From: Muribaculaceae bacterium
GTDB taxonomy: Bacteria > Bacteroidota > Bacteroidia > Bacteroidales > Muribaculaceae
Assembly: GCA_022510425.1 (NCBI GenBank)
Contig: JAFLTO010000006.1
Coordinates: 62,001-126,000, forward strand
DNA length: 64,000 bases
Direction: 5' to 3'
The position numbers and the translations under genes were made by a program. Below, piece after piece: positions 1 through 64,000 of the stretch; within the stretch, counting starts at the first letter, position 1, and every line of letters begins with the position of its first letter. Below the pieces are notes generated by a model. The model ran no database searches. It worked only from the letters and a program-made list of their open reading frames with translations, and was not told the DNA's origin.

Positions 1-90
1 TTTAAAAATTTGGGATGGTTATGGCTCCCCATTGGTGCTTTGAACTCTATCGGTGAAATGCAGGAATTGATTAACGATTTCAAAAAATGA
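1..90 (+). CDS. C-terminal fragment of an unidentified protein (cut by window start)
   Basis: An open frame enters the window in frame 1 and stops with TGA at 88-90. The 29 residues seen begin with an aromatic stretch (FKNLGWLWLPIG) and end in a polar helix-like segment (EMQELINDFKK). The next gene begins 1 nt after the stop, so it is probably the first visible member of an operon with the thioesterase and dprA. Too little is present to name a family. Confidence 0.6.
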   Translation, partial: FKNLGWLWLPIGALNSIGEMQELINDFKK

Positions 91-91
91 C

Positions 92-508
92 ATGAAAGAT
101 TCGAATAATAAGAAATATTGTTTCCAACTGGAAATGGAGGTGAGGGATTATGAACTGGATTGCGAACAAATAGTGAATAATGCTAATTACTTGCATTACA
201 TGGAACATACCAGACATAAATTTTGCCAGGAAGCCGGACTCCCTTTTATTGAAATGCACAAAAACGGAATAGATGCTGTGGTAAGAAAAATTGAAATGGA
301 ATATTTCACTCCCCTTATGAGTGGAGATAAATTTTTAAGTTGTATAAGAATTGAAAGAAAAGGGCCTCGGTATATTTTTTACCAAGACATTTATAAACTC
401 TCGGGAGAAAAAGTGATAGAAGGAATAGTCACTGCAGTAATTCTTAAAGATGGCAAACTTTCTCGTGGAGATGAAATAGCTGATGTTTTTTCTAAATATT
501 TGGATTAA
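92..508 (+). CDS. Acyl-CoA thioesterase, hotdog (4HBT) family
   Basis: This 138-residue protein has the size and pattern of a single hotdog-fold 4-hydroxybenzoyl-CoA thioesterase/YbgC-like enzyme. The helix region around residues 22-41 (LDCEQIVNNANYLHYMEHTR) matches the conserved 'D..G.VNN..Y..Y.E..R' block that holds the catalytic acid and begins the central helix; here a Cys-Glu-Gln sequence replaces the more usual glycine/histidine part. It would hydrolyse acyl-CoA or acyl-ACP thioesters in the cytoplasm; the natural substrate cannot be read from sequence. The gene starts 1 nt after the upstream stop and its own stop directly abuts the dprA ATG, so translational coupling is likely. Confidence 0.8.
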   Translation: MKDSNNKKYCFQLEMEVRDYELDCEQIVNNANYLHYMEHTRHKFCQEAGLPFIEMHKNGIDAVVRKIEMEYFTPLMSGDKFLSCIRIERKGPRYIFYQDIYKLSGEKVIEGIVTAVILKDGKLSRGDEIADVFSKYLD

Positions 509-1627
509 ATGCAAGACAGGGAGATAGTTTACAAAATGGCCTTTTCATTTTTAAACAAAATGAATGCCTCTTTGCTACGACAGATTGACCTGAAAAAAAT
601 TTCTCCCGAAGAATTTTTCACTATTCCCACAAAAGAACTAATTGTGCGACTTGGCATACGTCAAGAACACGAATTCGATAAAATTGCCCGTGAAGAAGCT
701 CTTACAAAGGCTCAAAAAGAATGGCAACAGATAAAAGACCATAATATAAAACCGCTCTTTCTCCTTGATGAAGATTATCCGGGAAAACTCGCTGAAATCT
801 ACGATGCGCCTTTGATTCTTTATAAATTAGGTGATGCTGATTTAGATTCTGAACATATGGTATCGGTGGTGGGAACCCGAAAACCTACTCCTTATGGTCT
901 GGATTTTTGTAATAAGATAGTAGAGGAAATCAGTGAGTATTTTGATGATGCCGTTGTTGTAAGCGGGCTCGCTTATGGTATTGATGCCGCTGCTCATAAA
1001 AAAGCCCTTGAAAAAGGAATACAAACAGTGGCGGTTGTTGCCCATGGTTTAAACATGATATATCCGGCTGCCAACAGAGGTTTGGCTAAAGATATAATAA
1101 AATCCGGAGGCGCTTTATTATCTGAATATCCTTTTGGCACCACACCCTTTAAACCAAACTTTTTGGCCCGTAATAGAATTGTAGCCGGACTTTCAGACAC
1201 CACTATAATAGTGGAAAGCAATATTAAAGGTGGAGCGATGTCTACTGCCAATTATGCTTTCATGTATAACAGAGATGTGATGGCATTGCCGGGTAGAAGT
1301 TCCGACGATCTTAGCTCAGGGTGCAATCTCCTTATTAGAAAGAACAAGGCACATCTAATTGAATGTGCCGCAGATCTTATAGAAATAACAGGGTGGCAAC
1401 CTTTAAACTTGGCTGTAAACTCTCAACATAGAAATCTTTTCCCTGAACTACAAGGAGATAACAAAAGAATTTATGAAATTCTGAAATATGCTTCACACCC
1501 GGTCCAGATGGATCAGATAGTGCATCAGACCGGTATACCGGCGTCAAAACTTTTAGCGTTGCTCAGTGAATTGGAATTTGATGGTATCATTATGCGCCAT
1601 CCCGGCAACCGATACTCAATCTCCTAA
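509..1627 (+). CDS. dprA: DNA-processing protein DprA
   Basis: DprA/Smf binds single-stranded DNA and loads RecA during natural transformation; in many non-competent bacteria its role is unclear. The 372-residue protein shows an N-terminal SAM-like helical part, then the Rossmann-like core: VVGTRKPTPYG at 120-130 (the GS/TR nucleotide-binding loop), VSGLAYGIDAAAH at 151-163, the SEYPFG block near 205, LARNRIVAGLSD at 219-230 and a GGAMSTA block at 241-247. A C-terminal winged-helix region lies at about 318-370. Length and motif order are complete. ATG immediately follows the stop of the thioesterase gene. Confidence 0.95.
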   Translation: MQDREIVYKMAFSFLNKMNASLLRQIDLKKISPEEFFTIPTKELIVRLGIRQEHEFDKIAREEALTKAQKEWQQIKDHNIKPLFLLDEDYPGKLAEIYDAPLILYKLGDADLDSEHMVSVVGTRKPTPYGLDFCNKIVEEISEYFDDAVVVSGLAYGIDAAAHKKALEKGIQTVAVVAHGLNMIYPAANRGLAKDIIKSGGALLSEYPFGTTPFKPNFLARNRIVAGLSDTTIIVESNIKGGAMSTANYAFMYNRDVMALPGRSSDDLSSGCNLLIRKNKAHLIECAADLIEITGWQPLNLAVNSQHRNLFPELQGDNKRIYEILKYASHPVQMDQIVHQTGIPASKLLALLSELEFDGIIMRHPGNRYSIS

Positions 1628-1652
1628 TCTCAAATATATTATACTTTAACCC

Positions 1653-2531
1653 TTATATCCTCTCCAATACAGTTTCTACCAGTCTGGCAACGGATGGTTT
1701 ATAATCAGTATTAGCGTTTTCTTCCCTTCTTTGAGCGATTATGCAGCATACTGTCAACGCTTTATGTCCAAGCAATTTCGCCATCCCCTGTAGACATGCG
1801 CTCTCCATTTCGAAATTTGTAATAGGAGTGCCATTATATCTGAACTCTTCTATTCTTTTAATCAGATCAGGGTCTTTTAATCTAAGCCTTACTTCACGTC
1901 CCTGAGGAGCATAAAAACCTACGGATGCGATTGTATTACCTCTCACCATATCATCACCGCCGATTCTGGATACCAAGGATTCGTCGGCGTCAACTACGTA
2001 AGGACGTGCCCATAGTGGGTTCCAGTCAACATAAGTACAGAATTGATTTTCAAATTTCAGATCACACACAGAATCCCGGCCCTCATAAAAATTGAGGATA
2101 CCATCAAATCCCATTCCCTTCTGTGCGATAACAAAATCTCCTATCTTAAGGTCATATTGAAGTGAACCGGAAGTGCCTATTCTCACCAATTCCAAAACTC
2201 TCTTATCTTTTCTTACTTTACGTGTCTTGAAATCTATGTTAGCTAATGCATCAAGTTCTGTCACCACTATTTCTATATTGTCAGCACCTATACCATGGGA
2301 AATACACATTAATTCCTTCCCTTTATATTTGCCTGCTATAGCATGGAATTCCCTTGATGAAACATCATAATCTATGGAATCAAAATAAGATGCTACCATG
2401 GTGACTCTTCCGGGATCTCCCACAAGTATTATCTTATCCCTCAATTGCTCTGGTTTCAGATGGATATGAAAAACCGAATTATCATCGTTGATAATCAATT
2501 GTGAGGAAGGAATGAATCTCTCTATTTCCAT
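1653..2531 (-). CDS. Nucleoside phosphorylase (uridine phosphorylase-like, PNP/UDP family 1)
   Basis: A cytoplasmic phosphorylase that should split a nucleoside with phosphate into base and ribose-1-phosphate. The 292 residues carry the family landmarks: phosphate-binding GDPGR at 38-42, RIGTSGSL at 117-124, and FEMESACLQG at 240-249, the glutamate segment contacting ribose. Uridine is the likeliest substrate, but purine or broad specificity cannot be excluded. It is longer than MTA/SAH nucleosidase (about 230 residues), so it is not the obvious partner of the luxS gene in this window. It converges on dprA with 25 nt between stops and lies downstream of tRNA-Ser on the same strand. Confidence 0.85.
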   Translation of the reverse strand: MEIERFIPSSQLIINDDNSVFHIHLKPEQLRDKIILVGDPGRVTMVASYFDSIDYDVSSREFHAIAGKYKGKELMCISHGIGADNIEIVVTELDALANIDFKTRKVRKDKRVLELVRIGTSGSLQYDLKIGDFVIAQKGMGFDGILNFYEGRDSVCDLKFENQFCTYVDWNPLWARPYVVDADESLVSRIGGDDMVRGNTIASVGFYAPQGREVRLRLKDPDLIKRIEEFRYNGTPITNFEMESACLQGMAKLLGHKALTVCCIIAQRREENANTDYKPSVARLVETVLERI

Positions 2532-2547
2532 GGTATTCTTCTATTAG

Positions 2548-2633
2548 CGGAAAGACAGGGATTCGAACCCTGGGTACCCATAGGGTACAACGGTTTTCGA
2601 GACCGTCCCGTTCGACCACTCCGGCATCTTTCC
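2548..2633 (-). tRNA. tRNA-Ser (anticodon CGA)
   Basis: On the minus strand a full class II cloverleaf can be drawn: acceptor GGAAAGA/TCTTTCC, discriminator G, anticodon stem ACGGT/ACCGT around loop CTCGAAA (anticodon at 2597-2599), a long variable arm (GTACCC/GGGTAC) and a T arm with TTCGAAT. It reads UCG codons. CCA is not encoded. A TACCTTTG box 22 nt upstream could be its promoter. Confidence 0.97.
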
Positions 2634-2655
2634 TTGGAGTGCTTTGATATACTTG

Positions 2656-2663
2656 CAAAGGTA
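2656..2663 (-). promoter_or_regulatory. -7 box for tRNA-Ser(CGA)
   Basis: The minus strand reads TACCTTTG here, matching the Bacteroidetes TAnnTTTG element. No clear TTTG at -33. Placement 22 nt before the tRNA 5' end fits. Confidence 0.5.
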
Positions 2664-2764
2664 AGAAAAAAAGGCGAAAATATAGACGCGCTGAATAATG
2701 AAAAAATTGAGATTTATTAAATTTTCTGTAACTTTACACCAAACTATGCAATAGTAAATCAGGA

Positions 2765-3553
2765 ATGCAACCATATATTGAAAAGAAATATTTTTTATCT
2801 GCCAATGAGGCTAATGCCGAGGGTCTTTTATCCTTCACTTCATTAACCTCCAACATTATAGAGATAGCCACTGAACATGCTAATTCTTTGGGTATTGGAA
2901 ATCCTTCAATGACCGACATAAATGCCGGCTGGATTCTTTCGCGACTCACTATAGACATGGACTATATTCCCGAGGTCAACTCTACTTATGTTATAAAAAC
3001 TTGGATGGAAGATTTCAATCGACATTTTTCAACTCGTTGTTTCTCTATAAGTTCCTCAGATGGTAAAATATATGGATATTGCAGAACAATCTGGCTGGTG
3101 ATAGACGCTGTAACCCATAAGAATCTTGGTCTTTCTCATTTTAATTTACCATCCCACTTGATTTTAGGGGAGAAGGCACCGATTCCTTTGCAGCAAAAAC
3201 ATTTTCCCATTCATTATGACACACCCGATGGTCACAGCAAATCTATCCAAGCAACCCATAAGCCATTTGAATATACCTTCAAATATTGCGATTTGGATTT
3301 TTATCGCCATGTCAATACTGTGAGATATGTTACCATGCTGTTAAATCAGTTTTCCCTTCAGGAACATGACACAACCAGAGTGAAAAGGATTGAATTGTCG
3401 TTTCTGCATGAAGCTTCCTATGGAATGGAAACTGTTTTACTAAGATCTGACTCCGTTGAAGATAATTTATTGTCAGCCTTTCAATTAACGGATGCATCAT
3501 CGGGAAAAGCTTTACTGTTTGCAAGAGTAAAAAGAGAACCTTGCCATGAATGA
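2765..3553 (+). CDS. Acyl-[acyl-carrier-protein] thioesterase (FatA-like, double hotdog)
   Basis: The 262-residue protein has the length and layout of bacterial acyl-ACP thioesterases, two hotdog halves in one chain. N-terminal motifs are WILSRLTIDMDYIP (about 56-69) and the TWMEDFNRHFSTR block; the second half has the FKYCDLDFYRHVNTVRYV segment (about 168-185), corresponding to the conserved 'D.N.HVNN..Y' active-site region. It would release free fatty acids from ACP in the cytoplasm. The last 8 nt overlap the start of the Fur-family gene, so the two are probably co-translated. A degenerate TAACTTTA box lies at 2729-2736. Confidence 0.85.
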   Translation: MQPYIEKKYFLSANEANAEGLLSFTSLTSNIIEIATEHANSLGIGNPSMTDINAGWILSRLTIDMDYIPEVNSTYVIKTWMEDFNRHFSTRCFSISSSDGKIYGYCRTIWLVIDAVTHKNLGLSHFNLPSHLILGEKAPIPLQQKHFPIHYDTPDGHSKSIQATHKPFEYTFKYCDLDFYRHVNTVRYVTMLLNQFSLQEHDTTRVKRIELSFLHEASYGMETVLLRSDSVEDNLLSAFQLTDASSGKALLFARVKREPCHE

Positions 3554-3959
3554 GGAGGTTGAAAATATTCTTAAAAAAGTAGGTATAAATCCAACTCCAG
3601 TCAGAATATTGGTGTATAAATGTCTGATGGATAACTCTGTCCCCGCTTCACTATCAGAAATAGAGCATATCTTGGACACTGTAGACAAATCCACCATTTC
3701 AAGAACCTTGTCCCTCTTTAAACAACACCATTTATTGCATTCCTTCAATGATGGTTCAGGATCGGTTAAATATGAACTGTGTCTGAGTCATGACCATGAA
3801 AATCATGATGATTCACATGTGCATTTCAGATGTGAGAAATGCGGAACTACCATATGCCTCACCTCTATTAATGTTCCGAAAGTGGAACTTCCTCACGGAT
3901 ATAAATCTCATGAAACCAGCTACATAATCTCCGGCATCTGCTCTTCCTGCAATAGATAG
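3546..3959 (+). CDS. Fur-family metal-responsive transcriptional repressor
   Basis: A 137-residue Fur/Zur/PerR-type regulator. Residues 1-80 form a winged helix (NPTPVRILVYKCL is the usual 'T.qR..il..l' start; DKSTISRTLSLF is the recognition helix). A His-rich stretch (HDHENHDDSHVHF, 82-94) precedes two CxxC pairs, C96/C99 and C132/C135, the structural zinc site of this family. The regulatory metal cannot be told apart from sequence; the His cluster would suit zinc or iron. It overlaps the acyl-ACP thioesterase gene by 8 nt and is 2 nt from the next membrane protein gene, so it belongs to one three-gene unit. Confidence 0.9.
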   Translation: MNEEVENILKKVGINPTPVRILVYKCLMDNSVPASLSEIEHILDTVDKSTISRTLSLFKQHHLLHSFNDGSGSVKYELCLSHDHENHDDSHVHFRCEKCGTTICLTSINVPKVELPHGYKSHETSYIISGICSSCNR

Positions 3960-3961
3960 TT

Positions 3962-4384
3962 ATGAAAAAGCCTGTTTTTAAACACTATACAGTATGGTAT
4001 GCCGTATCGGCAATATTAACCATACCTCTGCTCATAGATATATGCACTGCCTGCCATCTTTTTTCATTATGGATTGCTTGGGTGCTTTTCATTCTTATTG
4101 GTGCTATTTCTATCGTGAGATTATGGTTTGGGTTTCGACAGCAATGTTATAAATTTTGCTGGGGGCTTATAGGACAATTATTACTTGGAGCCGGAGTCTT
4201 GATTTTCTTCCAATTGTCATATAATAAAGTTATTGAAACTCCGGTGAGCCACCCGATTACTCCTGCTGTTGTGGATATCACTGATCCATTCCTGGAATTG
4301 GATTCCGCCCACAAACCATCCGACAAAAAGAATATACGACCCATAAAAAAACAGGAAGTGAAAAAATCTACCATCAGAAAATAA
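3962..4384 (+). CDS. Small membrane protein of unknown function
   Basis: I do not recognise a family. The 140 residues give three likely membrane helices (about 12-30, 34-52 and 64-84, rich in Leu, Ile and Trp) and then a polar, proline- and lysine-rich tail (about 90-140) likely on the cytoplasmic side. The gene begins 2 nt after the Fur-family stop and ends at a hairpin, so it is probably the last gene of the thioesterase-fur unit. Confidence 0.7.
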   Translation: MKKPVFKHYTVWYAVSAILTIPLLIDICTACHLFSLWIAWVLFILIGAISIVRLWFGFRQQCYKFCWGLIGQLLLGAGVLIFFQLSYNKVIETPVSHPITPAVVDITDPFLELDSAHKPSDKKNIRPIKKQEVKKSTIRK

Positions 4385-4413
4385 AAAAAGGAATCTGAAA
4401 TGTATCAGACTCC
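4383..4413 (-). terminator. Intrinsic terminator of the minus-strand cluster
   Basis: Arms 4390-4398 (GGAATCTGA) and 4405-4413 (TCAGACTCC) pair over 9 positions with one mismatch and a 6-nt loop. On the minus strand the hairpin is followed by seven T. It ends the Cys-rich gene; the plus-strand membrane protein gene stops inside its A-tract, so it may work both ways. Confidence 0.75.
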
Positions 4414-4445
4414 CTCTTACAAAATTTATTTTTGAATAATAGTGG

Positions 4446-4730
4446 TCAGCAACCTGTATAACATGGTGCAGGAGCACATGGCGCCGGATTGCAAACAGTG
4501 TCAGGAGCACAAGGGGCCGGATAACATGGTGCACATGGCTCTTGGCTTTGTGTCGTATTATTTACGGGGGCATTACACGGCAAGTTATAACAAGTATCAG
4601 TATAACAAGGGGCCGGTTGACACTGTTCCTGATATTGAGGTTCCGATTGTGTCGGGGTATAATTTGCTGCACTTACACTAACTGCCAATAATGAACCTAA
4701 TCCTAAGAGAGATAATGCTAATTTTTTCAT
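4446..4730 (-). CDS. Small exported Cys/Pro-rich protein
   Basis: No family recognised. The 94 residues start with a clear Sec signal peptide (MKKLALSLLGLGSLLAVSVSA, cleavage near residue 21). The mature part of about 73 residues is almost only Pro, Ala, Cys, Gln, Asn, Thr and Tyr and contains 11 cysteines, many in the repeat PAPC/APC, ending in YTGC. There is no lipobox. Such a chain would be disulfide- or metal-linked outside the cytoplasm, or simply disordered. The GC-rich repeat (CCxGCxCCxTGT) stands out from its AT-rich surroundings. It is the last gene of the minus cluster, 60 nt after the phosphopantetheinyl transferase, and that gap has a 16-nt palindrome. Confidence 0.75.
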   Translation of the reverse strand: MKKLALSLLGLGSLLAVSVSAANYTPTQSEPQYQEQCQPAPCYTDTCYNLPCNAPVNNTTQSQEPCAPCYPAPCAPDTVCNPAPCAPAPCYTGC

Positions 4731-4759
4731 AATCTGTTTTTTTGAGTGTTAATATTATC

Positions 4760-4775
4760 TGATGTTATAACATCA
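4760..4775. promoter_or_regulatory. 16-nt perfect palindrome upstream of the Cys-rich gene
   Basis: TGATGTTATAACATCA is a perfect 16-nt dyad lying 30 nt before the ATG at 4730. It has operator-like form. No TAnnTTTG box is evident beside it, so its role is open. Confidence 0.4.
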
Positions 4776-4790
4776 TATTCCCGGAATGGT

Positions 4791-5471
4791 TCATTTCCCG
4801 AATTTAGCACATTTTGGCGAAAATGCAATAGTAACACAACACCCATAAGACTCATAACTGAATAAATTCATTGCTTGAATCCCATTCCCCGTTTCTTCCG
4901 GAAATAAAATCTCAGCTTCACCTAAACACACTGCTTTTGCCTTCACAGGATCATTTTGTAGTTCCGGAAGTTTGGTTATCCGGATATTTTCCCGAAAATC
5001 CATTCCGGGAGTCAAAGCAGCCTTATATAAAGCCTCTTTGGAGGTCCATGCAATTATATTGGCTTTTATATTTTCTTCCGGTACTAATTCCAACTCTTTA
5101 TCAGATAGGAACTTGTTCCTTACTTTTAAAACCTGAGTTCTTTCAAGAGATTCAGCATCGATACCCATTGATGCCCTGGGATTGAAACTGTCAAGATTCA
5201 CCTCCGGTGTCTTCGGCAATGTCGCTACTGCAAAAAAATGGGTGGTATGAGTTAATGATATTCTTCCCGGATATCCTTCCAAATATGGGGCACCATTTTC
5301 AAAATGGTCGATTACTTTATAATTTTCCCCTTGTTCACAAAAAATCTGCCGAGCAAGTTCTGTCCACACTTGGCCGTTCTTGCTGTCCATACCGAATACT
5401 TCGTCTACTTTTATACCCACGAAGGTTTTATGATGCCATGTCACGAATTCGTCGGGGAATCTTTCGTCCAT
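4791..5471 (-). CDS. 4'-phosphopantetheinyl transferase superfamily protein (Sfp-type)
   Basis: The 226-residue protein carries both signatures of Sfp-type transferases: MGIDAESLER in the middle (GxD, Mg-binding Asp) and AWTSKEALYKAA further on (W-S/T-x-KE-A-x-x-K, with the catalytic Glu and Lys). It moves phosphopantetheine from CoA to a carrier-protein serine, here most likely the fatty-acid ACP. The start overlaps the GldE coding end by 31 nt, which implies co-transcription and coupled translation. Confidence 0.85.
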   Translation of the reverse strand: MDERFPDEFVTWHHKTFVGIKVDEVFGMDSKNGQVWTELARQIFCEQGENYKVIDHFENGAPYLEGYPGRISLTHTTHFFAVATLPKTPEVNLDSFNPRASMGIDAESLERTQVLKVRNKFLSDKELELVPEENIKANIIAWTSKEALYKAALTPGMDFRENIRITKLPELQNDPVKAKAVCLGEAEILFPEETGNGIQAMNLFSYESYGCCVTIAFSPKCAKFGK

Positions 5472-6805
5472 ACTTTAACTTTGGTTATTCGATGTTTCTC
5501 TATCTGAGTCACTTGGAATCTCAACGGGCCCCTTGCTATTGTTTCTTTCATTGTCGGGAAGTCGCCCTTTATCTCCAAAAGCAGACCGGCAAGGGTTTCT
5601 GCCTCTCCGGTTTCTCCTAACTCCTCTTCTTCAATTCCCATTATATCACAAAAATCTCCAAGAGGAATCTTGGCATCGAAAATGTAGGTATTGGCATTAA
5701 TCTTTCTATACATCGAGGTCTTTTCATCATACTCGTCATCGATTTCACCTACAATTTCTTCTATTATATCTTCGAGGGTTACAATGCCCTGGGTGCCTCC
5801 ATATTCATCCACCACAATTGCTATATGGATTTTCCTTTTTCGGAAATCTTCAAGCAGATCATCTATTCTACGGGTTTCCGGCACAAAATAAGCATCTCTC
5901 AATAGCGTTTGCCAACGGAAAGAATCTGATTGTTTCCCAATGTAGGGAAGAAGATCCTTGGAATAAAGAATTCCCTTTATCACATCCTGGGAGGTATCAT
6001 ACACAGGTATCCTCGAATAGCCTGATTTAATTATCACATCTACCGCCTCGGTCCATGAATCATGAAATTCTATAGCTGTGACATCCACTCGTGATATCAT
6101 GATATCGCTCACTTCTTTTTCTCCAAATGAAAGGATATCTTCAAGCATTTCTTTATCTTGTGCTTCTTTTATGTTGGAGATGCTTAGTGCTTTTTCCAAT
6201 TCATCGGTCGACAGTTGTTCCTGCTTCTTTGAAATGAACTTATTGAAAAGATTACCCGACTTAACCATTATTGAGGCTACAGGAGAAGTTATTTTATAAA
6301 GCAAGGTAAGAGCCGTTGAAGTTTTAATAACCCATTTGATGGTTTTGTTCCTTGCCACCAACTTGGGGAATATTTCACCAAATAGCAACAAAAGAAAGGT
6401 CAAAACCACTGTTTGGCAAATAAAATCAAGTGCCGTGCTTTTAAAGGTCACTATCTGATTGATTGCGAAATTTAAAAGTATAACTATAGTGATATTAACC
6501 AAATTGTTAGCAACTAAAATAGATGCTAATAACCTTTCACTGTGATTGATAAGATTAACGGCCTTGACGGAGTTTGTGGATTCATCTTCCTCAAGTTCAT
6601 CCATTTCAGCAGGTGAAAGGCCAAAATAGGCGATTTCGCTCCCCGAAACGAAAGCCGACATCATCAGACATATCACTGCTGTGAATACAATAAAACTCCA
6701 TGCAACCCAATCATTAGGGCTATGGAATTCTATTGCTTTTTGTGCTATAATGTTTAATGGAATGGAAAGCTGAGGGTATGGTAAAGGGTCGACGTCAAGA
6801 TCCAT
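5441..6805 (-). CDS. gldE: Gliding motility-associated protein GldE / CorC-HlyC family
   Basis: The 454 residues show the standard order of this family: a DUF21 membrane domain with about four helices (residues about 35-190, including the [11 protein letters not shown] segment and the GEIFPK turn), a pair of CBS domains (about 215-340, with [25 protein letters not shown]) and a C-terminal transporter-associated CorC_HlyC domain (about 355-445). In gliding Bacteroidetes GldE supports motility; in non-gliding Bacteroidales the gene persists, and ion (Mg/Co) transport or an envelope role is inferred. The first gene boundary is 28 nt from the helicase stop. Confidence 0.85.
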
Positions 6806-6833
6806 ATATGTTCAAATCGAATACTTTGCAAAG

Positions 6834-9800
6834 TTAATTGATTGCAGGGATACTACCAAATTCACCTGATGGTGACACTTTTGTCGCCAATGAACGTAAT
6901 TGAGGCCGTGTCTCATTTATAAAATAATCCTCAAAATAATGAATACTCTCTGATAATTCCTTTTTTTCCTTTATATGTTCTGTAATAATCTCGTCTTTTG
7001 TAAAGGGTTCTCCAACTTTAATAATTCCCTCTTCTTCAGAAAATTCTATTTGTGATGTCGAGATTATAAATCTTGATTCCTCCTCGGGGAAAAAATCATA
7101 TGTTTCGGTATTATCAATCAGAATTTGTTTGATAAAATTTGACAATGAATATGCACCTTTCTGTGCTGATTTAGTGAATAGATATAATTCATTTCTTGCC
7201 CTTGTGAAAGCCACATACCACATATTAATATTATCTGTGAGTATCTGATCAATATATTCTCTATAAACTGATTCATGAGATGATCCCATTAATGAAGCTA
7301 CTGTTTTAACCGGAAGCTTCGGAGGAAGGTTAAGACCCTTCAACTTCAGAGGATCAACCCATCTCCATTCTTCTTTGTTACTGCTTGGTAAAAAAGACTC
7401 TGTAGCAAATGGTATTATAACACATTTGAATTCCAACCCTTTGGATTTATGTATTGTCATTATTTGCACTGCGTTCGATCCTTCAGGTGTTGATACCGAC
7501 ATGCGCCTCCCTCTTGATTTCCACCATTCTAAAAAAGATGCCGGGTCATTGCTGTGATTCACAGAGTAGTCATTCACCAGATCCTGAAGTGAAGAAAGAT
7601 ATAAGGCTTCTGAATTTTTCAGGCTATTGTCTAAAAACAGAGATATTATGGTCTCTACAAGCGCAGCTAAGGAAGGAGTAGTAAGCCCTTTTATAAGTTC
7701 TTGAAAGGTGCCATCAGATTTTTCCTCTAAAAACGAAAGAATTCTTTCCAGAGGTGCCAAGTCCATATGCTTATTGGAATATATTTCATAGTCTATTCTT
7801 ATTTGATTCCATTTCACATATCTCTTCTGGCGCTTTGAATCTTCAATTTCCTCTTCTTTTTCATCAGGCTTATAAAAAGAACCAGGATTAGCCAGTTTTT
7901 CTAACACACCTATCACGATTCCCACAGCACTTGAAGAAGAGACCAAAAGGGATTCCTCGCTTATGAAGTTTATCCTGGGTTTTCCTTCAGTCAAAGAACC
8001 ATTATAGTCAATTAAGGCTTGAATCACTTTCTTTCCGGTTTCGTTGGTGTTTACAAGTACCGCTATTTCTTTCTGATAATAACCTCTTTCTATTAAGGAT
8101 GATATCAACGGTCCAACTTGTGTAAGCACACCTTCTTCATACCAATCTTTCTTTTCTTCATTATTATCATCCTCGTCATCACAGGCTTTTTCTTCTGAAT
8201 ATGTCGGCTTTGACAGCATTTTTACTTCCACATATCCTCTTCCTTTATTATTACCCGGCTTTTGCACAACATTGGAATATAGATAATTGAAATCTGTTGA
8301 AAGACCTTTATTCAAACTTATTTCTGTGAGTATGGTGGCAAGCACTTTAAAGAAATAATTGTTGAAGGCCACTACTAAGGTGTGAGATCTCCAGTTTGTA
8401 TTTTCTTCTATTGAATGGCCTGCGGAAATATGATCTTGAAAAAGTCTCGGCACTTCTTCCGTTATGAGTTTATGATTGGCATTTCTAAATCTATAGATGC
8501 TTTGCTTTGGATCTCCTATAATCAGGCTATCTTGTCCTGTAGAATCACTCTCTTTAAGCAGAGGGAAAATCACATCCCATTGCATCTTTGATGTATCCTG
8601 AAATTCATCTATAAGATAATGTTCTATCTTATTACCTAACCTTTCATATATAAAAGGTGCATCATCCTCTCCGATTATTTTTTTCAGTATATAGCTCGTG
8701 TCGCTTAATTGGATAAGATTGTTGTTCTCAAGAATTTTTGACAAAAATGCCCTTACTTCAAGAAGCAAGCCGAAATAAGGAAGGAGCTCTCCATACACAA
8801 TCCAATTTTTATAATAAGACTCAGCATCCGGAGTTTTCCATTGATTCAACAAGCCATAAAGTTCCATTGCTTTGGCATCTAATACCGGATATTTCCCGAT
8901 ATATTCTTTTTTCAGTATAGATCCATTTTTTAAATATGATTCATACCTTCTATCAAATTTATCGTTCAATTCTAAACCCAAAGAGATGTTTATATGTTCA
9001 ATGACGGTTTGATACCTGCTAATTTTTTTTTCTAAACTTGCATCGTTATTAATAATCTTATTTAGGTCTTCCGCTGCCTTCTTTATTAGTTCAAGAAGAG
9101 TTTCACGCTCATTTTTCACGGCATTTTGAAAGTCTTCATATAACGTTTTTAGACTTTCAGTGTTCCCGGGAATATTGAAATAATTGTCAAGTTGTTGCTT
9201 TATGCCCTTGAAATCTTCCTTTTCGAGTTTTAAGAGCGTATCTTTTATCTTATTATACACAGACTTTTTCGCATTCTTATTATTGAACGGGTTCCAAAGC
9301 CGCGTAGTTTTGGCCTCCTTCTGCATGATGGTTTTCATCCAGAAATAGGCATTACCCATTTTCTTGGGATAAGAGTCAAGTTCTTGAATAGAGGCATCGA
9401 TTGCTGAATCAGTCACAAATGAAGAATCGATCTCTAATTGATATGAGTCATTAAGATTGGCTTCATAGGTAAAGGTCCTCAATATTTCCTGAAAGAATGA
9501 ATCGATTGTGGATATCCTGAAAAGGGTATAATTATTAAGCACCGTTTTAAGGGCCGTTTCGCAAGCTTTCCCTATTTCTTGATAGGAAACATCTAATATT
9601 TCTTGAAATTCCTTTAGATATGGAGTGTTTTTGAGAAACTCCTCATTAATATTAATGATGGTGGAAGCTTTAGCAAGTTTTGAAAGATTGTTTACAATCC
9701 TTTGTTTCATTTCATTGGTGGCCTTATTGGTAAAAGTGATTGCCAATATATGCTGCAAACCCTCTTCAATCTGTCGGGCATTTCGCAGTTGCCACTTTTC

Positions 9801-9896
9801 ATTGATGTTTTTAAAAGCTATGAGATTTAGAATAAAGTTTTTGGCAAGAGTATAGGTTTTGCCACTCCCTGCAGAAGCTTTCTGAATTTTTAGCAT
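6834..9896 (-). CDS. UvrD/RecB/AddA-like superfamily I DNA helicase
   Basis: This 1020-residue protein holds all SF1A helicase motifs: Walker A ASAGSGKT at 8-15, ITFTNKATNEMK (Ia), LIDEFQDTSKMQW (II), IIGDPKQSIYRFRNA (III), NTNWRSH (IV), VQIMTIHKSKGLEFK (V) and MWYVAFTRARNELYLF (VI). It resembles the AddA/RecB helicase of Bacteroidales recombination complexes. After motif VI only about 100 residues remain and I see no PD-(D/E)xK nuclease motifs, so the chain appears helicase-only. No AddB-like partner gene is next to it: neighbours are SUI1 upstream and gldE downstream. Role in double-strand break processing is inferred. Confidence 0.85.
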   Translation of the reverse strand: MLKIQKASAGSGKTYTLAKNFILNLIAFKNINEKWQLRNARQIEEGLQHILAITFTNKATNEMKQRIVNNLSKLAKASTIININEEFLKNTPYLKEFQEILDVSYQEIGKACETALKTVLNNYTLFRISTIDSFFQEILRTFTYEANLNDSYQLEIDSSFVTDSAIDASIQELDSYPKKMGNAYFWMKTIMQKEAKTTRLWNPFNNKNAKKSVYNKIKDTLLKLEKEDFKGIKQQLDNYFNIPGNTESLKTLYEDFQNAVKNERETLLELIKKAAEDLNKIINNDASLEKKISRYQTVIEHINISLGLELNDKFDRRYESYLKNGSILKKEYIGKYPVLDAKAMELYGLLNQWKTPDAESYYKNWIVYGELLPYFGLLLEVRAFLSKILENNNLIQLSDTSYILKKIIGEDDAPFIYERLGNKIEHYLIDEFQDTSKMQWDVIFPLLKESDSTGQDSLIIGDPKQSIYRFRNANHKLITEEVPRLFQDHISAGHSIEENTNWRSHTLVVAFNNYFFKVLATILTEISLNKGLSTDFNYLYSNVVQKPGNNKGRGYVEVKMLSKPTYSEEKACDDEDDNNEEKKDWYEEGVLTQVGPLISSLIERGYYQKEIAVLVNTNETGKKVIQALIDYNGSLTEGKPRINFISEESLLVSSSSAVGIVIGVLEKLANPGSFYKPDEKEEEIEDSKRQKRYVKWNQIRIDYEIYSNKHMDLAPLERILSFLEEKSDGTFQELIKGLTTPSLAALVETIISLFLDNSLKNSEALYLSSLQDLVNDYSVNHSNDPASFLEWWKSRGRRMSVSTPEGSNAVQIMTIHKSKGLEFKCVIIPFATESFLPSSNKEEWRWVDPLKLKGLNLPPKLPVKTVASLMGSSHESVYREYIDQILTDNINMWYVAFTRARNELYLFTKSAQKGAYSLSNFIKQILIDNTETYDFFPEEESRFIISTSQIEFSEEEGIIKVGEPFTKDEIITEHIKEKKELSESIHYFEDYFINETRPQLRSLATKVSPSGEFGSIPAIN

Positions 9897-9908
9897 TAGG
9901 GGATTGTT

Positions 9909-10250
9909 CTATTTTGTTTTGAATCCTATTTGTTGCAATAAATTTTTCACCATCTCTTTGTAATCACCTTGCAAAAGGATTTCATTGTCTCGGCAACTTC
10001 CTCCTACCCCTAATTTTTGTTTAAGTTTTTTAGCAATTTCCTCCACTTCTTCCTTTTGAATCGTAAAGCCCTCTATTATAGTGGCTGTCTTTCCGTTGCG
10101 TCCTTTTCTGTCGGTGATAACATAAAGGGGATCAGGTTGACGATATTTTGGTTTGGTCTCTTCTATTATAATCTCCTGAGAAGTGTCTGATATCGGTTCG
10201 TGCATTGTTTCACGTAGTGCTGATAAGGCATCCTTCCAATCTTCATTCAT
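9909..10250 (-). CDS. SUI1/YciH-type translation initiation factor
   Basis: The 113-residue protein ends in a complete SUI1 (eIF1-like) domain at about 45-113, with the RKGRNGKTATIIEG strand, the KKLKQKLGVGGSC helix-turn and the final LLQQIGF. YciH-type factors act on the 30S subunit and discriminate start codons in vitro; their cellular role in bacteria is still loosely defined. It lies 12 nt from both the porin stop and the helicase start. Confidence 0.9.
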   Translation of the reverse strand: MNEDWKDALSALRETMHEPISDTSQEIIIEETKPKYRQPDPLYVITDRKGRNGKTATIIEGFTIQKEEVEEIAKKLKQKLGVGGSCRDNEILLQGDYKEMVKNLLQQIGFKTK

Positions 10251-10262
10251 AATTTTTTATTA

Positions 10263-11423
10263 TTAGAAAAGTATCATCAAACGAACTTGAAATGCATTTT
10301 GAGTCATAGGATCATATCCATGCCTGTCCCACACATGAGTGAAGGCATAATTTAAACGGGCTGTTATATATGGATTGAAGTAATAATTCAAGGTGACATT
10401 AAAACCGTTGGCTCTTCCTCCAAATATTCCGGCTTTGGAATCTGAAAGATTGGCATAATTATAATCCAATACACATTCAAGTGAGTTTTTCTTTGGGTTA
10501 GACAATATAGCCGAAGATGCATCATATGAATAATCACCTCCAAAGATTACTCCTCTTAAGGTGACATAGACACTTTGGGCGTTGACATTTCTCAAATCGT
10601 TTTTTCTTGAAATTGTCTGGAAGAAATATTGTGATTCCAGAGCAATCCTTTTGTATCCTAATAGTAATTCAGGTGTTAGTTTAAACCTGTTGCGTGCATC
10701 TCCCACAACTGCTGATACAGCTGTTTCCGAACTCACTTTAGTTGGGAAAAGCGCAGAGTAAGTAAAGCCGCTGTGTATGTCTTCATCATCCACCAAATGT
10801 CGGTCGGGAGAAGAGAAACCAAGACTAAGACCCCCTTGCAAGATAGGAGCACCTTCCTTTCCGGCTTGTTTATTCCTCCATGCAAATCTCGTTAAAATAG
10901 TGTATCCCTGTTGATTAAAAAGTGGATAATTCATAACGTTTGTCAACGCACTCGATTCCACATGAAAGGCAGAAGCCGAATAAAAACTCTCGTTTTTAAA
11001 AGTATACATCAAGCCTAATTGAAGTCCCGGTGTAAATAATGCACTGGCGAGGGGCTGTTCAAAAGTAGGTTTGTTATTAGTGGTCGTGGGCGATTGATAT
11101 CCAAAAGGTTGAAGGTAATTACCGACTCTTAAGGAATTTTTGTCATTGAAATCATATTGGATCCACATGTTCCTTAATCCTATTTTTCCATAGGCAAATC
11201 CTACGTCGATCCAAGAGCTCCACTTCCCATAATAGAACTTAGCCCCGAGGCGTGCTTCAGGTATCGCCATACCGTCTTTAAACATGTACTTTTGTGGAGA
11301 GGCATATAGGGCTCCGTCTACCAAGACTCTTCCCGACGGCATAACCTTGAATTTCACATCTTCTTCTGCTTTTGCTAAAATAAACGCAAAAAGCATACAT
11401 AAAAACAAAGGCCACTTTCTCAT
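10263..11423 (-). CDS. Outer-membrane porin (OprP/O-like beta barrel)
   Basis: A 386-residue exported protein with a signal peptide (MRKWPLFLCMLFAFILAKA, cleavage near 19). The remainder has the alternating polar/aromatic strands of an outer-membrane barrel and finishes with an aromatic C-terminus (VRLMILF). The early part (VMPSGRVLVDGALY..., LRVGNYLQPFGYQSPTTT) resembles phosphate-selective porin O/P family members. Substrate is unknown. The start is 1 nt after the stop of the thioredoxin-fold lipoprotein, so both are probably made together. Confidence 0.75.
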   Translation of the reverse strand: MRKWPLFLCMLFAFILAKAEEDVKFKVMPSGRVLVDGALYASPQKYMFKDGMAIPEARLGAKFYYGKWSSWIDVGFAYGKIGLRNMWIQYDFNDKNSLRVGNYLQPFGYQSPTTTNNKPTFEQPLASALFTPGLQLGLMYTFKNESFYSASAFHVESSALTNVMNYPLFNQQGYTILTRFAWRNKQAGKEGAPILQGGLSLGFSSPDRHLVDDEDIHSGFTYSALFPTKVSSETAVSAVVGDARNRFKLTPELLLGYKRIALESQYFFQTISRKNDLRNVNAQSVYVTLRGVIFGGDYSYDASSAILSNPKKNSLECVLDYNYANLSDSKAGIFGGRANGFNVTLNYYFNPYITARLNYAFTHVWDRHGYDPMTQNAFQVRLMILF

Positions 11424-11424
11424 G

Positions 11425-12519
11425 TCATTTAAGACTTTGATTTAATTCTTCTAAAGTCATTGGCCGTGAAGTTAATTCTCCCTCGGAATTGTAGATGTAA
11501 AAAGATGGTAATTGATAAACATTATATTTCACTGCGTCAGCCGATGAAAATTGTCCCGGAGAATACACTGTCACCCAAGGAAGATTTCTTGCTGCATTTC
11601 TCCATTCATATTGGTCTTCATCAAGTGAAACATTATAAAACTCTGTTCTCCCTCCAAGACGGTTATATATCTGTGCCAATGATATATTTAATTCCGGAGA
11701 GTCCTGATGTGTCAGCAATGAAAAGATAACTACAACCGGTTTCCCCTTGCCTGCTATATCGCTTAATTTTACATTTTTACCATTTTCATCTTGAAGGTCC
11801 ATATCTATCAAAGATATTTCCTGGGCTTCTAAGGTCATATATTTTCCTTCTTCCGAATTCTTCAGTTTAAGCGAATTTAAGGCTGTATTCTCTAAAAGTT
11901 TGGCATGGGGGTCGTCAGGTCTGGCCGATTTATATCCCGTGGCAACTGCAGCAAAATACTTGGCATCCGTTTTATCATTAGGATTATATAGAGGAACTCC
12001 GTCGGTTGTCTTCGTAAGGATATAATAATTTAAAATCGAACCCGGAAAATCTTTCATATAATTAGAAAATACGCTTCTCTTGAAAGCCATCAATGAATCT
12101 GAATTTGAAGTATTGGTAGAATGAAGTTGCTTTTCAAATTGTTCCATCATCTCAGCGTTCCGGCTTCCGGTTAAAGAAAAATCATGACCGAATTTATCAT
12201 AAGAAGAGGTAAGTGTGATGGTCTCTGTTGAGTCCACCGGTATATAAACGTATTGGTTGTTTAAAGATATTCGGTAAATTTCAGGAGACCCCGGTGTGGG
12301 AAAGGAAAATGAGAAACCACCATTTTTGTTGATATGGGTGGAGTCTACCGGTATCCATCTTCCTTGGAAATCGGATTTTTCCAATATTATAGTCTCTTCT
12401 TCAGCACCATAGATTTCTCCTTTTATTTTGAATTTATTGTTGCTGCAGGAAGACAATGTCACGACTGCCATAAAGAGTAACAAAAGGTATTTGCTACCTG
12501 ATTTTAATTGTGAAATCAT
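11425..12519 (-). CDS. Thioredoxin-fold lipoprotein (DUF4369/TlpA-like), no CxxC
   Basis: The 364-residue protein has a lipoprotein signal (LLLFMAVVTLSSC, Cys near 26). An N-terminal DUF4369-like beta domain follows (FKIKGEIYGAEEETIILEKSD), then an AhpC/TlpA-type thioredoxin fold from about residue 235. In a normal TlpA the segment after the first core strand (here VVVIFSL) is WCxxC; this protein has LTHQDSPEL, so it lacks the redox cysteines and is unlikely to be an active oxidoreductase. It heads the minus-strand cluster behind a TAAATTTG box at 12544-12551. Confidence 0.75.
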   Translation of the reverse strand: MISQLKSGSKYLLLLFMAVVTLSSCSNNKFKIKGEIYGAEEETIILEKSDFQGRWIPVDSTHINKNGGFSFSFPTPGSPEIYRISLNNQYVYIPVDSTETITLTSSYDKFGHDFSLTGSRNAEMMEQFEKQLHSTNTSNSDSLMAFKRSVFSNYMKDFPGSILNYYILTKTTDGVPLYNPNDKTDAKYFAAVATGYKSARPDDPHAKLLENTALNSLKLKNSEEGKYMTLEAQEISLIDMDLQDENGKNVKLSDIAGKGKPVVVIFSLLTHQDSPELNISLAQIYNRLGGRTEFYNVSLDEDQYEWRNAARNLPWVTVYSPGQFSSADAVKYNVYQLPSFYIYNSEGELTSRPMTLEELNQSLK

Positions 12520-12543
12520 TATAAAAAGTTATTGGTATATGTG

Positions 12544-12551
12544 CAAATTTA
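12544..12551 (-). promoter_or_regulatory. -7 box heading the minus-strand cluster
   Basis: The minus strand reads TAAATTTG, an exact TAnnTTTG match, 24 nt before the ATG at 12519. It is divergent from the pnp promoter 22 nt away. Confidence 0.6.
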
Positions 12552-12573
12552 ATAAAAATGGAATAAAAATTGC

Positions 12574-12581
12574 TAACTTTG
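12574..12581 (+). promoter_or_regulatory. -7 box of pnp
   Basis: TAACTTTG matches TAnnTTTG, 38 nt before the pnp ATG. No good TTTG sits at -33. Confidence 0.6.
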
Positions 12582-12619
12582 CGTTTGAAAACAAGAAGAT
12601 AGAAAAATAAGAAAAAATT

Positions 12620-14971
12620 ATGTTGAAACCAGTAAAGAAAACCATCCCTCTTAGTGACGGTCGTGAAATTACTATTGAGACCGGGAAATTGGCGAAACAA
12701 GCGGATGGTGCGGTAGAAGTTAGAATGGGCAACACCATGTTGCTGGCCACGGTGTGTTCAGCACAGGATGCCAACGAGGGAGTTGACTTTATGCCCCTCA
12801 CAGTTGAATATAAGGAAAAATACTCATCAATTGGCAGATACCCCGGAGGTTTTCTCAAAAGAGAAGGTAGAGCCAGTGATTACGAAATATTGACTTCGCG
12901 TTTGGTCGACAGGGTGCTTCGCCCTTTATTCCCGAGCAATTATCATGCTGAAACTTTTGTTAACGTTACAATGTTTTCAGCCGACGAAAATGAAGCTCCG
13001 GATGCTTTGGCCGGAATAGCAGCATCAGCTGCTTTGATGTGTAGCGACATTCCATTCGAGGGCCCTATTTCAGAAGTGCGTGTAGCTCGTGTAGATGGAG
13101 AATGGGTGATTAATCCTTCTTTCGACCAGATTGAAAAAGCTGACATCGAATTGATGGTGGGGGCTACCTACGACAACATCATGATGGTGGAAGGTGAAAT
13201 GAATGAAGTTTCAGAAGCCGAACTTCTCGAAGCTTTGAAAGTGGCTCACGATGAAATCAAGAAACATTGTGTAGCTCAAATAGAGTTGATGAAAGAGGCC
13301 GGCAAGGAAACTAAACGTGAATACAACCACGAAATCAATGATGATGAGCTACGTAAAGATGTAGAAGATAAATGTTATGCTAAAGCTTATGAAATAGCTA
13401 AAGCCGGAAGTGCCGATAAACACTGGCGTGCCGAGAGTTTCAAGGCTATAGTTGACGAATATATAGAAAATCTTCCTGAAATGACGGAAGAACAGCTTGA
13501 GAAATACACTCCGGAGCAACGCATTGCTATGGTGAAGAGATATTACCATGATGTGGAAAAGGAAGCAATGCGTCGTTGTGTACTTGATGAAGGAGTTAGA
13601 CTTGATGGAAGAAAGACAACTGAGATTCGTCCTATCTGGTGTGAAGTGGATTATCTACCAGGACCTCATGGCGCAGCAATATTCACACGTGGCGAAACTC
13701 AGGCTTTGGTGACCGCCACATTGGGTACAACTCTTGATGAAAAGATTGTTGACGACGTTTTGAATCAAAGCAAGGAAAGATTCCTTCTTCATTACAATTT
13801 CCCTCCTTTCTCTACCGGTGAGGCCAAGGCACAAAGAGGTGTGGGGCGTCGTGAAATTGGTCACGGAAATCTTGCTCACCGTGCTCTTAAGAGAATGTTC
13901 CCCGACGATTTCCCTTACACCTGCAGAATTGTTTCCGATATCCTCGAAAGTAACGGTTCTTCCTCCATGGCTACTGTATGCGGGGGTACTCTTGCTCTTC
14001 TTGATGCCGGTGTTAAAATGAAAAGACCGGTGGCCGGAGTGGCGATGGGTTTGATTTCTGATAAAGGTGCAACTAAATATGCGGTGCTTTCCGATATCCT
14101 TGGTGACGAAGACCATCTCGGTGACATGGACTTCAAGGTCACAGGTACTGAAAATGGTATTACTGCTACTCAGATGGATATTAAGTGCGATGGTTTGAGC
14201 TATGAAATCCTCGAAAAGGCTCTTGAACAGGCTCGACAAGGTCGTATGCACATCCTCGGTATAATTAAAGATACAATTCCGGAGGCACGTGAAGATTATA
14301 AACCTCATGTTCCGCGAATCATCACTCTTGAGATTCCTAAAGATCTTATCGGTGCTGTTATTGGTCCGCAAGGAAAGATTATCCAAGGCATTCAGGAAGA
14401 AACAGGCACTACTATCTCTATCGAAGAGGATGAAAAACTTGGTATCGGCAAGGTTGAGATTGCTTCTCCCGAAAAAGAAGGATTGGAAGCTGCACTTGCT
14501 CGAATCAAAGCTATCGTTGCTCAACCGGAAGAAGGTGAAGTTTATGAGGGTACTGTCAGATCTATTCTTGATTTTGGAGCTTTCGTAGAATTCATGCCGG
14601 GTCGCGACGGTCTTCTTCATATCAGTGAAATTTCATGGGATCGTCTTGATTCTATGGAAAACAGCGGTCTTAAGGAAGGAGATAAGGTGAAAGTGAAACT
14701 TATAGAGATTGATAAGAAGACTGGCAAATATCGTCTCTCAATGAAGGTGCTCACTGATAAACCCGAAGGCTATGTGGAACGTGAACCTAAACCCAGAAGG
14801 GAAGGTGGAGAGAACCGCCAACGTCGAGATGGCGACCGGGGTCCAAGGAGAGAAGGCAATGGCGACCGGGGTCCAAGACGTTTTGAAGGCAGCCAAAGAC
14901 GTGAGGGTGGAGAAAATCGTGGTCCAAGACGTTTCACACCAAGAAACCAACAGATAGACGACCGTGAATAA
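12620..14971 (+). CDS. pnp: Polyribonucleotide nucleotidyltransferase (PNPase)
   Basis: PNPase degrades RNA 3' to 5' with phosphate and can add tails in reverse. The 783 residues contain two RNase PH-like domains (about 10-230 and 320-550, joined by an all-helical linker), a KH domain ([20 protein letters not shown], about 575-600) and an S1 domain ([18 protein letters not shown], about 640-705). The last 60 residues are a tail rich in Arg and Gly with a repeated GDRGPRR unit, not part of the catalytic core. rpsO, often upstream of pnp, is not here. A hairpin terminator follows at 15013. Confidence 0.97.
14829..14877 (+). repeat. 30-bp-period direct repeat in the pnp tail
   Basis: The 19-mer atggcgaccggggtccaag occurs at 14829-14847 and again at 14859-14877. 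It encodes the repeated GDRGPRR units of the Arg/Gly-rich tail, so tail length may vary by recombination or slippage. Confidence 0.85.
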
Positions 14972-15012
14972 TTTCTGAATTCTTGAATTTAAAAAAATAG
15001 CAATTATGAAGA

Positions 15013-15045
15013 GGGCTTGCAATTCTGCAAGTCCTTTTCCTTTTT
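15013..15045 (+). terminator. Intrinsic terminator after pnp
   Basis: GGGCTTGCA (15013-15021), loop ATTC, TGCAAGTCC (15026-15034) form a 9-bp stem with one G-T pair, followed by TTTTCCTTTTT. Confidence 0.85.
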
Positions 15046-15129
15046 GCAACTTTATCCTTCCCTATTAAAGGTCTCCTTAAAATAACTTTCCCTAACTGAT
15101 CAAAATAGGATTCTTGAAACTGAATGGAA

Positions 15130-15160
15130 TTTGTCATATCGTAATATTTCGGTAATTTTG
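15130..15160 (+). promoter_or_regulatory. Consensus promoter of tnaA
   Basis: TTTG at 15130-15133, a 19-nt spacer and TAATTTTG at 15153-15160 give an exact Bacteroidetes housekeeping promoter. The ATG is 29 nt downstream, leaving no space for a TnaC-type leader peptide. Confidence 0.8.
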
Positions 15161-15189
15161 TACTTAATTATACCTTAAATTTATTTCAA

Positions 15190-16566
15190 ATGGAACTACC
15201 GTTTGCTGAATCATGGAAAATAAAGATGGTTGAACCCATCACTAAAAGCACGCGTGAACAACGTGAAGAATGGATAAAAGAAGCCGGATATAATGTGTTT
15301 GGGTTGAAAGCCGACCAAGTTTATATCGATTGTCTCACCGATTCCGGCACCGGTGCCATGAGCGACCGCCAATGGTCTGCAATGATGATGGGTGATGAAT
15401 CTTACGCCGGAGCACGCTCTTTCTTCGAGTTGAAAGATGCTATCGAAAAAATCACCGGTTTTAAATACGTCATTCCAACCCATCAGGGAAGAGCGGCTGA
15501 AAATGTTTTATTTTCTGCTCTTGTGCATGAAGGTGATTATGTGCCGGGTAATTCCCATTTCGACACTACAAAGGGTCATATAGAATTCCGTAAAGCCCAC
15601 GCTGTGGATTGCACTATCGACGAAGCTAAAGACACTCAAAAGGAACTTCCTTTCAAAGGGAATGTCGACCCTGAAAAACTGGAAAAGGTTTTGGAACAAC
15701 ATGCCGATAAGGTTCCCTTCATTATCGTTACTGTAACAAATAATACTGCAGGTGGTCAACCGGTATCTATGGCAAACCTCAGAGAGGTGAGAAAAATAGC
15801 GGATAAATATGGGAAACGTATCGTCTTAGATAGTGCCAGATTCGCAGAAAATGCTTATTTCATTAAGAAAAGAGAACCGGGTTACCAAGACAAGACCATA
15901 AAAGAAATCTGTAAAGAAATGTTCAGTCTTGCAGATGGTATGACAATGTCTGCCAAGAAAGACGGACTTGTTAATATGGGTGGTTTCATCGCTACTCGCT
16001 GGGAAGATTGGTATGAAGCCGCCAAAGCTTTCGTTATCCCATTTGAAGGTTATCTCACTTATGGTGGCATGAATGGCCGTGACATGGCAGCTTTGGCTGT
16101 GGGGTTGGATGAGAATACTGAATTTGACACCTTAGTCACTAGAATCCATCAATTGGAACTTTTGGCGTCTCTATTGGATGAATATGGGATACCCTATCAA
16201 CGTCCTATAGGTGGACACGCCGTTTTCATCGACGCTTTGAGGGTGCTTCCTCAGATTCCTAAGAATGAATTCCCCGCTCAGACACTCACAATAGAACTCT
16301 ATAAGGAAGCGGGCATACGTGGTTGTGAGATCGGTTATATTCTTGCCGACAGAGACCCGGTCACCCGTGAAAACAGATTCTCCGGCAATGATTTCGTTCG
16401 CCTTTGTATCCCAAGAAGAGTTTACACCGACAATCACATACGAGTTATCGCCGCAGCTCTCAAGAATGTTTATGACAGAAGAGACGAGATAAAACGTGGA
16501 GTCGAGATTGAATGGGAAGCCGAATTGATGAGACATTTCACTGTGAAACTCAAACCATTGCAATAA
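15190..16566 (+). CDS. tnaA: Tryptophanase
   Basis: A PLP enzyme of 458 residues that splits tryptophan to indole, pyruvate and ammonia. The general sequence (MSDRQWSAMMMGDE near 57-70) looks like tyrosine phenol-lyase, but the specificity positions are those of tryptophanase: Asp125 in FDTTKGH (Thr in tyrosine phenol-lyase), Ile381 in RGCEIGYI (Arg381 in tyrosine phenol-lyase) and His449 in MRHFTVKL (Phe in tyrosine phenol-lyase). The PLP lysine is in SAKKDG, probably Lys257. The gene stands alone between its own consensus promoter and a strong terminator; no tryptophan permease is adjacent. Confidence 0.93.
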   Translation: MELPFAESWKIKMVEPITKSTREQREEWIKEAGYNVFGLKADQVYIDCLTDSGTGAMSDRQWSAMMMGDESYAGARSFFELKDAIEKITGFKYVIPTHQGRAAENVLFSALVHEGDYVPGNSHFDTTKGHIEFRKAHAVDCTIDEAKDTQKELPFKGNVDPEKLEKVLEQHADKVPFIIVTVTNNTAGGQPVSMANLREVRKIADKYGKRIVLDSARFAENAYFIKKREPGYQDKTIKEICKEMFSLADGMTMSAKKDGLVNMGGFIATRWEDWYEAAKAFVIPFEGYLTYGGMNGRDMAALAVGLDENTEFDTLVTRIHQLELLASLLDEYGIPYQRPIGGHAVFIDALRVLPQIPKNEFPAQTLTIELYKEAGIRGCEIGYILADRDPVTRENRFSGNDFVRLCIPRRVYTDNHIRVIAAALKNVYDRRDEIKRGVEIEWEAELMRHFTVKLKPLQ

Positions 16567-16590
16567 ATATTAAACTACTAATATTATTAG

Positions 16591-16620
16591 GGCTGAATCT
16601 TCAAAAATTCAGCCTTTTTT
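16591..16620 (+). terminator. Intrinsic terminator after tnaA
   Basis: GGCTGAAT (16591-16598) and ATTCAGCC (16607-16614) pair perfectly over an 8-nt loop and are followed by six T. Confidence 0.9.
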
Positions 16621-16666
16621 ATACCTTACAAATTTTCTTCAACTTGCATTTTAAATTGTCAATCGC

Positions 16667-16674
16667 TAATTTTG
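16667..16674 (+). promoter_or_regulatory. -7 box of nnr, almost touching the start codon
   Basis: TAATTTTG, with CTTG at 16643-16646 (20-nt spacer). Only 4 nt separate the box from the ATG at 16679, so the mRNA would be leaderless or nearly so. Confidence 0.55.
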
Positions 16675-16678
16675 CATT

Positions 16679-18202
16679 ATGAAGATTTTTACCTCAGAAC
16701 TAATTCGGGAAATAGATAAAGCCACTTGTGAGGCTCAAGGCATCACATCCCTTGAGCTTATGGAAAGAGCTGCTGCGGCTATTTGTTGGGAAATTGAAGC
16801 AAGATTCAATGCCAATCAAAGAATGGTTATCTTTGCCGGCCCCGGTAATAATGGCGGGGATGCCTTGGCGGTGGCTCGAATGCTTTATGAACAAGGATAC
16901 AAAAACATTGAAGTTTTTCTTTTCAATGTAATGGGAAAGTTAAGCCATGATTGCAATGAGGAGAAAAACAAAATAAGTCAAGTAGGTGGCATAAATTTCA
17001 CAGAAGTCACCAAAGATTTCCAACCCCCAGAACTAAGTCAAAACGATGTCGTTATCGACGGTCTTTTCGGCAGCGGTTTCAAAGGTCCTCTGCAAAAAGG
17101 ATTTCTCACTCTTGTGAACTATATTAATGATTCAAAGGCTTTCACTGTTTCTATTGATGTTCCCACTGGCTTATCCGGTGAATGGAATCAGAATGTTAGC
17201 CGTAGGGACATGATTCATGCCAAACTCACATTGACATTTCAGTTCCCTCGCCTTGCTTTTTTCTTTGAGGAAAATCAAGAGGTCATTGGAGAATGGAAAC
17301 TTCTTGACATTGAACTCGACGAAAGCAAAATGAAAGATATCCCTGTGGATTTCATGCTCGTCGAGGAACGTAATGTACGCCCACTTTTACAGAAAAGAAA
17401 CAAATTTTCCGGTAAACGGGATTATGGTTCCGCCCTTTTCTTTGCCGGGAGTGTCGGGATGTCAGGGGCTGCGGTCTTAGCTGCGAAGGGATGCCTTCGG
17501 TCTGGTGTAGGCTTGGTAACAGTGCATAGTGCCAAAGTTTCTTTGCCAATTGTGCAGACTTCCGTGCCAGAGGCTCTTTTTGAACCCGACAGAAATGAAC
17601 ATTTTATCACTGATATGAGCGTGCATCATAATCATCAAGCCATTGCTGTTGGTCCCGGTCTCGGTGTAAACGATAAAACTATCGATGCTTTAGAGGATCT
17701 TTTGAAAAATTATAAGCATCCAATGGTAGTTGATGCTGACGCTCTTAACTGTATGGCTCGTAGGCCTCATCTGCTGGGGTTACTTCCGGGTCTCTCTGTC
17801 ATTACACCCCATATAGGAGAGTTCGACAGGATTTTTGGTAATCACTCGAGTAATGAGGAAAGGCTCAAGAAAGCTATAGATATGGCTAAATACTATAATA
17901 TCATTATAGTTTTAAAGGGCCATTACACTGCCACAATTCGTCCCACCGGAAGAGTTTATTTCAACTCAACAGGGAACCCCGGTATGGCTACTGCAGGAGC
18001 AGGAGATGTGCTCACAGGTGTTATTGCTTCTTTTATAGCTCAAGGCATTCCTCCTGAAAAAGCTGCCACTTTGGGTGTATTCGTCCATGGTATGGCAGGT
18101 GACCTTGCGGAAGAAAAATGGGGGGAATTTGGTCTTCTCGCTTCCGAAATTGCCGATTGCTGTGCTTTAGCTTTAAAAAACATAACTTCAAGAAAAAAAT
18201 AA
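16679..18202 (+). CDS. nnr: Bifunctional NAD(P)H-hydrate repair enzyme (epimerase + dehydratase)
   Basis: Nnr repairs damaged hydrated NAD(P)H. In 507 residues the N-terminal YjeF_N epimerase domain (about 1-215) shows AGPGNNGGDALAVARML and the GLFGSGFKGPL and VDIPTGLSG-type blocks (here SIDVPTGLSGE). The C-terminal ADP/ATP-dependent dehydratase domain (about 225-500) shows GSVGMSGAAVLAAKGCLRSG, VVDADALN, TPHIGEF, LKGHYT and the GNPGMATAGAGDVLTG nucleotide motif. Both domains look intact. DUF4831 follows after 13 nt and xseA after a further 21 nt, so the three may share a transcript. Confidence 0.95.
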   Translation: MKIFTSELIREIDKATCEAQGITSLELMERAAAAICWEIEARFNANQRMVIFAGPGNNGGDALAVARMLYEQGYKNIEVFLFNVMGKLSHDCNEEKNKISQVGGINFTEVTKDFQPPELSQNDVVIDGLFGSGFKGPLQKGFLTLVNYINDSKAFTVSIDVPTGLSGEWNQNVSRRDMIHAKLTLTFQFPRLAFFFEENQEVIGEWKLLDIELDESKMKDIPVDFMLVEERNVRPLLQKRNKFSGKRDYGSALFFAGSVGMSGAAVLAAKGCLRSGVGLVTVHSAKVSLPIVQTSVPEALFEPDRNEHFITDMSVHHNHQAIAVGPGLGVNDKTIDALEDLLKNYKHPMVVDADALNCMARRPHLLGLLPGLSVITPHIGEFDRIFGNHSSNEERLKKAIDMAKYYNIIIVLKGHYTATIRPTGRVYFNSTGNPGMATAGAGDVLTGVIASFIAQGIPPEKAATLGVFVHGMAGDLAEEKWGEFGLLASEIADCCALALKNITSRKK

Positions 18203-18215
18203 TCCGCCCTTCTAT

Positions 18216-19289
18216 ATGAAAAAATCTATTATTTTGTTAGCTTGGTTTTCGATTTTCCTTAATATCGGAGCCCAACAAACGAAATTACTCACAGCTGAAA
18301 AACATAATGAATACGGATTGGTTTATACTTTGCCTGTCACCGCTTTTCAAGTTGAAGTGGTAGCTGTTAAAGAAGTGCAAATCGCCGGTCATTTTAGCAA
18401 ATATTCCAAATTATTCACAGCTGATTCCAAGGTGATAAGTCAGGACGCTGTCAATTGGTCTATAGAATCGGTAAAAGTTATACCTTATGGAATTCCGGAT
18501 GCAGAAAACAGATACCTTATGCAATTGAAAGCCGGTTCTACAACTTTTATTGGGGTGGCCGACGATGGTATGCTATTGTCTATTAATAAAGAGACCGAGC
18601 TTAGTTTTCCTGAGGCGTTAAACGTCACTACTATTGAAGGAACTCAGACCACCGGAAAAGAATATCTGGAATTTGTAAACGAGGATTTCACTTCAGCGCA
18701 GTCTTCGTATAAACAAGCTCAGATTCTCGCTGAAGAGTTACAGGAAATCAGGGAAGCCAAACTTTCTCTTACCAGGGGTACTGCAGAGACTATGCCCACC
18801 GACGGCCGACAGCTTGAAATTATGCTCTCTTCTCTTGATCAGCAGGAAAAGGCTTTGATGAATGCTTTCACCGGCTCTTCTTGGAAGGAAAGAGTTGTGA
18901 GAAGCTTTACATTTGTACCTGAAAAGGAAGGGAAAAGTGTCTTGTGTAGATTCAGTCTGACAGATGGTATTGTGGAAGCTGACGACTATTCCGGGGAACC
19001 TGTATATGTTTCTGTAAAAGTGGTAGAAGAAGCTCAACTTCCTGTTGACTCAAAAGGTGATGAAAAGAAAATTCCTAAGGATGCAGTTATTTACTGTATC
19101 CCGGGCACAGCTGATTTATCTCTAAATTATATGGGAACTCCACTTTTCAATAAATCTTATCAGATGAGCCAATTCGGTATGACTTTCGGTTTGAGCCCTT
19201 CAATTTTTACTGACAAAAAGGAACCATCATACGCTATCTTCGATCCCTCAACCGGTGCTTTGAAAGAACTCGGCACTTTAAAACAATGA
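18216..19289 (+). CDS. DUF4831 family exported protein
   Basis: The 357-residue protein begins with a signal peptide (MKKSIILLAWFSIFLNIGAQ) and matches the pattern of DUF4831 proteins of Bacteroidetes (YGLVYTLPVTAFQVEV early; the VIYCIPGTADLSL segment late). No function is known for this family. It probably sits in the periplasm or faces it. It lies inside the nnr-xseA unit, which gives no strong functional hint. Confidence 0.75.
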   Translation: MKKSIILLAWFSIFLNIGAQQTKLLTAEKHNEYGLVYTLPVTAFQVEVVAVKEVQIAGHFSKYSKLFTADSKVISQDAVNWSIESVKVIPYGIPDAENRYLMQLKAGSTTFIGVADDGMLLSINKETELSFPEALNVTTIEGTQTTGKEYLEFVNEDFTSAQSSYKQAQILAEELQEIREAKLSLTRGTAETMPTDGRQLEIMLSSLDQQEKALMNAFTGSSWKERVVRSFTFVPEKEGKSVLCRFSLTDGIVEADDYSGEPVYVSVKVVEEAQLPVDSKGDEKKIPKDAVIYCIPGTADLSLNYMGTPLFNKSYQMSQFGMTFGLSPSIFTDKKEPSYAIFDPSTGALKELGTLKQ

Positions 19290-19310
19290 TAGACATAAAT
19301 CTTAATACAC

Positions 19311-20708
19311 ATGTCTCCTTCTCTTTTTGAAAATGTCCCTGTCGGCATCCCGTTAAGTCAATACACCATTGCAATCAACAATACAGTGGCCAGAGCAAGG
19401 GAACTTGCAGGAGTATGGGTGATTGCAGAACTAAGCGACGTGAGATTGGCCGGGGGCCATTGTTATATGGAACTTATCGAAAAGAATGAATTCGGACAAA
19501 CTGTGGCAAAACTTAGAGCTAACATTTGGAGAACTTCTTATAACCAATTAAGACAAAAGTTTTTCAATGCTACTCAAAGGGAAATTTCAAATGGCATCAA
19601 AGCTTTGGTAAGAGGTAGTGCCACTCATCATTCCTTATATGGTTTATCTTTCAATATAATTGATATCGACCCATCTTACACGATGGGTGATATGGAAAGA
19701 ATTAGAAGAGAAATTCTTATGAAATTGCATAAGGAAGGAGTGGCTATGTTTAATAAAAGCCTTTCCTTTCCCATCGCACCCCAAAAGATTGCAGTGATAT
19801 CTGCGGAAGGGGCTGCCGGGTATGGTGATTTTATAAATCATCTATGTGCGAATTCAGAAGGTTTCGTTTTTTATCCATGTCTGTTCCCTTGTATAATGCA
19901 AGGGGAAAAGGTATCCGAATCTATTCGCCGAGCATTGCAGATTATTGAATCCACCTCACATTTATGGGATTGTGTAGCAATTGTCAGAGGAGGGGGAGCC
20001 ACTACAGATCTTAATGGATTTGATGATTATGAATTGGCCAAAGCTGTGGCAACTTGTGGTCTTCCCGTTGTGGTGGGTATAGGTCATGAACGTGACCGCA
20101 ACGTGCTCGATGATATTGCCCACACAAGCCTTAAGACTCCGACTGCTGTGGCCGGGTTCTTTATCGATAGAGCACGGACAGCCTATGATAAGGTACTGAC
20201 ACTCGCAGATCGACTCAGAATTTATTCCACCGATTTGCTCCGCGGAGAAGAAAGAAGGTTGAGCACAATCCAAGGATTCATACCTCAACTTGCCCTAAGA
20301 AAACTTGACGAAGCAAAATCTAACCTTCAGAGCATCACGGGGAAACTACCTATTCTCTCAGATGGTAGAATCGGGAAAGAGAATATTAGACTTGATGGTG
20401 TAATCTCTTTGATAGGCAATTCCACCTTAGCTCTTTTAAGTAAGGAGAATCTTAAATTGGATAATCTATCGCAAACACTCAAAAGTATATCCGGTAATCA
20501 AATCAACCAATCCTCGCAAAAAATAAACAATTTAGAGTCACTGTTAAAAGTCCTGGATCCAAAAAACACGCTGAATCGTGGATATTCTATAACAAGGTTA
20601 AATGGCAAAGCCGTGAAATCCAAGGATTCTATCCCCCCGGGTGCAATTCTTACCACAACCCTTGCCGAAGGAGAAGTCAGAAGCATGGTTATAAAAGAGA
20701 ATCCCTGA
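19311..20708 (+). CDS. xseA: Exodeoxyribonuclease VII large subunit
   Basis: The 465 residues have the N-terminal OB-fold (VWVIAELSDVRLAGGHCYMEL, about 31-51) and the central catalytic block (SAEGAAGYGDF, CVAIVRGGGATTDLNGFDDYELA, GIGHERDRNVLDDIAHTSLKTPTAVA) followed by a long coiled-coil region and the final LNRGYSITR segment. With XseB it degrades single-stranded DNA from both ends. No xseB-sized gene follows: the next 168 nt are non-coding before rpsU, so the small subunit must be elsewhere. Confidence 0.95.
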   Translation: MSPSLFENVPVGIPLSQYTIAINNTVARARELAGVWVIAELSDVRLAGGHCYMELIEKNEFGQTVAKLRANIWRTSYNQLRQKFFNATQREISNGIKALVRGSATHHSLYGLSFNIIDIDPSYTMGDMERIRREILMKLHKEGVAMFNKSLSFPIAPQKIAVISAEGAAGYGDFINHLCANSEGFVFYPCLFPCIMQGEKVSESIRRALQIIESTSHLWDCVAIVRGGGATTDLNGFDDYELAKAVATCGLPVVVGIGHERDRNVLDDIAHTSLKTPTAVAGFFIDRARTAYDKVLTLADRLRIYSTDLLRGEERRLSTIQGFIPQLALRKLDEAKSNLQSITGKLPILSDGRIGKENIRLDGVISLIGNSTLALLSKENLKLDNLSQTLKSISGNQINQSSQKINNLESLLKVLDPKNTLNRGYSITRLNGKAVKSKDSIPPGAILTTTLAEGEVRSMVIKENP

Positions 20709-20819
20709 TTCCATTATCACTCTCCCTTTTCCACTATCTCCCGGCAAGGAGCCATTTTGAGTTAAATTCATTCTCACTATAAATTCTATTATAAACTTTC
20801 AACTTTCAACTTTTTTCAA

Positions 20820-20827
20820 TAACTTTG
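20820..20827 (+). promoter_or_regulatory. -7 box of rpsU
   Basis: TAACTTTG, 49 nt before the rpsU ATG, in an AT-rich region with repeated AACTTTCAAC just upstream. Confidence 0.6.
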
Positions 20828-20876
20828 CACCACAATTTTTAATAATTCAAAAAATAATTCACGAAAAAAACTACAA

Positions 20877-21068
20877 ATGATTATCGTACAAGTTAAAGAG
20901 GGCGAAAATATTGAAAAGGCTCTTAAGAAATTCAAACGTAAGTTCGAAAGAACAGGTATCGTAAAGGAACTCCGTCGTCGTCAAGCTTTTGAAAAACCAT
21001 CGGTTACTAACCGTAAGAAAATGATCAAAGCAGCTTACGTTCAACAGCTTCGTCAGGCAGAACAATAA
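20877..21068 (+). CDS. rpsU: 30S ribosomal protein S21
   Basis: A 63-residue basic protein with the S21 pattern: MIIVQVKEGENIEKALKKFK, then RTGIVKELRRRQAFEKPS and a basic tail. It joins the 30S subunit near the mRNA exit site. In Bacteroidetes S21 is part of the anti-Shine-Dalgarno sequestration on the platform, which fits the weak SD use in this window. Its own promoter and a 3' hairpin make it a separate transcript. Confidence 0.95.
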   Translation: MIIVQVKEGENIEKALKKFKRKFERTGIVKELRRRQAFEKPSVTNRKKMIKAAYVQQLRQAEQ

Positions 21069-21130
21069 TTTCCCTGCCTTAGTCTTTAAGACATAATCAT
21101 TTAGACTTTATAATATGTCAGGAACTTCTG

Positions 21131-21170
21131 ACCGGATTTCTTATTACGAAGTCCGGTCTGATTATTTTAT
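21131..21170 (+). terminator. Terminator after rpsU
   Basis: ACCGGATTTC (21131-21140) pairs with GAAGTCCGGT (21148-21157), 10 bp with one G-T, loop of 7, then CTGATTATTTTAT. The T-run is weak. Confidence 0.65.
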
Positions 21171-21228
21171 CTGCCTCCCTATTATACTCTGAGAAAACAA
21201 GATCAAAAGACTTTCAGATCTTCCAACT

Positions 21229-22131
21229 ATGCTTCAAAGATTTCTCGACTACTTACGGTATGAACTTAACAGGGCCCCTCTCACAATAGAGGCTTATAAA
21301 CTGGACATCTCGCAATTTCAAGAATGGTTATGTCCCGAAGAATCCAGGAATGCAGACTTAAGTACCGTCACAGCTAATGATGTGAGGGCTTGGCTTGCTT
21401 CTCTGGCAAAAGCAGGTGATTCTCCTCGCACTCTGAGAAGAAAGATTATAAGCATCAGAATGTTGTTCAATTGGATGATGAAGACCGGAGAAATTAAAAT
21501 CTCTCCTATCAGAGATGTTCCTTTGCCAAAAATCTCAAAACCACTGCCCGACCTTATTAAACCGGAAGAGATTGAAAATGCATTAAAGAAATTACAGGAA
21601 GAAGATGATAACCCTTCAAACCTGATGAAATATTTAATAGTGGACATGTTTTATTCACTTGGAATACGTAGAGCAGAATTGATAAAGCTCAATGATGCGG
21701 ATATATCGTTTTCCAAAGGAGAAATAAAAGTCACAGGCAAAAGATCTAAGCAAAGGGTGATTCCGGTACCTCAAAGATTGTTGGATAAGATTAAAGACTG
21801 GCAAAATTTAAGAGACCGGGAAGAAGAAGTAACAACAAATCAAAATCCTCTGTTTATTATGAAGGGGAAGCGAATATCAGCTGATCAAGTATACAAAATT
21901 GTTAAAGAGGCTTTATTTGATTCAACTGCCAGAAAAAAGAGTCCTCATGCATTGAGACATTCATTCGCCTCGGGAATGCTAAACGGCGGAGCTGATATCG
22001 ATTCAGTAAAAGAATTTTTAGGTCATGCCTCATTAGCTACTACTCAGATATACACCCACATTTCTCTGAATGAAATAAAAAAGGCATATCAATCCGCTCA
22101 TCCTCGATCGGTGGATAATAAAAAACAATGA
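21229..22131 (+). CDS. xerC: Tyrosine recombinase XerC-like
   Basis: A 300-residue tyrosine recombinase with the N-terminal SAM-like DNA-binding domain (about 1-95) and C-terminal catalytic domain. Catalytic residues can be placed: Arg147/148 (LGIRRAEL), Lys171, His240 and Arg243 (HALRHSF), His266 (LGHASLATT) and Tyr275. The position between rpsU and hpf is the standard one for the housekeeping XerC of Bacteroidetes, so dimer resolution at dif, and not mobile-element integration, is inferred. Confidence 0.9.
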   Translation: MLQRFLDYLRYELNRAPLTIEAYKLDISQFQEWLCPEESRNADLSTVTANDVRAWLASLAKAGDSPRTLRRKIISIRMLFNWMMKTGEIKISPIRDVPLPKISKPLPDLIKPEEIENALKKLQEEDDNPSNLMKYLIVDMFYSLGIRRAELIKLNDADISFSKGEIKVTGKRSKQRVIPVPQRLLDKIKDWQNLRDREEEVTTNQNPLFIMKGKRISADQVYKIVKEALFDSTARKKSPHALRHSFASGMLNGGADIDSVKEFLGHASLATTQIYTHISLNEIKKAYQSAHPRSVDNKKQ

Positions 22132-22237
22132 TTCCTCAACATTTTACACAATATTTTTGTTATACTAATATTAAGGCAGTAATTGCCAATTAGTGAGACA
22201 GAAGATTTCTGAATACCTAACCCAAAACCCAATCACT

Positions 22238-22531
22238 ATGGAAACAAATATCAAAGCAGTTCATTTCGATATTTCGGAAAAACTTGTAGACTTCCTCAAT
22301 AAGAAAATAGAAAAGATTTCAAGACGTAACGAAGCTGTTCAAAGAGTTGACGTGGTTTTAACCTTGGTTAAACCTGAAACCGCAATGAACAAAGAAGCAG
22401 GGGTGAAACTTGTGATTCCGGGTCATGGAGATCTGTTCGCTTCAAAGACTGCCGACACGTTTGAAGAAGCTTTTGATCTGGCAGTTGACGCATTGAAACC
22501 ACAACTTGAAAAAATCAAGGATAAAAAATAA
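22238..22531 (+). CDS. hpf: Ribosome hibernation promoting factor (HPF/RaiA family, short)
   Basis: Starting at the ATG at 22238 gives 97 residues beginning METNIKAVHFD, which aligns with the usual beginning of short HPF. An upstream ATG at 22193 would add 15 atypical residues and is not preferred. Conserved parts include VKPETAMNKEAGVKL and the KTADTFEEAFDLAVDAL helix. HPF binds the 30S decoding region in stationary phase. The last base of its TAA is the first base of the mltG ATG, so the two are translationally coupled. Confidence 0.9.
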   Translation: METNIKAVHFDISEKLVDFLNKKIEKISRRNEAVQRVDVVLTLVKPETAMNKEAGVKLVIPGHGDLFASKTADTFEEAFDLAVDALKPQLEKIKDKK

Positions 22532-23616
22532 TGGCAAAACAGAAAACTAAAAATAAAAAGAATGGCGCCACGGAGAATGTCAATGTTGGCGCCATTCTTC
22601 TTAAGAAATGGTGGATCACAGCTCTGGTGATTATCTTCATTTTGGGAGGTATTATACTGCTTTATATATTCCTTCCGGCAGTGGCCAATAAATCCGAGAG
22701 CCGACAGTTGATAAAAATTCCGGCAAATGCCACTACAGAGATGGTAAGAGATTCTCTGGCCAAATACTATGGTGATAAATATGCCGAAAAAGTGGTATTA
22801 GTATCTAAACTGAGAAACACAGATTATAGCAGGCGGCATGGAGCATATATGGTGGATAGCGGTTTGTCTCCTTTAAAAACCGAACGTTTATTGAGTTCAG
22901 GTGCTCAGCATCCTGTGGTCCTGGTCATTAATAATGCCAGAGGAGTGGATATTCTTTCTCAGAAACTTTCAAAAAATCTTGATTTCACTGCGGATTCCTT
23001 GATAGCGCAACTTAGAGAACCGGAAATTTTAGCTCCCTACGATCTTAATAGTGATCAAGCTCTGGCACTTTTCATTGACGATTCTTATCAAGTATATTGG
23101 AATGCTTCACCAAAAACAGTGGTAGAAAAGATCGGTGCCAATTATAAAAAAATATGGAACCAGGAACGCCTCAATAAAGCCAAGGCTTTGGGTTTGACTC
23201 CCGCTGAAGTTATCACCTTGGCTTCTATTGTGGATGAAGAGACAAATAAAGCGGATGAAAAACCAATGGTGGCTCGACTTTATTTAAACCGAATTAAAAA
23301 GGGGATGAAACTGCAAGCCGATCCTACTGTTAAATTTGCATTAGGTGATTTCTCTCTTAAAAGAATTCGAGGTGAACATCTTAAAGTGGATTCACCTTAT
23401 AACACCTATCAAGTGGCGGGATTGCCTCCAGGACCTATACGGACTGTGACAGTGAATGACATCGATGCAGTGTTGAATTCTCCGGCCCATGATTATATCT
23501 ATATGTGCGCTAAAGATGATTTTTCAGGATATCATAATTTTGCTAAAGATTATAACACGCACATGCAGAATGCCAGGAAATATCAGAAAGCTCTGAATCG
23601 CCGAGGCATAGTTTAA
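22531..23616 (+). CDS. mltG: Endolytic murein transglycosylase MltG (YceG-like)
   Basis: The 361-residue protein has one N-terminal membrane helix (about 27-49) and a periplasmic YceG domain. The catalytic motif ASIVDEET is at 231-238 (the invariant Glu is probably E237), followed by LQADPTVKFALG and SPYNTYQVAGLPPGPI, both hallmark blocks. It cuts new glycan strands and is thought to terminate their growth. The 1-nt overlap with hpf links a stationary-phase ribosome factor with a wall enzyme on one message. Confidence 0.92.
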   Translation: MAKQKTKNKKNGATENVNVGAILLKKWWITALVIIFILGGIILLYIFLPAVANKSESRQLIKIPANATTEMVRDSLAKYYGDKYAEKVVLVSKLRNTDYSRRHGAYMVDSGLSPLKTERLLSSGAQHPVVLVINNARGVDILSQKLSKNLDFTADSLIAQLREPEILAPYDLNSDQALALFIDDSYQVYWNASPKTVVEKIGANYKKIWNQERLNKAKALGLTPAEVITLASIVDEETNKADEKPMVARLYLNRIKKGMKLQADPTVKFALGDFSLKRIRGEHLKVDSPYNTYQVAGLPPGPIRTVTVNDIDAVLNSPAHDYIYMCAKDDFSGYHNFAKDYNTHMQNARKYQKALNRRGIV

Positions 23617-23658
23617 TCTATTAAACCCATAACCTTTAAAACCTTAACCCTTAAAATT

Positions 23659-23865
23659 ATGCGACTACTTAACCAATATTCCAACGAAGCTGAAGCCTAT
23701 ATCGACAAGGGATTTCTTGAAAGTAACGGCATTGAATGTGAAGTGATTTCAAATGCGATGTCTGAAATTTTCCCGGCCCCGGGTGCCGGCAACGGTTCCA
23801 TAGATCTTTATGTACCGGATTCCGAATATGAAAAAGCTTCTGAATTGCTCTTTCGCAGAAAATAA
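23659..23865 (+). CDS. DUF2007 domain protein (putative signal-transducing protein)
   Basis: A 68-residue protein with the DUF2007 outline: a strand, an 'EAYIDKGFLESNGIECEV' helix-strand unit, a central loop and a final LYVPDSEYEKASELL segment. The family is named for a PII-like fold guess only; function is unknown. It starts 42 nt after mltG. Confidence 0.8.
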   Translation: MRLLNQYSNEAEAYIDKGFLESNGIECEVISNAMSEIFPAPGAGNGSIDLYVPDSEYEKASELLFRRK

Positions 23866-23881
23866 TTTCACAATTAATATG

Positions 23882-23889
23882 TAATTTTG
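23882..23889 (+). promoter_or_regulatory. -7 box of the DUF4421 gene
   Basis: TAATTTTG lies 7 nt before the ATG at 23897, again predicting a very short or absent leader. Confidence 0.5.
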
Positions 23890-23896
23890 CATCTTG

Positions 23897-25174
23897 ATGA
23901 AGATGCATCTTTTAAAAATACTGACACTGACAATTCTGTGGCTTATTCCATCTTTAGCACTCAATGCGCAAGACAGGAATCAGAGAATTGAAGAACAGTT
24001 GGACAGTGCTTCGTTGCAGGAGAGCATTGACGCCTCACATATCGTGACAGATGTGGAGCATTATGGTTTAGACCTTCTTAATGGTTTTAAACCGGACACG
24101 CTTACCACTCACGCTTCTTTGCCGCCTTCCGATGCACAGATCCGGCCATTGCCCTATTCCAGAGAGCAAAGATGGTGGTGGAATCTTTTCAAGCAAGGCA
24201 AACTTGCCATGAATGATACAACTGTGATTTGGCCTAAGTTTTTGAAATTCTGCGTAGATGTCTACAATTGGGGAGACAAGACTTTCAATTCCTATGACCC
24301 CGAATATGTGATTGGCACCGGTAAAAGATGGAAAGTGAGGTTGATGAGCGATAATTGGCTTGACACCTATGCTATGCGACTACCTCAAGGTATAAACACA
24401 AATATGAGCAGTGACGTATATGCAAATTTAGGTGCTTATATACAATATATGGCTGTTAGTGTGGGCTCCTCTTACGATATTGAGAAACTTTTCAACAAAA
24501 AAGAGCCCTCACATAAAAAATATGAATTCGGATTCGTGTGTGCCCTCTTTAACGCAGAACTTTATTATCATGAGAACCGTGGAGGCGTTAATATAAGAAA
24601 ATTCGGAGACTTAAACGACGGTAAACTTATAAAAGAATATTTCCCTGGTGTGAGTATGTACACACTTGGTTTTGACGCCTATTATTTCTTCAATAATAAA
24701 AAATATTCCCAAGGGGCGGCCTATAATTTTGCTAAATATCAGTTGAAAAGTCAAGGGTCCTTTATCTTAGGTCTATCTATCACTAATCAGAAACTTACTT
24801 TCGACTTCAGCATGTTGCCCGACAACTTGAAAGAAAAACTGCCCGAAGCCGATATCACCAATTATTATTTTCATTATAATTCTTATGCAATAATGGGTGG
24901 TTATGGCTATAACTGGGTGCTTGCTCCAAAGTTATTGTTCAATGTAACTGTGTTACCTTCTGTTGGTTTCAGCCATTACTATGAAGATTCACTGGAGGGT
25001 AATAAATATTTGATTTCACTTAATATTCAAGGAAAATTATCTTTAACCTATAATCTTGGAAACTATTATTTTGGATTGATGGGTAATGTAAAAGGCCATT
25101 ATTACAAACAGGGACAAATGTCGTTGTTCAGTTCAATCGAAAACTTTTCCGCTTATGTCGGTTTAAGGTTTTAA
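23897..25174 (+). CDS. DUF4421 family outer-membrane-type protein
   Basis: From the ATG at 23897 the product is 425 residues with a signal peptide (MKMHLLKILTLTILWLIPSLALNAQ). The C-terminal two thirds show regular beta strands with aromatic girdles and a final aromatic-ended strand (YVGLRF), which suggests an outer-membrane barrel. The sequence matches DUF4421 of Bacteroidetes; function is unknown. A second in-frame ATG at 23903 would also keep the signal peptide. No clear neighbour relation. Confidence 0.75.
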   Translation: MKMHLLKILTLTILWLIPSLALNAQDRNQRIEEQLDSASLQESIDASHIVTDVEHYGLDLLNGFKPDTLTTHASLPPSDAQIRPLPYSREQRWWWNLFKQGKLAMNDTTVIWPKFLKFCVDVYNWGDKTFNSYDPEYVIGTGKRWKVRLMSDNWLDTYAMRLPQGINTNMSSDVYANLGAYIQYMAVSVGSSYDIEKLFNKKEPSHKKYEFGFVCALFNAELYYHENRGGVNIRKFGDLNDGKLIKEYFPGVSMYTLGFDAYYFFNNKKYSQGAAYNFAKYQLKSQGSFILGLSITNQKLTFDFSMLPDNLKEKLPEADITNYYFHYNSYAIMGGYGYNWVLAPKLLFNVTVLPSVGFSHYYEDSLEGNKYLISLNIQGKLSLTYNLGNYYFGLMGNVKGHYYKQGQMSLFSSIENFSAYVGLRF

Positions 25175-25241
25175 TAATAAGGGTAAGACTTCTGTACCAT
25201 TATTCTATAAATCTGCCTTTCCTTTTTATTAACACAATTAT

Positions 25242-25745
25242 ATGAAAAAATACTTTTTGATATTTTCTATATTTCTGCTTTTGTTAACCTCATGTAAACC
25301 CACGGAAAAAGGATATAAAGCTGCCTATGATGCTGCTTTAGGCAAGAGGGAATCAGTGAATACCGATATAGATGTAAATTTGCCGGAAGGTGCCATCCAA
25401 GACTTTGACGGTGCTCAGCTTAAGGAAATAAATGGTGTAAAAGTATATGTGTTGAATCAACGCATAAGACCGGTGGAAGAAGGGATGAGGCTGCCGGGTT
25501 CATATAATGTAGCTGTGGGAACTTATAAGATGATAACTAATTGCAACTCCCAATGCAAAGCACTTGAGACAGAAGGCTATAATTCTTTTGCCGTGAAGGG
25601 TGCCGACGACATGTATTTTACTATAGCCGGTTCGTTTGAATCAATTGATGAAGCAATAAAATTCTACCAAGAATATAAATCGGTTAAAGATAGAGTTTAT
25701 GTAGGGCTCCCCCATTCACCTATCATAATCTATTCCCCGAAATAA
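25242..25745 (+). CDS. SPOR-domain lipoprotein
   Basis: A 167-residue lipoprotein (signal MKKYFLIFSIFLLLLTSC, Cys18). The second half (about 85-155: YNVAVGTYK, QCKALETEGYNSFAV, YFTIAGSFESIDEAIKFYQEY) has the strand-helix-strand repeats of a SPOR peptidoglycan-binding domain. Such proteins gather at denuded glycan at division sites. It lies 1.6 kb after mltG, another wall gene. Confidence 0.75.
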   Translation: MKKYFLIFSIFLLLLTSCKPTEKGYKAAYDAALGKRESVNTDIDVNLPEGAIQDFDGAQLKEINGVKVYVLNQRIRPVEEGMRLPGSYNVAVGTYKMITNCNSQCKALETEGYNSFAVKGADDMYFTIAGSFESIDEAIKFYQEYKSVKDRVYVGLPHSPIIIYSPK

Positions 25746-25788
25746 CTATCAATTTTCATAACCGTTTTCAACTTTTTGATTCACTTCT

Positions 25789-25818
25789 TTGCACATTAAA
25801 GAAATTTCTTTAAATTTG
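25789..25818 (+). promoter_or_regulatory. Promoter of tRNA-Ser(TGA)
   Basis: TTTG at 25789-25792, an 18-nt spacer and TAAATTTG at 25811-25818, 47 nt before the tRNA. Confidence 0.7.
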
Positions 25819-25865
25819 CAGTGCTTAAACAAGCGCTTTATGCACTTGAATGAATAAGCGACCCG

Positions 25866-25950
25866 GGAGAGATGGCAGAGTGGTCGATTGCGGCGGTCTT
25901 GAAAACCGTTGAGGGTAACACCTCCGGGGGTTCGAATCCCTCTCTCTCCG
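25866..25950 (+). tRNA. tRNA-Ser (anticodon TGA)
   Basis: Class II tRNA: acceptor GGAGAGA/TCTCTCC, discriminator G, anticodon loop CTTGAAA with TGA at 25900-25902, long variable arm and T loop TTCGAAT. Reads UCA and related UCN codons. CCA is not encoded. Confidence 0.97.
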
Positions 25951-25975
25951 CTATAAAAATTTATTTTTTAATAAT

Positions 25976-26006
25976 AACCCATGCCTTGCATGGGTTAGAT
26001 TTTTTA
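25976..26006 (+). terminator. Intrinsic terminator after tRNA-Ser(TGA)
   Basis: AACCCATGC (25976-25984), loop CTT, GCATGGGTT (25988-25996), a perfect 9-bp stem, then AGATTTTTT. Confidence 0.9.
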
Positions 26007-26065
26007 TAAGGGTTCTGCGAGACACAATCCCTTTTGACCAATTACTAATTAAACAACCAGTTATT

Positions 26066-26227
26066 AAGATTACGCATCTTGCGGCTGCCGGATTAGGAGT
26101 AACGAACTCCGGAATTTCAATTTCTAATGGTTTTAAATCTTAATTCACAACTATATAGACTAATATCTTTGGAAGATTTATTAGACCGTTGGCATAGAGC
26201 CTAATGTATGAGTGAGACTGTAATCTT
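26066..26227. ncRNA. Candidate structured RNA, family unknown
   Basis: AAGATTAC (26066-26073) is complementary to GTAATCTT (26220-26227) and would close a 162-nt domain. Inside it are a hairpin 26160-26184 (CTAATA-TCTT/AAGA-TATTAG with a 2-nt bulge) and a hairpin around GGAGT/ACTCC (26096-26110) with flanking CCGG pairs. Strand and transcription are not established; no consensus promoter is clear on either side. It could equally be decayed mobile DNA. Confidence 0.25.
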
Positions 26228-26281
26228 CTTTCCCCGATTTGGAATATAAAAGTACAATTTTTTAATTTTATTTGACCACAT

Positions 26282-26331
26282 TCCCTTTGGAAGGGATAAA
26301 ATTAATAGAATCTTTCCCTTTTGAAGGGAAA
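26282..26331. repeat. Two related short inverted repeats
   Basis: TCCCTT-TGG-AAGGGA (26282-26296) and TTTCCCTT-TTG-AAGGGAAA (26313-26331) are near-copies spaced 31 nt apart. They lie just past the toxin stop and may serve as mRNA 3' ends of the toxin-antitoxin transcript, though no T-run follows. Confidence 0.6.
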
Positions 26332-26368
26332 TTTGGACGGAGTCTCTGACTTATGCTGTTTCAGTTTC

Positions 26369-26737
26369 TTAAATATCTTGTCCATTATTTTCTACCTGAT
26401 CATCATTAGCAAATAGATTCATTTCTGAAACAAGAGATTTTATAACTGATAAGACTACATTATCATTTTCTGACTTATCATAAATATAAAGGAGATACAG
26501 ATTCCCGTTCCTTTCAACCATATCAAGAGTGATCACTCGGCTACCACCTGACTTTCCTTTTCCTTTTGAAAAAATTGCCATTCGTACTTTACGATAACCT
26601 TCTCCCAAATCTATACCCATCTTAGGATTAGCTGTCAATTCTTGGATTAACTCTTTATAATCGTCATTGAAGCTTTTGTATTTCTTTGCCAATGGTTTGG
26701 CGCTCTTTAAAAAAGGGAGGGTTGCTATAATTTCCAT
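26369..26737 (-). CDS. RelE/ParE-like toxin of a type II toxin-antitoxin pair
   Basis: A 122-residue protein with the RelE-like pattern: N-terminal FLKSAKPLAKKYKSFNDDYKELIQEL helices, then GEGYRKVRMAI, SGGSRVITL and the LYLLYIYDKSEND strand. RelE toxins cut mRNA on the ribosome; others of the fold target gyrase, and the target here is not known. Its ATG shares one base with the antitoxin stop (TGATG), typical coupling. The C-terminal 20 residues (acidic, Asn-rich) extend past the core. Confidence 0.8.
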   Translation of the reverse strand: MEIIATLPFLKSAKPLAKKYKSFNDDYKELIQELTANPKMGIDLGEGYRKVRMAIFSKGKGKSGGSRVITLDMVERNGNLYLLYIYDKSENDNVVLSVIKSLVSEMNLFANDDQVENNGQDI

Positions 26738-26967
26738 CAGAACTCGATATCTCTCGCATTAGGTAATTCAATCCGTCCTTCCATGTGGTCTTTAACTTGT
26801 TTAACGGCCTCACGCAAATCTCGTTCTATGATCATATCCTCGGAAGTGACCGGTGTTATCTTAAAATTTCCATAACGAGAAGTGAGCAGAACTGATTGCC
26901 CCTCTCTGGCGGCAATCAAGAATTTACCTTGATTACTTCTGAATTCTCTTGCTGTTACAACTTCCAT
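26737..26967 (-). CDS. Phd/YefM-like antitoxin
   Basis: A 76-residue partner for the downstream toxin. Residues 1-45 (EVVTAREFRSNQGKFLIAAREG, VLLTSRYGNFKITPV) match the DNA-binding Phd/YefM half; the charged C-terminal helix would wrap the toxin. A TAACTTTG promoter box and a GTTGCC/GGCAAC palindrome lie directly upstream, as expected for an autoregulated unit. Confidence 0.8.
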   Translation of the reverse strand: MEVVTAREFRSNQGKFLIAAREGQSVLLTSRYGNFKITPVTSEDMIIERDLREAVKQVKDHMEGRIELPNARDIEF

Positions 26968-26983
26968 ATCTTTAAAATTTTTC

Positions 26984-26991
26984 CAAAGTTA
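26984..26991 (-). promoter_or_regulatory. -7 box of the toxin-antitoxin operon
   Basis: The minus strand reads TAACTTTG 16 nt before the antitoxin ATG. Confidence 0.65.
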
Positions 26992-26998
26992 GTATTTT

Positions 26999-27015
26999 GT
27001 TGCCATTTTGGCAAC
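26999..27015. promoter_or_regulatory. Putative antitoxin operator
   Basis: GTTGCC-ATTTT-GGCAAC, a perfect 6-bp dyad, covers the -33 region of the operon promoter. Binding of the antitoxin here would block polymerase. Confidence 0.55.
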
Positions 27016-27085
27016 CAAATGTGGTTTTCGAAATCATAATAAAAGTTAACTCAGTTGTGCAAATGTTGTGCAATTCCGGGAAATA

Positions 27086-27124
27086 AAAATTGCAATTATC
27101 TGGGAATTAGATAATTGCAATTTT
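27086..27124 (-). terminator. Strong terminator of the tRNA array
   Basis: A perfect 16-bp stem (27086-27101 with 27109-27124), loop of 7. On the minus strand it directly follows tRNA-Lys and runs into TTTTTATTT. The A-tract on the other side could make it bidirectional and shield the toxin-antitoxin unit. Confidence 0.9.
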
Positions 27125-27130
27125 GAGGAG

Positions 27131-27203
27131 TGATCCGCCTGGGGCTCGAACCCAGGACCCCAACATTAAAAGTGTTGTGCTCTACCTGCTGAGCTAGCGA
27201 ATC
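27131..27203 (-). tRNA. tRNA-Lys (anticodon TTT)
   Basis: Acceptor GATTCGC/GCGGATC (one G-T), discriminator A, anticodon stem CAACA/TGTTG around CTTTTAA, T arm CTGGG-TTCGAGC-CCCAG. 73 nt, no CCA encoded. Last gene of the Asn-Asn-Lys array. Confidence 0.96.
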
Positions 27204-27246
27204 CCGTAATTTATATGGGAGAAATTTTACTCCCTTGATTTGTTAG

Positions 27247-27320
27247 CGCTTCAGGATGGGCTTGAACCAACGACCCCCTGATTAACAGTCAGGTGCTCTA
27301 ACCAACTGAGCTACTGAAGC
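27247..27320 (-). tRNA. tRNA-Asn (anticodon GTT), copy 2
   Basis: Acceptor GCTTCAG/CTGAAGC, discriminator G, anticodon stem CCTGA/TCAGG around CTGTTAA, T loop TTCAAGC. Identical in sequence to the copy 111 bp away. Confidence 0.96.
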
Positions 27321-27357
27321 AAGTTTTTCCAGTATCGCAAGGTTTGTTCCTTGTTAG

Positions 27358-27431
27358 CGCTTCAGGATGGGCTTGAACCAACGACCCCCTGATTAACAGT
27401 CAGGTGCTCTAACCAACTGAGCTACTGAAGC
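27358..27431 (-). tRNA. tRNA-Asn (anticodon GTT), copy 1
   Basis: Same cloverleaf as the downstream copy: GCTTCAG/CTGAAGC acceptor and GTT anticodon. First gene of the array, about 60 nt after the predicted start site. Confidence 0.96.
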
Positions 27432-27496
27432 AAGTTTTTCTTATTTGAGGTAGCTGTGATGTTTACGGCATCCGGTTGCTTCCCTCAATCGCGGTG

Positions 27497-27528
27497 CAAA
27501 TTTAGGAAGTTTTCTTTTCCTATGCAAA
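27497..27528 (-). promoter_or_regulatory. Promoter of the tRNA-Asn-Asn-Lys array
   Basis: On the minus strand TTTG (27528-27525), 20 nt, then TAAATTTG (27504-27497). Confidence 0.75.
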
Positions 27529-27601
27529 TATTTTGAAATAATTTTTTTGCCAGTGGTGTTTTTGGTGCGACTATTATTAATGCATAGGAGAAAGAATGGA
27601 A

Positions 27602-28705
27602 TTATGGTGCGAATGAATTAAGGGCTGAGATGACAGCTTCCACCTCGTCATCAGTCATTACCGGAGAAATAGGTAAAGATAATTCCTGTTCATGAATCCT
27701 TTCTGTAACCGGGAAAGAAAGGTTATTCCATTCAGGATAACATTTCTGTTTATGAGGAGGAATCGGATAATGAATTATTGTTTCTATCCCCTTATTTTGC
27801 AAATAGTCTTTTAACTTATCTCTATAGGGCGAGAAAACCGGGAAAATATGAAAAACATTATCTTCGCACATCGACACTCCCGGTAAAACTATGTAGCCAT
27901 TGTTTATCCCTTTAAAATATTTCTTTGCAATCTCTCTGCGTCGGGCATTTTCTTCTTCCAATTGAATCAACTTTTTATCGAGAATGGCTGCTTGAATTTC
28001 GTCAATTCTCGAATTGAGTCCTTTTATATTGAATACATATTTCTTTTCCGATCCATAATTTCCAAGCGCTCTTACTACCTCGGCCAGTTGCTTATCGTTG
28101 GTGGTGATGGCGCCGGCATCTCCTAAGGCTCCCAAATTTTTCCCCGGATAAAAACTATGACCCGCCGCATCTCCCAGCGAACCGGTTTTTCTTCCCTTAT
28201 AAAGAGCCCCATGGGCCTGTGCATTGTCTTCAATAAGTTTGAGCCCATATTTCCCGCAAAGCTCACCAATCTTTTCGGTGTATGCATTTTGTCCATAAAG
28301 ATGCACTATCATAATTCCCTTAGTATTCGAATTTATGGACTGCTCTATTAATTTATCATCTATCTGCAGAGTTGCAGGATTAGGCTCAACTAAAACCGGT
28401 TTTAACCCTGCACGAGATATCGCAAGAATGGAAGCTATATAAGTATTGGCAGGGACAATAATCTCGTCCCCCGGTTTCATCTCTCCCATTTCAATATATG
28501 CCATTAGAATAAGAGTCAAGGCATCGAGACCGTTACCACATGCTACCGCATATTTTGTACCGATAAAGTCAGCGTATGACTTTTCAAAATCTTCGGTTGC
28601 TTTCCCTTTAAGATACCACCCCGAATTTAAAATTTCATAAGCTGCATTTGTTATCTCCCGGCCATGCAAGGAATTAATTTTTCCCAAATCTAAAAACTTA
28701 ACCAT
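27602..28705 (-). CDS. DegT/DnrJ/EryC1 sugar aminotransferase (FdtB/QdtB-like)
   Basis: Start set at the ATG at 28705 ([11 protein letters not shown]), 16 nt after the upstream stop; the frame stays open further but would overlap that gene. The 367-residue PLP enzyme shows the DegT pattern: N-terminal [32 protein letters not shown] and the PLP lysine in SFYPGKNLG. With the FdtA/QdtA-like isomerase in the same operon the likely step is transamination at C3 of a dTDP-3-oxo-6-deoxyhexose. Last gene of the four-gene cassette. Confidence 0.85.
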
Positions 28706-28721
28706 TCTTCTTGTTCCTATA

Positions 28722-29687
28722 TTAAAGGTCGATTTCATATGTGTCATAACAGATGGCTCTACCTCCAAAACCTTGCTTCTGATATATCAATGATTCGTTG
28801 AGATATCTGCCACCATCCTCATTGGAAGTGCCTAAATCAAGCCAAGATAATTCTCCCCTATTATCCCGGTTCTCTTGCTCAATCAGGGAATATATTATTA
28901 AATCAACAGCTCCGCTTCTTTTACCCTCCGGACTTGCCGAGATGTATTGGGTATGAACAGCTGTTTCAGAATAATAACATAAAACTCCCGCTAACATTTT
29001 ATTCTCTCTGTTGTCGGAATCAGAAGACGTAGCCACCCACAATTTTATATTTTTGGGGAAAGCTTGGGCAAGTCTTTTGAATTCCTCGATGGAATGAACC
29101 GGCTTGGCATCATAAGTTGACTTCAGATTATCTTCAAGTATTTTCCAGAAACTATCAAATTCAAAACTTTGTGAAAAAATTAAGTTTTCCTTTTGTGCTT
29201 TCTTGACCATCCTCTTACGTAAGGTAGAAAAATTAATCAATGAGTCCAATCGGATCGTCGATGAAATATTCCTGACTATCAATTTTGCATTATGTCGAAA
29301 CAACGCATATAAATCCTCCTGGGAGGGTATCCTGTGATATATATGGGGAACCGGTTTGTAAACCATTTTTTTAATCCCAATGGTTCTCAATTCTTCCATC
29401 AATGCGTCGAATACATCAAGTATACCCTCAGCACTACATTTATCGTTCATGACAAGACCTCCATAAGTAAGTCCCTGATGCGAATAAAGAATTTCTTCCT
29501 TACGGTTGGCCGGCAAAAGAGAATACAATTTCCCTTTCTTATATATCAAATAAGAATTATCATTGAATCTATCATTATGATAATCCATGTAATTCCTATT
29601 GAAAAGGAAAGTCCCATTCTTGGAACTTTCCACAAATTCATTCCAGATTTCCTTATAATCCGGATTATATCTAACGATTTCTATCAT
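28722..29687 (-). CDS. FemAB/GNAT-like acyltransferase in the amino-sugar cassette
   Basis: A 321-residue soluble protein with the double-GNAT outline of FemAB-type proteins: N-terminal [24 protein letters not shown], a middle block [17 protein letters not shown], and a C-terminal [38 protein letters not shown] segment with a GNAT-like acetyl-CoA strand pattern. From its place between isomerase and aminotransferase I infer that it acylates the new amino group, the job done by the hexapeptide enzyme FdtC in known pathways. It overlaps the isomerase gene by 4 nt. Confidence 0.65.
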
Positions 29688-30109
29688 TGGTTACCCTTGC
29701 AAAACGACTCTCGCCATTTAAGGAAATCGGCATAATTTCTTATATAGTCACTTTCATCGAAAAAATCAGATGCCATCACCAGACAAACAGCCCCTGAAGA
29801 GAAATCATCTTGCGAAGCCCAATATCCAGGAGGAACCAACACTCCTATATATGGATGATTTAAAAAATATGAATTCTTTTTCTCTCCGTCAGTCACATTC
29901 ACATGAAAACTACCGTTGGCAGCCACGATAAACTGATATAATTCCTTATGGGCATGGCCTCCACGGTTTTCTCCACCGGGAACATCATAAATCCAGAAAA
30001 CCCTTTTTATATCAAACGGTATGTCGCGCATCTGCTCCACAACCGAGAGATTGCCTCTGGGATCGTAGTTTCTGCTTAATTCTATGAGACAAGGATGATT
30101 CCTATCCAT
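29684..30109 (-). CDS. dTDP-4-oxo-6-deoxyglucose 3,4-ketoisomerase (FdtA/QdtA, WxcM-like cupin)
   Basis: A 141-residue cupin with the sequence order of FdtA/QdtA: DPRGNLSVVEQMRDIPFDIKRVFWIYDVPGGENRGGHAHKELYQF. The HAH pair at about residues 51-53 matches the two catalytic histidines known in FdtA. It shifts the keto group from C4 to C3 of dTDP-4-oxo-6-deoxyglucose. FdtA (galacto) and QdtA (gluco) outcomes cannot be told apart here. It overlaps both neighbours (1 and 4 nt). No rmlA or rmlB is in the window, so substrate comes from elsewhere. Confidence 0.85.
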   Translation of the reverse strand: MDRNHPCLIELSRNYDPRGNLSVVEQMRDIPFDIKRVFWIYDVPGGENRGGHAHKELYQFIVAANGSFHVNVTDGEKKNSYFLNHPYIGVLVPPGYWASQDDFSSGAVCLVMASDFFDESDYIRNYADFLKWRESFCKGNQ

Positions 30110-30645
30110 TATTTTTCTCCTTTATGTTCCGGGGTGTCATACCATTTGGAATACATCAGATAGTTATGGGCTATCTTTTGATTCATTTCTTTGGCTTTCT
30201 CCGGTTCCACCATCTTCACGAATTTTGCAGGACATCCGGCCCATAGTTCATGTGACCCGATTTTGGTTTTAGCAAGGACAACCGAACCGGCTGCCACTAA
30301 AGCTCCTTCACCCACTTCTGCATCATCCATAATTATGCTGCCCATACCTAAAAGGGCATAGTCTCTCACTTTAGCACCATGAATTATCACATTGTGGCCG
30401 ATGGAAACATCATCTCCAATTTCTATGGTGGATTTCTGGTAAAGGGTATGCAGCACACTCCCGTCTTGTATATTCACACGGTTGCCAATTCTAATCGAAT
30501 TGACATCGCCCCGGAGTACTGTGGAATACCAGATACTGCACTCCTCTCCTATTATTACATCACCTACAATCACAGCATTTTCTGCTACGAAAGTGTCCTT
30601 ACCTATTTCGGGGGTAAAACCCCTCACTGATCTTATAATAGCCAT
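30109..30645 (-). CDS. Gamma carbonic anhydrase-like hexapeptide-repeat protein (YrdA family)
   Basis: A 178-residue left-handed beta-helix protein; hexapeptide repeats run from about residue 12 to 140 (VAENAVIVGDVIIGEECSIW, LRGDVNSIRIG, IQDGSVLH, IGHNVIIHG). Histidines of the gamma-CA zinc site are present (VLH, IGHNVIIHG). Members are often of unknown substrate; it may be a housekeeping protein, or serve as an acetyltransferase for the following sugar genes. It heads the cassette and shares 1 nt with the isomerase gene. Confidence 0.8.
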   Translation of the reverse strand: MAIIRSVRGFTPEIGKDTFVAENAVIVGDVIIGEECSIWYSTVLRGDVNSIRIGNRVNIQDGSVLHTLYQKSTIEIGDDVSIGHNVIIHGAKVRDYALLGMGSIIMDDAEVGEGALVAAGSVVLAKTKIGSHELWAGCPAKFVKMVEPEKAKEMNQKIAHNYLMYSKWYDTPEHKGEK

Positions 30646-30687
30646 TTTGAATCAGATATAAGAAATAATTAAAACTAAACAAGTAAA

Positions 30688-32490
30688 TTACTTATCATAG
30701 GTTATGGGGGAAGTCTTCTCTTCGAGCCATTTTCTTTCCTCTTCATCCAGTAGAGGAGAAAGACGAGCATATACTTGTTTGTGATAATTATTTACCCACT
30801 CTATTTCCTGTTCAGTCATTAGCGAAAGATCAAATAATTTCTTGTCGTAAGGGAACATTGTGAGTGTCTTGAATTGGAAGAACGGTCCGAAATCTGTCGT
30901 CTTCCATTTTTCCACTGCTATTAGATTTTCAGTCCTGATACCGTATTTATCCTCAAGATAAAGCCCGGGTTCGTCGCTTGTCACCATTCCCGGCTCCAAT
31001 CTTGCCGGGTTTTCATTCAGACGTATATTTTGCGGGCCCTCATGACAATTGATAAAGAATCCCACACCGTGACCCGTACCATGATAGTAAGCTTTGCCAT
31101 CTGCCCAAAGGAACTGACGGGCCAATACATCAAGTTGTGCCCCACGTGTTCCCTCAGGGAATTTGGCGCATGCCAGTGCTATATGACCTTTCAAAACCAA
31201 TGTGAAGTCTCGTTTCTGATCGTCGGTAGGTGTACCTAAAGAGATCGTTCTGGTTATATCAGTCGTACCGAAAGTGTACTGACCCCCACTGTCCACCAGC
31301 AGCAAACCATCACCTTCAATCGTGAAGTCAGTTTCTTCGGTTGCTTCATAATGCACGATCGCACCATGAGCGTTCCACCCGATGATTGGGTGGAAACTTT
31401 CATCCACACATGAAGGATCGGCAAGACGCAAAGCCCTCAAATAGTCGCCTAAACCCACTTCCGTAAGTTTGCCGCTCGGAGCGTTTTCTTCCACATATTT
31501 GAAAAATTTAACCAGTGCCACGCCATCTTTATCCATAGCGATATCGATATTCTGAAGCATGGTCGGATTCTTTATACTCTTCAAACGAGCTACTCCGGCA
31601 CCTCCAAACACCGGAGTACATCCTATTTTATCATACACACCCCGCGCAGTCTTTTCGGGATCTATAAGAAGACGATTCACCTTAGGAAGAGTAGCAACAA
31701 AATCAAGCACCTCATCATAAGGTCTCACCTCTATATGATACTTGTCAAGATGTGTCTTTACTTCATCTGTCAGTTTCTCCTTATCAACAAACAATATTCT
31801 CCCGGCATCGTCGACATATAAATAAGACACGAAAATCGGAGAATACGCTATATCATTTGCCGTTCTCACATTTGTAGCCCACGCGATGTCATCAAGTGCA
31901 GAAATAAGTATTGAATTTGCCAATTCAGCTTTCACTTCCGTCATCACGTCATCCATTTTGGAATCCACATCTTGACCCACTATTTTCTCATCATGCACAA
32001 AAAGTTTGTTCATAGGACGTGAAGGCCTGTCGGCATAGATATAGTCGAAAAGCGGGAAATTTGAATTGAACTTTATGCCATTGTCATTGCATTCTTGTTC
32101 AATCCTTTGAGCATAGGCCACAGAAAAAGTCATACCGTCAATACCTACAGTCTGCCCTTCCTCCATATGTTCCACAAGCCAGTCTATGAGGTCAACGGCT
32201 TCCGGGCCGTCCTCTTTCATCATTGAGAAGCCGGTGCCTTTAAGTTGCTCCTCAGCTTGAATAAAATATCTCGAGTCGGTCCAGCAGAGAGCATCTTTTT
32301 GAGTCACCACTGCTGTACCATTCGTGCCGTTCTCGCTTGCAAAACCTGTGAGCCATTCTCTGCCTCTCCAATGCAATGGAGGCAACTCGCTTTGATGAGG
32401 GTCTGTTCCGGAGATAACCACAGCATCAATTCCATGTTCTTTCATTGTCTGCCTTAGGAGGGCAAGATATTTCGCGTTTATTTTTTCCAT
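30688..32490 (-). CDS. pepP: Xaa-Pro aminopeptidase (aminopeptidase P, M24B)
   Basis: A 600-residue M24 metallopeptidase of the long three-domain type. Two creatinase-like N-terminal domains (about 1-130 and 145-300) precede the pita-bread catalytic domain. Metal ligands lie in VDSGGQYTFGTTDITRT (two Asp), YHGTGHGVGFFINCHEGP (His), TSDEPGLY (Glu) and RTENLIAVE (Glu). It removes N-terminal residues before proline in the cytoplasm. A TAACTTTA box sits at 32509-32516 on the minus strand. Confidence 0.92.
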   Translation of the reverse strand: MEKINAKYLALLRQTMKEHGIDAVVISGTDPHQSELPPLHWRGREWLTGFASENGTNGTAVVTQKDALCWTDSRYFIQAEEQLKGTGFSMMKEDGPEAVDLIDWLVEHMEEGQTVGIDGMTFSVAYAQRIEQECNDNGIKFNSNFPLFDYIYADRPSRPMNKLFVHDEKIVGQDVDSKMDDVMTEVKAELANSILISALDDIAWATNVRTANDIAYSPIFVSYLYVDDAGRILFVDKEKLTDEVKTHLDKYHIEVRPYDEVLDFVATLPKVNRLLIDPEKTARGVYDKIGCTPVFGGAGVARLKSIKNPTMLQNIDIAMDKDGVALVKFFKYVEENAPSGKLTEVGLGDYLRALRLADPSCVDESFHPIIGWNAHGAIVHYEATEETDFTIEGDGLLLVDSGGQYTFGTTDITRTISLGTPTDDQKRDFTLVLKGHIALACAKFPEGTRGAQLDVLARQFLWADGKAYYHGTGHGVGFFINCHEGPQNIRLNENPARLEPGMVTSDEPGLYLEDKYGIRTENLIAVEKWKTTDFGPFFQFKTLTMFPYDKKLFDLSLMTEQEIEWVNNYHKQVYARLSPLLDEEERKWLEEKTSPITYDK

Positions 32491-32822
32491 TTTTCCGTTT
32501 ATTTTTTGTAAAGTTAATAAATAATTTGATTACTCTCATTAATAATGATAAGTGTCGGAATTAATCAATAAATTTCTTAAACTTTATTCTTCAGCTTTTC
32601 CTTTAAAAAATTAGAAATGGAGCTAAAACTGATCAATGACTATTTATAAAAAATTATTGAGAGAATGTTAACGAAACACAAAACTGAATTTGCGAATTAA
32701 ACGAACTCGAATCTTAAAAGTCTTATAGATGTGTTCAACAGCAGCGGACACGAAGTTCTGCAGACAAACCTAACGTGATACATAGAAATAGAATAATAAC
32801 AACTAAAATCATAAGAAAGAAA
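32491..32822. other. 332-nt divergent intergenic region
   Basis: AT-rich spacer between pepP (minus) and the Lys-rich protein gene (plus). Besides a weak minus-strand TAACTTTA box (32509-32516) I see no clear promoter, hairpin or gene. The last 120 nt are slightly GC-richer and could be a leader for the plus-strand gene. Confidence 0.6.
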
Positions 32823-33401
32823 ATGAAAAAAGTATTTGTAAGCATGATGTTGGCGGGAGCTCTTCTCTTTGGTGGAACAGCATACGCACAAACTCAAAAC
32901 GACGGCACAACCGGTGCTTCGGTTCAGAAAGAAAATGTAGAAAAAGGCAAGAAAGGCGATAAGAAGGGTAATAAAAAAGGGAACAAGAAAGGTGAAAAAG
33001 GAATGAAAGGTAACAAGACACCCAAATTCAATCCTTTTGATGGAGTTCAACTTACCGATGACCAACAGCAACGTCTTCAGGTTCTTCAACAAGGATTAGG
33101 TCCTGTGCAGCTGACTAAGGAGCAAATGGAAAAAATACCTCAGAATCCTAATCTAACACCTGAGCAGAAAAAACAACTCAAACAAGAAAGAAAAGCTAAG
33201 AAACTTGAGTCCAAGAAAAAATATCTGAATGGTGTAAAAGAAATTCTCACACCTGAACAATATGTGATATTCCTTGAAAATGTTTATCTATATTCCCCGC
33301 AAGATAAAGGCAAAGGTGTGAAACAAGGTTTTGCTCCTAATGGACGAAAGGGTGAAAAATCAGGCAAAATGAAAAAACAGCAAAATTCAGCCGCTCAATA
33401 A
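32823..33401 (+). CDS. Lys-rich exported protein (DUF4890-like)
   Basis: Start placed at 32823 (MKKVFVSMMLAGALLFGGTAYA), which gives a clean signal peptide; earlier in-frame codons would hide it. The 192-residue product has, after the signal, a low-complexity tract of Lys and Gly (KGKKGDKKGNKKG-type repeats, about 40-65), then helical segments with LTDDQQQRLQVL, LTKEQMEKIP and LTPEQKKQLKQE, similar to Spy/CpxP-type LTxxQ motifs and to DUF4890 of Bacteroidales. It is very basic and probably periplasmic. Function unknown. Confidence 0.7.
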   Translation: MKKVFVSMMLAGALLFGGTAYAQTQNDGTTGASVQKENVEKGKKGDKKGNKKGNKKGEKGMKGNKTPKFNPFDGVQLTDDQQQRLQVLQQGLGPVQLTKEQMEKIPQNPNLTPEQKKQLKQERKAKKLESKKKYLNGVKEILTPEQYVIFLENVYLYSPQDKGKGVKQGFAPNGRKGEKSGKMKKQQNSAAQ

Positions 33402-33422
33402 AAATTAAAATTTTTAATCTTA

Positions 33423-33460
33423 TTAAGGCATTCTTTTAATCAAGGATGCCTTAATTTTTT
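33423..33460 (+). terminator. Terminator after the Lys-rich gene
   Basis: TTAAGGCATTC (33423-33433) pairs with GGATGCCTTAA (33444-33454), 11 bp with one G-T, then TTTTTT. Confidence 0.85.
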
Positions 33461-33493
33461 AAACAAGTTATACTCTCCGTATGTTTATTGTTT

Positions 33494-34249
33494 ATGATTA
33501 AGCATGAATGTCTTGTTGATTTTGAGCCCATTTCTTTAGAAGAAATGGAGAATGTGAAATTGATGAACCGCATCGATACGAAATATGTCACCCATATTTC
33601 AAAGATAGAAGCCCTCCTTGACATGGCAAAATCAGTATATCGGATTCAGGAAATTGATGGACAACGAAATATGCCGTATTATACGTGCTACTATGACACA
33701 GAAGAGGTGGATATGTTTTATCAACATCAGAGGGGGAAAAAGACCCGGCAGAAAATTCGACGTCGTCTTTATGAAGGAAGTGAAACTCCTCAGTTTTTAG
33801 AAATAAAATCAAAAAACAACAAAGGACGTACCCGAAAAAAAAGAGTATCAATGGATCAAGGAGAGGATTTGAATATTTATTCCGATTTCCTTGAAAAACA
33901 TACGGTTTATCCACAAGATAATTTAACCCCTAAAATAGAAAATCATTTTTTCAGGATAACTCTTGTAAATAAAAATATGACGGAGAGAGTCACTATTGAT
34001 ACTGCTTTGGAATTTCATAATTTTTCTACCGATAAGAAGATAAGTCTACCTGAACTCGGTATCATTGAATGGAAAAGAGACGGTAATGACACCCGTTCCG
34101 ATTTAAAAGGGTTGCTCCACCGGCTTCGCATCCATGAAGGAGGTTTCAGTAAATATTGTATCGGAATGGCCCTAACCAATCCGGATTTAAAACAAAACCG
34201 TCTGAAACAAAGATTGAGACAAATAAATAAGGTCTCCTCTATTCATTGA
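33494..34249 (+). CDS. VTC-domain polyphosphate polymerase-like protein
   Basis: ATG at 33494 (MIKHECLVDF) gives 251 residues; a TTG 6 nt earlier is less likely. The chain fits the VTC tunnel fold: MNRIDTKYVT, YYTCYYDTEEVDMFYQHQ, RQKIRRRLYEG, LEIKSKNNKGRTRKKRV, IEWKRDG and FSKYCIGMAL provide the rows of basic and acidic residues that bind ATP, metal and phosphate. Eukaryotic Vtc4 makes polyphosphate; bacterial homologues are usually beside CotH and DUF4956 genes, which are missing here. The 3' end overlaps the convergent glycosidase gene by 11 bp. Confidence 0.8.
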   Translation: MIKHECLVDFEPISLEEMENVKLMNRIDTKYVTHISKIEALLDMAKSVYRIQEIDGQRNMPYYTCYYDTEEVDMFYQHQRGKKTRQKIRRRLYEGSETPQFLEIKSKNNKGRTRKKRVSMDQGEDLNIYSDFLEKHTVYPQDNLTPKIENHFFRITLVNKNMTERVTIDTALEFHNFSTDKKISLPELGIIEWKRDGNDTRSDLKGLLHRLRIHEGGFSKYCIGMALTNPDLKQNRLKQRLRQINKVSSIH

Positions 34250-35699
34250 GATCCCGGGTATCAGTTTGAGTTTTTGATAGGGATGTCATGGAAGGGAGCA
34301 GATAAGAAGCCTTTGAATCTGTAGCGATAAGTACGAAGTCATCACCCTCGGATGCCGGGGATGATAAATCTATTATCCCGTCAGGATAGTTACCGAGATA
34401 ATGCAATTCCCCGTTTTTGGGATCCATCCACCATAACGTCTTTTCATTCCCTGAAATCCTTGACAGATCAAGTGTCATTGGTCGCCCCGTGTGGTTATAT
34501 ACAAGGAGATAGTCTGCGCCACGAGTAGCCAATAAACGATTGTACTTAATACCATTGTTTTTTAAAATAAGGCTGTCGGGAACACGCTCATAGTAAGGGA
34601 ATGTAAGAATTAGTTCCTTAAGATATTTCATCTGACCTCGCCCCGGATCATCAAGGGCCTTCCACCAGGGCTTGGAATCTCCATCAGCAAAATAGGCTCC
34701 CTCAATACCGGGCCGAATAAATTGCATAATAGAGTTATGGCCGTAAGTGTGTCCACAGGAACCGGCAAATACCGACCAGTAGGCATACCGTCTCATATCT
34801 TTGTCTGTCCATTTTGGCTCCAGAGGGTCATGGAGTCCCTGAGGGATATCTTCATAACTGGGCTCGCCGTCAAGCACCGGTTTCATTGGCAACACACGGG
34901 TAGCAGAGTCAACATACATCCAGGAGTCTTCTTCCGTTCCATCCGGGATAGGATAATCCTTGTTACCCATCCGCTGTCCGTAGCGTCGGTGACCACTCTG
35001 AAACATATTGAAATCCAACCAAGGCCGGGAATTAAACCACCGTGCAGACGTGGTACGACCCCTGGGATGGAAAGTCATCAAATGATTTGAATCATGGGTG
35101 CGTATGGTGGTTGCAAGCTTTTCCCACACTTCCTGTTTAATATTCCCTTCAATATCCCCGCCTATAATCCAGACAATATTTGGTCGATCTCCATAGCGAT
35201 CTGCAAGAAAACGGCCATAGGCCTCGGCCTGCTTCAAATCCATGTGTCCTGCTTTCACCAAACCTCCCCATATGCACACCATTCCGATATAAATTCCCTC
35301 CTTTTCAGCCTGATCAATTATATAGTCAAGATGATCCCAATAGCCGTAACCCGGAACACTGTCTATAGCCGAAAAGTTCCACCCATCAAGATGTGATTGA
35401 GCGCCATACACATTGAAGGAAGGGACTGCATTGAGTACTTGAATCTGCACTACGTTGAATCCGTCTTGTGCCGTTCTTTTGAGATAATATGCCGCTTCAT
35501 CTCGATCCAATCTCTCAGGAAGAAGCCATCCGGTGTCGCCCAACCAAAAGAAAGGCTCACCATCAGAATGACTAAGAAAGCGTTGATTTTGCGACACACC
35601 GAGAGGACCATGGTGCCAAGGCTTTCCCGCTGATGACTCAAAGATGGTCAAAATAAGAGTTAATGCTGTAATTAAAGAAGTTATAATATGGTGAGTCAT
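34239..35699 (-). CDS. Glycoside hydrolase, GH140-like (DUF4038, apiosidase family)
   Basis: Start set at ATG 35699, which yields a signal peptide (MTHHIITSLITALTLILTIFESSAG). The 486-residue protein has a (beta/alpha)8 domain typical of DUF4038/GH140: GEPFFWLGDTGW, WIIGGDIEGN and VLDGEPSYED, the last two fitting the Asp and Glu expected for catalysis. A C-terminal beta domain (about 400-480) has the TRGADYLLVYNHTG pattern of the collagen-binding-like module. GH140 includes an apiosidase of rhamnogalacturonan II. No SusC/SusD is near, so substrate is unknown. Confidence 0.8.
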   Translation of the reverse strand: MTHHIITSLITALTLILTIFESSAGKPWHHGPLGVSQNQRFLSHSDGEPFFWLGDTGWLLPERLDRDEAAYYLKRTAQDGFNVVQIQVLNAVPSFNVYGAQSHLDGWNFSAIDSVPGYGYWDHLDYIIDQAEKEGIYIGMVCIWGGLVKAGHMDLKQAEAYGRFLADRYGDRPNIVWIIGGDIEGNIKQEVWEKLATTIRTHDSNHLMTFHPRGRTTSARWFNSRPWLDFNMFQSGHRRYGQRMGNKDYPIPDGTEEDSWMYVDSATRVLPMKPVLDGEPSYEDIPQGLHDPLEPKWTDKDMRRYAYWSVFAGSCGHTYGHNSIMQFIRPGIEGAYFADGDSKPWWKALDDPGRGQMKYLKELILTFPYYERVPDSLILKNNGIKYNRLLATRGADYLLVYNHTGRPMTLDLSRISGNEKTLWWMDPKNGELHYLGNYPDGIIDLSSPASEGDDFVLIATDSKASYLLPSMTSLSKTQTDTRDLNE

Positions 35700-35736
35700 A
35701 GAAACTAATAAGCCTTGTGGTCTGATTATTATAAGA

Positions 35737-36366
35737 TTATTCAAAGGTTATTTCTTTGAAAAATTCGGGCCGATGGAAATCCGGTTTTTCAGTATTTATC
35801 GGGAAAAGTGTTATAAAGTGAGGCACCGGAAGATTATCTCCGCATTTATAGATATTGCATTTGGCACTTAACCCTTGAAAACCGTTTAATTTATGTTTGA
35901 AAAAGGCACTATATGGTATTTCCAACAATAGTTCCCAGGGAGAGGTTTCTAAAACGGCATTAAACGGCTCATCACACAGGGATGACGTTCTTTTAATCGA
36001 TTTCAGAATTTCAGGAGAAGCATACTCAACATTAAGTTTTCGGCCTTGTCGGTGAGACATAAGGATTCTTCCGATACAATTGGCTTCGATATTGTAGTAG
36101 CCTGAATCATCGAAAGAAATAAAGAGTTCCACACAAGAATCCTTCCATACTTCACCATTGTCTGACATTGCTTTGGCTGCTGTAAATTGTTCTCTAACTT
36201 TATATTTAATAAAGAGTGAATCATTATTGTGCCATAGTTGCACATTAACCTCAGGGCAATAGGGAAATTCATCTTTCCAATTTACACACTCCAGAATCAA
36301 TTGACAACGGGATGGTGTTTCCATCCCGTTGATAATTTTATTGACAAAAGGAACTTTTAACTCCAT
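35737..36366 (-). CDS. CBM9-like carbohydrate-binding protein
   Basis: A 209-residue protein with a CBM9-like/DOMON-type beta sandwich: VNVQLWHNNDSLFIKYKVRE, EVWKDSCVELFISFDDSGYYNIEANCIG and WELLLEIPYSAF. There is no signal peptide that I can see, which is odd for a sugar-binding module next to an exported glycosidase. It lies 2 nt after yqeY and 37 nt before the GH140-like start. Confidence 0.7.
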   Translation of the reverse strand: MELKVPFVNKIINGMETPSRCQLILECVNWKDEFPYCPEVNVQLWHNNDSLFIKYKVREQFTAAKAMSDNGEVWKDSCVELFISFDDSGYYNIEANCIGRILMSHRQGRKLNVEYASPEILKSIKRTSSLCDEPFNAVLETSPWELLLEIPYSAFFKHKLNGFQGLSAKCNIYKCGDNLPVPHFITLFPINTEKPDFHRPEFFKEITFE

Positions 36367-36368
36367 GA

Positions 36369-36821
36369 TTATTGTCCCAGAAGTTCCTTCACTTTAGCAG
36401 AAATAGCCTTACCCTCAGCCTTGCCTGCAAGTTTTTTGGTTGCTATTCCCATCACCTTGCCCATATCTTTCGGCCCTTCCGCACCGCTTTCAGTAATTAT
36501 TTCTTTTAAAGCTGCCGTCAATTCCTCTTCTGTGAGTTGCTTTGGAAGATATTCCTCGATTACTGCAGCTTCCGCCAATTCATTTTCCGCCAGTTCGGGT
36601 CGATTGTTTTCTTGGTAGATATTGGCACTTTCCTTACGTTGTTTCACCATCTTCACCAAAATTTTGGTGGCCGCTTCGTCAGTGAGTTCGCCATTGGCAC
36701 CTTTTGCAGTCTTAGCTTCAAGAAATTCTTTTTTCACTCCTCTCAGAGCTTCCAATCTCACTTTATCTCTTGCGAGCATTGCTTTTTTGATATCCTCGCT
36801 TACTTGATCGAATAAATTCAT
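36369..36821 (-). CDS. GatB/YqeY domain protein
   Basis: A 150-residue YqeY-type protein: DIKKAMLARDKVRLEALRGVKKEF at the start, then KMVKQRKESANIYQENNRPELAENELAEAAVIEEYLPKQLTEEEL and the GPKDMGKVMG turn, as in the helical tail domain of GatB. It may interact with tRNA-dependent amidation, but free YqeY has no settled function. It follows the carboxyltransferase by 15 nt. Confidence 0.92.
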   Translation of the reverse strand: MNLFDQVSEDIKKAMLARDKVRLEALRGVKKEFLEAKTAKGANGELTDEAATKILVKMVKQRKESANIYQENNRPELAENELAEAAVIEEYLPKQLTEEELTAALKEIITESGAEGPKDMGKVMGIATKKLAGKAEGKAISAKVKELLGQ

Positions 36822-36836
36822 ATTGTCAGAACATTC

Positions 36837-39191
36837 TTACTTACCACATGAAATTCTAATATTCACAGTGCCGTCGGGTGCCACACTGATGTCAAGAGTA
36901 GTACCGGCAGGCAATTTGATTCCCTTATCATCACCTTGATAATTTTTCAAGCTTGCCGGAGCATTACCTGTTCCACCTTCCACAGGGTGAAGTGCCTTGC
37001 TGTCGTCATAACCGGCAACAGGATCAACCTTGATAGGAGCTATCTTCATAGGTTTGTGAGCCTGTGCTTGTGGTGCAGGTTTCGGAGCAGGCGCATTTGC
37101 TACCGATGCATTGCCCACTGCCCAACGAAGAATGGGTTGATCAGTAGCCATTATATCGCCATCCGAAAGCAATAACGCTTCCACTACTCCGTCTCTTTCA
37201 GCCACGAGGTTGTTCTCCATCTTCATTGCCTCATACACAAGAATTGTGTCGCCGGCTTTTATTGCATCTCCCGGTTTAACCTTGAATTCCATAATAGTGC
37301 CACCCATAGGAGCAAGCAATACTTCTCCACTGCCTTTTGGGGTTTCATTTGATGCCGGAACTTCCGCTACCGCAGCTCCCTCAAATTCTATAAGCGGCTG
37401 ATCAGTAGCCATTACATCGCCTTCGTTTACAAGCACCTTCTTAACTTTTCCACCCATTTCAGAAGCCAGATCATTCTCCATCTTCATGGCTTCGTAAACT
37501 ATTACAGTATCTCCGGGTTTTACGTTATCTCCCGGTTTAACCTTGACACTAAGAATTGTGCCGCCCATAGGAGCACGGAATACAGGACCATTACCAGCCA
37601 CTGCTGACGCACCGTCACCTGCTTTAGCTTCTGCCTGTGCTTTCGCTCCGCTCGCTTCATATTCAGCTTTACGCTTGTTGGTGAGATAAGTCTTAGCTAC
37701 TGCCGGTAGCAATTCAAGGAGCAGATATTCTTCTTCATTCTGTGCAAGTTTTACGCCTCCAAATTGTTCAAGCACCGGATTTTCAGGTTTCTTATAACTT
37801 GAAACATCAAAAGGCTTTTCTTCCGCTTCGCCTGTAATTTGTTTACGGAATTCGGGATCGATAGCCACCGGAGTCTTTCCATATTCGCCTTTCACGAGGG
37901 CAATGAATTGATTGCTCTTGTTTGTATAGTCAGGTTTCCCATTTCTACGGTCAATCGCCAAAGACACCGCCTGTGAACCCACAATCTGACTTGTTGGAGT
38001 AACCAAAGGAACCAATCCCGCATCACGACGTACTTTCGGAATCAATGCCATGGCCTCTTCAATCACATCTTCTGCATTTAGTGCTCTAAGATTGGCTACC
38101 ATATTAGAGTACATACCTCCCGGCACCTCTGCATTCTTCACTATTTCATTAGGTTTCGGGAATCCGAAATAAGCATCAATCTTATGGCAGGCATCAAGCA
38201 ATTCTTCTTCACGATTATCTTTTGCAGCCTCTATAGCCCTGTCAAATTCCATATCTATCTCCTTCGGCATAGACGCATAGGCCTCTTCAAAGTCTCTTTG
38301 CCATTTGTCTTTGTTTAGATCGAAATCGGAAAGAGCCATTCTTGCTTCCTTTAGGGTTTCTCGAATCTTGGCCACAGCTTCCATATTAACATCGAGCTCT
38401 ATACCCAGTTTCTGACAGAAGATGTCTACAAGTTCGATTGCCGGAGCGGCTGATCCACCACCGAACCACCAAATGTTGGTGTCAACGATATCCACACCTT
38501 GAATAATGGCAGTCAATACTGATGCCAATCCATATCCCGGAGTACAGTGAGTATGGAAATCTACAGGCACCTTCAAAGCCGCTTTCAATTTTGGCATTAA
38601 TGTATATATTCTTGAGGGATTTACTAAACCAGCCATATCCTTCACAGTCACCATCTTGGCACCAAGTTTTTCCATTTCAAGAGCCAGGTTCACGAAATAT
38701 TCATCTGTAAAGATCTTCTCTTCCTCCGGAGTTCCTTTCGGGTCGATAGTGTAACACACAGCTGTATCTGCGATTCCACCGAGATCATTTATCATCTTGA
38801 CAGACGACTTGATGTTGTCGATATCATTAAGGGCATCAAAAATTCGCATTATGTTCAAGCCATTCTTGATCGCTTCTTTATAAAATCCTTCGAGCACACT
38901 TTCAGGATAAGGAACGTAGCCGAAAAGATTTCTTCCGCGTGATAGAGCACTCAGAAGTGAAATGCCCTTCATGGCTTTTGAACATTCGCGAAGACGATCC
39001 CAGGGGCTCTCTCCCAGATATCTCATCACGGAATCGGGCACCGCTCCACCCCACACTTCCATGATATAAAATTTCGCCTCTTTATATAAAGGAAGCAATT
39101 TATCTATATTTTCTTGCTTCATACGGGTGGCAAACAATGATTGCTGTCCATCCCTGAGAGTAAGATCTCTTATTTTTAATTTTCTTCCCAT
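36837..39191 (-). CDS. Biotin-dependent carboxyltransferase (pyruvate carboxylase B / oxaloacetate decarboxylase alpha) with two biotin domains
   Basis: 784 residues, longer than the usual 600 or so. An HMGL-like carboxyltransferase barrel (about 1-280) has TLRDGQQSLFATRM, VKDMAGL and the metal pair H213/H215 in DFHTHCTPGYG; a conserved PYC/OADA domain follows (about 300-490). Then come two biotinyl domains, each with EAMKMEN: the first about 536-604 (Lys570), the second about 624-691 (Lys657). A Pro/Ala/Lys linker and a short beta segment (LPAGTTLDISVAPDGTVNIRIS) end the protein. No oadB/oadG or biotin carboxylase gene is adjacent, so pyruvate carboxylation and oxaloacetate decarboxylation are both possible. 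Confidence 0.85.
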   Translation of the reverse strand: MGRKLKIRDLTLRDGQQSLFATRMKQENIDKLLPLYKEAKFYIMEVWGGAVPDSVMRYLGESPWDRLRECSKAMKGISLLSALSRGRNLFGYVPYPESVLEGFYKEAIKNGLNIMRIFDALNDIDNIKSSVKMINDLGGIADTAVCYTIDPKGTPEEEKIFTDEYFVNLALEMEKLGAKMVTVKDMAGLVNPSRIYTLMPKLKAALKVPVDFHTHCTPGYGLASVLTAIIQGVDIVDTNIWWFGGGSAAPAIELVDIFCQKLGIELDVNMEAVAKIRETLKEARMALSDFDLNKDKWQRDFEEAYASMPKEIDMEFDRAIEAAKDNREEELLDACHKIDAYFGFPKPNEIVKNAEVPGGMYSNMVANLRALNAEDVIEEAMALIPKVRRDAGLVPLVTPTSQIVGSQAVSLAIDRRNGKPDYTNKSNQFIALVKGEYGKTPVAIDPEFRKQITGEAEEKPFDVSSYKKPENPVLEQFGGVKLAQNEEEYLLLELLPAVAKTYLTNKRKAEYEASGAKAQAEAKAGDGASAVAGNGPVFRAPMGGTILSVKVKPGDNVKPGDTVIVYEAMKMENDLASEMGGKVKKVLVNEGDVMATDQPLIEFEGAAVAEVPASNETPKGSGEVLLAPMGGTIMEFKVKPGDAIKAGDTILVYEAMKMENNLVAERDGVVEALLLSDGDIMATDQPILRWAVGNASVANAPAPKPAPQAQAHKPMKIAPIKVDPVAGYDDSKALHPVEGGTGNAPASLKNYQGDDKGIKLPAGTTLDISVAPDGTVNIRISCGK

Positions 39192-39256
39192 AGTGGTATT
39201 TTTGGCTAATTTTTATTGGTGATTATATGTGTTTATTATGGTATAGATTAACTTTC

Positions 39257-39264
39257 CAAATTTA
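39257..39264 (-). promoter_or_regulatory. -7 box of the carboxyltransferase operon
   Basis: The minus strand reads TAAATTTG, 65 nt before the ATG at 39191. Confidence 0.55.
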
Positions 39265-39336
39265 GGAATAAATTTTTATTCCTAAAAAAAAATCGTATAA
39301 TCACAAAAGGTTTCTATTTTTTTCGCATAGTTTCCT

Positions 39337-39344
39337 TAATTTTG
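39337..39344 (+). promoter_or_regulatory. -7 box of the DUF3108 gene
   Basis: TAATTTTG, 78 nt before the ATG at 39423; the leader is otherwise unremarkable. Confidence 0.55.
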
Positions 39345-39422
39345 TGCAATAATTTCTCTTTTACAGCAACCATTTACTCACAGGGGTTGTTTTATTAAGA
39401 AGAAAAGGTTAAACATTCCACT

Positions 39423-40163
39423 ATGAAAAAATATTTTCTGCTGACATTCGCTTTCTTTGCTTGTTTTCTTGCAAAGGCAGGAAGCCCTATTCAACTCACT
39501 GAAATTCCTTATAACGTCAACTATCATTGGGGCATCATAGATGTCAACATCGCCCATGGCACTGTGAAATATGAATGTGACGGCACTAATTTCCATGGCA
39601 CTCTTGATGGAGTCAGCATTCCTTGGGAAGGGCATGTGATTGTGGTGTCGGATACTCTGAAAACTCAATTCCTCCCGGGCGAGAAATATAGCAAAGAGAA
39701 AATAACTTATCAATCCGGTTGGTATCGCCGTCCCAAAGCAAAATATTTTAGAAGCAACGACTATAACCCGGCAAACCCTGCCAATTATAAAAACATTGCC
39801 GGACAAGGAGAATACGATGCCAGCAATGCTTCAATGGAAGCTATCACTATCACATCCGATATGATCGGTATGTATTATTATGCCCATGAGATAGATTTCG
39901 AGTCAATGCAGCCGAATCAACAGATCACTATCCCCATAGAAGGGGTTTATGCCCAGGAAGTGGTGATTACATATTTAGGTAAAGGTTCGTATGAAATCGA
40001 AAACATAAATTATCCAACTTATAATTGTATGTTTGAATATAATTACAAAGGCACAATGTCGGGCTATCCGGTACAGATGAGAATACATCAAACCGACCGT
40101 ATACCTGTTTTCCTTAGTGCAAGTATCCCGGTCGGCAAAATAGAGATGATTTATAATCCTTAA
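39423..40163 (+). CDS. DUF3108-like exported protein
   Basis: A 246-residue protein with a signal peptide (MKKYFLLTFAFFACFLAKA). The opening NVNYHWGIIDVNIAHGTV and the regular beta pattern resemble DUF3108 proteins, often annotated near lipid A or envelope genes but of unknown role. Its stop overlaps the luxS stop by 4 bp (convergent). Confidence 0.65.
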   Translation: MKKYFLLTFAFFACFLAKAGSPIQLTEIPYNVNYHWGIIDVNIAHGTVKYECDGTNFHGTLDGVSIPWEGHVIVVSDTLKTQFLPGEKYSKEKITYQSGWYRRPKAKYFRSNDYNPANPANYKNIAGQGEYDASNASMEAITITSDMIGMYYYAHEIDFESMQPNQQITIPIEGVYAQEVVITYLGKGSYEIENINYPTYNCMFEYNYKGTMSGYPVQMRIHQTDRIPVFLSASIPVGKIEMIYNP

Positions 40164-40642
40164 TCCGGATAATTCAAGTTTGCTTCAGTAGAATTCAACA
40201 ACACTTCATTTAGATATTGTTTAGCGGTGGCCTTGGCTGCCGCTAAATCATTAAACAGGTAATTACCACAATCCTTGGGAGAAGCTCCGGGAATGTTTCC
40301 TTCAAATTCCGATATAAATCTGAAGGTGTCCTTAAGTAGCGGCACTATGTCTTTGGAGTTCAAGTCTCCTTGAAGAATCAAATAACATCCCGTGCAACAG
40401 CCCATTGGCCCCCAATACACCACTCTTTCTTTCCATTCAGGATTATTTCTCAAATATGTGGCTGCAAGATGTTCGATTGTATGTAAGGCTTCAGGACTGA
40501 CTGCTTCCATCCTGTTGGGTTCGGTTAAGCGTATATCGAAAGTAGTTAATACATCACCTCGGGGGGTATTGTCTTTCCTTGAGACATACACACCCCTTAA
40601 CAACTTTTCATGATCAATAGTAAAACTCGGTATCTTCTCCAT
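40160..40642 (-). CDS. luxS: S-ribosylhomocysteine lyase LuxS
   Basis: A complete 160-residue LuxS. Metal ligands His54 and His58 with the catalytic Glu57 lie in HTIEHLA; Cys125 in KDCGNY is the third ligand; the catalytic cysteine is in GCCTGCY (81-87). The enzyme splits S-ribosylhomocysteine to homocysteine and DPD, the precursor of AI-2. It is the third gene after rsmG and an MBL hydrolase, 25 nt downstream of the latter; no Pfs/MTAN gene is adjacent. Confidence 0.95.
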   Translation of the reverse strand: MEKIPSFTIDHEKLLRGVYVSRKDNTPRGDVLTTFDIRLTEPNRMEAVSPEALHTIEHLAATYLRNNPEWKERVVYWGPMGCCTGCYLILQGDLNSKDIVPLLKDTFRFISEFEGNIPGASPKDCGNYLFNDLAAAKATAKQYLNEVLLNSTEANLNYPD

Positions 40643-40667
40643 TAGTGTGGCATGTAATGGTGTATGA

Positions 40668-41309
40668 TTAAGAAAGGAAAGGATTGGATTGTTTCTCCTC
40701 TCCTATTGTAGAGGATGGTCCGTGCCCCGGCAAAACGACGGTGTCATCAGGAAGTGATAATAATTCGGATTCAATACTATCTATCAATTCCTTATAGTTT
40801 CCTCCCGGAAGGTCGGTTCGGCCGATGCTACCTTTGAACAATGCATCTCCCGAGATAAGATATCCACCTTCTTTATCATAAAGAGCCACACTTCCTTTTG
40901 AGTGTCCGGGAACAGAAATTACTTGCAATACTCCTTTCCCTATTTTTATCTTGTCTCCTGCTTTTATATATTCTGATATTTCGATATTTTCAAGTGGAAG
41001 ATTAAGTCCGAACATTGCGGCTTGTTGGGCCATCCCTTCTCCTAAAAATTTATCTCCTTCATGAGCTAAAATCGGAGCTCCATATTTCTTTCTTAAAAAC
41101 GGGATGCCGGCCACATGATCAATATGGAGATGAGTGTTGATTATTTGTGTTAATTTCAAACCTTTGTCTTCTATAAAGTTCTCAATGGCTTTCTCTTCCC
41201 CGGGTGTAGACATTCCCGGATCTATCACAGCACATTCTTTGGTTTCAGGATCAAATACCAAATAAGTGTTGATCCCGAAAAGACTGAATTGAAAAATCGC
41301 TACCTGCAT
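40668..41309 (-). CDS. MBL-fold metallo-hydrolase (glyoxalase II-like)
   Basis: A 213-residue metallo-beta-lactamase-fold protein with the HxHxDH motif THLHIDHVAG (H60, H62, D64, H65), a GHSKGSVALY block, SGDALFKGSIGRTDLPGG and the final PGHG. The pattern fits the hydroxyacylglutathione hydrolase-like (YcbL) group. Substrate unknown. Confidence 0.88.
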   Translation of the reverse strand: MQVAIFQFSLFGINTYLVFDPETKECAVIDPGMSTPGEEKAIENFIEDKGLKLTQIINTHLHIDHVAGIPFLRKKYGAPILAHEGDKFLGEGMAQQAAMFGLNLPLENIEISEYIKAGDKIKIGKGVLQVISVPGHSKGSVALYDKEGGYLISGDALFKGSIGRTDLPGGNYKELIDSIESELLSLPDDTVVLPGHGPSSTIGEEKQSNPFLS

Positions 41310-41390
41310 AATTTTTGATTATTTATAGTAATTGCACTATATTTACCTTTTCCCTCAAACCCCAGTCTCTCATACCTTATACTCTATACC

Positions 41391-42020
41391 CTATCCCCCT
41401 ATCGGGGTATAGACAATTTGTTTGGTTTGGAAGTATGGTTCTGTAAAATAAGAAGAAACCGGTACTACCTCTGATATGGATGCATATTTTCCTAATTCTT
41501 CTTTCACATCTCCTCCCTTCAACGTGATGAGCCCGTTAGGCAGGGCATTATGGGATGCCTTGGAAATATTTTTTTTCGATATCTTGATTAAGGTTGGTTG
41601 GTCGGTAACAGCTCTAGAAACCACAAAGTCTGCCATAACCTTACATTCTCCCATGTCACCATGCTGAAAAGTCACATTCTCCAAACCTATTTCCCCTGCT
41701 ATTTCTTCCGCCACTTTCACCTTTTTCCCGATTCGGTCGATCAAATGAAATTTTACGTCCGGAAACATGACTGCCAAGGGAAGCCCCGGAAGGCCACCTC
41801 CGGTGCCCAAATCTATCACCACTGTCCCCGGAGTAAATTTTATATATTTAGCGATAGCAAGTGAATGAAGAATATGATTCGTTTCTATGTTATCTATATC
41901 TTTTCTCGATACTACATTCACTTTTTCATTTAACTCGCGAAATATTTGTGCCATTTTTTCCAACCGTTCAATCTGTAGGTCGGTTATCCAGGGGAAATAT
42001 TGCCTATAGGTTTCTTTCAT
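41391..42020 (-). CDS. rsmG: 16S rRNA (guanine(527)-N7)-methyltransferase RsmG
   Basis: A 209-residue SAM-dependent methyltransferase: IVDLGTGGG-type motif I (here VIDLGTGGGLPGLPLAVMFP), preceded by NVVSRKDIDNIETNHILHSLA, with VSRAV later, all typical of RsmG (GidB). It methylates G527 of 16S rRNA. It heads the unit rsmG-MBL-luxS behind a TATATTTG box. Confidence 0.95.
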   Translation of the reverse strand: MKETYRQYFPWITDLQIERLEKMAQIFRELNEKVNVVSRKDIDNIETNHILHSLAIAKYIKFTPGTVVIDLGTGGGLPGLPLAVMFPDVKFHLIDRIGKKVKVAEEIAGEIGLENVTFQHGDMGECKVMADFVVSRAVTDQPTLIKISKKNISKASHNALPNGLITLKGGDVKEELGKYASISEVVPVSSYFTEPYFQTKQIVYTPIGG

Positions 42021-42037
42021 TTCTCTTCTTTATAGTG

Positions 42038-42045
42038 CAAATATA
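42038..42045 (-). promoter_or_regulatory. -7 box of rsmG
   Basis: TATATTTG on the minus strand, 17 nt before the ATG; divergent from the rpmH promoter. Confidence 0.55.
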
Positions 42046-42063
42046 AGTAAAGTAAGCCTAAAG

Positions 42064-42095
42064 TTTGTGGGTTTGAAACTTATTTTCTAAATTTG
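42064..42095 (+). promoter_or_regulatory. Promoter of rpmH
   Basis: TTTG at 42064-42067, 20 nt, then TAAATTTG at 42088-42095, 47 nt before the ATG. Confidence 0.7.
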
Positions 42096-42142
42096 CACTC
42101 TGAAATTTAGCGTTACATCCTTTGAAATAAATTCAATTAGAT

Positions 42143-42298
42143 ATGAAAAGAACATTCCAACCATCTAACCGTAGAAGAGTCAACAAGCATGGTTTCAGAG
42201 AAAGAATGGCTACCAAAGACGGCCGCAAAGTCCTTTCTCGTCGTCGTGCCAAAGGCCGTGCTTCTCTGACTGTTTCTGATCACCTCGGTTCTAAGTAA
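42143..42298 (+). CDS. rpmH: 50S ribosomal protein L34
   Basis: A short frame of 51 residues starting [20 protein letters not shown] and continuing with [20 protein letters not shown], the unmistakable L34 sequence. It is a structural protein of the large ribosomal subunit. It has its own promoter and a perfect 9-bp terminator. The usual partners dnaA and rnpA are not adjacent. Confidence 0.97.
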
Positions 42299-42326
42299 GA
42301 AATTAGGAAATTTATTTCCGATGGCC

Positions 42327-42356
42327 CACCAGCTCCAAGAGCTGGTGATTTTTTTT
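42327..42356 (+). terminator. Intrinsic terminator after rpmH
   Basis: CACCAGCTC (42327-42335), loop CAA, GAGCTGGTG (42339-42347), then ATTTTTTTT. Confidence 0.92.
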
Positions 42357-42373
42357 GTGCCCAATTTTATTGC

Positions 42374-42381
42374 TAATTTTG
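42374..42381 (+). promoter_or_regulatory. -7 box of the epimerase gene, adjoining the start codon
   Basis: TAATTTTG followed by CAAT and the ATG at 42386, the same layout as at nnr. Predicts a leaderless message. Confidence 0.5.
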
Positions 42382-42385
42382 CAAT

Positions 42386-43546
42386 ATGAATATAAAGAAA
42401 ACAAATGTTTTCCTAACCGGTGCTACAGGTGTCATGGGGATGGCCGGTCTAAGAGAATTTATGAACCGTCCCGAGGATTATTCTGTCACAGTATTGGCCC
42501 GAAACACAAAAAAGAACCACCAAAAACTTCGGACTTTTATAGATAAGGGTGTCAGAGTGATTTGGGGTGATCTCCTTGATGAAACTTCGTTGAAAAAAGG
42601 TATAGAAAATGCCGACATCGTACTGCATGTAGGGGGCATGGTATCTCCTATGGCTGAACACTTCCCTGAAAAGACCCTTAAAGTAAATGTGGGTTCTATG
42701 AAATCTATAATCAGGCTTGTGGAAGATTTAGAAAATCAAGATCCCTCAACCGCTATTAAAGTGGTTTATATAGGTTCAGTGTCACAATATGAAAGCCGTA
42801 TTCCTCCAAATCATTGGGGAAAAGTGGGGGATCCTCTGAAGGGTGCCAAATTTGATGCGTACGCCGAATCAAAAATAAAGGCTGAAGAGGCTTTGGTTAA
42901 TTCCAATCTAAAAAAATGGGTCTCACTAAGACAGACTGCCATCCTTCATCCCGGATTATTGATGAAGGCTAATGATCCTGTAACTTTTCACGTGCCACTC
43001 CAGGGAGTGATAGAATGGATCACAACAGAAGATTCCGGACGACTTCTCGAAAGGGTTAGCAGAAAAGATGTTCCTGATGATTTCTGGGGAAAATGCTATA
43101 ATGTGGGCGGAGGTGAACCATTCCGACTGACCAATCTTGAATTTGAAAGAGGTATTCTTAAAGCTTTGGGATGCCCTCCTCCTGAAAAAATTTTCGAACC
43201 AAACTGGTTCGCTACCCAAAATTTTCATGGAATGTGGTTTGAGGATTCCGACGATTTAGACAAAATCCTGCATTTCAGAAATCCTGATTCATTTGAGGAG
43301 GCTCTTAACAGATTGAAAAAACAAATTCCCTGGTATTTTAAACTCGCTCCTCTGGCTCCGGCATTCATCATAAAAGTTTTTATGAAAAAGGTTGCCGCTC
43401 ATCCCGAATTGGGTCCTCTTTCATGGATTAAAACAAACGATCTGGAACGCATATCTGCAGCTTGGGGCTCTCTGGAAGCCTACCGCAAAATCCCTTCCTG
43501 GTCTCAACTCAAACCCCTAACCCTTTCCAAATCAACTCCATCATAA
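42386..43546 (+). CDS. NAD(P)-dependent epimerase/dehydratase (extended SDR)
   Basis: A 386-residue extended short-chain dehydrogenase. The nucleotide-binding glycine motif is GATGVMGMAG near residue 11; WGDLLD and YIGSVSQY follow, and the catalytic Tyr-x3-Lys is YAESK (about 152-156). The last 100 residues are longer and more hydrophobic than in typical sugar epimerases (APLAPAFIIKVFMKKV). Substrate not identifiable. It stands alone. Confidence 0.8.
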   Translation: MNIKKTNVFLTGATGVMGMAGLREFMNRPEDYSVTVLARNTKKNHQKLRTFIDKGVRVIWGDLLDETSLKKGIENADIVLHVGGMVSPMAEHFPEKTLKVNVGSMKSIIRLVEDLENQDPSTAIKVVYIGSVSQYESRIPPNHWGKVGDPLKGAKFDAYAESKIKAEEALVNSNLKKWVSLRQTAILHPGLLMKANDPVTFHVPLQGVIEWITTEDSGRLLERVSRKDVPDDFWGKCYNVGGGEPFRLTNLEFERGILKALGCPPPEKIFEPNWFATQNFHGMWFEDSDDLDKILHFRNPDSFEEALNRLKKQIPWYFKLAPLAPAFIIKVFMKKVAAHPELGPLSWIKTNDLERISAAWGSLEAYRKIPSWSQLKPLTLSKSTPS

Positions 43547-43605
43547 TAAATGCCATAACTTTCTTTTTACCAATTGTAAAAATCACTAAAGAGTGTATTT
43601 TTTTA

Positions 43606-43613
43606 TAACTTTG
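43606..43613 (+). promoter_or_regulatory. -7 box of the lipoprotein gene at 43632
   Basis: TAACTTTG, 18 nt before the ATG. Confidence 0.6.
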
Positions 43614-43631
43614 TAAATAAAAATCCTTAGC

Positions 43632-44252
43632 ATGAAAAAGTTTTATCTATTTTTGACATGTTTAATTGGGCTTACTTTAGCCTCTTGTGGTTCCGGTTCT
43701 GTAAAAATTGATCCGAATCTAAGTTCCGATGAGGCACAAGCTGTTGTTAAAACAGAGAAATCTTTGCCTCGAACTGCAAAGATCGAATCTTACGAAGTGG
43801 TAAAATCCACATTGCCTTTGGCTCTATTGGATAACGAATATAAAGGGCTCAGAGATCAAGCTAACAAAGCACGTATCGATTATCGCACAAACATGACAAG
43901 AGGTCTTCAACAGGTAGCTGAAAAAAATATTCAGACTCTGCAGAATATCCAGAACACTATAGTGGAAAAATCCTCCAGCTTACAAGCCGACTCCCCGGAA
44001 TATATCTTTGTTTTGGCCCAAGTTAAGGAAAGAGAAAGAAAGGATGGTAAACTATCGGGCTTTATAGCCATTTATGATCCTAATAATCTTCAACAGGTTG
44101 ATTTCATCCAAGTCACTACACCACTTTATAACAATGCGGTCATGGTAACTGAAGCTCTCAATGGTGTCCTTGCAAATCCAAATCAGGACGATGAAAATTT
44201 AAAATCTTCAAATCCCGTTGTCAACTTCATCCTAAATTCAAATCCAAAATAA
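43632..44252 (+). CDS. Lipoprotein of unknown function
   Basis: A 206-residue lipoprotein (MKKFYLFLTCLIGLTLASC, Cys19). The middle (about 70-125: LRDQANKARIDYRTNMTRGLQQVAEKN) is a likely coiled coil; a beta segment follows (EYIFVLAQVKER, SGFIAIYDPNN). I recognise no family. It has its own promoter. Confidence 0.7.
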   Translation: MKKFYLFLTCLIGLTLASCGSGSVKIDPNLSSDEAQAVVKTEKSLPRTAKIESYEVVKSTLPLALLDNEYKGLRDQANKARIDYRTNMTRGLQQVAEKNIQTLQNIQNTIVEKSSSLQADSPEYIFVLAQVKERERKDGKLSGFIAIYDPNNLQQVDFIQVTTPLYNNAVMVTEALNGVLANPNQDDENLKSSNPVVNFILNSNPK

Positions 44253-44317
44253 TCTGTGTTGATTTGCAATGGACAATATAATTTCAAAACAAGTCAAATC
44301 ACAATTATAAAACTACT

Positions 44318-45340
44318 ATGAAACTATTTAAGAATTTCATTAAAATAGGGTTAACGGTTATAAGCCTTCCACTTCTCTCATCTTGTAAAAGTGATGAACC
44401 CGGAGTCAACAATGCAGCAAATTCCATTTTGGATTTTGATGGGGAAAGATTAAAGATGGTTGCCAATTATTATTTTAGTTATGACGATGAAGGTCGTCTG
44501 ACAAAAATTGATGGAAATTCACAGAATTTGCAAATAGATTATGAAAACGCAACTCTTGAATATAATGGTGATATAGCATCTGTCAAGTTTAACAAAAATG
44601 GTTACATTTCTGAATTATCAGCTTCATGGAATGAAAAGGAAAATGAGTTGTATCATAGCACCGGGAACGGAGCTATGAAGTATTCTTACGATTCAAATGG
44701 ACATCTTGTCTCTATTTCTTTAACCTCTCAAGAAACAGGATTTTATGAAGGAGAAACTTTTAATTTAGAGGTTAATTACACCACTAATCTAAAATGGACA
44801 AATGATAACCTCACCGCTGCTGAAATATCAGGGTATGAAATGGAAAATGGAGATAAGTACAATTATACGGAAAGATATGATATCTCTTATGGTGATCAAG
44901 CTAATGTCTTCTATCAGATACCCCTCCTGATTTCCCAATTCATTTATAGTAGTGAAGATGATCTGTTCCTTCTCTCTTGCGTGGGTTTAATGGGTAAAGG
45001 TCCGGCATATTTGCCAACAAGATGTTTTGAAGAGGATTATAGCGAGAATAATATAGAAGAAGACTTTTACTATTCACAGACGTATACCATGAGTTTCCAA
45101 CTTAATGGTAACGGCTCACTTTCATTTGAAACAAGCTCATGGCATGCAGGTAATTATTTTGATCCTTCTTTAAGTATAGGAAGTGATTCCCTCTCGGATA
45201 AAAATTTTGCAACAAGGACAATTGAAGCTTGCCATTACATTTATTCTTTCTTTAGTACCAGAAATGAAGTTTTCAACTCAGAGAAACATAATAAGGGTGG
45301 TATAAGAGATTTCTTTATTAAACAACATACAAAAAAATAA
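44318..45340 (+). CDS. Lipoprotein with YD-repeat-like beta structure (DUF4595-like)
   Basis: A 340-residue lipoprotein (signal ending LPLLSSC, Cys23). It contains repeats of the kind YSYDSNGHLVSIS and FSYDDEGRLTKI, which resemble single RHS/YD units and the DUF4595 lipoproteins of Bacteroidales. It starts 65 nt after the preceding lipoprotein gene. Surface location and binding role are inferred only. Confidence 0.65.
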   Translation: MKLFKNFIKIGLTVISLPLLSSCKSDEPGVNNAANSILDFDGERLKMVANYYFSYDDEGRLTKIDGNSQNLQIDYENATLEYNGDIASVKFNKNGYISELSASWNEKENELYHSTGNGAMKYSYDSNGHLVSISLTSQETGFYEGETFNLEVNYTTNLKWTNDNLTAAEISGYEMENGDKYNYTERYDISYGDQANVFYQIPLLISQFIYSSEDDLFLLSCVGLMGKGPAYLPTRCFEEDYSENNIEEDFYYSQTYTMSFQLNGNGSLSFETSSWHAGNYFDPSLSIGSDSLSDKNFATRTIEACHYIYSFFSTRNEVFNSEKHNKGGIRDFFIKQHTKK

Positions 45341-45532
45341 ATTCAGGCAATGATCTATAATTAGATCTATCTTTCCCGTGACATGAAATAAAAGTATTGG
45401 GGAGAAAGGTTTAAAGTTGCTCAAATTGTTTATCGGAGTGTCTTTACTCTATTGCCTTCCTATGCTTTTTTCTTTTCCATCCAATATTATTTCTTTATAT
45501 TATTTTTTCAACTATTTTTCATTAATTTTGTA

Positions 45533-45540
45533 AATTTAGA
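45533..45540 (+). promoter_or_regulatory. -7 box of parE
   Basis: TAATTTTG, 51 nt before the ATG, in a 251-nt gap that otherwise shows only a small dyad (GATCTATAATTAGATC-like, 45352-45367). Confidence 0.55.
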
Positions 45541-45591
45541 GGATAATACCCTTTTACCACGAGCAAAAAATTAAAGAGGGCATAAATCAGT

Positions 45592-47604
45592 ATGGCAGAA
45601 GAAAACAGCGGACTTTTTGAAAACGGTTTTGAAGCAGCCGATACTTCAGTTGATGAGGTGACTCCTGAAGAGATCACCAATTCTGAAGCGGGTGGTTATG
45701 ACGACGATTCCATTCAGCATCTGGAGTGGAACGAACATATTCGACGCCGTTCGGGAATGTATATCGGCACATTAGGTGACGGTAGCCATTCCGACGACGG
45801 TATATATGTTCTGCTCAAAGAAGTCATCGACAACAGTATCGATGAATTTAATATGGGTGCCGGATCACGTATCGATATTTCTATGACCGAAGACGGTGTT
45901 ATTACCGTGCGTGACTTCGGCCGTGGAATTCCTTTGGGTAAGGTCAAGGAAGTGGCTTCTGAAATAAATACAGGCGGAAAGTTTGATGATAAGAACTTCA
46001 AAAAATCCGTTGGTCTTAATGGTGTAGGTCTTAAGGCTGTGAATGCCATGTCTGAAAACTTTCATATCGAAAGCACACGTGAAGGCAAACAAGTGTCTGT
46101 CGATTTCGAAAGAGGCAATCTTATATCGCAAAACGAAGCCAAGGATGTGGATGAACCTAATGGTACTTTAGTGAGATTCAAACCTGACAATTCTCTCTTC
46201 AAAGGGTTCCAATTCAAATCGGAGTTCGTGGAAATGATGGTGAATAATTACACCTATCTGAACACAGGTCTTAAAATCTTTCTTAATGGCAAAAGATATT
46301 ATTCAAAAAGTGGATTACTTGACTTGTTGAAGGAAAATATGACCGCCGAACCTCTCTACCCCTTTATTCACCTGAAGGGAGAAGATATAGAACTGGTGCT
46401 TACTCATGCCGATCAATACGGTGAAGAATACTATTCTTTCATCAATGGACAGCACACAACTCAAGGGGGAACACATCTTACAGCCTTCCGCGAACATGTG
46501 AGCCGTACAATCAAAGAATTCTCAGGTAAGGGATTTGAATTTTCCGATATCCGTAACGGTATGGTCGCTGCAGTAAGTGTCAAGGTGCAAGAACCTATGT
46601 TCGACAGTCAGGCAAAAACCCGTTTCAATGGTAAAGAATTAGCACCGGGAAGCCCAATCACTGTCAATAAATTTATTGGTGACTTCATAAAAAAAGAATT
46701 AGACGATTATCTCCACAAGCATCCTGACGTGGCTGATGCCATGATCAAAAAAATCACAGCAACCGAAAAAGAGAGGAAAGAGTTTGCCGGGGTTGCTAAG
46801 ATCGCAAGGGAAAAAGCCAAAAAAGTTAGTCTTCATAATCGTAAACTGAGAGATTGCCGTTTTCATTATAATGATTCAATAAAATCAGGTTCTAAAAATG
46901 ACGGCAAACGTGATGAATCTTCTATTTTCATCACTGAGGGAGATTCAGCATCGGGCACCATCACTAAAGTTAGAAACGCCGAGACACAGGCGGTATTCTC
47001 ACTGCGTGGTAAACCTTTGAATTCTTACTCAGCCCCTCAGGCTGATATAATAAAGAATGAGGAACTCACTTTATTGAAAGCTGCCCTTAATATTGAGGAT
47101 GGAATCGATGGTTTGAGATATAACAAAATCATCATAGCTACTGACGCTGATGTAGACGGGATGCACATACGCCTGTTGATGATAACATATTTCCTGAAGT
47201 ATTTCCCTGAATTGATCAAGAAAGGGCATGTCTATATACTCCAAACCCCTTTGTTCCGTGTCAGAGACAAGAATGCCGTGAGAAGAGGGAAAGGCGTCAA
47301 GTCTAAAAAGAAGTCTCAGGAGGGTCAGAAGGATACTTATTATTGCTATACCGACGAAGAACGGGAAGCCGCCATTGCTAAATTCGGTAATAATGCTGAG
47401 ATCACCCGCTTCAAAGGACTGGGGGAAATCAATGACGTGGAATTTGCTGAATTCATAGGGCCGGATATGCGTCTTGATCCGGTTTCTCTTAAGAAGGATG
47501 ACACCGTAGAAAAACTTCTTGAATTCTATATGGGAAAAAACACCATGGAGAGACAAAACTTCATTATAGACAATCTTATAATAGAAGACGATTCCGAAAT
47601 ATGA
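45592..47604 (+). CDS. parE: DNA topoisomerase IV subunit B (type II topoisomerase, ParE/GyrB)
   Basis: A 670-residue GHKL ATPase subunit. RRRSGMYIGTLGDGSHSDDG, VIDNSIDEF (Mg/ATP Asn/Glu), VRDFGRGIPLG and VGLNGVGLKAVNA form the ATP site; the TOPRIM part has EGDSASGTI and TDADVDGMHIRLLMITYF; the end has the FKGLGEINDVEF block. The length, the acidic N-terminal extension of about 35 residues and the coaD neighbour favour topoisomerase IV. It overlaps coaD by 4 nt. Confidence 0.9.
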   Translation: MAEENSGLFENGFEAADTSVDEVTPEEITNSEAGGYDDDSIQHLEWNEHIRRRSGMYIGTLGDGSHSDDGIYVLLKEVIDNSIDEFNMGAGSRIDISMTEDGVITVRDFGRGIPLGKVKEVASEINTGGKFDDKNFKKSVGLNGVGLKAVNAMSENFHIESTREGKQVSVDFERGNLISQNEAKDVDEPNGTLVRFKPDNSLFKGFQFKSEFVEMMVNNYTYLNTGLKIFLNGKRYYSKSGLLDLLKENMTAEPLYPFIHLKGEDIELVLTHADQYGEEYYSFINGQHTTQGGTHLTAFREHVSRTIKEFSGKGFEFSDIRNGMVAAVSVKVQEPMFDSQAKTRFNGKELAPGSPITVNKFIGDFIKKELDDYLHKHPDVADAMIKKITATEKERKEFAGVAKIAREKAKKVSLHNRKLRDCRFHYNDSIKSGSKNDGKRDESSIFITEGDSASGTITKVRNAETQAVFSLRGKPLNSYSAPQADIIKNEELTLLKAALNIEDGIDGLRYNKIIIATDADVDGMHIRLLMITYFLKYFPELIKKGHVYILQTPLFRVRDKNAVRRGKGVKSKKKSQEGQKDTYYCYTDEEREAAIAKFGNNAEITRFKGLGEINDVEFAEFIGPDMRLDPVSLKKDDTVEKLLEFYMGKNTMERQNFIIDNLIIEDDSEI

Positions 47605-48047
47605 AAGCTTTTTATGCAGGTAGTTTCGACCCCTTCACTATAGGGCATCTTTCGATTGCCAACAGAGCCTTATCTCTGTTTGGAGAACTTATTATCGGTA
47701 TTGGTTATAATGAATCAAAACGTAATGAACATTCGATTGAGGAAAGAATATTACATATCAAAAAAATTTTCGAAGGAAACTCCATGGTGACAGTTTTTGC
47801 TTACCATGGTCTGACAGCAGAGATTGCTAAAGAAAACGGAGCCGTAGTTCTAATTCGGGGTGTTAGAAACGGAATAGATTTTGAAAAAGAAAAAGAACTC
47901 GCCGACATTAATCTCGAAGTGTTTGGAATGCCTACAGTGATATTGCCTTGTGAACCTCAATATTCTTATGTAAGTAGCTCTATGGTGAGGGAACTTACAC
48001 ACTTTGGTTATGATGTTTCACGTTATATACCAAAGACTAATAATTGA
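47601..48047 (+). CDS. coaD: Pantetheine-phosphate adenylyltransferase
   Basis: A 148-residue nucleotidyltransferase with the signature FYAGSFDPFTIGHLSIANRA (T/HxGH) and the SYVSSSMVREL motif near the end, plus VLIRGVRNGIDFEKE. It makes dephospho-CoA from phosphopantetheine and ATP. ATGA overlap with parE; the S41 protease starts 1 nt after its stop. Confidence 0.95.
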   Translation: MKAFYAGSFDPFTIGHLSIANRALSLFGELIIGIGYNESKRNEHSIEERILHIKKIFEGNSMVTVFAYHGLTAEIAKENGAVVLIRGVRNGIDFEKEKELADINLEVFGMPTVILPCEPQYSYVSSSMVRELTHFGYDVSRYIPKTNN

Positions 48048-48048
48048 T

Positions 48049-49656
48049 ATGAAAAATTTAATATACATAATTTTAGCAGCTATCTTAGGTTTGACCGGCT
48101 TCTCTTTAAATGCCGAAATCAATTTGGCTGAAAATAACAAGCTTCGTCTAGCCGAAGCAGCAATCACTCAACTTTATGTCGATTCAGTAGATGAAAGTAA
48201 ATTGGTGGAAGAGGCTATAAATGCCATGTTGGCTTCTCTTGATCCTCATTCTCAATATTCAAATGCTGAGGAAACTAAAGAATTGAATGAACCGCTCTCA
48301 GGAAATTTTAGTGGAGTTGGCATAACTTTCAACATGAATAATGATACCCTTTACGTGATTCAGACAGTCGGAGGAGGACCTTCTGAAAAAGTGGGAATTT
48401 TGGCCGGTGACAGAATTATTGAAGTAAACGATACTGTGATTGCAGGTGTGAAAATGAAAAACACCGACATCATGAAGCGATTAAGAGGCCCTAAAGGAAC
48501 CAATGTTGATGTTAAGGTTTTAAGATATAGCAAGGGGCTGGCAGATACAATAGATTTCCGCATCACTCGTGCAGACATTCCAATTTATAGTGTTGATGCA
48601 GCTTACATGGTTGATGATAAAACCGGTTATATCCGTATGAACCGATTTGCAGCTGAAACAGCCGATGAGGTTAGACAAGCCTTAAAAAACTTAAAGAAAC
48701 AAGGAATGGATCGTCTTATTCTTGACTTGACTGACAATGGGGGTGGTTTCTTGAATGCTGCGGTTGAGATATTAGGTGAATTCCTGGAACCGGGTCAAAT
48801 GACTGTTTATACCGAAGGTCTTAATTCTCCGAAAACCGATAATTATGCGAGTCCTCATGGTTCTAAGCCATTATTTTCCGACGGACGCCTTGTAGTTATG
48901 ACCAATCAATATTCTGCTTCAGCTTCTGAAATCACTTCCGGAGCAATTCAAGATTGGGATCGAGGGTTGATAGTGGGTAGACGCACTTTCGGGAAAGGAC
49001 TGGTGCAACGTCCAATACCGTTACCTGATGGCTCTATGATACGTCTTACCGTAGCTCATTATTATACTCCTACAGGTCGTGATATTCAAAAACCTTACGA
49101 AAAAGGTAATGCCAAGGCTTATCGCAGTGATATCTTAGACAGATATAACAGCGGCGAATTGATGCATGCTGATTCCATCCATTACACTGACTCATTAAAA
49201 GTTGAAACTCTTAGATTAAAAAGACCTATATATGGAGGCGGAGGAATCTATCCTGACAGGTTTGTAGCTCTTGACACCACACAATTCACTAACTACTATA
49301 GAGATGTCACGGCAAAGGGCCTTATAAATTCATATGCTATCAGCTATGTCGACAACAACAGGAAAGAAATTCAAAAAGAATATAAGAACGATGCCAATTA
49401 TACAAAAGATTTTACAGTGACACCACAAATGCTACAAGAATTGTATGATTTGGCCACTAAGGAAGGAATCGAATTCAAACCCGAAGAGGCTGAGATAAGT
49501 ACTCCCCTGTTCTCTATGGTGCTCAAAGGTTTAATAGGAAGGGATGTTTTCGACAATTCTACATACTATAAAGTTTACAACACTCATGATCCAATATTCC
49601 GGGAGGCTTATCGTTTGATTAATTCCGAAGAATATGAGGAGATGTTACCAAATTAA
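48049..49656 (+). CDS. S41 family C-terminal processing peptidase
   Basis: ATG at 48049 gives 535 residues with a signal peptide (MKNLIYIILAAILGLTGFSLNA). A PDZ domain (about 85-165, GVGITFNM, GGGPSEKVGILAGDRIIEVND) precedes the tail-specific protease domain with DLTDNGGGFLNAAVEIL and the catalytic Ser in NQYSASASEITSGA, Lys in RRTFGKGLVQ. It should cleave periplasmic proteins from their C-termini. The order parE-coaD-S41 is usual in Bacteroidales. Confidence 0.93.
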   Translation: MKNLIYIILAAILGLTGFSLNAEINLAENNKLRLAEAAITQLYVDSVDESKLVEEAINAMLASLDPHSQYSNAEETKELNEPLSGNFSGVGITFNMNNDTLYVIQTVGGGPSEKVGILAGDRIIEVNDTVIAGVKMKNTDIMKRLRGPKGTNVDVKVLRYSKGLADTIDFRITRADIPIYSVDAAYMVDDKTGYIRMNRFAAETADEVRQALKNLKKQGMDRLILDLTDNGGGFLNAAVEILGEFLEPGQMTVYTEGLNSPKTDNYASPHGSKPLFSDGRLVVMTNQYSASASEITSGAIQDWDRGLIVGRRTFGKGLVQRPIPLPDGSMIRLTVAHYYTPTGRDIQKPYEKGNAKAYRSDILDRYNSGELMHADSIHYTDSLKVETLRLKRPIYGGGGIYPDRFVALDTTQFTNYYRDVTAKGLINSYAISYVDNNRKEIQKEYKNDANYTKDFTVTPQMLQELYDLATKEGIEFKPEEAEISTPLFSMVLKGLIGRDVFDNSTYYKVYNTHDPIFREAYRLINSEEYEEMLPN

Positions 49657-49677
49657 AACACATTAAACCTTATGGTT

Positions 49678-51207
49678 ATGAAAAATTTTTTTCCATATTG
49701 CTTTTTGTTATTAATGGGTTTATTGGAAGTGAATCATTCAGTAGCTCAAAATGAATTTATTGAAGGAGTAGAACTTTTAACCGAACAGGCTTCAATGGCC
49801 AGTGAATTTGCTGCTATGGAGGACTCTTTGGCTCAGAACACTGTTAAAATTTTGAATCCTCAAGAGGTGTATGATTCTCTACCGCAACCCGAAGTAAATT
49901 ATGATATTGTGAACTTCTCTTTCACCCCAAGAATCTTCTCGGGGTATAGAAAAGTTCACAACCCACATTTTTTTCAAAAGGTTTTCTATGATAATCTGAA
50001 GGGTTTGAAGTTAGTAAACGGAGATATTATCATTCAGGAAGTTATCCACAACGACTCTATTGCTTTAGTGCAAGTGGAACAAATCATCACTGAACCTGAT
50101 TTTCCTGATATGGAGGTCATAATGCAGGATTCTTCAACCAACTTACCAAGTATAATGGTCTATGAACGTCCCGAATGGTTCGATAAGGCAGTGAGAGCTC
50201 GAACTGCTCAGGAAGATCTGAAATATATCGGAATGGTTTATTCACCGGATGCCGTGGAATATGCTTATTGGGACCTCCCCGTTCCTCCTGTTTTATTGGT
50301 AGAGGATAGATCTTTTTTGGCTTTTCTGAAAAGACAAGAAATACCCGAAGTTGACCCGGATGATGCTATATTGCCGGAGACTGAATCTAAGAGAATCAAT
50401 TGGCTTCACAAAGTGGGTGCTCAACTACAATTCTCACAGGCATATATCTCTCCAAATTGGTATCAGGGAGGAAATAGTTATCTATCTTTGCTTTTCGGAT
50501 TTAATTGGAATGTGACCCTAAATCAAGTCTACTATCCAAAATTGCTGTTTCAAAGCGATCTTAATTATAAACTGGCGTTCACTTCTAACCCTAAAGGTTC
50601 CTATCACAAATATACAATCTCTCAAGATAATTTCCAATATAACCTAAACACAGGTTTGAAGGCTGCCAAAGATTGGTATTATTCTTTAAATCTACAATTT
50701 AAGACCCAGCTTTTTAACAACTTCGCTCAAGATGGGCCCGAAAGAACCGCTTCTTTCCTTTCTCCGGGAGATCTTAATATCGGTCTTGGTATGAGCTATA
50801 ATCACACCAATAAATTAAAAACATTCCATTACACTTTGACAATCTCTCCCCTGTCTTATAATCTTAAGACATGCCTTAGCGATAAGATAGATCATCTTAT
50901 CTATAATATCCCGCAAGATAAAAAAGCCAAGAGTGAAATAGGTAGCAACATTGAGTTCAATATGGAATGGAACATTACCACCAATATCTCTTACAAGACA
51001 CGATTATTTGCATTTACTGACTATCATTATTTTTTGGGTGATTGGCAAAACACTTTCAATTTTGACATTAATAAATTTTTATCCACACAAATTTTTGTAA
51101 ACCTTCGTTATGACGGGTCTACGGAAAATTATGGCAACTGGAAGAAATTCATGATGAAGGAACTTTTGAGTTTCGGCCTTTCTTACACATTCTCTACCAA
51201 ACCCTAA
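49678..51207 (+). CDS. DUF3078 family outer-membrane-type protein
   Basis: ATG at 49678 (MKNFFPYCFLLLMGLLEVNHSVAQ) gives a signal peptide and 509 residues; an ATG at 49672 adds two. The second half (from about 250) is a beta-strand region with NWYQGGNSYLSLLFGFNWN and YYSLNLQFKTQLFNN, matching DUF3078, and likely forms an outer-membrane barrel. Unknown function. It follows the S41 protease by 21 nt. Confidence 0.78.
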   Translation: MKNFFPYCFLLLMGLLEVNHSVAQNEFIEGVELLTEQASMASEFAAMEDSLAQNTVKILNPQEVYDSLPQPEVNYDIVNFSFTPRIFSGYRKVHNPHFFQKVFYDNLKGLKLVNGDIIIQEVIHNDSIALVQVEQIITEPDFPDMEVIMQDSSTNLPSIMVYERPEWFDKAVRARTAQEDLKYIGMVYSPDAVEYAYWDLPVPPVLLVEDRSFLAFLKRQEIPEVDPDDAILPETESKRINWLHKVGAQLQFSQAYISPNWYQGGNSYLSLLFGFNWNVTLNQVYYPKLLFQSDLNYKLAFTSNPKGSYHKYTISQDNFQYNLNTGLKAAKDWYYSLNLQFKTQLFNNFAQDGPERTASFLSPGDLNIGLGMSYNHTNKLKTFHYTLTISPLSYNLKTCLSDKIDHLIYNIPQDKKAKSEIGSNIEFNMEWNITTNISYKTRLFAFTDYHYFLGDWQNTFNFDINKFLSTQIFVNLRYDGSTENYGNWKKFMMKELLSFGLSYTFSTKP

Positions 51208-51211
51208 TTAA

Positions 51212-51823
51212 ATGGTGAGAATAAGTAATTTCATAGGGGTTCTTTTAGTGGCCATCGTGGGTCCTCTTAATCTTTGGGGGAAAGCTCCAAAGGTGGCTTA
51301 TGATTTAGAAATGGCTAAAGAAATTTGTGCCGGATTACCATTGGAAAATGTTGAAGGCATTTGGCTGTATCCAGATGATAACGTCACTGTTATGATTCTT
51401 AATGACAATGAATATTCAGGCTCTCAATTGCCTTCATATTCCATTTCTGTCGTAGAAACTTCTGATGCCAGGCTACATCCAGGAGAGATTATTGGAAAAT
51501 TAAATGCCACGGTAGATAGTTATGCATATAAAATAGAACTTTCCACAGAAAAGAAAAACGATCTTCTTCTTAAACCAAAATCATGTATCGCCACACTTTC
51601 AAAAGATGGAGATACATTTATAATAAAGAAACAAAAAGCTCCATTCAAAGGTAGACTGAATTTTAATTTAAACCGACTTTTACCTGGTTTTTGGAAAATA
51701 GTAAGTATTGGTGTTTCTCAAAACAATTACTCCAATTCTATTCAGCATTCGGTGGGAATGGTTAAAATTTTTCCTTCCTACGACGGCAACGGTTCTTCAA
51801 GACGTAAAATAAGATACCTATGA
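51212..51823 (+). CDS. Exported protein of unknown function
   Basis: A 203-residue protein with a signal peptide-like start (MVRISNFIGVLLVAIVGPLNLWG). The rest is beta-rich (EGIWLYPDDNVTVMIL, SCIATLSKDGDTFIIKK) with a basic C-terminus. No family recognised. It starts 4 nt after DUF3078 and overlaps the next gene by 4 nt, so it belongs to that operon. Confidence 0.65.
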   Translation: MVRISNFIGVLLVAIVGPLNLWGKAPKVAYDLEMAKEICAGLPLENVEGIWLYPDDNVTVMILNDNEYSGSQLPSYSISVVETSDARLHPGEIIGKLNATVDSYAYKIELSTEKKNDLLLKPKSCIATLSKDGDTFIIKKQKAPFKGRLNFNLNRLLPGFWKIVSIGVSQNNYSNSIQHSVGMVKIFPSYDGNGSSRRKIRYL

Positions 51824-52347
51824 ATAATCGGGCTTTGGTTTTGATAATTTTAGGTTTGCTAAGTTGCACCTTTTCCGATGCAAAAAAAATTAAAAGTTCT
51901 TTCACAATCAAGAAAGAAACAAAAGCCTCAAATCTACCTTATTCTAAAATCCAAGGACATCAAATTAATTTAGGAGATTCAAAAATGGATAATCCTGAAT
52001 TTTGTGATTCTATGGCGGCGAATTTAAGAAACATTACTTTTGCCGGATATGAAAAGGAATCTAACTCTTCCACAGAATCTTTTTTATTGATTAATCCTTC
52101 AAGTGAAACATTGACGGGTTTTGAAGTAAAAATTGATTATCTTGACCTGAAAGATCGTATGCTTCATTCCAGAAAACTAAAAGAACCATGTTTGATCCCT
52201 CCCGGAGAATCTCGAAAATTTGATATCAAGAGTTGGGATAGCCAGCACACCTACTTCTATTATCTCGGGAATGAACCTAAAAAAGTGGCCACTCCTTATA
52301 AAGTAGCTTTTACACCTTTAACTTATTGGATAGAAATTCCGGATTAA
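51820..52347 (+). CDS. Exported protein of unknown function
   Basis: A 175-residue protein with an N-terminal hydrophobic signal (MNNRALVLIILGLLSCTFSDA). The middle is Ser/Lys-rich; the C-terminal part (TESFLLINPSSETLTGFEVKIDYLD, LIPPGESRKFDIKSWDSQHTYFYY) looks like one immunoglobulin-like beta sandwich. No family recognised. Translationally coupled to the previous gene (ATGA). Confidence 0.65.
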   Translation: MNNRALVLIILGLLSCTFSDAKKIKSSFTIKKETKASNLPYSKIQGHQINLGDSKMDNPEFCDSMAANLRNITFAGYEKESNSSTESFLLINPSSETLTGFEVKIDYLDLKDRMLHSRKLKEPCLIPPGESRKFDIKSWDSQHTYFYYLGNEPKKVATPYKVAFTPLTYWIEIPD

Positions 52348-52372
52348 TTTAAAACTCTATAGAGGATTTTAT

Positions 52373-52380
52373 TAACTTTG
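52373..52380 (+). promoter_or_regulatory. -7 box of the HU-arg operon
   Basis: TAACTTTG, 23 nt before the HU ATG at 52404. Confidence 0.6.
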
Positions 52381-52403
52381 TAGTTATTTCAAGTTGTAAA
52401 TTT

Positions 52404-52685
52404 ATGGATAATAAGAAATTCACCGAAGAACTCTCATCTCGACTTGATATTTCTTTGAGCTCTGTCAATGTATTGATAGAGGGTTTATGTAAGGAAATGG
52501 TAACAAAAGCATCAAATCTCGATGGTATTGTCGTGCCCGGCTTCGGCTCTTTTGAACCTCGTCTTCGGGAAGAAAGAATTTCTGTCCACCCGGCTTCCGG
52601 TAAACGGCTCTTGGTGCCACCAAGAATTTTTCTTTCCTTCAAAGCTTCTCCTTTACTAAAGCAAAAGATTAACAATGGAAAATAA
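52404..52685 (+). CDS. HU/IHF-family DNA-binding protein
   Basis: A 93-residue HU-like protein with the usual order: helical N-terminal half (MDNKKFTEELSSRLDISLSSVNVLIEGL), GIVVPGFGSFEPR (the 'G.G.F' strand) and the arm region RISVHPASGKRLLVPPRIFLSFKAS. The arm lacks some of the Arg/Lys of canonical HU, so DNA-binding mode may differ. It overlaps the next gene, a membrane HU, by 11 nt; the two may form a heterodimer. Confidence 0.88.
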   Translation: MDNKKFTEELSSRLDISLSSVNVLIEGLCKEMVTKASNLDGIVVPGFGSFEPRLREERISVHPASGKRLLVPPRIFLSFKASPLLKQKINNGK

Positions 52686-53853
52686 AATTGCTATTACTTC
52701 ACTTGCATCCCTTTTGGCTCAATCTTCCGGTAAAAGCAAAAAGCTATGTGAAGATTTTTTGCGCGAATTTTTCAAATTGACCGCTGAAGCTCTCGAAAAT
52801 GGTGAATCTTTGAAAATTAAAGGATTCGGAACTTTTAAAATATCTGATGTTGAAAGTAGAATCAGTGTGAATGTAAATACAGGCGAACCACAGGAAATTG
52901 CCTCTCACAAGAAAATAGTGTTCACACCCGCAAAAGAAATGGCCGTAGCCATAAACGCTCCTTTCGAAGACTTTGAATCTGTTGAAATGGACGACGAATT
53001 TCCTGAAAATATTTTAATTCAAGAAGAAGAACTTGGCGAGGATTCAGATAATATCCTAACGGATACTCTTATAACAGAAAGTCAATCGAACATTATTGAC
53101 GAAATTAATAAAAATGAGGAGAGAAGTGATGAGAATTTGGTAAGTTCCCAAATTCTTGAGGCCGGTTCAATTGAAGAAGGTGAAGACGATGAAATAACAT
53201 ATGAGGCCTATCATGAGGAGGAAGAAAAAGTTCCTTTGGAAAGTAACCAAACCGATGAATATAATTTAGAAAATAATACTGCTGCTTTTTCCACCGAAAA
53301 TATTACCTATGACTCGACTGAAAATCCGGAAGTAAATTCTGAAGAATTTTCGCATGAAACGGATTCAAATTTTGAATTTGAAGAGAAACCTCAGAAAAGT
53401 CGATTCGGAATAGGTTTTCTTGTGGGCGCATTGTCCACTTTTGCTGTTTGTGCTGTAATTTTTATGATTGGCTGTTTTCTGGACTGGTGGCCTGTCAATT
53501 TTGGAAGTCCTAAAGATCTGGTGGCAGAACAGCAAACAGTAGAAAAAATTGAACCGGAAGTCATAGAATTGCCCGTACAAGAGGAAAGTATATCTGAAAA
53601 AGAACCGGTTTACGACACAGTATCCACAACACGATATCTCACCACTATAGCCCGGGAACACTATGGGAATTATAATTTCTGGCCATATATTTACCTTGAG
53701 AATGAATCTATATTAGGTCATCCGGATAGAATCACTCCGGGGACAAAAGTTGTGGTGCCGGATCTTTCTAAATATGGAGTTAACCCTTCAAACAAAGAGG
53801 ATGTGGAAACCGCAAAAAAGAAAGCGGTTGAAATTTATGCACGTTTCAATTAA
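52675..53853 (+). CDS. Membrane-anchored HU-like protein with C-terminal LysM domain
   Basis: 392 residues in four parts. Residues 1-95: HU/IHF fold (GESLKIKGFGTFKI, RISVNVNTGEPQEIASHKKIVFTPAKEM). Residues about 100-240: strongly acidic, Asn/Ser-rich linker. Residues about 244-268: one membrane helix (FGIGFLVGALSTFAVCAVIFMIG). Residues about 320-363: LysM-like segment (TTIAREHYGNYNFWPYIYLEN, ITPGTKVVVP). There is no cleavable signal, so the HU half should be cytoplasmic and the LysM half periplasmic. A direct DNA to peptidoglycan link is inferred. argB begins 24 nt after the stop. Confidence 0.8.
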   Translation: MENKIAITSLASLLAQSSGKSKKLCEDFLREFFKLTAEALENGESLKIKGFGTFKISDVESRISVNVNTGEPQEIASHKKIVFTPAKEMAVAINAPFEDFESVEMDDEFPENILIQEEELGEDSDNILTDTLITESQSNIIDEINKNEERSDENLVSSQILEAGSIEEGEDDEITYEAYHEEEEKVPLESNQTDEYNLENNTAAFSTENITYDSTENPEVNSEEFSHETDSNFEFEEKPQKSRFGIGFLVGALSTFAVCAVIFMIGCFLDWWPVNFGSPKDLVAEQQTVEKIEPEVIELPVQEESISEKEPVYDTVSTTRYLTTIAREHYGNYNFWPYIYLENESILGHPDRITPGTKVVVPDLSKYGVNPSNKEDVETAKKKAVEIYARFN

Positions 53854-53877
53854 ACGTGCCTGATTTAAGTAACAAAA

Positions 53878-54651
53878 ATGATCTCTGTATTTAAAATTGG
53901 TGGTAACGTTATTAACGATCCACATCAATTAAGAGCCTTCCTTAAAGACTTTTCTTCAGTGCCCGGCAAAAAAATTTTAGTGCACGGTGGTGGGAAAGAG
54001 GCAACTGAATTAAGTAAAAAATTAGGTTTAGAACCTAAAATGATTGATGGCAGACGGGTTACTGATATTGAAACTCTAAATCTTGTCACAATGGTTTATG
54101 CCGGGTCAATCAATAAGAGAATTGTTTCCATTCTTCAAAAATATGAATGTAATGCCGTAGGTCTTACAGGTGCTGACGGAAACGTTATCCCCGCAAAAAA
54201 AAGAAATCCCGAACCTATAGATTTCGGATTCGTTGGCGATATTGAACCAAAAGATATCAATACCGGTTTCATATCGTTGTTGCTCCAAAATGGTTATGCT
54301 CCGGTGTTCTGTGCAATTTGCCGAAATCAGCAAGGAGGCTTGCTTAATTGCAACGCTGATTCTATCGCCGGTGCTGTGGCTGTAGCTTGCTCCCGGCTGG
54401 ATACAACAGACCTCGTTTATTGTTTTGAAAAAGACGGAGTCCTATCTGATATAAATGATGAGAATTCATTGATTTCTCTTATAACTCCTGAAATGTTTGA
54501 CAATTTAGTTGAAACGGGTAAAATTTCAGGAGGTATGATTCCAAAGGTTTCAAATGCATTAAATGCCATATCTCTCGGGGTGAACTCAGTAAGAATTTGC
54601 AATTCACAGACTTTTTCTAAATCGTCCGGAACAATAATCTGCAATTCCTGA
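53878..54651 (+). CDS. argB: Acetylglutamate kinase (N-acylglutamate kinase)
   Basis: A 257-residue amino acid kinase: KIGGNVINDP at the start, VHGGGKEATELSKKLGL, NCNADSIAGAVA and KISGGMIPKVSNAL, the sites for ATP phosphate and acyl-glutamate. It phosphorylates N-acetylglutamate, or N-succinylglutamate if the pathway is succinylated as in Bacteroides fragilis. It is between the HU genes and an ArgE-like deacylase. Confidence 0.93.
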   Translation: MISVFKIGGNVINDPHQLRAFLKDFSSVPGKKILVHGGGKEATELSKKLGLEPKMIDGRRVTDIETLNLVTMVYAGSINKRIVSILQKYECNAVGLTGADGNVIPAKKRNPEPIDFGFVGDIEPKDINTGFISLLLQNGYAPVFCAICRNQQGGLLNCNADSIAGAVAVACSRLDTTDLVYCFEKDGVLSDINDENSLISLITPEMFDNLVETGKISGGMIPKVSNALNAISLGVNSVRICNSQTFSKSSGTIICNS

Positions 54652-54657
54652 TTGAAT

Positions 54658-55749
54658 ATGGACAACAAAATTGAAAAATATTTCAATGACTCTGTGCTTC
54701 TTTTACAAAAGTTGATAGCCACTCCATCATTCTCAAACGAAGAAGGGAATGTTGCGGATATTTGGTTAAATTGGCTCAAAGATCGGGGAGTCGGCAATGT
54801 AAATAGATTTCATAACAATATCTATGCAAAATCAGAGAATTTTGACCCTGAGAAGCCTATTCTGTTATTGAATTCTCATATGGATACTGTGAAACCTGTT
54901 ACATCATGGACCCGAGATCCATTCAATCCTGCAATTGAAGACGGCAAACTTTTCGGACTCGGAAGCAACGATGCCGGTGCCTCGGGAGTGGCACTCGCAG
55001 CTACATTCTTGAAATTTAAAGATAGAACTGACCTTCCCTTCAATCTTCTTTTTGCCATCTCAGCTTCTGAAGAAAGAATGGGTGAGTTTGGTATGCGAGC
55101 CTTATTGCCTCATCTCAAAAAGGAAGGATTATATCCTGATATGGCTATTGTGGGTGAGCCTACTGAATGTCAGGCAGCAATTGCGGAAAGAGGTCTGGTG
55201 GTGTGTGATGCTTTAGTCAAAGGCAAGTCGGGTCATGCTGCACGCAACATAGGCATTAATGCAATTTATCTCGCTATCGATGATATCTTGAATTTAAAAA
55301 ACATCGAATGGGGAAAAACAAGTGAAATTTTGGGTCCCATAAAGGTGACTGTGACTATGATTGAGTCCGGAACCCAACACAATGTTATACCGGATAAATG
55401 CACATATGTAGTCGATATCCGCACCACAGATGCTTACTCTAATGAAGAGACTGTTGATATTCTTAGGCATGTAACAAGTCATAGTGAGCTGACTCCTCGA
55501 AGCACCAGGAACCAAGCCTCAGTGTTGTTACCTTCTCATCCCTTGTCAATAGCGGCAGAAAAAATAGGTCTCAATAGATTCGTATCCCCGACAACTTCAG
55601 ATATGACTTTGATGCATGATATTCCCTCCATCAAAATTGGGCCCGGTAAATCAGAACGAAGTCATACAGCAGATGAATTCATTTATTTGGAGGAAATTAA
55701 ACAAGGCCTAAAAGCTTACGAGGCCATCCTCTCTAATCTTAACCCTTAA
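54658..55749 (+). CDS. argE: M20 family deacylase, ArgE-like
   Basis: ATG at 54658 gives 363 residues. M20 metallopeptidase signs: LLLNSHMDTVKP (metal His and Asp), GLGSNDAGASG (bridging Asp), SASEERMGEFG (catalytic Glu-Glu), VGEPTE, and a C-terminal His in SERSHTADE. The dimerisation domain lies at about 175-285. In Bacteroidetes this enzyme is believed to remove the acyl group from N-acylcitrulline or N-acylornithine; acyl-citrulline is likely here since argF' is present. 11 nt before argH. Confidence 0.85.
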   Translation: MDNKIEKYFNDSVLLLQKLIATPSFSNEEGNVADIWLNWLKDRGVGNVNRFHNNIYAKSENFDPEKPILLLNSHMDTVKPVTSWTRDPFNPAIEDGKLFGLGSNDAGASGVALAATFLKFKDRTDLPFNLLFAISASEERMGEFGMRALLPHLKKEGLYPDMAIVGEPTECQAAIAERGLVVCDALVKGKSGHAARNIGINAIYLAIDDILNLKNIEWGKTSEILGPIKVTVTMIESGTQHNVIPDKCTYVVDIRTTDAYSNEETVDILRHVTSHSELTPRSTRNQASVLLPSHPLSIAAEKIGLNRFVSPTTSDMTLMHDIPSIKIGPGKSERSHTADEFIYLEEIKQGLKAYEAILSNLNP

Positions 55750-55760
55750 CCCCATAACCT

Positions 55761-57053
55761 ATGCAACTTTGGAACAAAGGTTTTGAACCCGATAAATTAA
55801 TTGAAAAGTTCACAATTGGCAATGATCAAGAACTTGACTTACGTCTGGCTAAATATGATGTGCAAGGTTCTATGGCTCATATCCGTATGCTGGAAAGTAT
55901 CGGTTTGATTAGTCAAGAAGAACTTGACAAATTGCTTCCGGCATTAAAAGAAATAGAAGACACTATTGAAAAAGGTGAATTCACAATTGAAGATGGAGTG
56001 GAAGATGTTCATTCACAAATAGAATTTCTTCTTACCAAAAAATTAGGATATATAGGTAAAAAAATACATTCCGGAAGATCCCGAAACGATCAGGTGTTAT
56101 TAGACCTTAAACTTTTTTTCCGTGATGAAATAAAGAAGACAGCTGAGGCTTGCGAAAGATTATTCGTGACCTTACAAAAACTTTCTGAAGAACATAAGGA
56201 CAAACTAATGCCCGGATATACCCACCTTCAGATTGCGATGCCTTCTTCTTTCGGTCTTTGGTTCGGTGCTTACGCAGAAGCACTCACCGATGATCTACAA
56301 ATGCTTCTTGCAGCTTACAAGATTGCTAATCAAAATCCTCTGGGTTCAGCTGCGGGATATGGATCTTCTTTCCCATTGAACCGGGAAATGACCACTGAGC
56401 TTCTCCATTTCCAAAATCCTCATTACAATGTAGTGGCGGCTCAAATGAGTCGTGGCAAAACAGAAAAAGCTTTGGCTGCAGCAATTGCAGCTATCGCTTC
56501 CACACTCGGCCATATGGCTATGGATGTATGTATGTGGATGTGTGGGAACTTTGGGTTCGTTTCTTTCCCTGATGAACTTACAACGGGCTCCAGCATCATG
56601 CCACATAAAAAGAATCCTGACGTATTTGAAATAATGAGAGGCAAATGTAATCGACTACAGTCAGTGCAGAACGAAATAGCCCTTCTCACAGCCAATCTTC
56701 CATTGGGATATAATCGAGACCTGCAATTATTGAAAGATATAATTTTCCCGGCCACTTCAGAACTTGTAGGATGTCTTGAAATAGCTGATTTTATGCTACA
56801 ACAGATAAAGGTTAAATCCGATATTCTTGAGGATAAACTTTATGATTATATCTTCACTGTAGAAGATGTAAATAGATTGGCAAATCAAGGTATGCCTTTC
56901 CGTGATGCTTACAAAAAGGTTGGTCTGGAAGTGCAAAATAAAACCTATAAGCCCACGCGTGAAGTTCATCATACCCATCTTGGCAGTATAGGAAATCTTG
57001 CTAATGAACAGATAGCAACCAAAATGAAAGGTATAATTTCCCAATTCAATTAA
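55761..57053 (+). CDS. argH: Argininosuccinate lyase
   Basis: A 430-residue fumarase/aspartase-superfamily enzyme: HSGRSRNDQVLLDLKLF, PGYTHLQIAMPSSFG, and the signature GSSIMPHKKNPD with the catalytic Ser of the mobile loop. It splits argininosuccinate to arginine and fumarate. The protein is somewhat shorter than the 450-470 residues common in other bacteria. yccF follows by 8 nt. Confidence 0.95.
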   Translation: MQLWNKGFEPDKLIEKFTIGNDQELDLRLAKYDVQGSMAHIRMLESIGLISQEELDKLLPALKEIEDTIEKGEFTIEDGVEDVHSQIEFLLTKKLGYIGKKIHSGRSRNDQVLLDLKLFFRDEIKKTAEACERLFVTLQKLSEEHKDKLMPGYTHLQIAMPSSFGLWFGAYAEALTDDLQMLLAAYKIANQNPLGSAAGYGSSFPLNREMTTELLHFQNPHYNVVAAQMSRGKTEKALAAAIAAIASTLGHMAMDVCMWMCGNFGFVSFPDELTTGSSIMPHKKNPDVFEIMRGKCNRLQSVQNEIALLTANLPLGYNRDLQLLKDIIFPATSELVGCLEIADFMLQQIKVKSDILEDKLYDYIFTVEDVNRLANQGMPFRDAYKKVGLEVQNKTYKPTREVHHTHLGSIGNLANEQIATKMKGIISQFN

Positions 57054-57061
57054 TACAGTTT

Positions 57062-57430
57062 ATGAAAATACTTCTCAACATAATTTGGCTGATTTTCGGG
57101 GGTCTGATTTCAGCAATAGGGTATTTCACATCCAGTCTGCTGTTGATGGTCACAATTATCGGAATACCCTTCGGACTTCAGACAATGAAACTCGCCTTAG
57201 TGGCTTTATGGCCTTTCGGCACCGACATTCATTCCGATGGCTGGCCATCGGGGTGCTTGGCCGGGATTATGAATGTGATTTGGTGGTTTGTCGGGGGTAT
57301 TCCTATAGCCCTCAATCATTTAACTTGGGGGTTATTTTTCTGCATTACTGTTATTGGTATACCTTTCGGCATGGAGAATTTCAAACTCATGCTCCTTGCC
57401 CTATTCCCGTTTGGCAAAAGAATAGGATGA
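57062..57430 (+). CDS. yccF: YccF-domain membrane protein
   Basis: A 122-residue membrane protein with two copies of the YccF repeat, each ending in the motif IIGIPFGLQTMKLALVALWPFG and VIGIPFGMENFKLMLLALFPFG (about 33-54 and 97-118). Four membrane helices are likely. Function unknown. It is 8 nt from argH and probably co-transcribed, without a clear link to arginine. Confidence 0.9.
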   Translation: MKILLNIIWLIFGGLISAIGYFTSSLLLMVTIIGIPFGLQTMKLALVALWPFGTDIHSDGWPSGCLAGIMNVIWWFVGGIPIALNHLTWGLFFCITVIGIPFGMENFKLMLLALFPFGKRIG

Positions 57431-57491
57431 AATACAATCTCCTATTCCAAAGAAACTAATGATTTATAACATATTTATCAAACATTTTCAC

Positions 57492-57499
57492 TAATTTTG
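57492..57499 (+). promoter_or_regulatory. -7 box of the second arginine operon
   Basis: TAATTTTG, 61 nt before the GNAT gene. A hairpin starts 3 nt after the box. Confidence 0.6.
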
Positions 57500-57502
57500 C
57501 AC

Positions 57503-57520
57503 GTTTTTCGGTTGAAAAAC
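57503..57520 (+). promoter_or_regulatory. 5'-end hairpin of the arginine operon message
   Basis: GTTTTTC (57503-57509), loop GGTT, GAAAAAC (57514-57520). It would sit at the very 5' end of the transcript, where it could stabilise the mRNA or act in regulation. Confidence 0.45.
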
Positions 57521-57560
57521 AAAATAAACAATCTTACCTAATAATTCGGACTCTTTAACA

Positions 57561-58169
57561 ATGACTCTCCAAGAGATTAATGTAAAGTTTGCCGAACCCG
57601 AAGAGGCGAAATATTCCGAGCAGATTGTAAACATGATTTATGAATCGGCTCTTCAAAGAGGCACCGGTATAGCAAAACGAACACCGGAATACATCGCTCA
57701 GAAAATAACCAGCGGCAAGAGTGTAGTAGCTCTTCATGGAGATCGTCTCGTAGGGTTCAGTTATATCGAGAGTTGGGGTCATGGTGATTACGTAGCAACC
57801 TCGGGTTTGATTGTCGATCCAGAATATCGCCATCTTGGCCTTGCCGGCGCCATCAAGGCGAAAACTTTTCAGCTGGCTCGACTTCGGTTCCCTTTCGCGA
57901 AGCTGTTTTCAATCACAACCTCACTTCCCGTCATGAAGCTTAATTCCCGTATGGGGTATAAGCCTGTGACTTTCTCTGAACTAACCGACGACAATGAGTT
58001 CTGGGAAGGTTGCCAAGGATGTCGCAACTATGATATCCTCCAGAGAAACAACCGACGCATGTGCCTATGTACCGGTATGTTATATGATCCTCAACAACCG
58101 CTGGTGAATGAGGAAGAAAAGAAATCAGCTTGGGCTAAATTCAAAGACGTTATCACACGTAAAAAATAG
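57561..58169 (+). CDS. GNAT N-acyltransferase leading the arginine operon
   Basis: A 202-residue GNAT protein. The acetyl-CoA-binding motif is GLIVDPEYRHLGLAGAIKAK (about 81-100), followed by a SRMGYKPV turn. After the GNAT core comes a Cys-rich segment (CQGCRNYDILQRNNRRMCLC) that could bind metal. It starts the operon with argG, argC, argD and argF', and no argA or argJ is in the window, so it is the best candidate for the first step, N-acylation of glutamate. This is an inference from position. Confidence 0.72.
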   Translation: MTLQEINVKFAEPEEAKYSEQIVNMIYESALQRGTGIAKRTPEYIAQKITSGKSVVALHGDRLVGFSYIESWGHGDYVATSGLIVDPEYRHLGLAGAIKAKTFQLARLRFPFAKLFSITTSLPVMKLNSRMGYKPVTFSELTDDNEFWEGCQGCRNYDILQRNNRRMCLCTGMLYDPQQPLVNEEEKKSAWAKFKDVITRKK

Positions 58170-58180
58170 CATTTGATATA

Positions 58181-59401
58181 ATGGATAAAAAGAAAAAAGT
58201 GGTGTTGGCTTTCTCAGGAGGTCTCGACACTTCATTCGCTGTGAAATATCTCTCAGAAGATCTTGGGTATGAAGTTCATACCGCTATCGCCAACACTGGT
58301 GGATTCTCAGAAAAAGAGTTAGAAGCTATTGCTGAGAAATCCAAGAAATTAGGAGCTGCATCTCATGCCACTCTTGATGTGACTGATGATTACTACAATC
58401 GCAGCATTAAATACATGATTGCCGGGAATGTCCTAAGGAACGGCACTTATCCCATCTCTGTAAGTTCTGAAAGAATTTTCCAAGCTCTTGCAACTATCGA
58501 CTATGCAAAAAAAATTGGTGCCGATGCAATTGCTCACGGATCAACAGGTGCGGGTAACGACCAGGTGAGATTTGACCTCACTTTCCAAATAATGGCTCCG
58601 GAAATCGAGATTATTACACCTACCAGAGATCTGACTTTGACACGTGAATATGAAATCGATTATCTGAAAAAACATGGTTATGAAGCCGACTTCAAGAAGA
58701 TGGAATATTCTATCAACAAAGGTCTTTGGGGCACTTCTGTAGGTGGAAAGGAAACTCTAAAATCTGAGCTTACTCTTCCTGAGGAAGCATACCCTTCTCA
58801 AGTCACTAAGTCTGAACCGGAAATTCTCAAAATCACGTTCGACAAAGGAGAAGTGGTGGCTGTGAATGGTAAGCATTTTGACAATAAGGTTGAGTCAATT
58901 AGAGAAATCGAAAAAATAGGTTCACAATTCGGGATCGGTCGAGATATGCATATTGGAGACACTATTATTGGAATAAAGGGTCGCGTCGGTTTTGAAGCCG
59001 CTGCGCCAATTCTCATAATCGCGGCTCATAAAATGCTTGAAAAGCATACATTAACTAAATGGCAGCAATATTGGAAAGATCAGTTGGGCACCTGGTACGG
59101 AATGTTCCTTCATGAAGCTCAATATCTCGAACCAGTGATGAGGGATATAGAAAAAATGCTCGAAAGTTCTCAAAGAAATGTAAGTGGAACAGTAGAGATT
59201 ATTCTCAGACCATTGTCTTATACCCTTGTAGGCGTTGACTCTCCGTTCGATTTGATGAAAACTGATTTCGGGGAATACGGCGAAATCAATAAAGCTTGGT
59301 CGGCTGATGACGTAAAAGGATTTACTAAGATAATGTCAATTCCGATGAAGATTTATCACAACAATCAAAAGAAAAACGGTAAAACCGACATCGGAGAATG
59401 A
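58181..59401 (+). CDS. argG: Argininosuccinate synthase
   Basis: A 406-residue N-type ATP pyrophosphatase: AFSGGLDTSFAVKYL (PP-loop SGGLDTS), AHGSTGAGNDQVRFDL, ITPTRDL, and the ELTLPEEAYPS region. It joins citrulline and aspartate. 11 nt after the GNAT gene; its stop overlaps the argC ATG by 4 nt. Confidence 0.95.
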   Translation: MDKKKKVVLAFSGGLDTSFAVKYLSEDLGYEVHTAIANTGGFSEKELEAIAEKSKKLGAASHATLDVTDDYYNRSIKYMIAGNVLRNGTYPISVSSERIFQALATIDYAKKIGADAIAHGSTGAGNDQVRFDLTFQIMAPEIEIITPTRDLTLTREYEIDYLKKHGYEADFKKMEYSINKGLWGTSVGGKETLKSELTLPEEAYPSQVTKSEPEILKITFDKGEVVAVNGKHFDNKVESIREIEKIGSQFGIGRDMHIGDTIIGIKGRVGFEAAAPILIIAAHKMLEKHTLTKWQQYWKDQLGTWYGMFLHEAQYLEPVMRDIEKMLESSQRNVSGTVEIILRPLSYTLVGVDSPFDLMKTDFGEYGEINKAWSADDVKGFTKIMSIPMKIYHNNQKKNGKTDIGE

Positions 59402-60366
59402 ACAAAATTGGAATTATAGGAGGGGCCGGATACACTGCGGGTGAACTCTTACGCATTTTGATAAATCATCCCGAAGTTGAAATCTCTTTCGTGCATTCTT
59501 CAAGTAATGCCGGAAAGAAAATTACGGAAATACATGGAGGACTTTTAGGAGAGACTGATTTAATCTTTTCTGACTCTCATCCTCTTGAAGATATTGATTT
59601 CCTCTTTATGTGCAGTGCTCATGGGGATAGCAAGAAATTTTGGGAAAATAATCCCCGGCCTGCAAATTTAAAGGTTATTGATCTTGCTCAGGATTTCAGA
59701 GATGAGAGTGAAGGATATATCTACGGGCTCCCGGAAGTAAATATTGAAAGGACCCGGAAAGCTCAATCAGTAGCCAATCCAGGATGTTTCGCCACTGCAA
59801 TACAGCTGTCCCTTTTACCATTGGCTGCCGCAGGCCTGTTACCAAAAGGAGGTGATATAAATATCACAGCTTTGACCGGTTCAACCGGCGCAGGAGTTAA
59901 ACCCGGTGCAACTACCCATTTCTCTTGGAGAAACGACAATATATCGGTTTATAAACCTTTTAATCACCAGCATCTCAAAGAAATTACGATGACTTTAAAG
60001 AGACTTCAGCCCGATTTCTCTTCTAAAATAATTTTCATCCCTGTGCGAGGTGATTTTCCAAGAGGTATATATGCCATAACTACTTTAAATTGCAGTCTTT
60101 CTCAAGAAGAGGTTACTAAACTTTATAAAGATTTTTATGCAGATGCTCCTTTTACTATTATAAGTGATAATCCGGTTGACCTTAAACAAGCTGTAAATAC
60201 CAACAAGGCTATTATTAATGTCCTTAAAAATGAAGGTAGTTTGTTGATAACTTGTGCTGAAGACAATCTCCTTAAGGGTGCTTCAGGGCAAGCGGTCCAA
60301 AATATGAATATCATGCTTGGTATAGACCAAAAAACCGGGCTTCATCTTAAACCGTCGGCATTCTAA
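59398..60366 (+). CDS. argC: N-acetyl-gamma-glutamyl-phosphate reductase
   Basis: A 322-residue semialdehyde dehydrogenase: GIIGGAGYTAGELLRIL (NADP site) and the catalytic cysteine in NPGCFATAIQL, followed by STGAGVKPG and the HQHLKEI histidine. It reduces the acyl-glutamyl phosphate made by ArgB. Four-base ATGA overlap with argG. Confidence 0.94.
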   Translation: MNKIGIIGGAGYTAGELLRILINHPEVEISFVHSSSNAGKKITEIHGGLLGETDLIFSDSHPLEDIDFLFMCSAHGDSKKFWENNPRPANLKVIDLAQDFRDESEGYIYGLPEVNIERTRKAQSVANPGCFATAIQLSLLPLAAAGLLPKGGDINITALTGSTGAGVKPGATTHFSWRNDNISVYKPFNHQHLKEITMTLKRLQPDFSSKIIFIPVRGDFPRGIYAITTLNCSLSQEEVTKLYKDFYADAPFTIISDNPVDLKQAVNTNKAIINVLKNEGSLLITCAEDNLLKGASGQAVQNMNIMLGIDQKTGLHLKPSAF

Positions 60367-60400
60367 TCTTATCCTCTCCCTATTCTTTATACCTTATTTT

Positions 60401-61528
60401 ATGAAACTTTTTGATGTTTATTCTCTTTTTGATATAGAACCGGTCAGAGGTAATGGCTCTTATGTTTACACTGCTGATGAAACTGAGTATCTTGATCTTT
60501 ATGGTGGACATGCAGTGATTTCTATAGGTCATTCTCATCCTCATTATGTGAAAGCTATCAGCGATCAGGTAGGAAAACTTGCCTTCTATTCAAATTCTGT
60601 TAAGAATTCTCTTCAAGATAAACTCGCTGACAGATTAGGTAAGTTATCCGGATATGATGATTATGATCTTTTTCTTTGTAATTCAGGAGCCGAAGCTAAT
60701 GAAAATGCTATGAAATTAGCTTCATTTGTCACTGGAAGAAAAAAAATTCTCGCTTTCATTAAAGCTTTCCATGGAAGGACATCAGGTGCAGTTGCAGCTA
60801 CTGACAATCCCAAAATTCAAGCTCCTTTTAATCGTAGCGACAATATTACTTTTGTTCCTCTTAATGATATTTCTGAAGTGAGAAAAGAATTGGAGACAAA
60901 AGAATATGCTGCGGTTATCATTGAAGGAATTCAAGGGGTTTCCGGCATACATCTACCTTCCGATGAATTCCTTAGAGATCTTGAGAAAGAATGTAAGGAT
61001 TCCGGAACGCTTCTGATTTTAGACGAGATTCAAAGCGGATACGGCAGAACCGGGAAATTTTTTGCTCATCAATATTCCGGCATAAAACCTGATATTATCA
61101 CGGCTGCTAAAGGTATTGCGAATGGTTTCCCCTTTGCTGCAGTTTTGATATCTCCAAACTTAGAAGCAAAAAAAGGAATGTTGGGCACAACTTTCGGCGG
61201 TAATCATCTGGGATGTGCCGCCGCTTTGGCAGTAATAGATGTTATAGAGAATGAAAATCTAATCGAAAATGCTAAAGAAACAGGTGAATACCTCATCGAA
61301 GAACTAAAGAAAATTCCACAAGTGGAAGATATAAGAGGCAGGGGTCTTATGATAGGTTTTGAAATCAAAGGATGGAACGGTGCTGAATTGAGAAAAAAAC
61401 TACTTTTTGATCATCATATTTTCACCGGAGGCGCCGGAGAAAGAACTATAAGATTGCTCCCGGCTCTTACCCTTTCCAAATCGCAAGCCCAACATTTCAT
61501 TGATTCATTAAAGAAAGTTATAGCATGA
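60401..61528 (+). CDS. argD: Acetylornithine/N-acylornithine aminotransferase
   Basis: A 375-residue class III aminotransferase: LDLYGGHAVISIGHSHP, NSGAEANENAMKLA, AFHGRTSGA, LDEIQSGYGRTG and the PLP lysine in ITAAKGIANGFPF, then GTTFGGNHLGCAAALA. It converts acyl-glutamate semialdehyde to acyl-ornithine. It overlaps argF' by 4 nt. Confidence 0.93.
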   Translation: MKLFDVYSLFDIEPVRGNGSYVYTADETEYLDLYGGHAVISIGHSHPHYVKAISDQVGKLAFYSNSVKNSLQDKLADRLGKLSGYDDYDLFLCNSGAEANENAMKLASFVTGRKKILAFIKAFHGRTSGAVAATDNPKIQAPFNRSDNITFVPLNDISEVRKELETKEYAAVIIEGIQGVSGIHLPSDEFLRDLEKECKDSGTLLILDEIQSGYGRTGKFFAHQYSGIKPDIITAAKGIANGFPFAAVLISPNLEAKKGMLGTTFGGNHLGCAAALAVIDVIENENLIENAKETGEYLIEELKKIPQVEDIRGRGLMIGFEIKGWNGAELRKKLLFDHHIFTGGAGERTIRLLPALTLSKSQAQHFIDSLKKVIA

Positions 61529-62478
61529 AAAAATTCACTTGTGTTCAAGATATTGGTCCCCTTGACAAGGCTCTTGAGGATGCTCGATTAATAAAGAAAG
61601 ACCGTTTTGCTTTCACTGATCTGGGTAAAAACAAAACCCTCTTGATGATTTTCTTTAATTCATCTCTAAGAACCCGTCTATCCACCCAAAAAGCTGCCAT
61701 GAATTTAGGTATGAATGTAATGGTTTTGGATGTGAACCAAGGGGCATGGAAATTGGAAACTGAAAGAGGTGTGGTAATGGATGGTGACAAAGCGGAACAT
61801 CTACTGGAAGCTATTCCTGTCATGGGCTCGTATTGTGATATAATAGGTGTGAGATCATTTGCTTCCCTTACTGATAAAAAGGCCGATTATGAAGAGAAAG
61901 TACTGAATCAATTCATAAAATTTTCAGGAAAACCGGTTTTCAGTATGGAGGCAGCCACAAGGCATCCACTTCAAAGTTTTGCCGATCTTATCACGATTGA
62001 AGAATTCAAGACTAAGGAACGACCAAAAGTAGTTCTCACCTGGGCTCCTCACCCACGTCCGCTCCCTCAGGCTGTGGCCAACTCTTTTGCTGAATGGATG
62101 AATGCAACTGACTATGATTTTGTTATTACTCATCCCGAGGGTTATGAACTCGACCCTAAGTTCGTGGGGAAGGCAAAAGTAGAATATGATAGGGATAAGG
62201 CGTTCAAAAATGCCGATTTTATATATGCAAAAAACTGGTCGGCTTATTCAGATCCAAATTATGGTAAAGTTTTAAGCACCGACAGACATTGGACAGTCGA
62301 TACAAAATCTATGGATCTGACCGATGGTGCATTCTTCATGCATTGCCTGCCGGTGAGGAGAAACATGATTGTTACCGATGATGTTCTTGAAAGTGAAAAA
62401 AGTATCGTAATTCCTGAAGCTGCCAATAGAGAAATTTCTGCGCAGACAGTTCTTTTCCGATTCCTTAAAACCCTCTAA
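61525..62478 (+). CDS. argF': N-acylornithine carbamoyltransferase (AOTCase/SOTCase family)
   Basis: A 317-residue transcarbamylase. The carbamoyl phosphate loop is SSLRTR (46-51), not STRT as in ordinary ArgF, and MEAATRHPLQSFADL and FMHCLPVRRNM follow. This matches N-succinyl-ornithine transcarbamylase of Bacteroides. From memory of the published work, position 90 sets acyl choice: Pro90 in the B. fragilis enzyme, Glu92 in the acetyl-specific Xanthomonas enzyme. Here VMDGDKAEHL has Ala90. Loss of the Glu favours the succinyl form, but the residue is neither of the two described ones. Confidence 0.88.
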   Translation: MKKFTCVQDIGPLDKALEDARLIKKDRFAFTDLGKNKTLLMIFFNSSLRTRLSTQKAAMNLGMNVMVLDVNQGAWKLETERGVVMDGDKAEHLLEAIPVMGSYCDIIGVRSFASLTDKKADYEEKVLNQFIKFSGKPVFSMEAATRHPLQSFADLITIEEFKTKERPKVVLTWAPHPRPLPQAVANSFAEWMNATDYDFVITHPEGYELDPKFVGKAKVEYDRDKAFKNADFIYAKNWSAYSDPNYGKVLSTDRHWTVDTKSMDLTDGAFFMHCLPVRRNMIVTDDVLESEKSIVIPEAANREISAQTVLFRFLKTL

Positions 62479-62502
62479 ACTGATTGTAATATCCTATAAA
62501 AA

Positions 62503-62527
62503 CACAGCCCCCTTAATGGGGGCTGTG
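62503..62527. terminator. Shared hairpin between argF' and trxA
   Basis: CACAGCCCCC (62503-62512), loop TTAAT, GGGGGCTGTG (62518-62527), a perfect 10-bp stem. On the minus strand TTTTTA follows directly, so it terminates trxA; on the plus strand a T-run comes 12 nt later, so it can also end the arginine operon. Confidence 0.9.
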
Positions 62528-62549
62528 GCATTAGTAAAGTTTTTTATTC

Positions 62550-62846
62550 TTAAGCGTATTCATTGATAACCTGTTCCAATGTGGCGGCTTGTTGCACACC
62601 GCTTTGACGCCATTCAACCTTACCATTTTTGAATAACATTAAGGTCGGCACTGACCTTACCTGATATAATTGAGCAAGTTCTTGATTCTTGTCTATGTCG
62701 ACCTTAAGAATCCTTGCCTTGTCTCCGATAAGTCCGTGAAGTTCATCTAATATCGGGTGCATCATTTGGCATGGGCCACACCATGTTGCAAAGAAATCAA
62801 CTAATACAGGTTTCTCTGATTTGATTATGTCTTCAAACTTTTCCAT
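62550..62846 (-). CDS. trxA: Thioredoxin
   Basis: A 98-residue thioredoxin with the WCGPC site at residues 22-26, the Asp of the core (VDFFATW) and the cis-Pro turn VRSVPTLMLF. No signal peptide, so cytoplasmic. Monocistronic, ending at the shared hairpin. Confidence 0.97.
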   Translation of the reverse strand: MEKFEDIIKSEKPVLVDFFATWCGPCQMMHPILDELHGLIGDKARILKVDIDKNQELAQLYQVRSVPTLMLFKNGKVEWRQSGVQQAATLEQVINEYA

Positions 62847-62937
62847 AATTTTTGTTTTTTAAGTTCTTCTTTATATAAAAAACAAAGAAAAACTTCATAG
62901 GTTCACGATTTTTGGCCCTATTAAAGAATTAATTTTT

Positions 62938-62945
62938 TATCTTTG
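62938..62945 (+). promoter_or_regulatory. -7 box of the glutamine synthetase gene
   Basis: TATCTTTG fits TAnnTTTG; the nearest TTTG (62911-62914) is 23 nt upstream, longer than usual. The leader is about 75 nt. Confidence 0.5.
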
Positions 62946-62968
62946 CTTACGCTACTTTTTATTAATTC

Positions 62969-62991
62969 AATGCTACAAAAGTCTTAGCATT
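62969..62991 (+). promoter_or_regulatory. Leader hairpin of the glutamine synthetase gene
   Basis: AATGCTA (62969-62975) and TAGCATT (62985-62991) form a perfect 7-bp stem with a 9-nt loop in the 5' leader. Role unknown. Confidence 0.35.
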
Positions 62992-63025
62992 AAAAATTAT
63001 ACTACCTTATTTAACCTTAAAAATC

Positions 63026-64000
63026 ATGAACTTTAATTTAAGCCTCAATCCCAATAAGATTGTGGAATTTCTCCAAAAACCAACTAATGAATTTACAAAG
63101 GCTGATTTGTTCAATTACGTAAAGGCCAACGGAATCAAAATGGTCAAATTTATGTATCCGGCGGATGATCACCGACTTAAAAGCCTTAATTTTGTAATCA
63201 ATTCAGAAAATTATCTCGATTCTATTCTCACCTATGGAGAACGTGTAGACGGAAGCAGTCTTTTCCCTTTTATTGAAGCCGGGAACAGTGACTTATATGT
63301 TATTCCGCGTTTCTCTACTGCGTTTCTTGATCCTTTTGCTGAAATCCCCACTCTCACGCTTTTGGCTTCTTTCTTTAATAAAGAGGGTGAGCCTTTGAAA
63401 GAATCACCTGAATATGCATTGCGCAAAGCATGTGAAGAATTCCAAAAAACCACTGGAATGGAATTTCATGCAATGGGAGAATTGGAATATTATGTGATTT
63501 CGGAAGACTCCGGGCTTTTCCATGCATCCGATCAAAAAGGTTATCATGAATCTGCGCCCTTTGCAAAATTCAATGATTTCCGTATCGAATGTATGAATCT
63601 TATAGCTCAATGCGGAGGTCAAATAAAATACGGGCATAATGAAGTAGGGAATTTCACATTGGATGGCAAGATCTACGAACAAAATGAAATAGAGTTTCTA
63701 CCCGTTCCTGCAATTGAAGCAGCCGACCATTTAATGATTGCTAAATGGATTATCAGAACTCTTGGATCCAGAAAAGGTTATGATGTCACGTTTGCACCAA
63801 AGATTACAGCAGGCAAAGCCGGAAGCGGACTTCACATACATTTCAAAGTGCAAAAAGGTGAAATAAATATGATGACTGAAAACGGTGTGTTAAGCAATGT
63901 GGCCAAGAAGGCTATTGCCGGTATTCTTGAATATGCGGATGCCATTACAGCTATGGGTAACAAAGTTCCTACAAGTTATTTCAGACTTGTGCCACATCAG
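63026..64000 (+). CDS. Glutamine synthetase (partial, runs off the window)
   Basis: The frame opens at 63026 (MNFNLSLNPNKIVEF) and is open to the last base, giving 325 codons without a stop. After an N-terminal beta-grasp domain (about 20-105) come AMGELEYYVI (151-158, metal-binding glutamates), GHNEVGNF and AGKAGSGLHIHFK (the GxHxH block), which define a glutamine synthetase catalytic domain. It makes glutamine from glutamate, ammonia and ATP. Its place beside the arginine genes fits nitrogen assimilation, since carbamoyl phosphate needs glutamine. Class cannot be settled without the C-terminus. Confidence 0.92.
   Translation, partial: MNFNLSLNPNKIVEFLQKPTNEFTKADLFNYVKANGIKMVKFMYPADDHRLKSLNFVINSENYLDSILTYGERVDGSSLFPFIEAGNSDLYVIPRFSTAFLDPFAEIPTLTLLASFFNKEGEPLKESPEYALRKACEEFQKTTGMEFHAMGELEYYVISEDSGLFHASDQKGYHESAPFAKFNDFRIECMNLIAQCGGQIKYGHNEVGNFTLDGKIYEQNEIEFLPVPAIEAADHLMIAKWIIRTLGSRKGYDVTFAPKITAGKAGSGLHIHFKVQKGEINMMTENGVLSNVAKKAIAGILEYADAITAMGNKVPTSYFRLVPHQ

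Follow-up and report, generated by a model that had tools for sequence, protein, structure and literature searches.

We have identified a two-gene module that may join the nucleoid to the cell envelope. The larger product, P1 (392 aa; 52675..53853 in the window, the 64,000-nucleotide stretch of DNA analysed here), carries an HU domain, an acidic linker, a membrane helix and a LysM-type domain. The smaller, P2 (93 aa; 52404..52685), is a stand-alone HU/IHF protein and the putative heterodimer partner of P1; both genes, and all features given below, lie on the plus strand. We favour a reading, evenly balanced in our judgement between right and wrong, in which a P1:P2 clamp holds DNA and is tied through the membrane to peptidoglycan, making a DNA-to-envelope anchor that is HubP-like and parallel to the HU-CCDC81-SPOR proteins. 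Computation supplied everything shown here, from the domains and the membrane helix to the pairing and natural fusion of the genes, the arm residues retained or lost and the gene neighbourhood.

The domain architecture of P1 had been proposed in an earlier sequence-only reading of the window, and Pfam and NCBIfam scans together with a structure model confirmed it and then extended it. The HU/IHF fold, previously placed at residues 1-95, occupies residues 1-97 (52675..52965), where PF00216 matches at 77.5 bits (cut-off 22.4) and the predicted structure has the HU fold that membership of this family calls for. The domain has a full-length arm in which Val67 replaces the HU tip proline and Arg62 (HU Arg58) is kept. 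It is followed by a disordered acidic linker at about residues 98-245 (52966..53409; 33% D/E, net charge -43, pLDDT mostly <50), in agreement with the acidic linker of 140 residues recognised earlier. That linker had been suggested to act as a DNA mimic or a spacer; the DNA mimic gained no specific support, and an acidic spacer is equally consistent with the data. A chance or mis-called P1 reading frame was ruled out, as P1 is conserved in relatives.

The hydropathy profile of P1 peaks in a window at residues 248-266; no other window of the chain exceeds 0.65. The 248-266 segment forms the hydrophobic core of a membrane helix at residues 246-276 (53410..53502), close to the single helix expected at about 244-268. 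Lys and Arg residues lie on the N-terminal side of the helix, and the 41 residues past the hydropathy window carry a net charge of -7. The predicted topology is one membrane helix, N-in by charge, with the LysM domain on the far side. The helix leads into a predicted periplasmic spacer at residues 277-308 (53503..53598), which is acidic and modelled with low confidence (pLDDT <50 at 285-307). A secreted protein with a signal peptide was rejected because the P1 N-terminus has no hydrophobic window, and the lack of a cleavable signal had been anticipated.

These features extend to the relatives collected below. The charge distribution predicts N-in for 28/30 close sequences. A membrane window >1.6 was found in 50/52 full-arm, 10/10 arm-less and 10/10 fusion proteins, and the linker is net negative in 50/52, 10/10 and 10/10 of the same sets. 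Since Lys and Arg are commoner before than after the helix in 43/52 full-arm, 7/10 arm-less and 6/10 fusion proteins, the N-in prediction is good and not universal; the same bias was seen in 8/10 proteins of family f134, which belongs to another class. In one relative (L011:3998-5545, plus strand) the linker is P/Q/A-rich with 11% D/E and a net charge of -11. Given such a linker with little acidity, its charge may be less important than its length or disorder.

The LysM-like domain noted earlier at about residues 320-363 was borne out by profile homology and fold as a domain of about residues 309-365 (53599..53769), with the Pfam LysM cut-off unreached. Both the HU part and the LysM part fold as such in the full-length model of P1. 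It is this model, taken with profile comparison, that supports homology to, and the fold of, solved LysM domains; folds were compared by VIA-align, whose match list is mostly HU rows. Pfam LysM (PF01476) gave no match for 30 sequences at E<=0.1, P1 was not among the PF01476 matches of its own genome at E<=1, and a relative, L150, scored 17.9 bits against a cut-off of 20.9. The nearest solved LysM domain is that of Kbp (YgaU), followed by those of phage-tail and contractile-injection proteins, and P1 shares the Kbp/PRK11198-type LysM subtype by both sequence profile and fold. Kbp binds potassium; unlike P1, it carries a BON domain and is not known to have an HU domain or a membrane helix. Behind the LysM domain of P1 lies a conserved C-terminal helix at residues 374-389 (53794..53841), seen in the alignment of relatives and in the structure model. 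The same LysM subtype was also found at the C-terminus of two outer-membrane-type proteins with a beta-barrel and an OmpA domain (L101:1056-2738 and L134:979-2652, both minus strand).

The gene for P2, directly 5' of P1, had been overlooked in the sequence-only reading. P2 matches PF00216 at 54.6 bits (cut-off 22.4; E-value 1.3e-14) and keeps the tip proline, P63. The end of P2 and the start of P1 overlap by 11 nt (52675..52685), which makes translational coupling likely. P2 lies upstream of P1 in 31/31 loci of relatives, one of which, L021, has P1 broken into two frames. Besides the P1/P2 pair, PF00216 matches only two genes in the genome of the window, both of ordinary HU size and located elsewhere, which makes four matches in all. 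A P1 match was present in 23/25 genomes of the window's genus, and the two genomes without a match are ~79% complete.

To follow the architecture across Bacteroidales, a profile of the LysM region (A5) was searched in 392 genomes of the order, giving 103 match rows in 92 genomes. Eighty stretches covering 81 of these rows were fetched and read with local HMMs. The window's own row and 21 others were left out; the latter are mostly short frames or frames with stops and include five longer frames (G157, G415:C37, G270:C141, G354:C34 and G241:C8). The 80 loci comprise 52 full-arm pairs, 10 arm-less or degenerate-HU pairs, 10 fusions and 8 others. The P1-P2 pair is therefore found in 62 loci, and the 72 positives come from 72 genomes in 19 families of the order. 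Among the full-arm pairs, the two genes overlap or abut in 44/52, mostly by 4, 8 or 11 nt. The 8 other loci are one cut by a contig end (L092), four that encode other proteins (L101, L134, L141 and L142), two without an adjacent P2 (L144 and L147) and one that is split (L151). In L144 (about 950-2050, minus strand) a P1-like HU-TM-LysM protein lies directly behind a RimO-type gene without an adjacent P2; either P2 has moved elsewhere or the protein acts as a homodimer. In L151 (minus strand) P2, a P1-type HU frame and a TM-LysM frame adjoin in different frames, which we read from the sequence as a frameshifted or split P1.

At the level of the phylum, 14 stretches were fetched, two of which overlap, and 13 were analysed. 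The pair was found with the same order of parts in 10/13 of these loci, all from family f134. In these f134 pairs the genes overlap in 10/10, and the membrane window reaches 2.2-3.3. The other three loci, L224 (also f134), L222 and L223, encode other LysM proteins. Furthermore, a search of 247 phylum genomes with a profile of the P1 HU domain gave, as its best 28 matches, sequences of >=108 bits that all lie in frames >=358 aa, 3 of them in the window's order and 25 in f134. Seven of the 28 are rows of the search profile itself, and the LysM end was read for a minority of the 28. The next match is an HU of ordinary length at 82 bits, and all ordinary HU proteins score <=82 bits. Many LysM-profile matches in the rest of the phylum sample sit in short frames. 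In another family of the phylum, an HU domain (G617:C29:22895-23167) lies within an 857-codon open frame.

The residues at the tip of the arm separate the two proteins. Among full-arm sequences, Pro63 is present in 79/79 P2 proteins and Arg58 in 78/79. P1 has Val or Ile at position 63 in 78/81, Pro in 2 and Glu in 1, with Arg58 in 79/81 and an arm length of 29 in 81/81. For the tip proline and arm arginine with which HU/IHF proteins intercalate into and contact DNA, the two proteins give a mixed picture. For these residue counts L035, the same gene as L074, was dropped, and the P1 start of L073, called too far upstream, was trimmed; A2 and A3 exclude L016 (cut) and L021 (two frames), and A3 also L015 and L029 (odd or cut P2 start). 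Because the P1 proteins of f134, as well as L146 and L149 from the order, still have a tip proline, Val/Ile at this position is probably derived in the main clade. The median net charge of the first 100 residues is 0 for P1 versus +5 for P2. The pair has in common with IHF alpha/beta the HU fold, non-identical paired subunits, arm Arg58 and the Pro63 of P2. It differs from IHF in the fusion of P1 to a membrane helix and a LysM domain, in the Val/Ile tip of P1 in the main clade and in the near-neutral charge of P1.

In the arm-less pairs the P1 arm is shortened from 29 to 9-15 residues in 10/10, and P2 keeps Pro63 in only 2/10 and Arg58 in only 2/10. These pairs retain the pairing, the membrane helix and the LysM domain. 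They come from three families only (6, 3 and 1 genomes), include six genera of the window's own family besides that of the window, and thus represent few independent events, so the count of joint decay is no statistical test. Correlated decay of the P1 and P2 arms is as expected for two arms of one DNA clamp; it is also evidence that the clamp is dispensable in the arm-less lineages. As the P1 arm is lost while the membrane helix and LysM domain stay, the function conserved in all of these proteins may be something other than DNA binding. The arm is kept in the window's genus and lost in several lineages outside it, so DNA binding looks to be selected in that genus and dispensable elsewhere.

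At 10 loci, from four families (f82, f19, f29 and f56), both HU domains lie in one chain as HU-HU-TM-LysM, in the order of the gene pair, and each fusion lies directly behind a RimO-type gene, where P2 otherwise starts. The first HU matches P2 profiles in 10/10 fusions, and the second (about residues 85-188) matches the arm-less P1 profile at 28-59 bits in 10/10. Of four LysM proteins used as controls for the arm-less profile, only L141 matched it, and weakly. The second HU resembles full-arm P1 less than arm-less P1, and all 10 fusions are apparently arm-less. Since the HU-HU fusions keep the order of the pair, they argue for a P1:P2 heterodimer, and the DNA-binding unit is probably this heterodimer rather than the P1 chain alone. 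In the control protein L141 (754-2637, plus strand; 628 aa) the arm-less profile matches weakly at two HU-like places within residues 23-130 (7 and 20 bits), and Pfam finds no HU anywhere in the protein. L141 also has an extended E/K-rich stretch, one membrane helix and a LysM domain of the P1 subtype. It is a possible CCDC81-LysM hybrid.

The module resembles several known systems. HU-CCDC81_bac_1/bac_2-SPOR proteins (PF18174, PF18175, PF05036) have the same order of modules, two HU-type domains followed by a wall-type domain; in contrast to our pair, their HU domains are short and lie in one chain, and SPOR takes the place of LysM. L153 is such a protein (97.7, 87.4 and 28.7 bits), with a hydrophobic segment seen by eye. 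PF18175 occurs in at least 347/392 genomes of the order at E<=1e-5 and exceeds its cut-off in at least 313. In the window genome, neither PF18175 nor SPOR gives a match above its cut-off. P1 is not itself a member, with 13.8 bits for PF18175 against a cut-off of 35 and no PF18174 or SPOR match at E<=1, and HU-HIG (PF18291) was likewise rejected (P1 13.7 and P2 11.9 bits, cut-off 26.2). The idea that the SPOR and LysM types are mutually exclusive was dropped, because among the matches listed several genomes have both at different loci (e.g. G249, G275, G172, G125 and G347). The window genome also has a 126-codon frame (L164:1312-1689, plus strand; contig C1 near 135081) that scores 24.9 bits for PF18175, below the cut-off. 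By eye it resembles a CCDC81_bac-type double HU that is soluble, with no membrane helix or SPOR, and it is perhaps a reduced relic of an HU-CCDC81-SPOR protein. Burroughs et al. 2017 (Cell Cycle) reportedly predicted a chromosome-partition role for the HU-CCDC81_bac-SPOR family. An HU-TM-LysM protein is not named in the titles and abstract openings of the part of the literature covered, although the architecture may be described by Burroughs et al. 2017.

The best functional likeness to P1, by analogy, is HubP. According to the accessible part of one report, the periplasmic LysM domain of Vibrio HubP is needed for polar localisation, the protein has one TM helix and an acidic cytosolic part, and its chromosome link runs through ParA1 (PMC8789113). 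P1 and HubP/FimV thus share a periplasmic LysM domain, a single TM and a long acidic cytosolic region, and a chromosome link is known for HubP. In contrast, the C-terminal TPR part of HubP is cytosolic, the reverse of the part order in P1, and the same part of that report names no HU domain. The likeness is functional only, as P1 matched no FimV, HubP or TPR family at E<=1 in Pfam or NCBIfam.

The gene neighbourhood may point to the envelope. A MoxR ATPase gene lies 51-283 nt downstream of P1 on the same strand in 50/80 loci, and a RimO-type gene lies upstream in 30/80; at least one of the two is present in 64/80 and both in 16/80. In 9/12 longer stretches MoxR is followed by VWA (BatA-type) genes, and most of these 9 also have DUF58, TPR and BatD; upstream, FtsY- and RimO-type genes are found in 5/12 and polyphosphate kinase in 4/12. 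The names FtsY, RimO and Bat were assigned here to Pfam matches. Outside the window's genus the pair is often directly upstream of moxR-bat, which ties it by association to envelope or stress physiology. The window and L005-L009 lack moxR beside the pair, which there follows genes for a DUF3078 protein and for a protease read as S41.

This linkage bears on an explanation that we consider unlikely, in which P1 is a membrane-bound envelope-stress sensor whose LysM domain senses the wall and whose HU pair alters local DNA architecture and transcription, for example of moxR-bat. The frequency of MoxR downstream is in its favour, as is the reported effect of MoxR and Bat on survival of heat and oxidative stress in Riemerella (PMC11834572). 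Against it, the Pfam and NCBIfam scans found no sensor-transmitter domain, the moxR linkage is absent in the window and L005-L009, and a disordered linker of 100-200 residues would transmit a conformational change poorly. HU also binds DNA with little sequence specificity, which suits a transcriptional sensor badly. A slightly better case, though still a rather doubtful one, can be made for an HU pair that serves as a protein-protein dimerisation platform of the HU-CCDC81 type, acting as an envelope scaffold or MoxR-Bat partner while ancestral DNA binding is being lost. It would account for the deletion of the P1 arm in 10/62 pairs and the decay of P2 arm residues while pairing, TM, LysM and moxR linkage (7/10 arm-less pairs) stay, for the arm-less character of the second HU in the 10 fusions, and for the shared module order of L153. 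However, the arm is near-invariant in length and residues in 52/62 pairs and the window's genus (79-81 sequences), a constancy for which DNA binding is the readiest explanation, and a MoxR-Bat partner does not fit the loci in which moxR is not adjoining. Least probable of the explanations weighed here is a C-terminal LysM that binds an ion or another protein, so that the attachment site of the DNA would be an envelope complex or the inner membrane itself and not the wall; it draws on Kbp, phage-tail and contractile-injection proteins as the nearest solved LysM relatives.

The sequence-only reading had proposed that P1 alone crosses the inner membrane and touches both nucleoid and wall. This tether is upheld in part: the topology that it needs is well supported by charge, the single helix, the far-side LysM domain and the conservation in 19 families and f134. 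Its DNA unit, on the other hand, is probably a heterodimer and not P1 alone, DNA binding is not what all lineages conserve, since several have deleted the arm, and peptidoglycan binding is putative given the kinship with potassium-binding Kbp. For the anchor that we prefer, we infer heterodimer formation, DNA binding, peptidoglycan binding and an anchoring role as follows. In the cytoplasm, P2 and P1 would pair as an HU heterodimer like IHF, binding DNA and bending it; the proline that intercalates and the majority of the basic residues of the arms would come from P2, and the second arm from P1. The flexible acidic tether, leading to the single inner-membrane helix, would serve as a spacer, giving the clamp access to DNA at some distance from the membrane, and the periplasmic LysM domain would bind peptidoglycan and fix the complex to the wall. 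Such an anchor may position or immobilise part of the nucleoid, or tie the nucleoid to envelope maintenance. Somewhat more tentatively, a deeply conserved IHF-like heterodimer may have been a dedicated mechanical chromosome-to-wall anchor that later became an arm-less, non-DNA-binding scaffold in several lineages, paralleled by the HU-HU-SPOR proteins.

To our knowledge, nucleoid-envelope attachment in bacteria is largely unresolved outside a few polar systems. If our reading is true, a two-gene module joining nucleoid and envelope in 19 families of the order and one of another class would offer a direct genetic handle on this attachment. Additionally, the series of full-arm, arm-less and fused forms suggests the conversion of a nucleoid protein into an envelope scaffold, for which the SPOR-type HU-CCDC81 proteins may represent a parallel endpoint.
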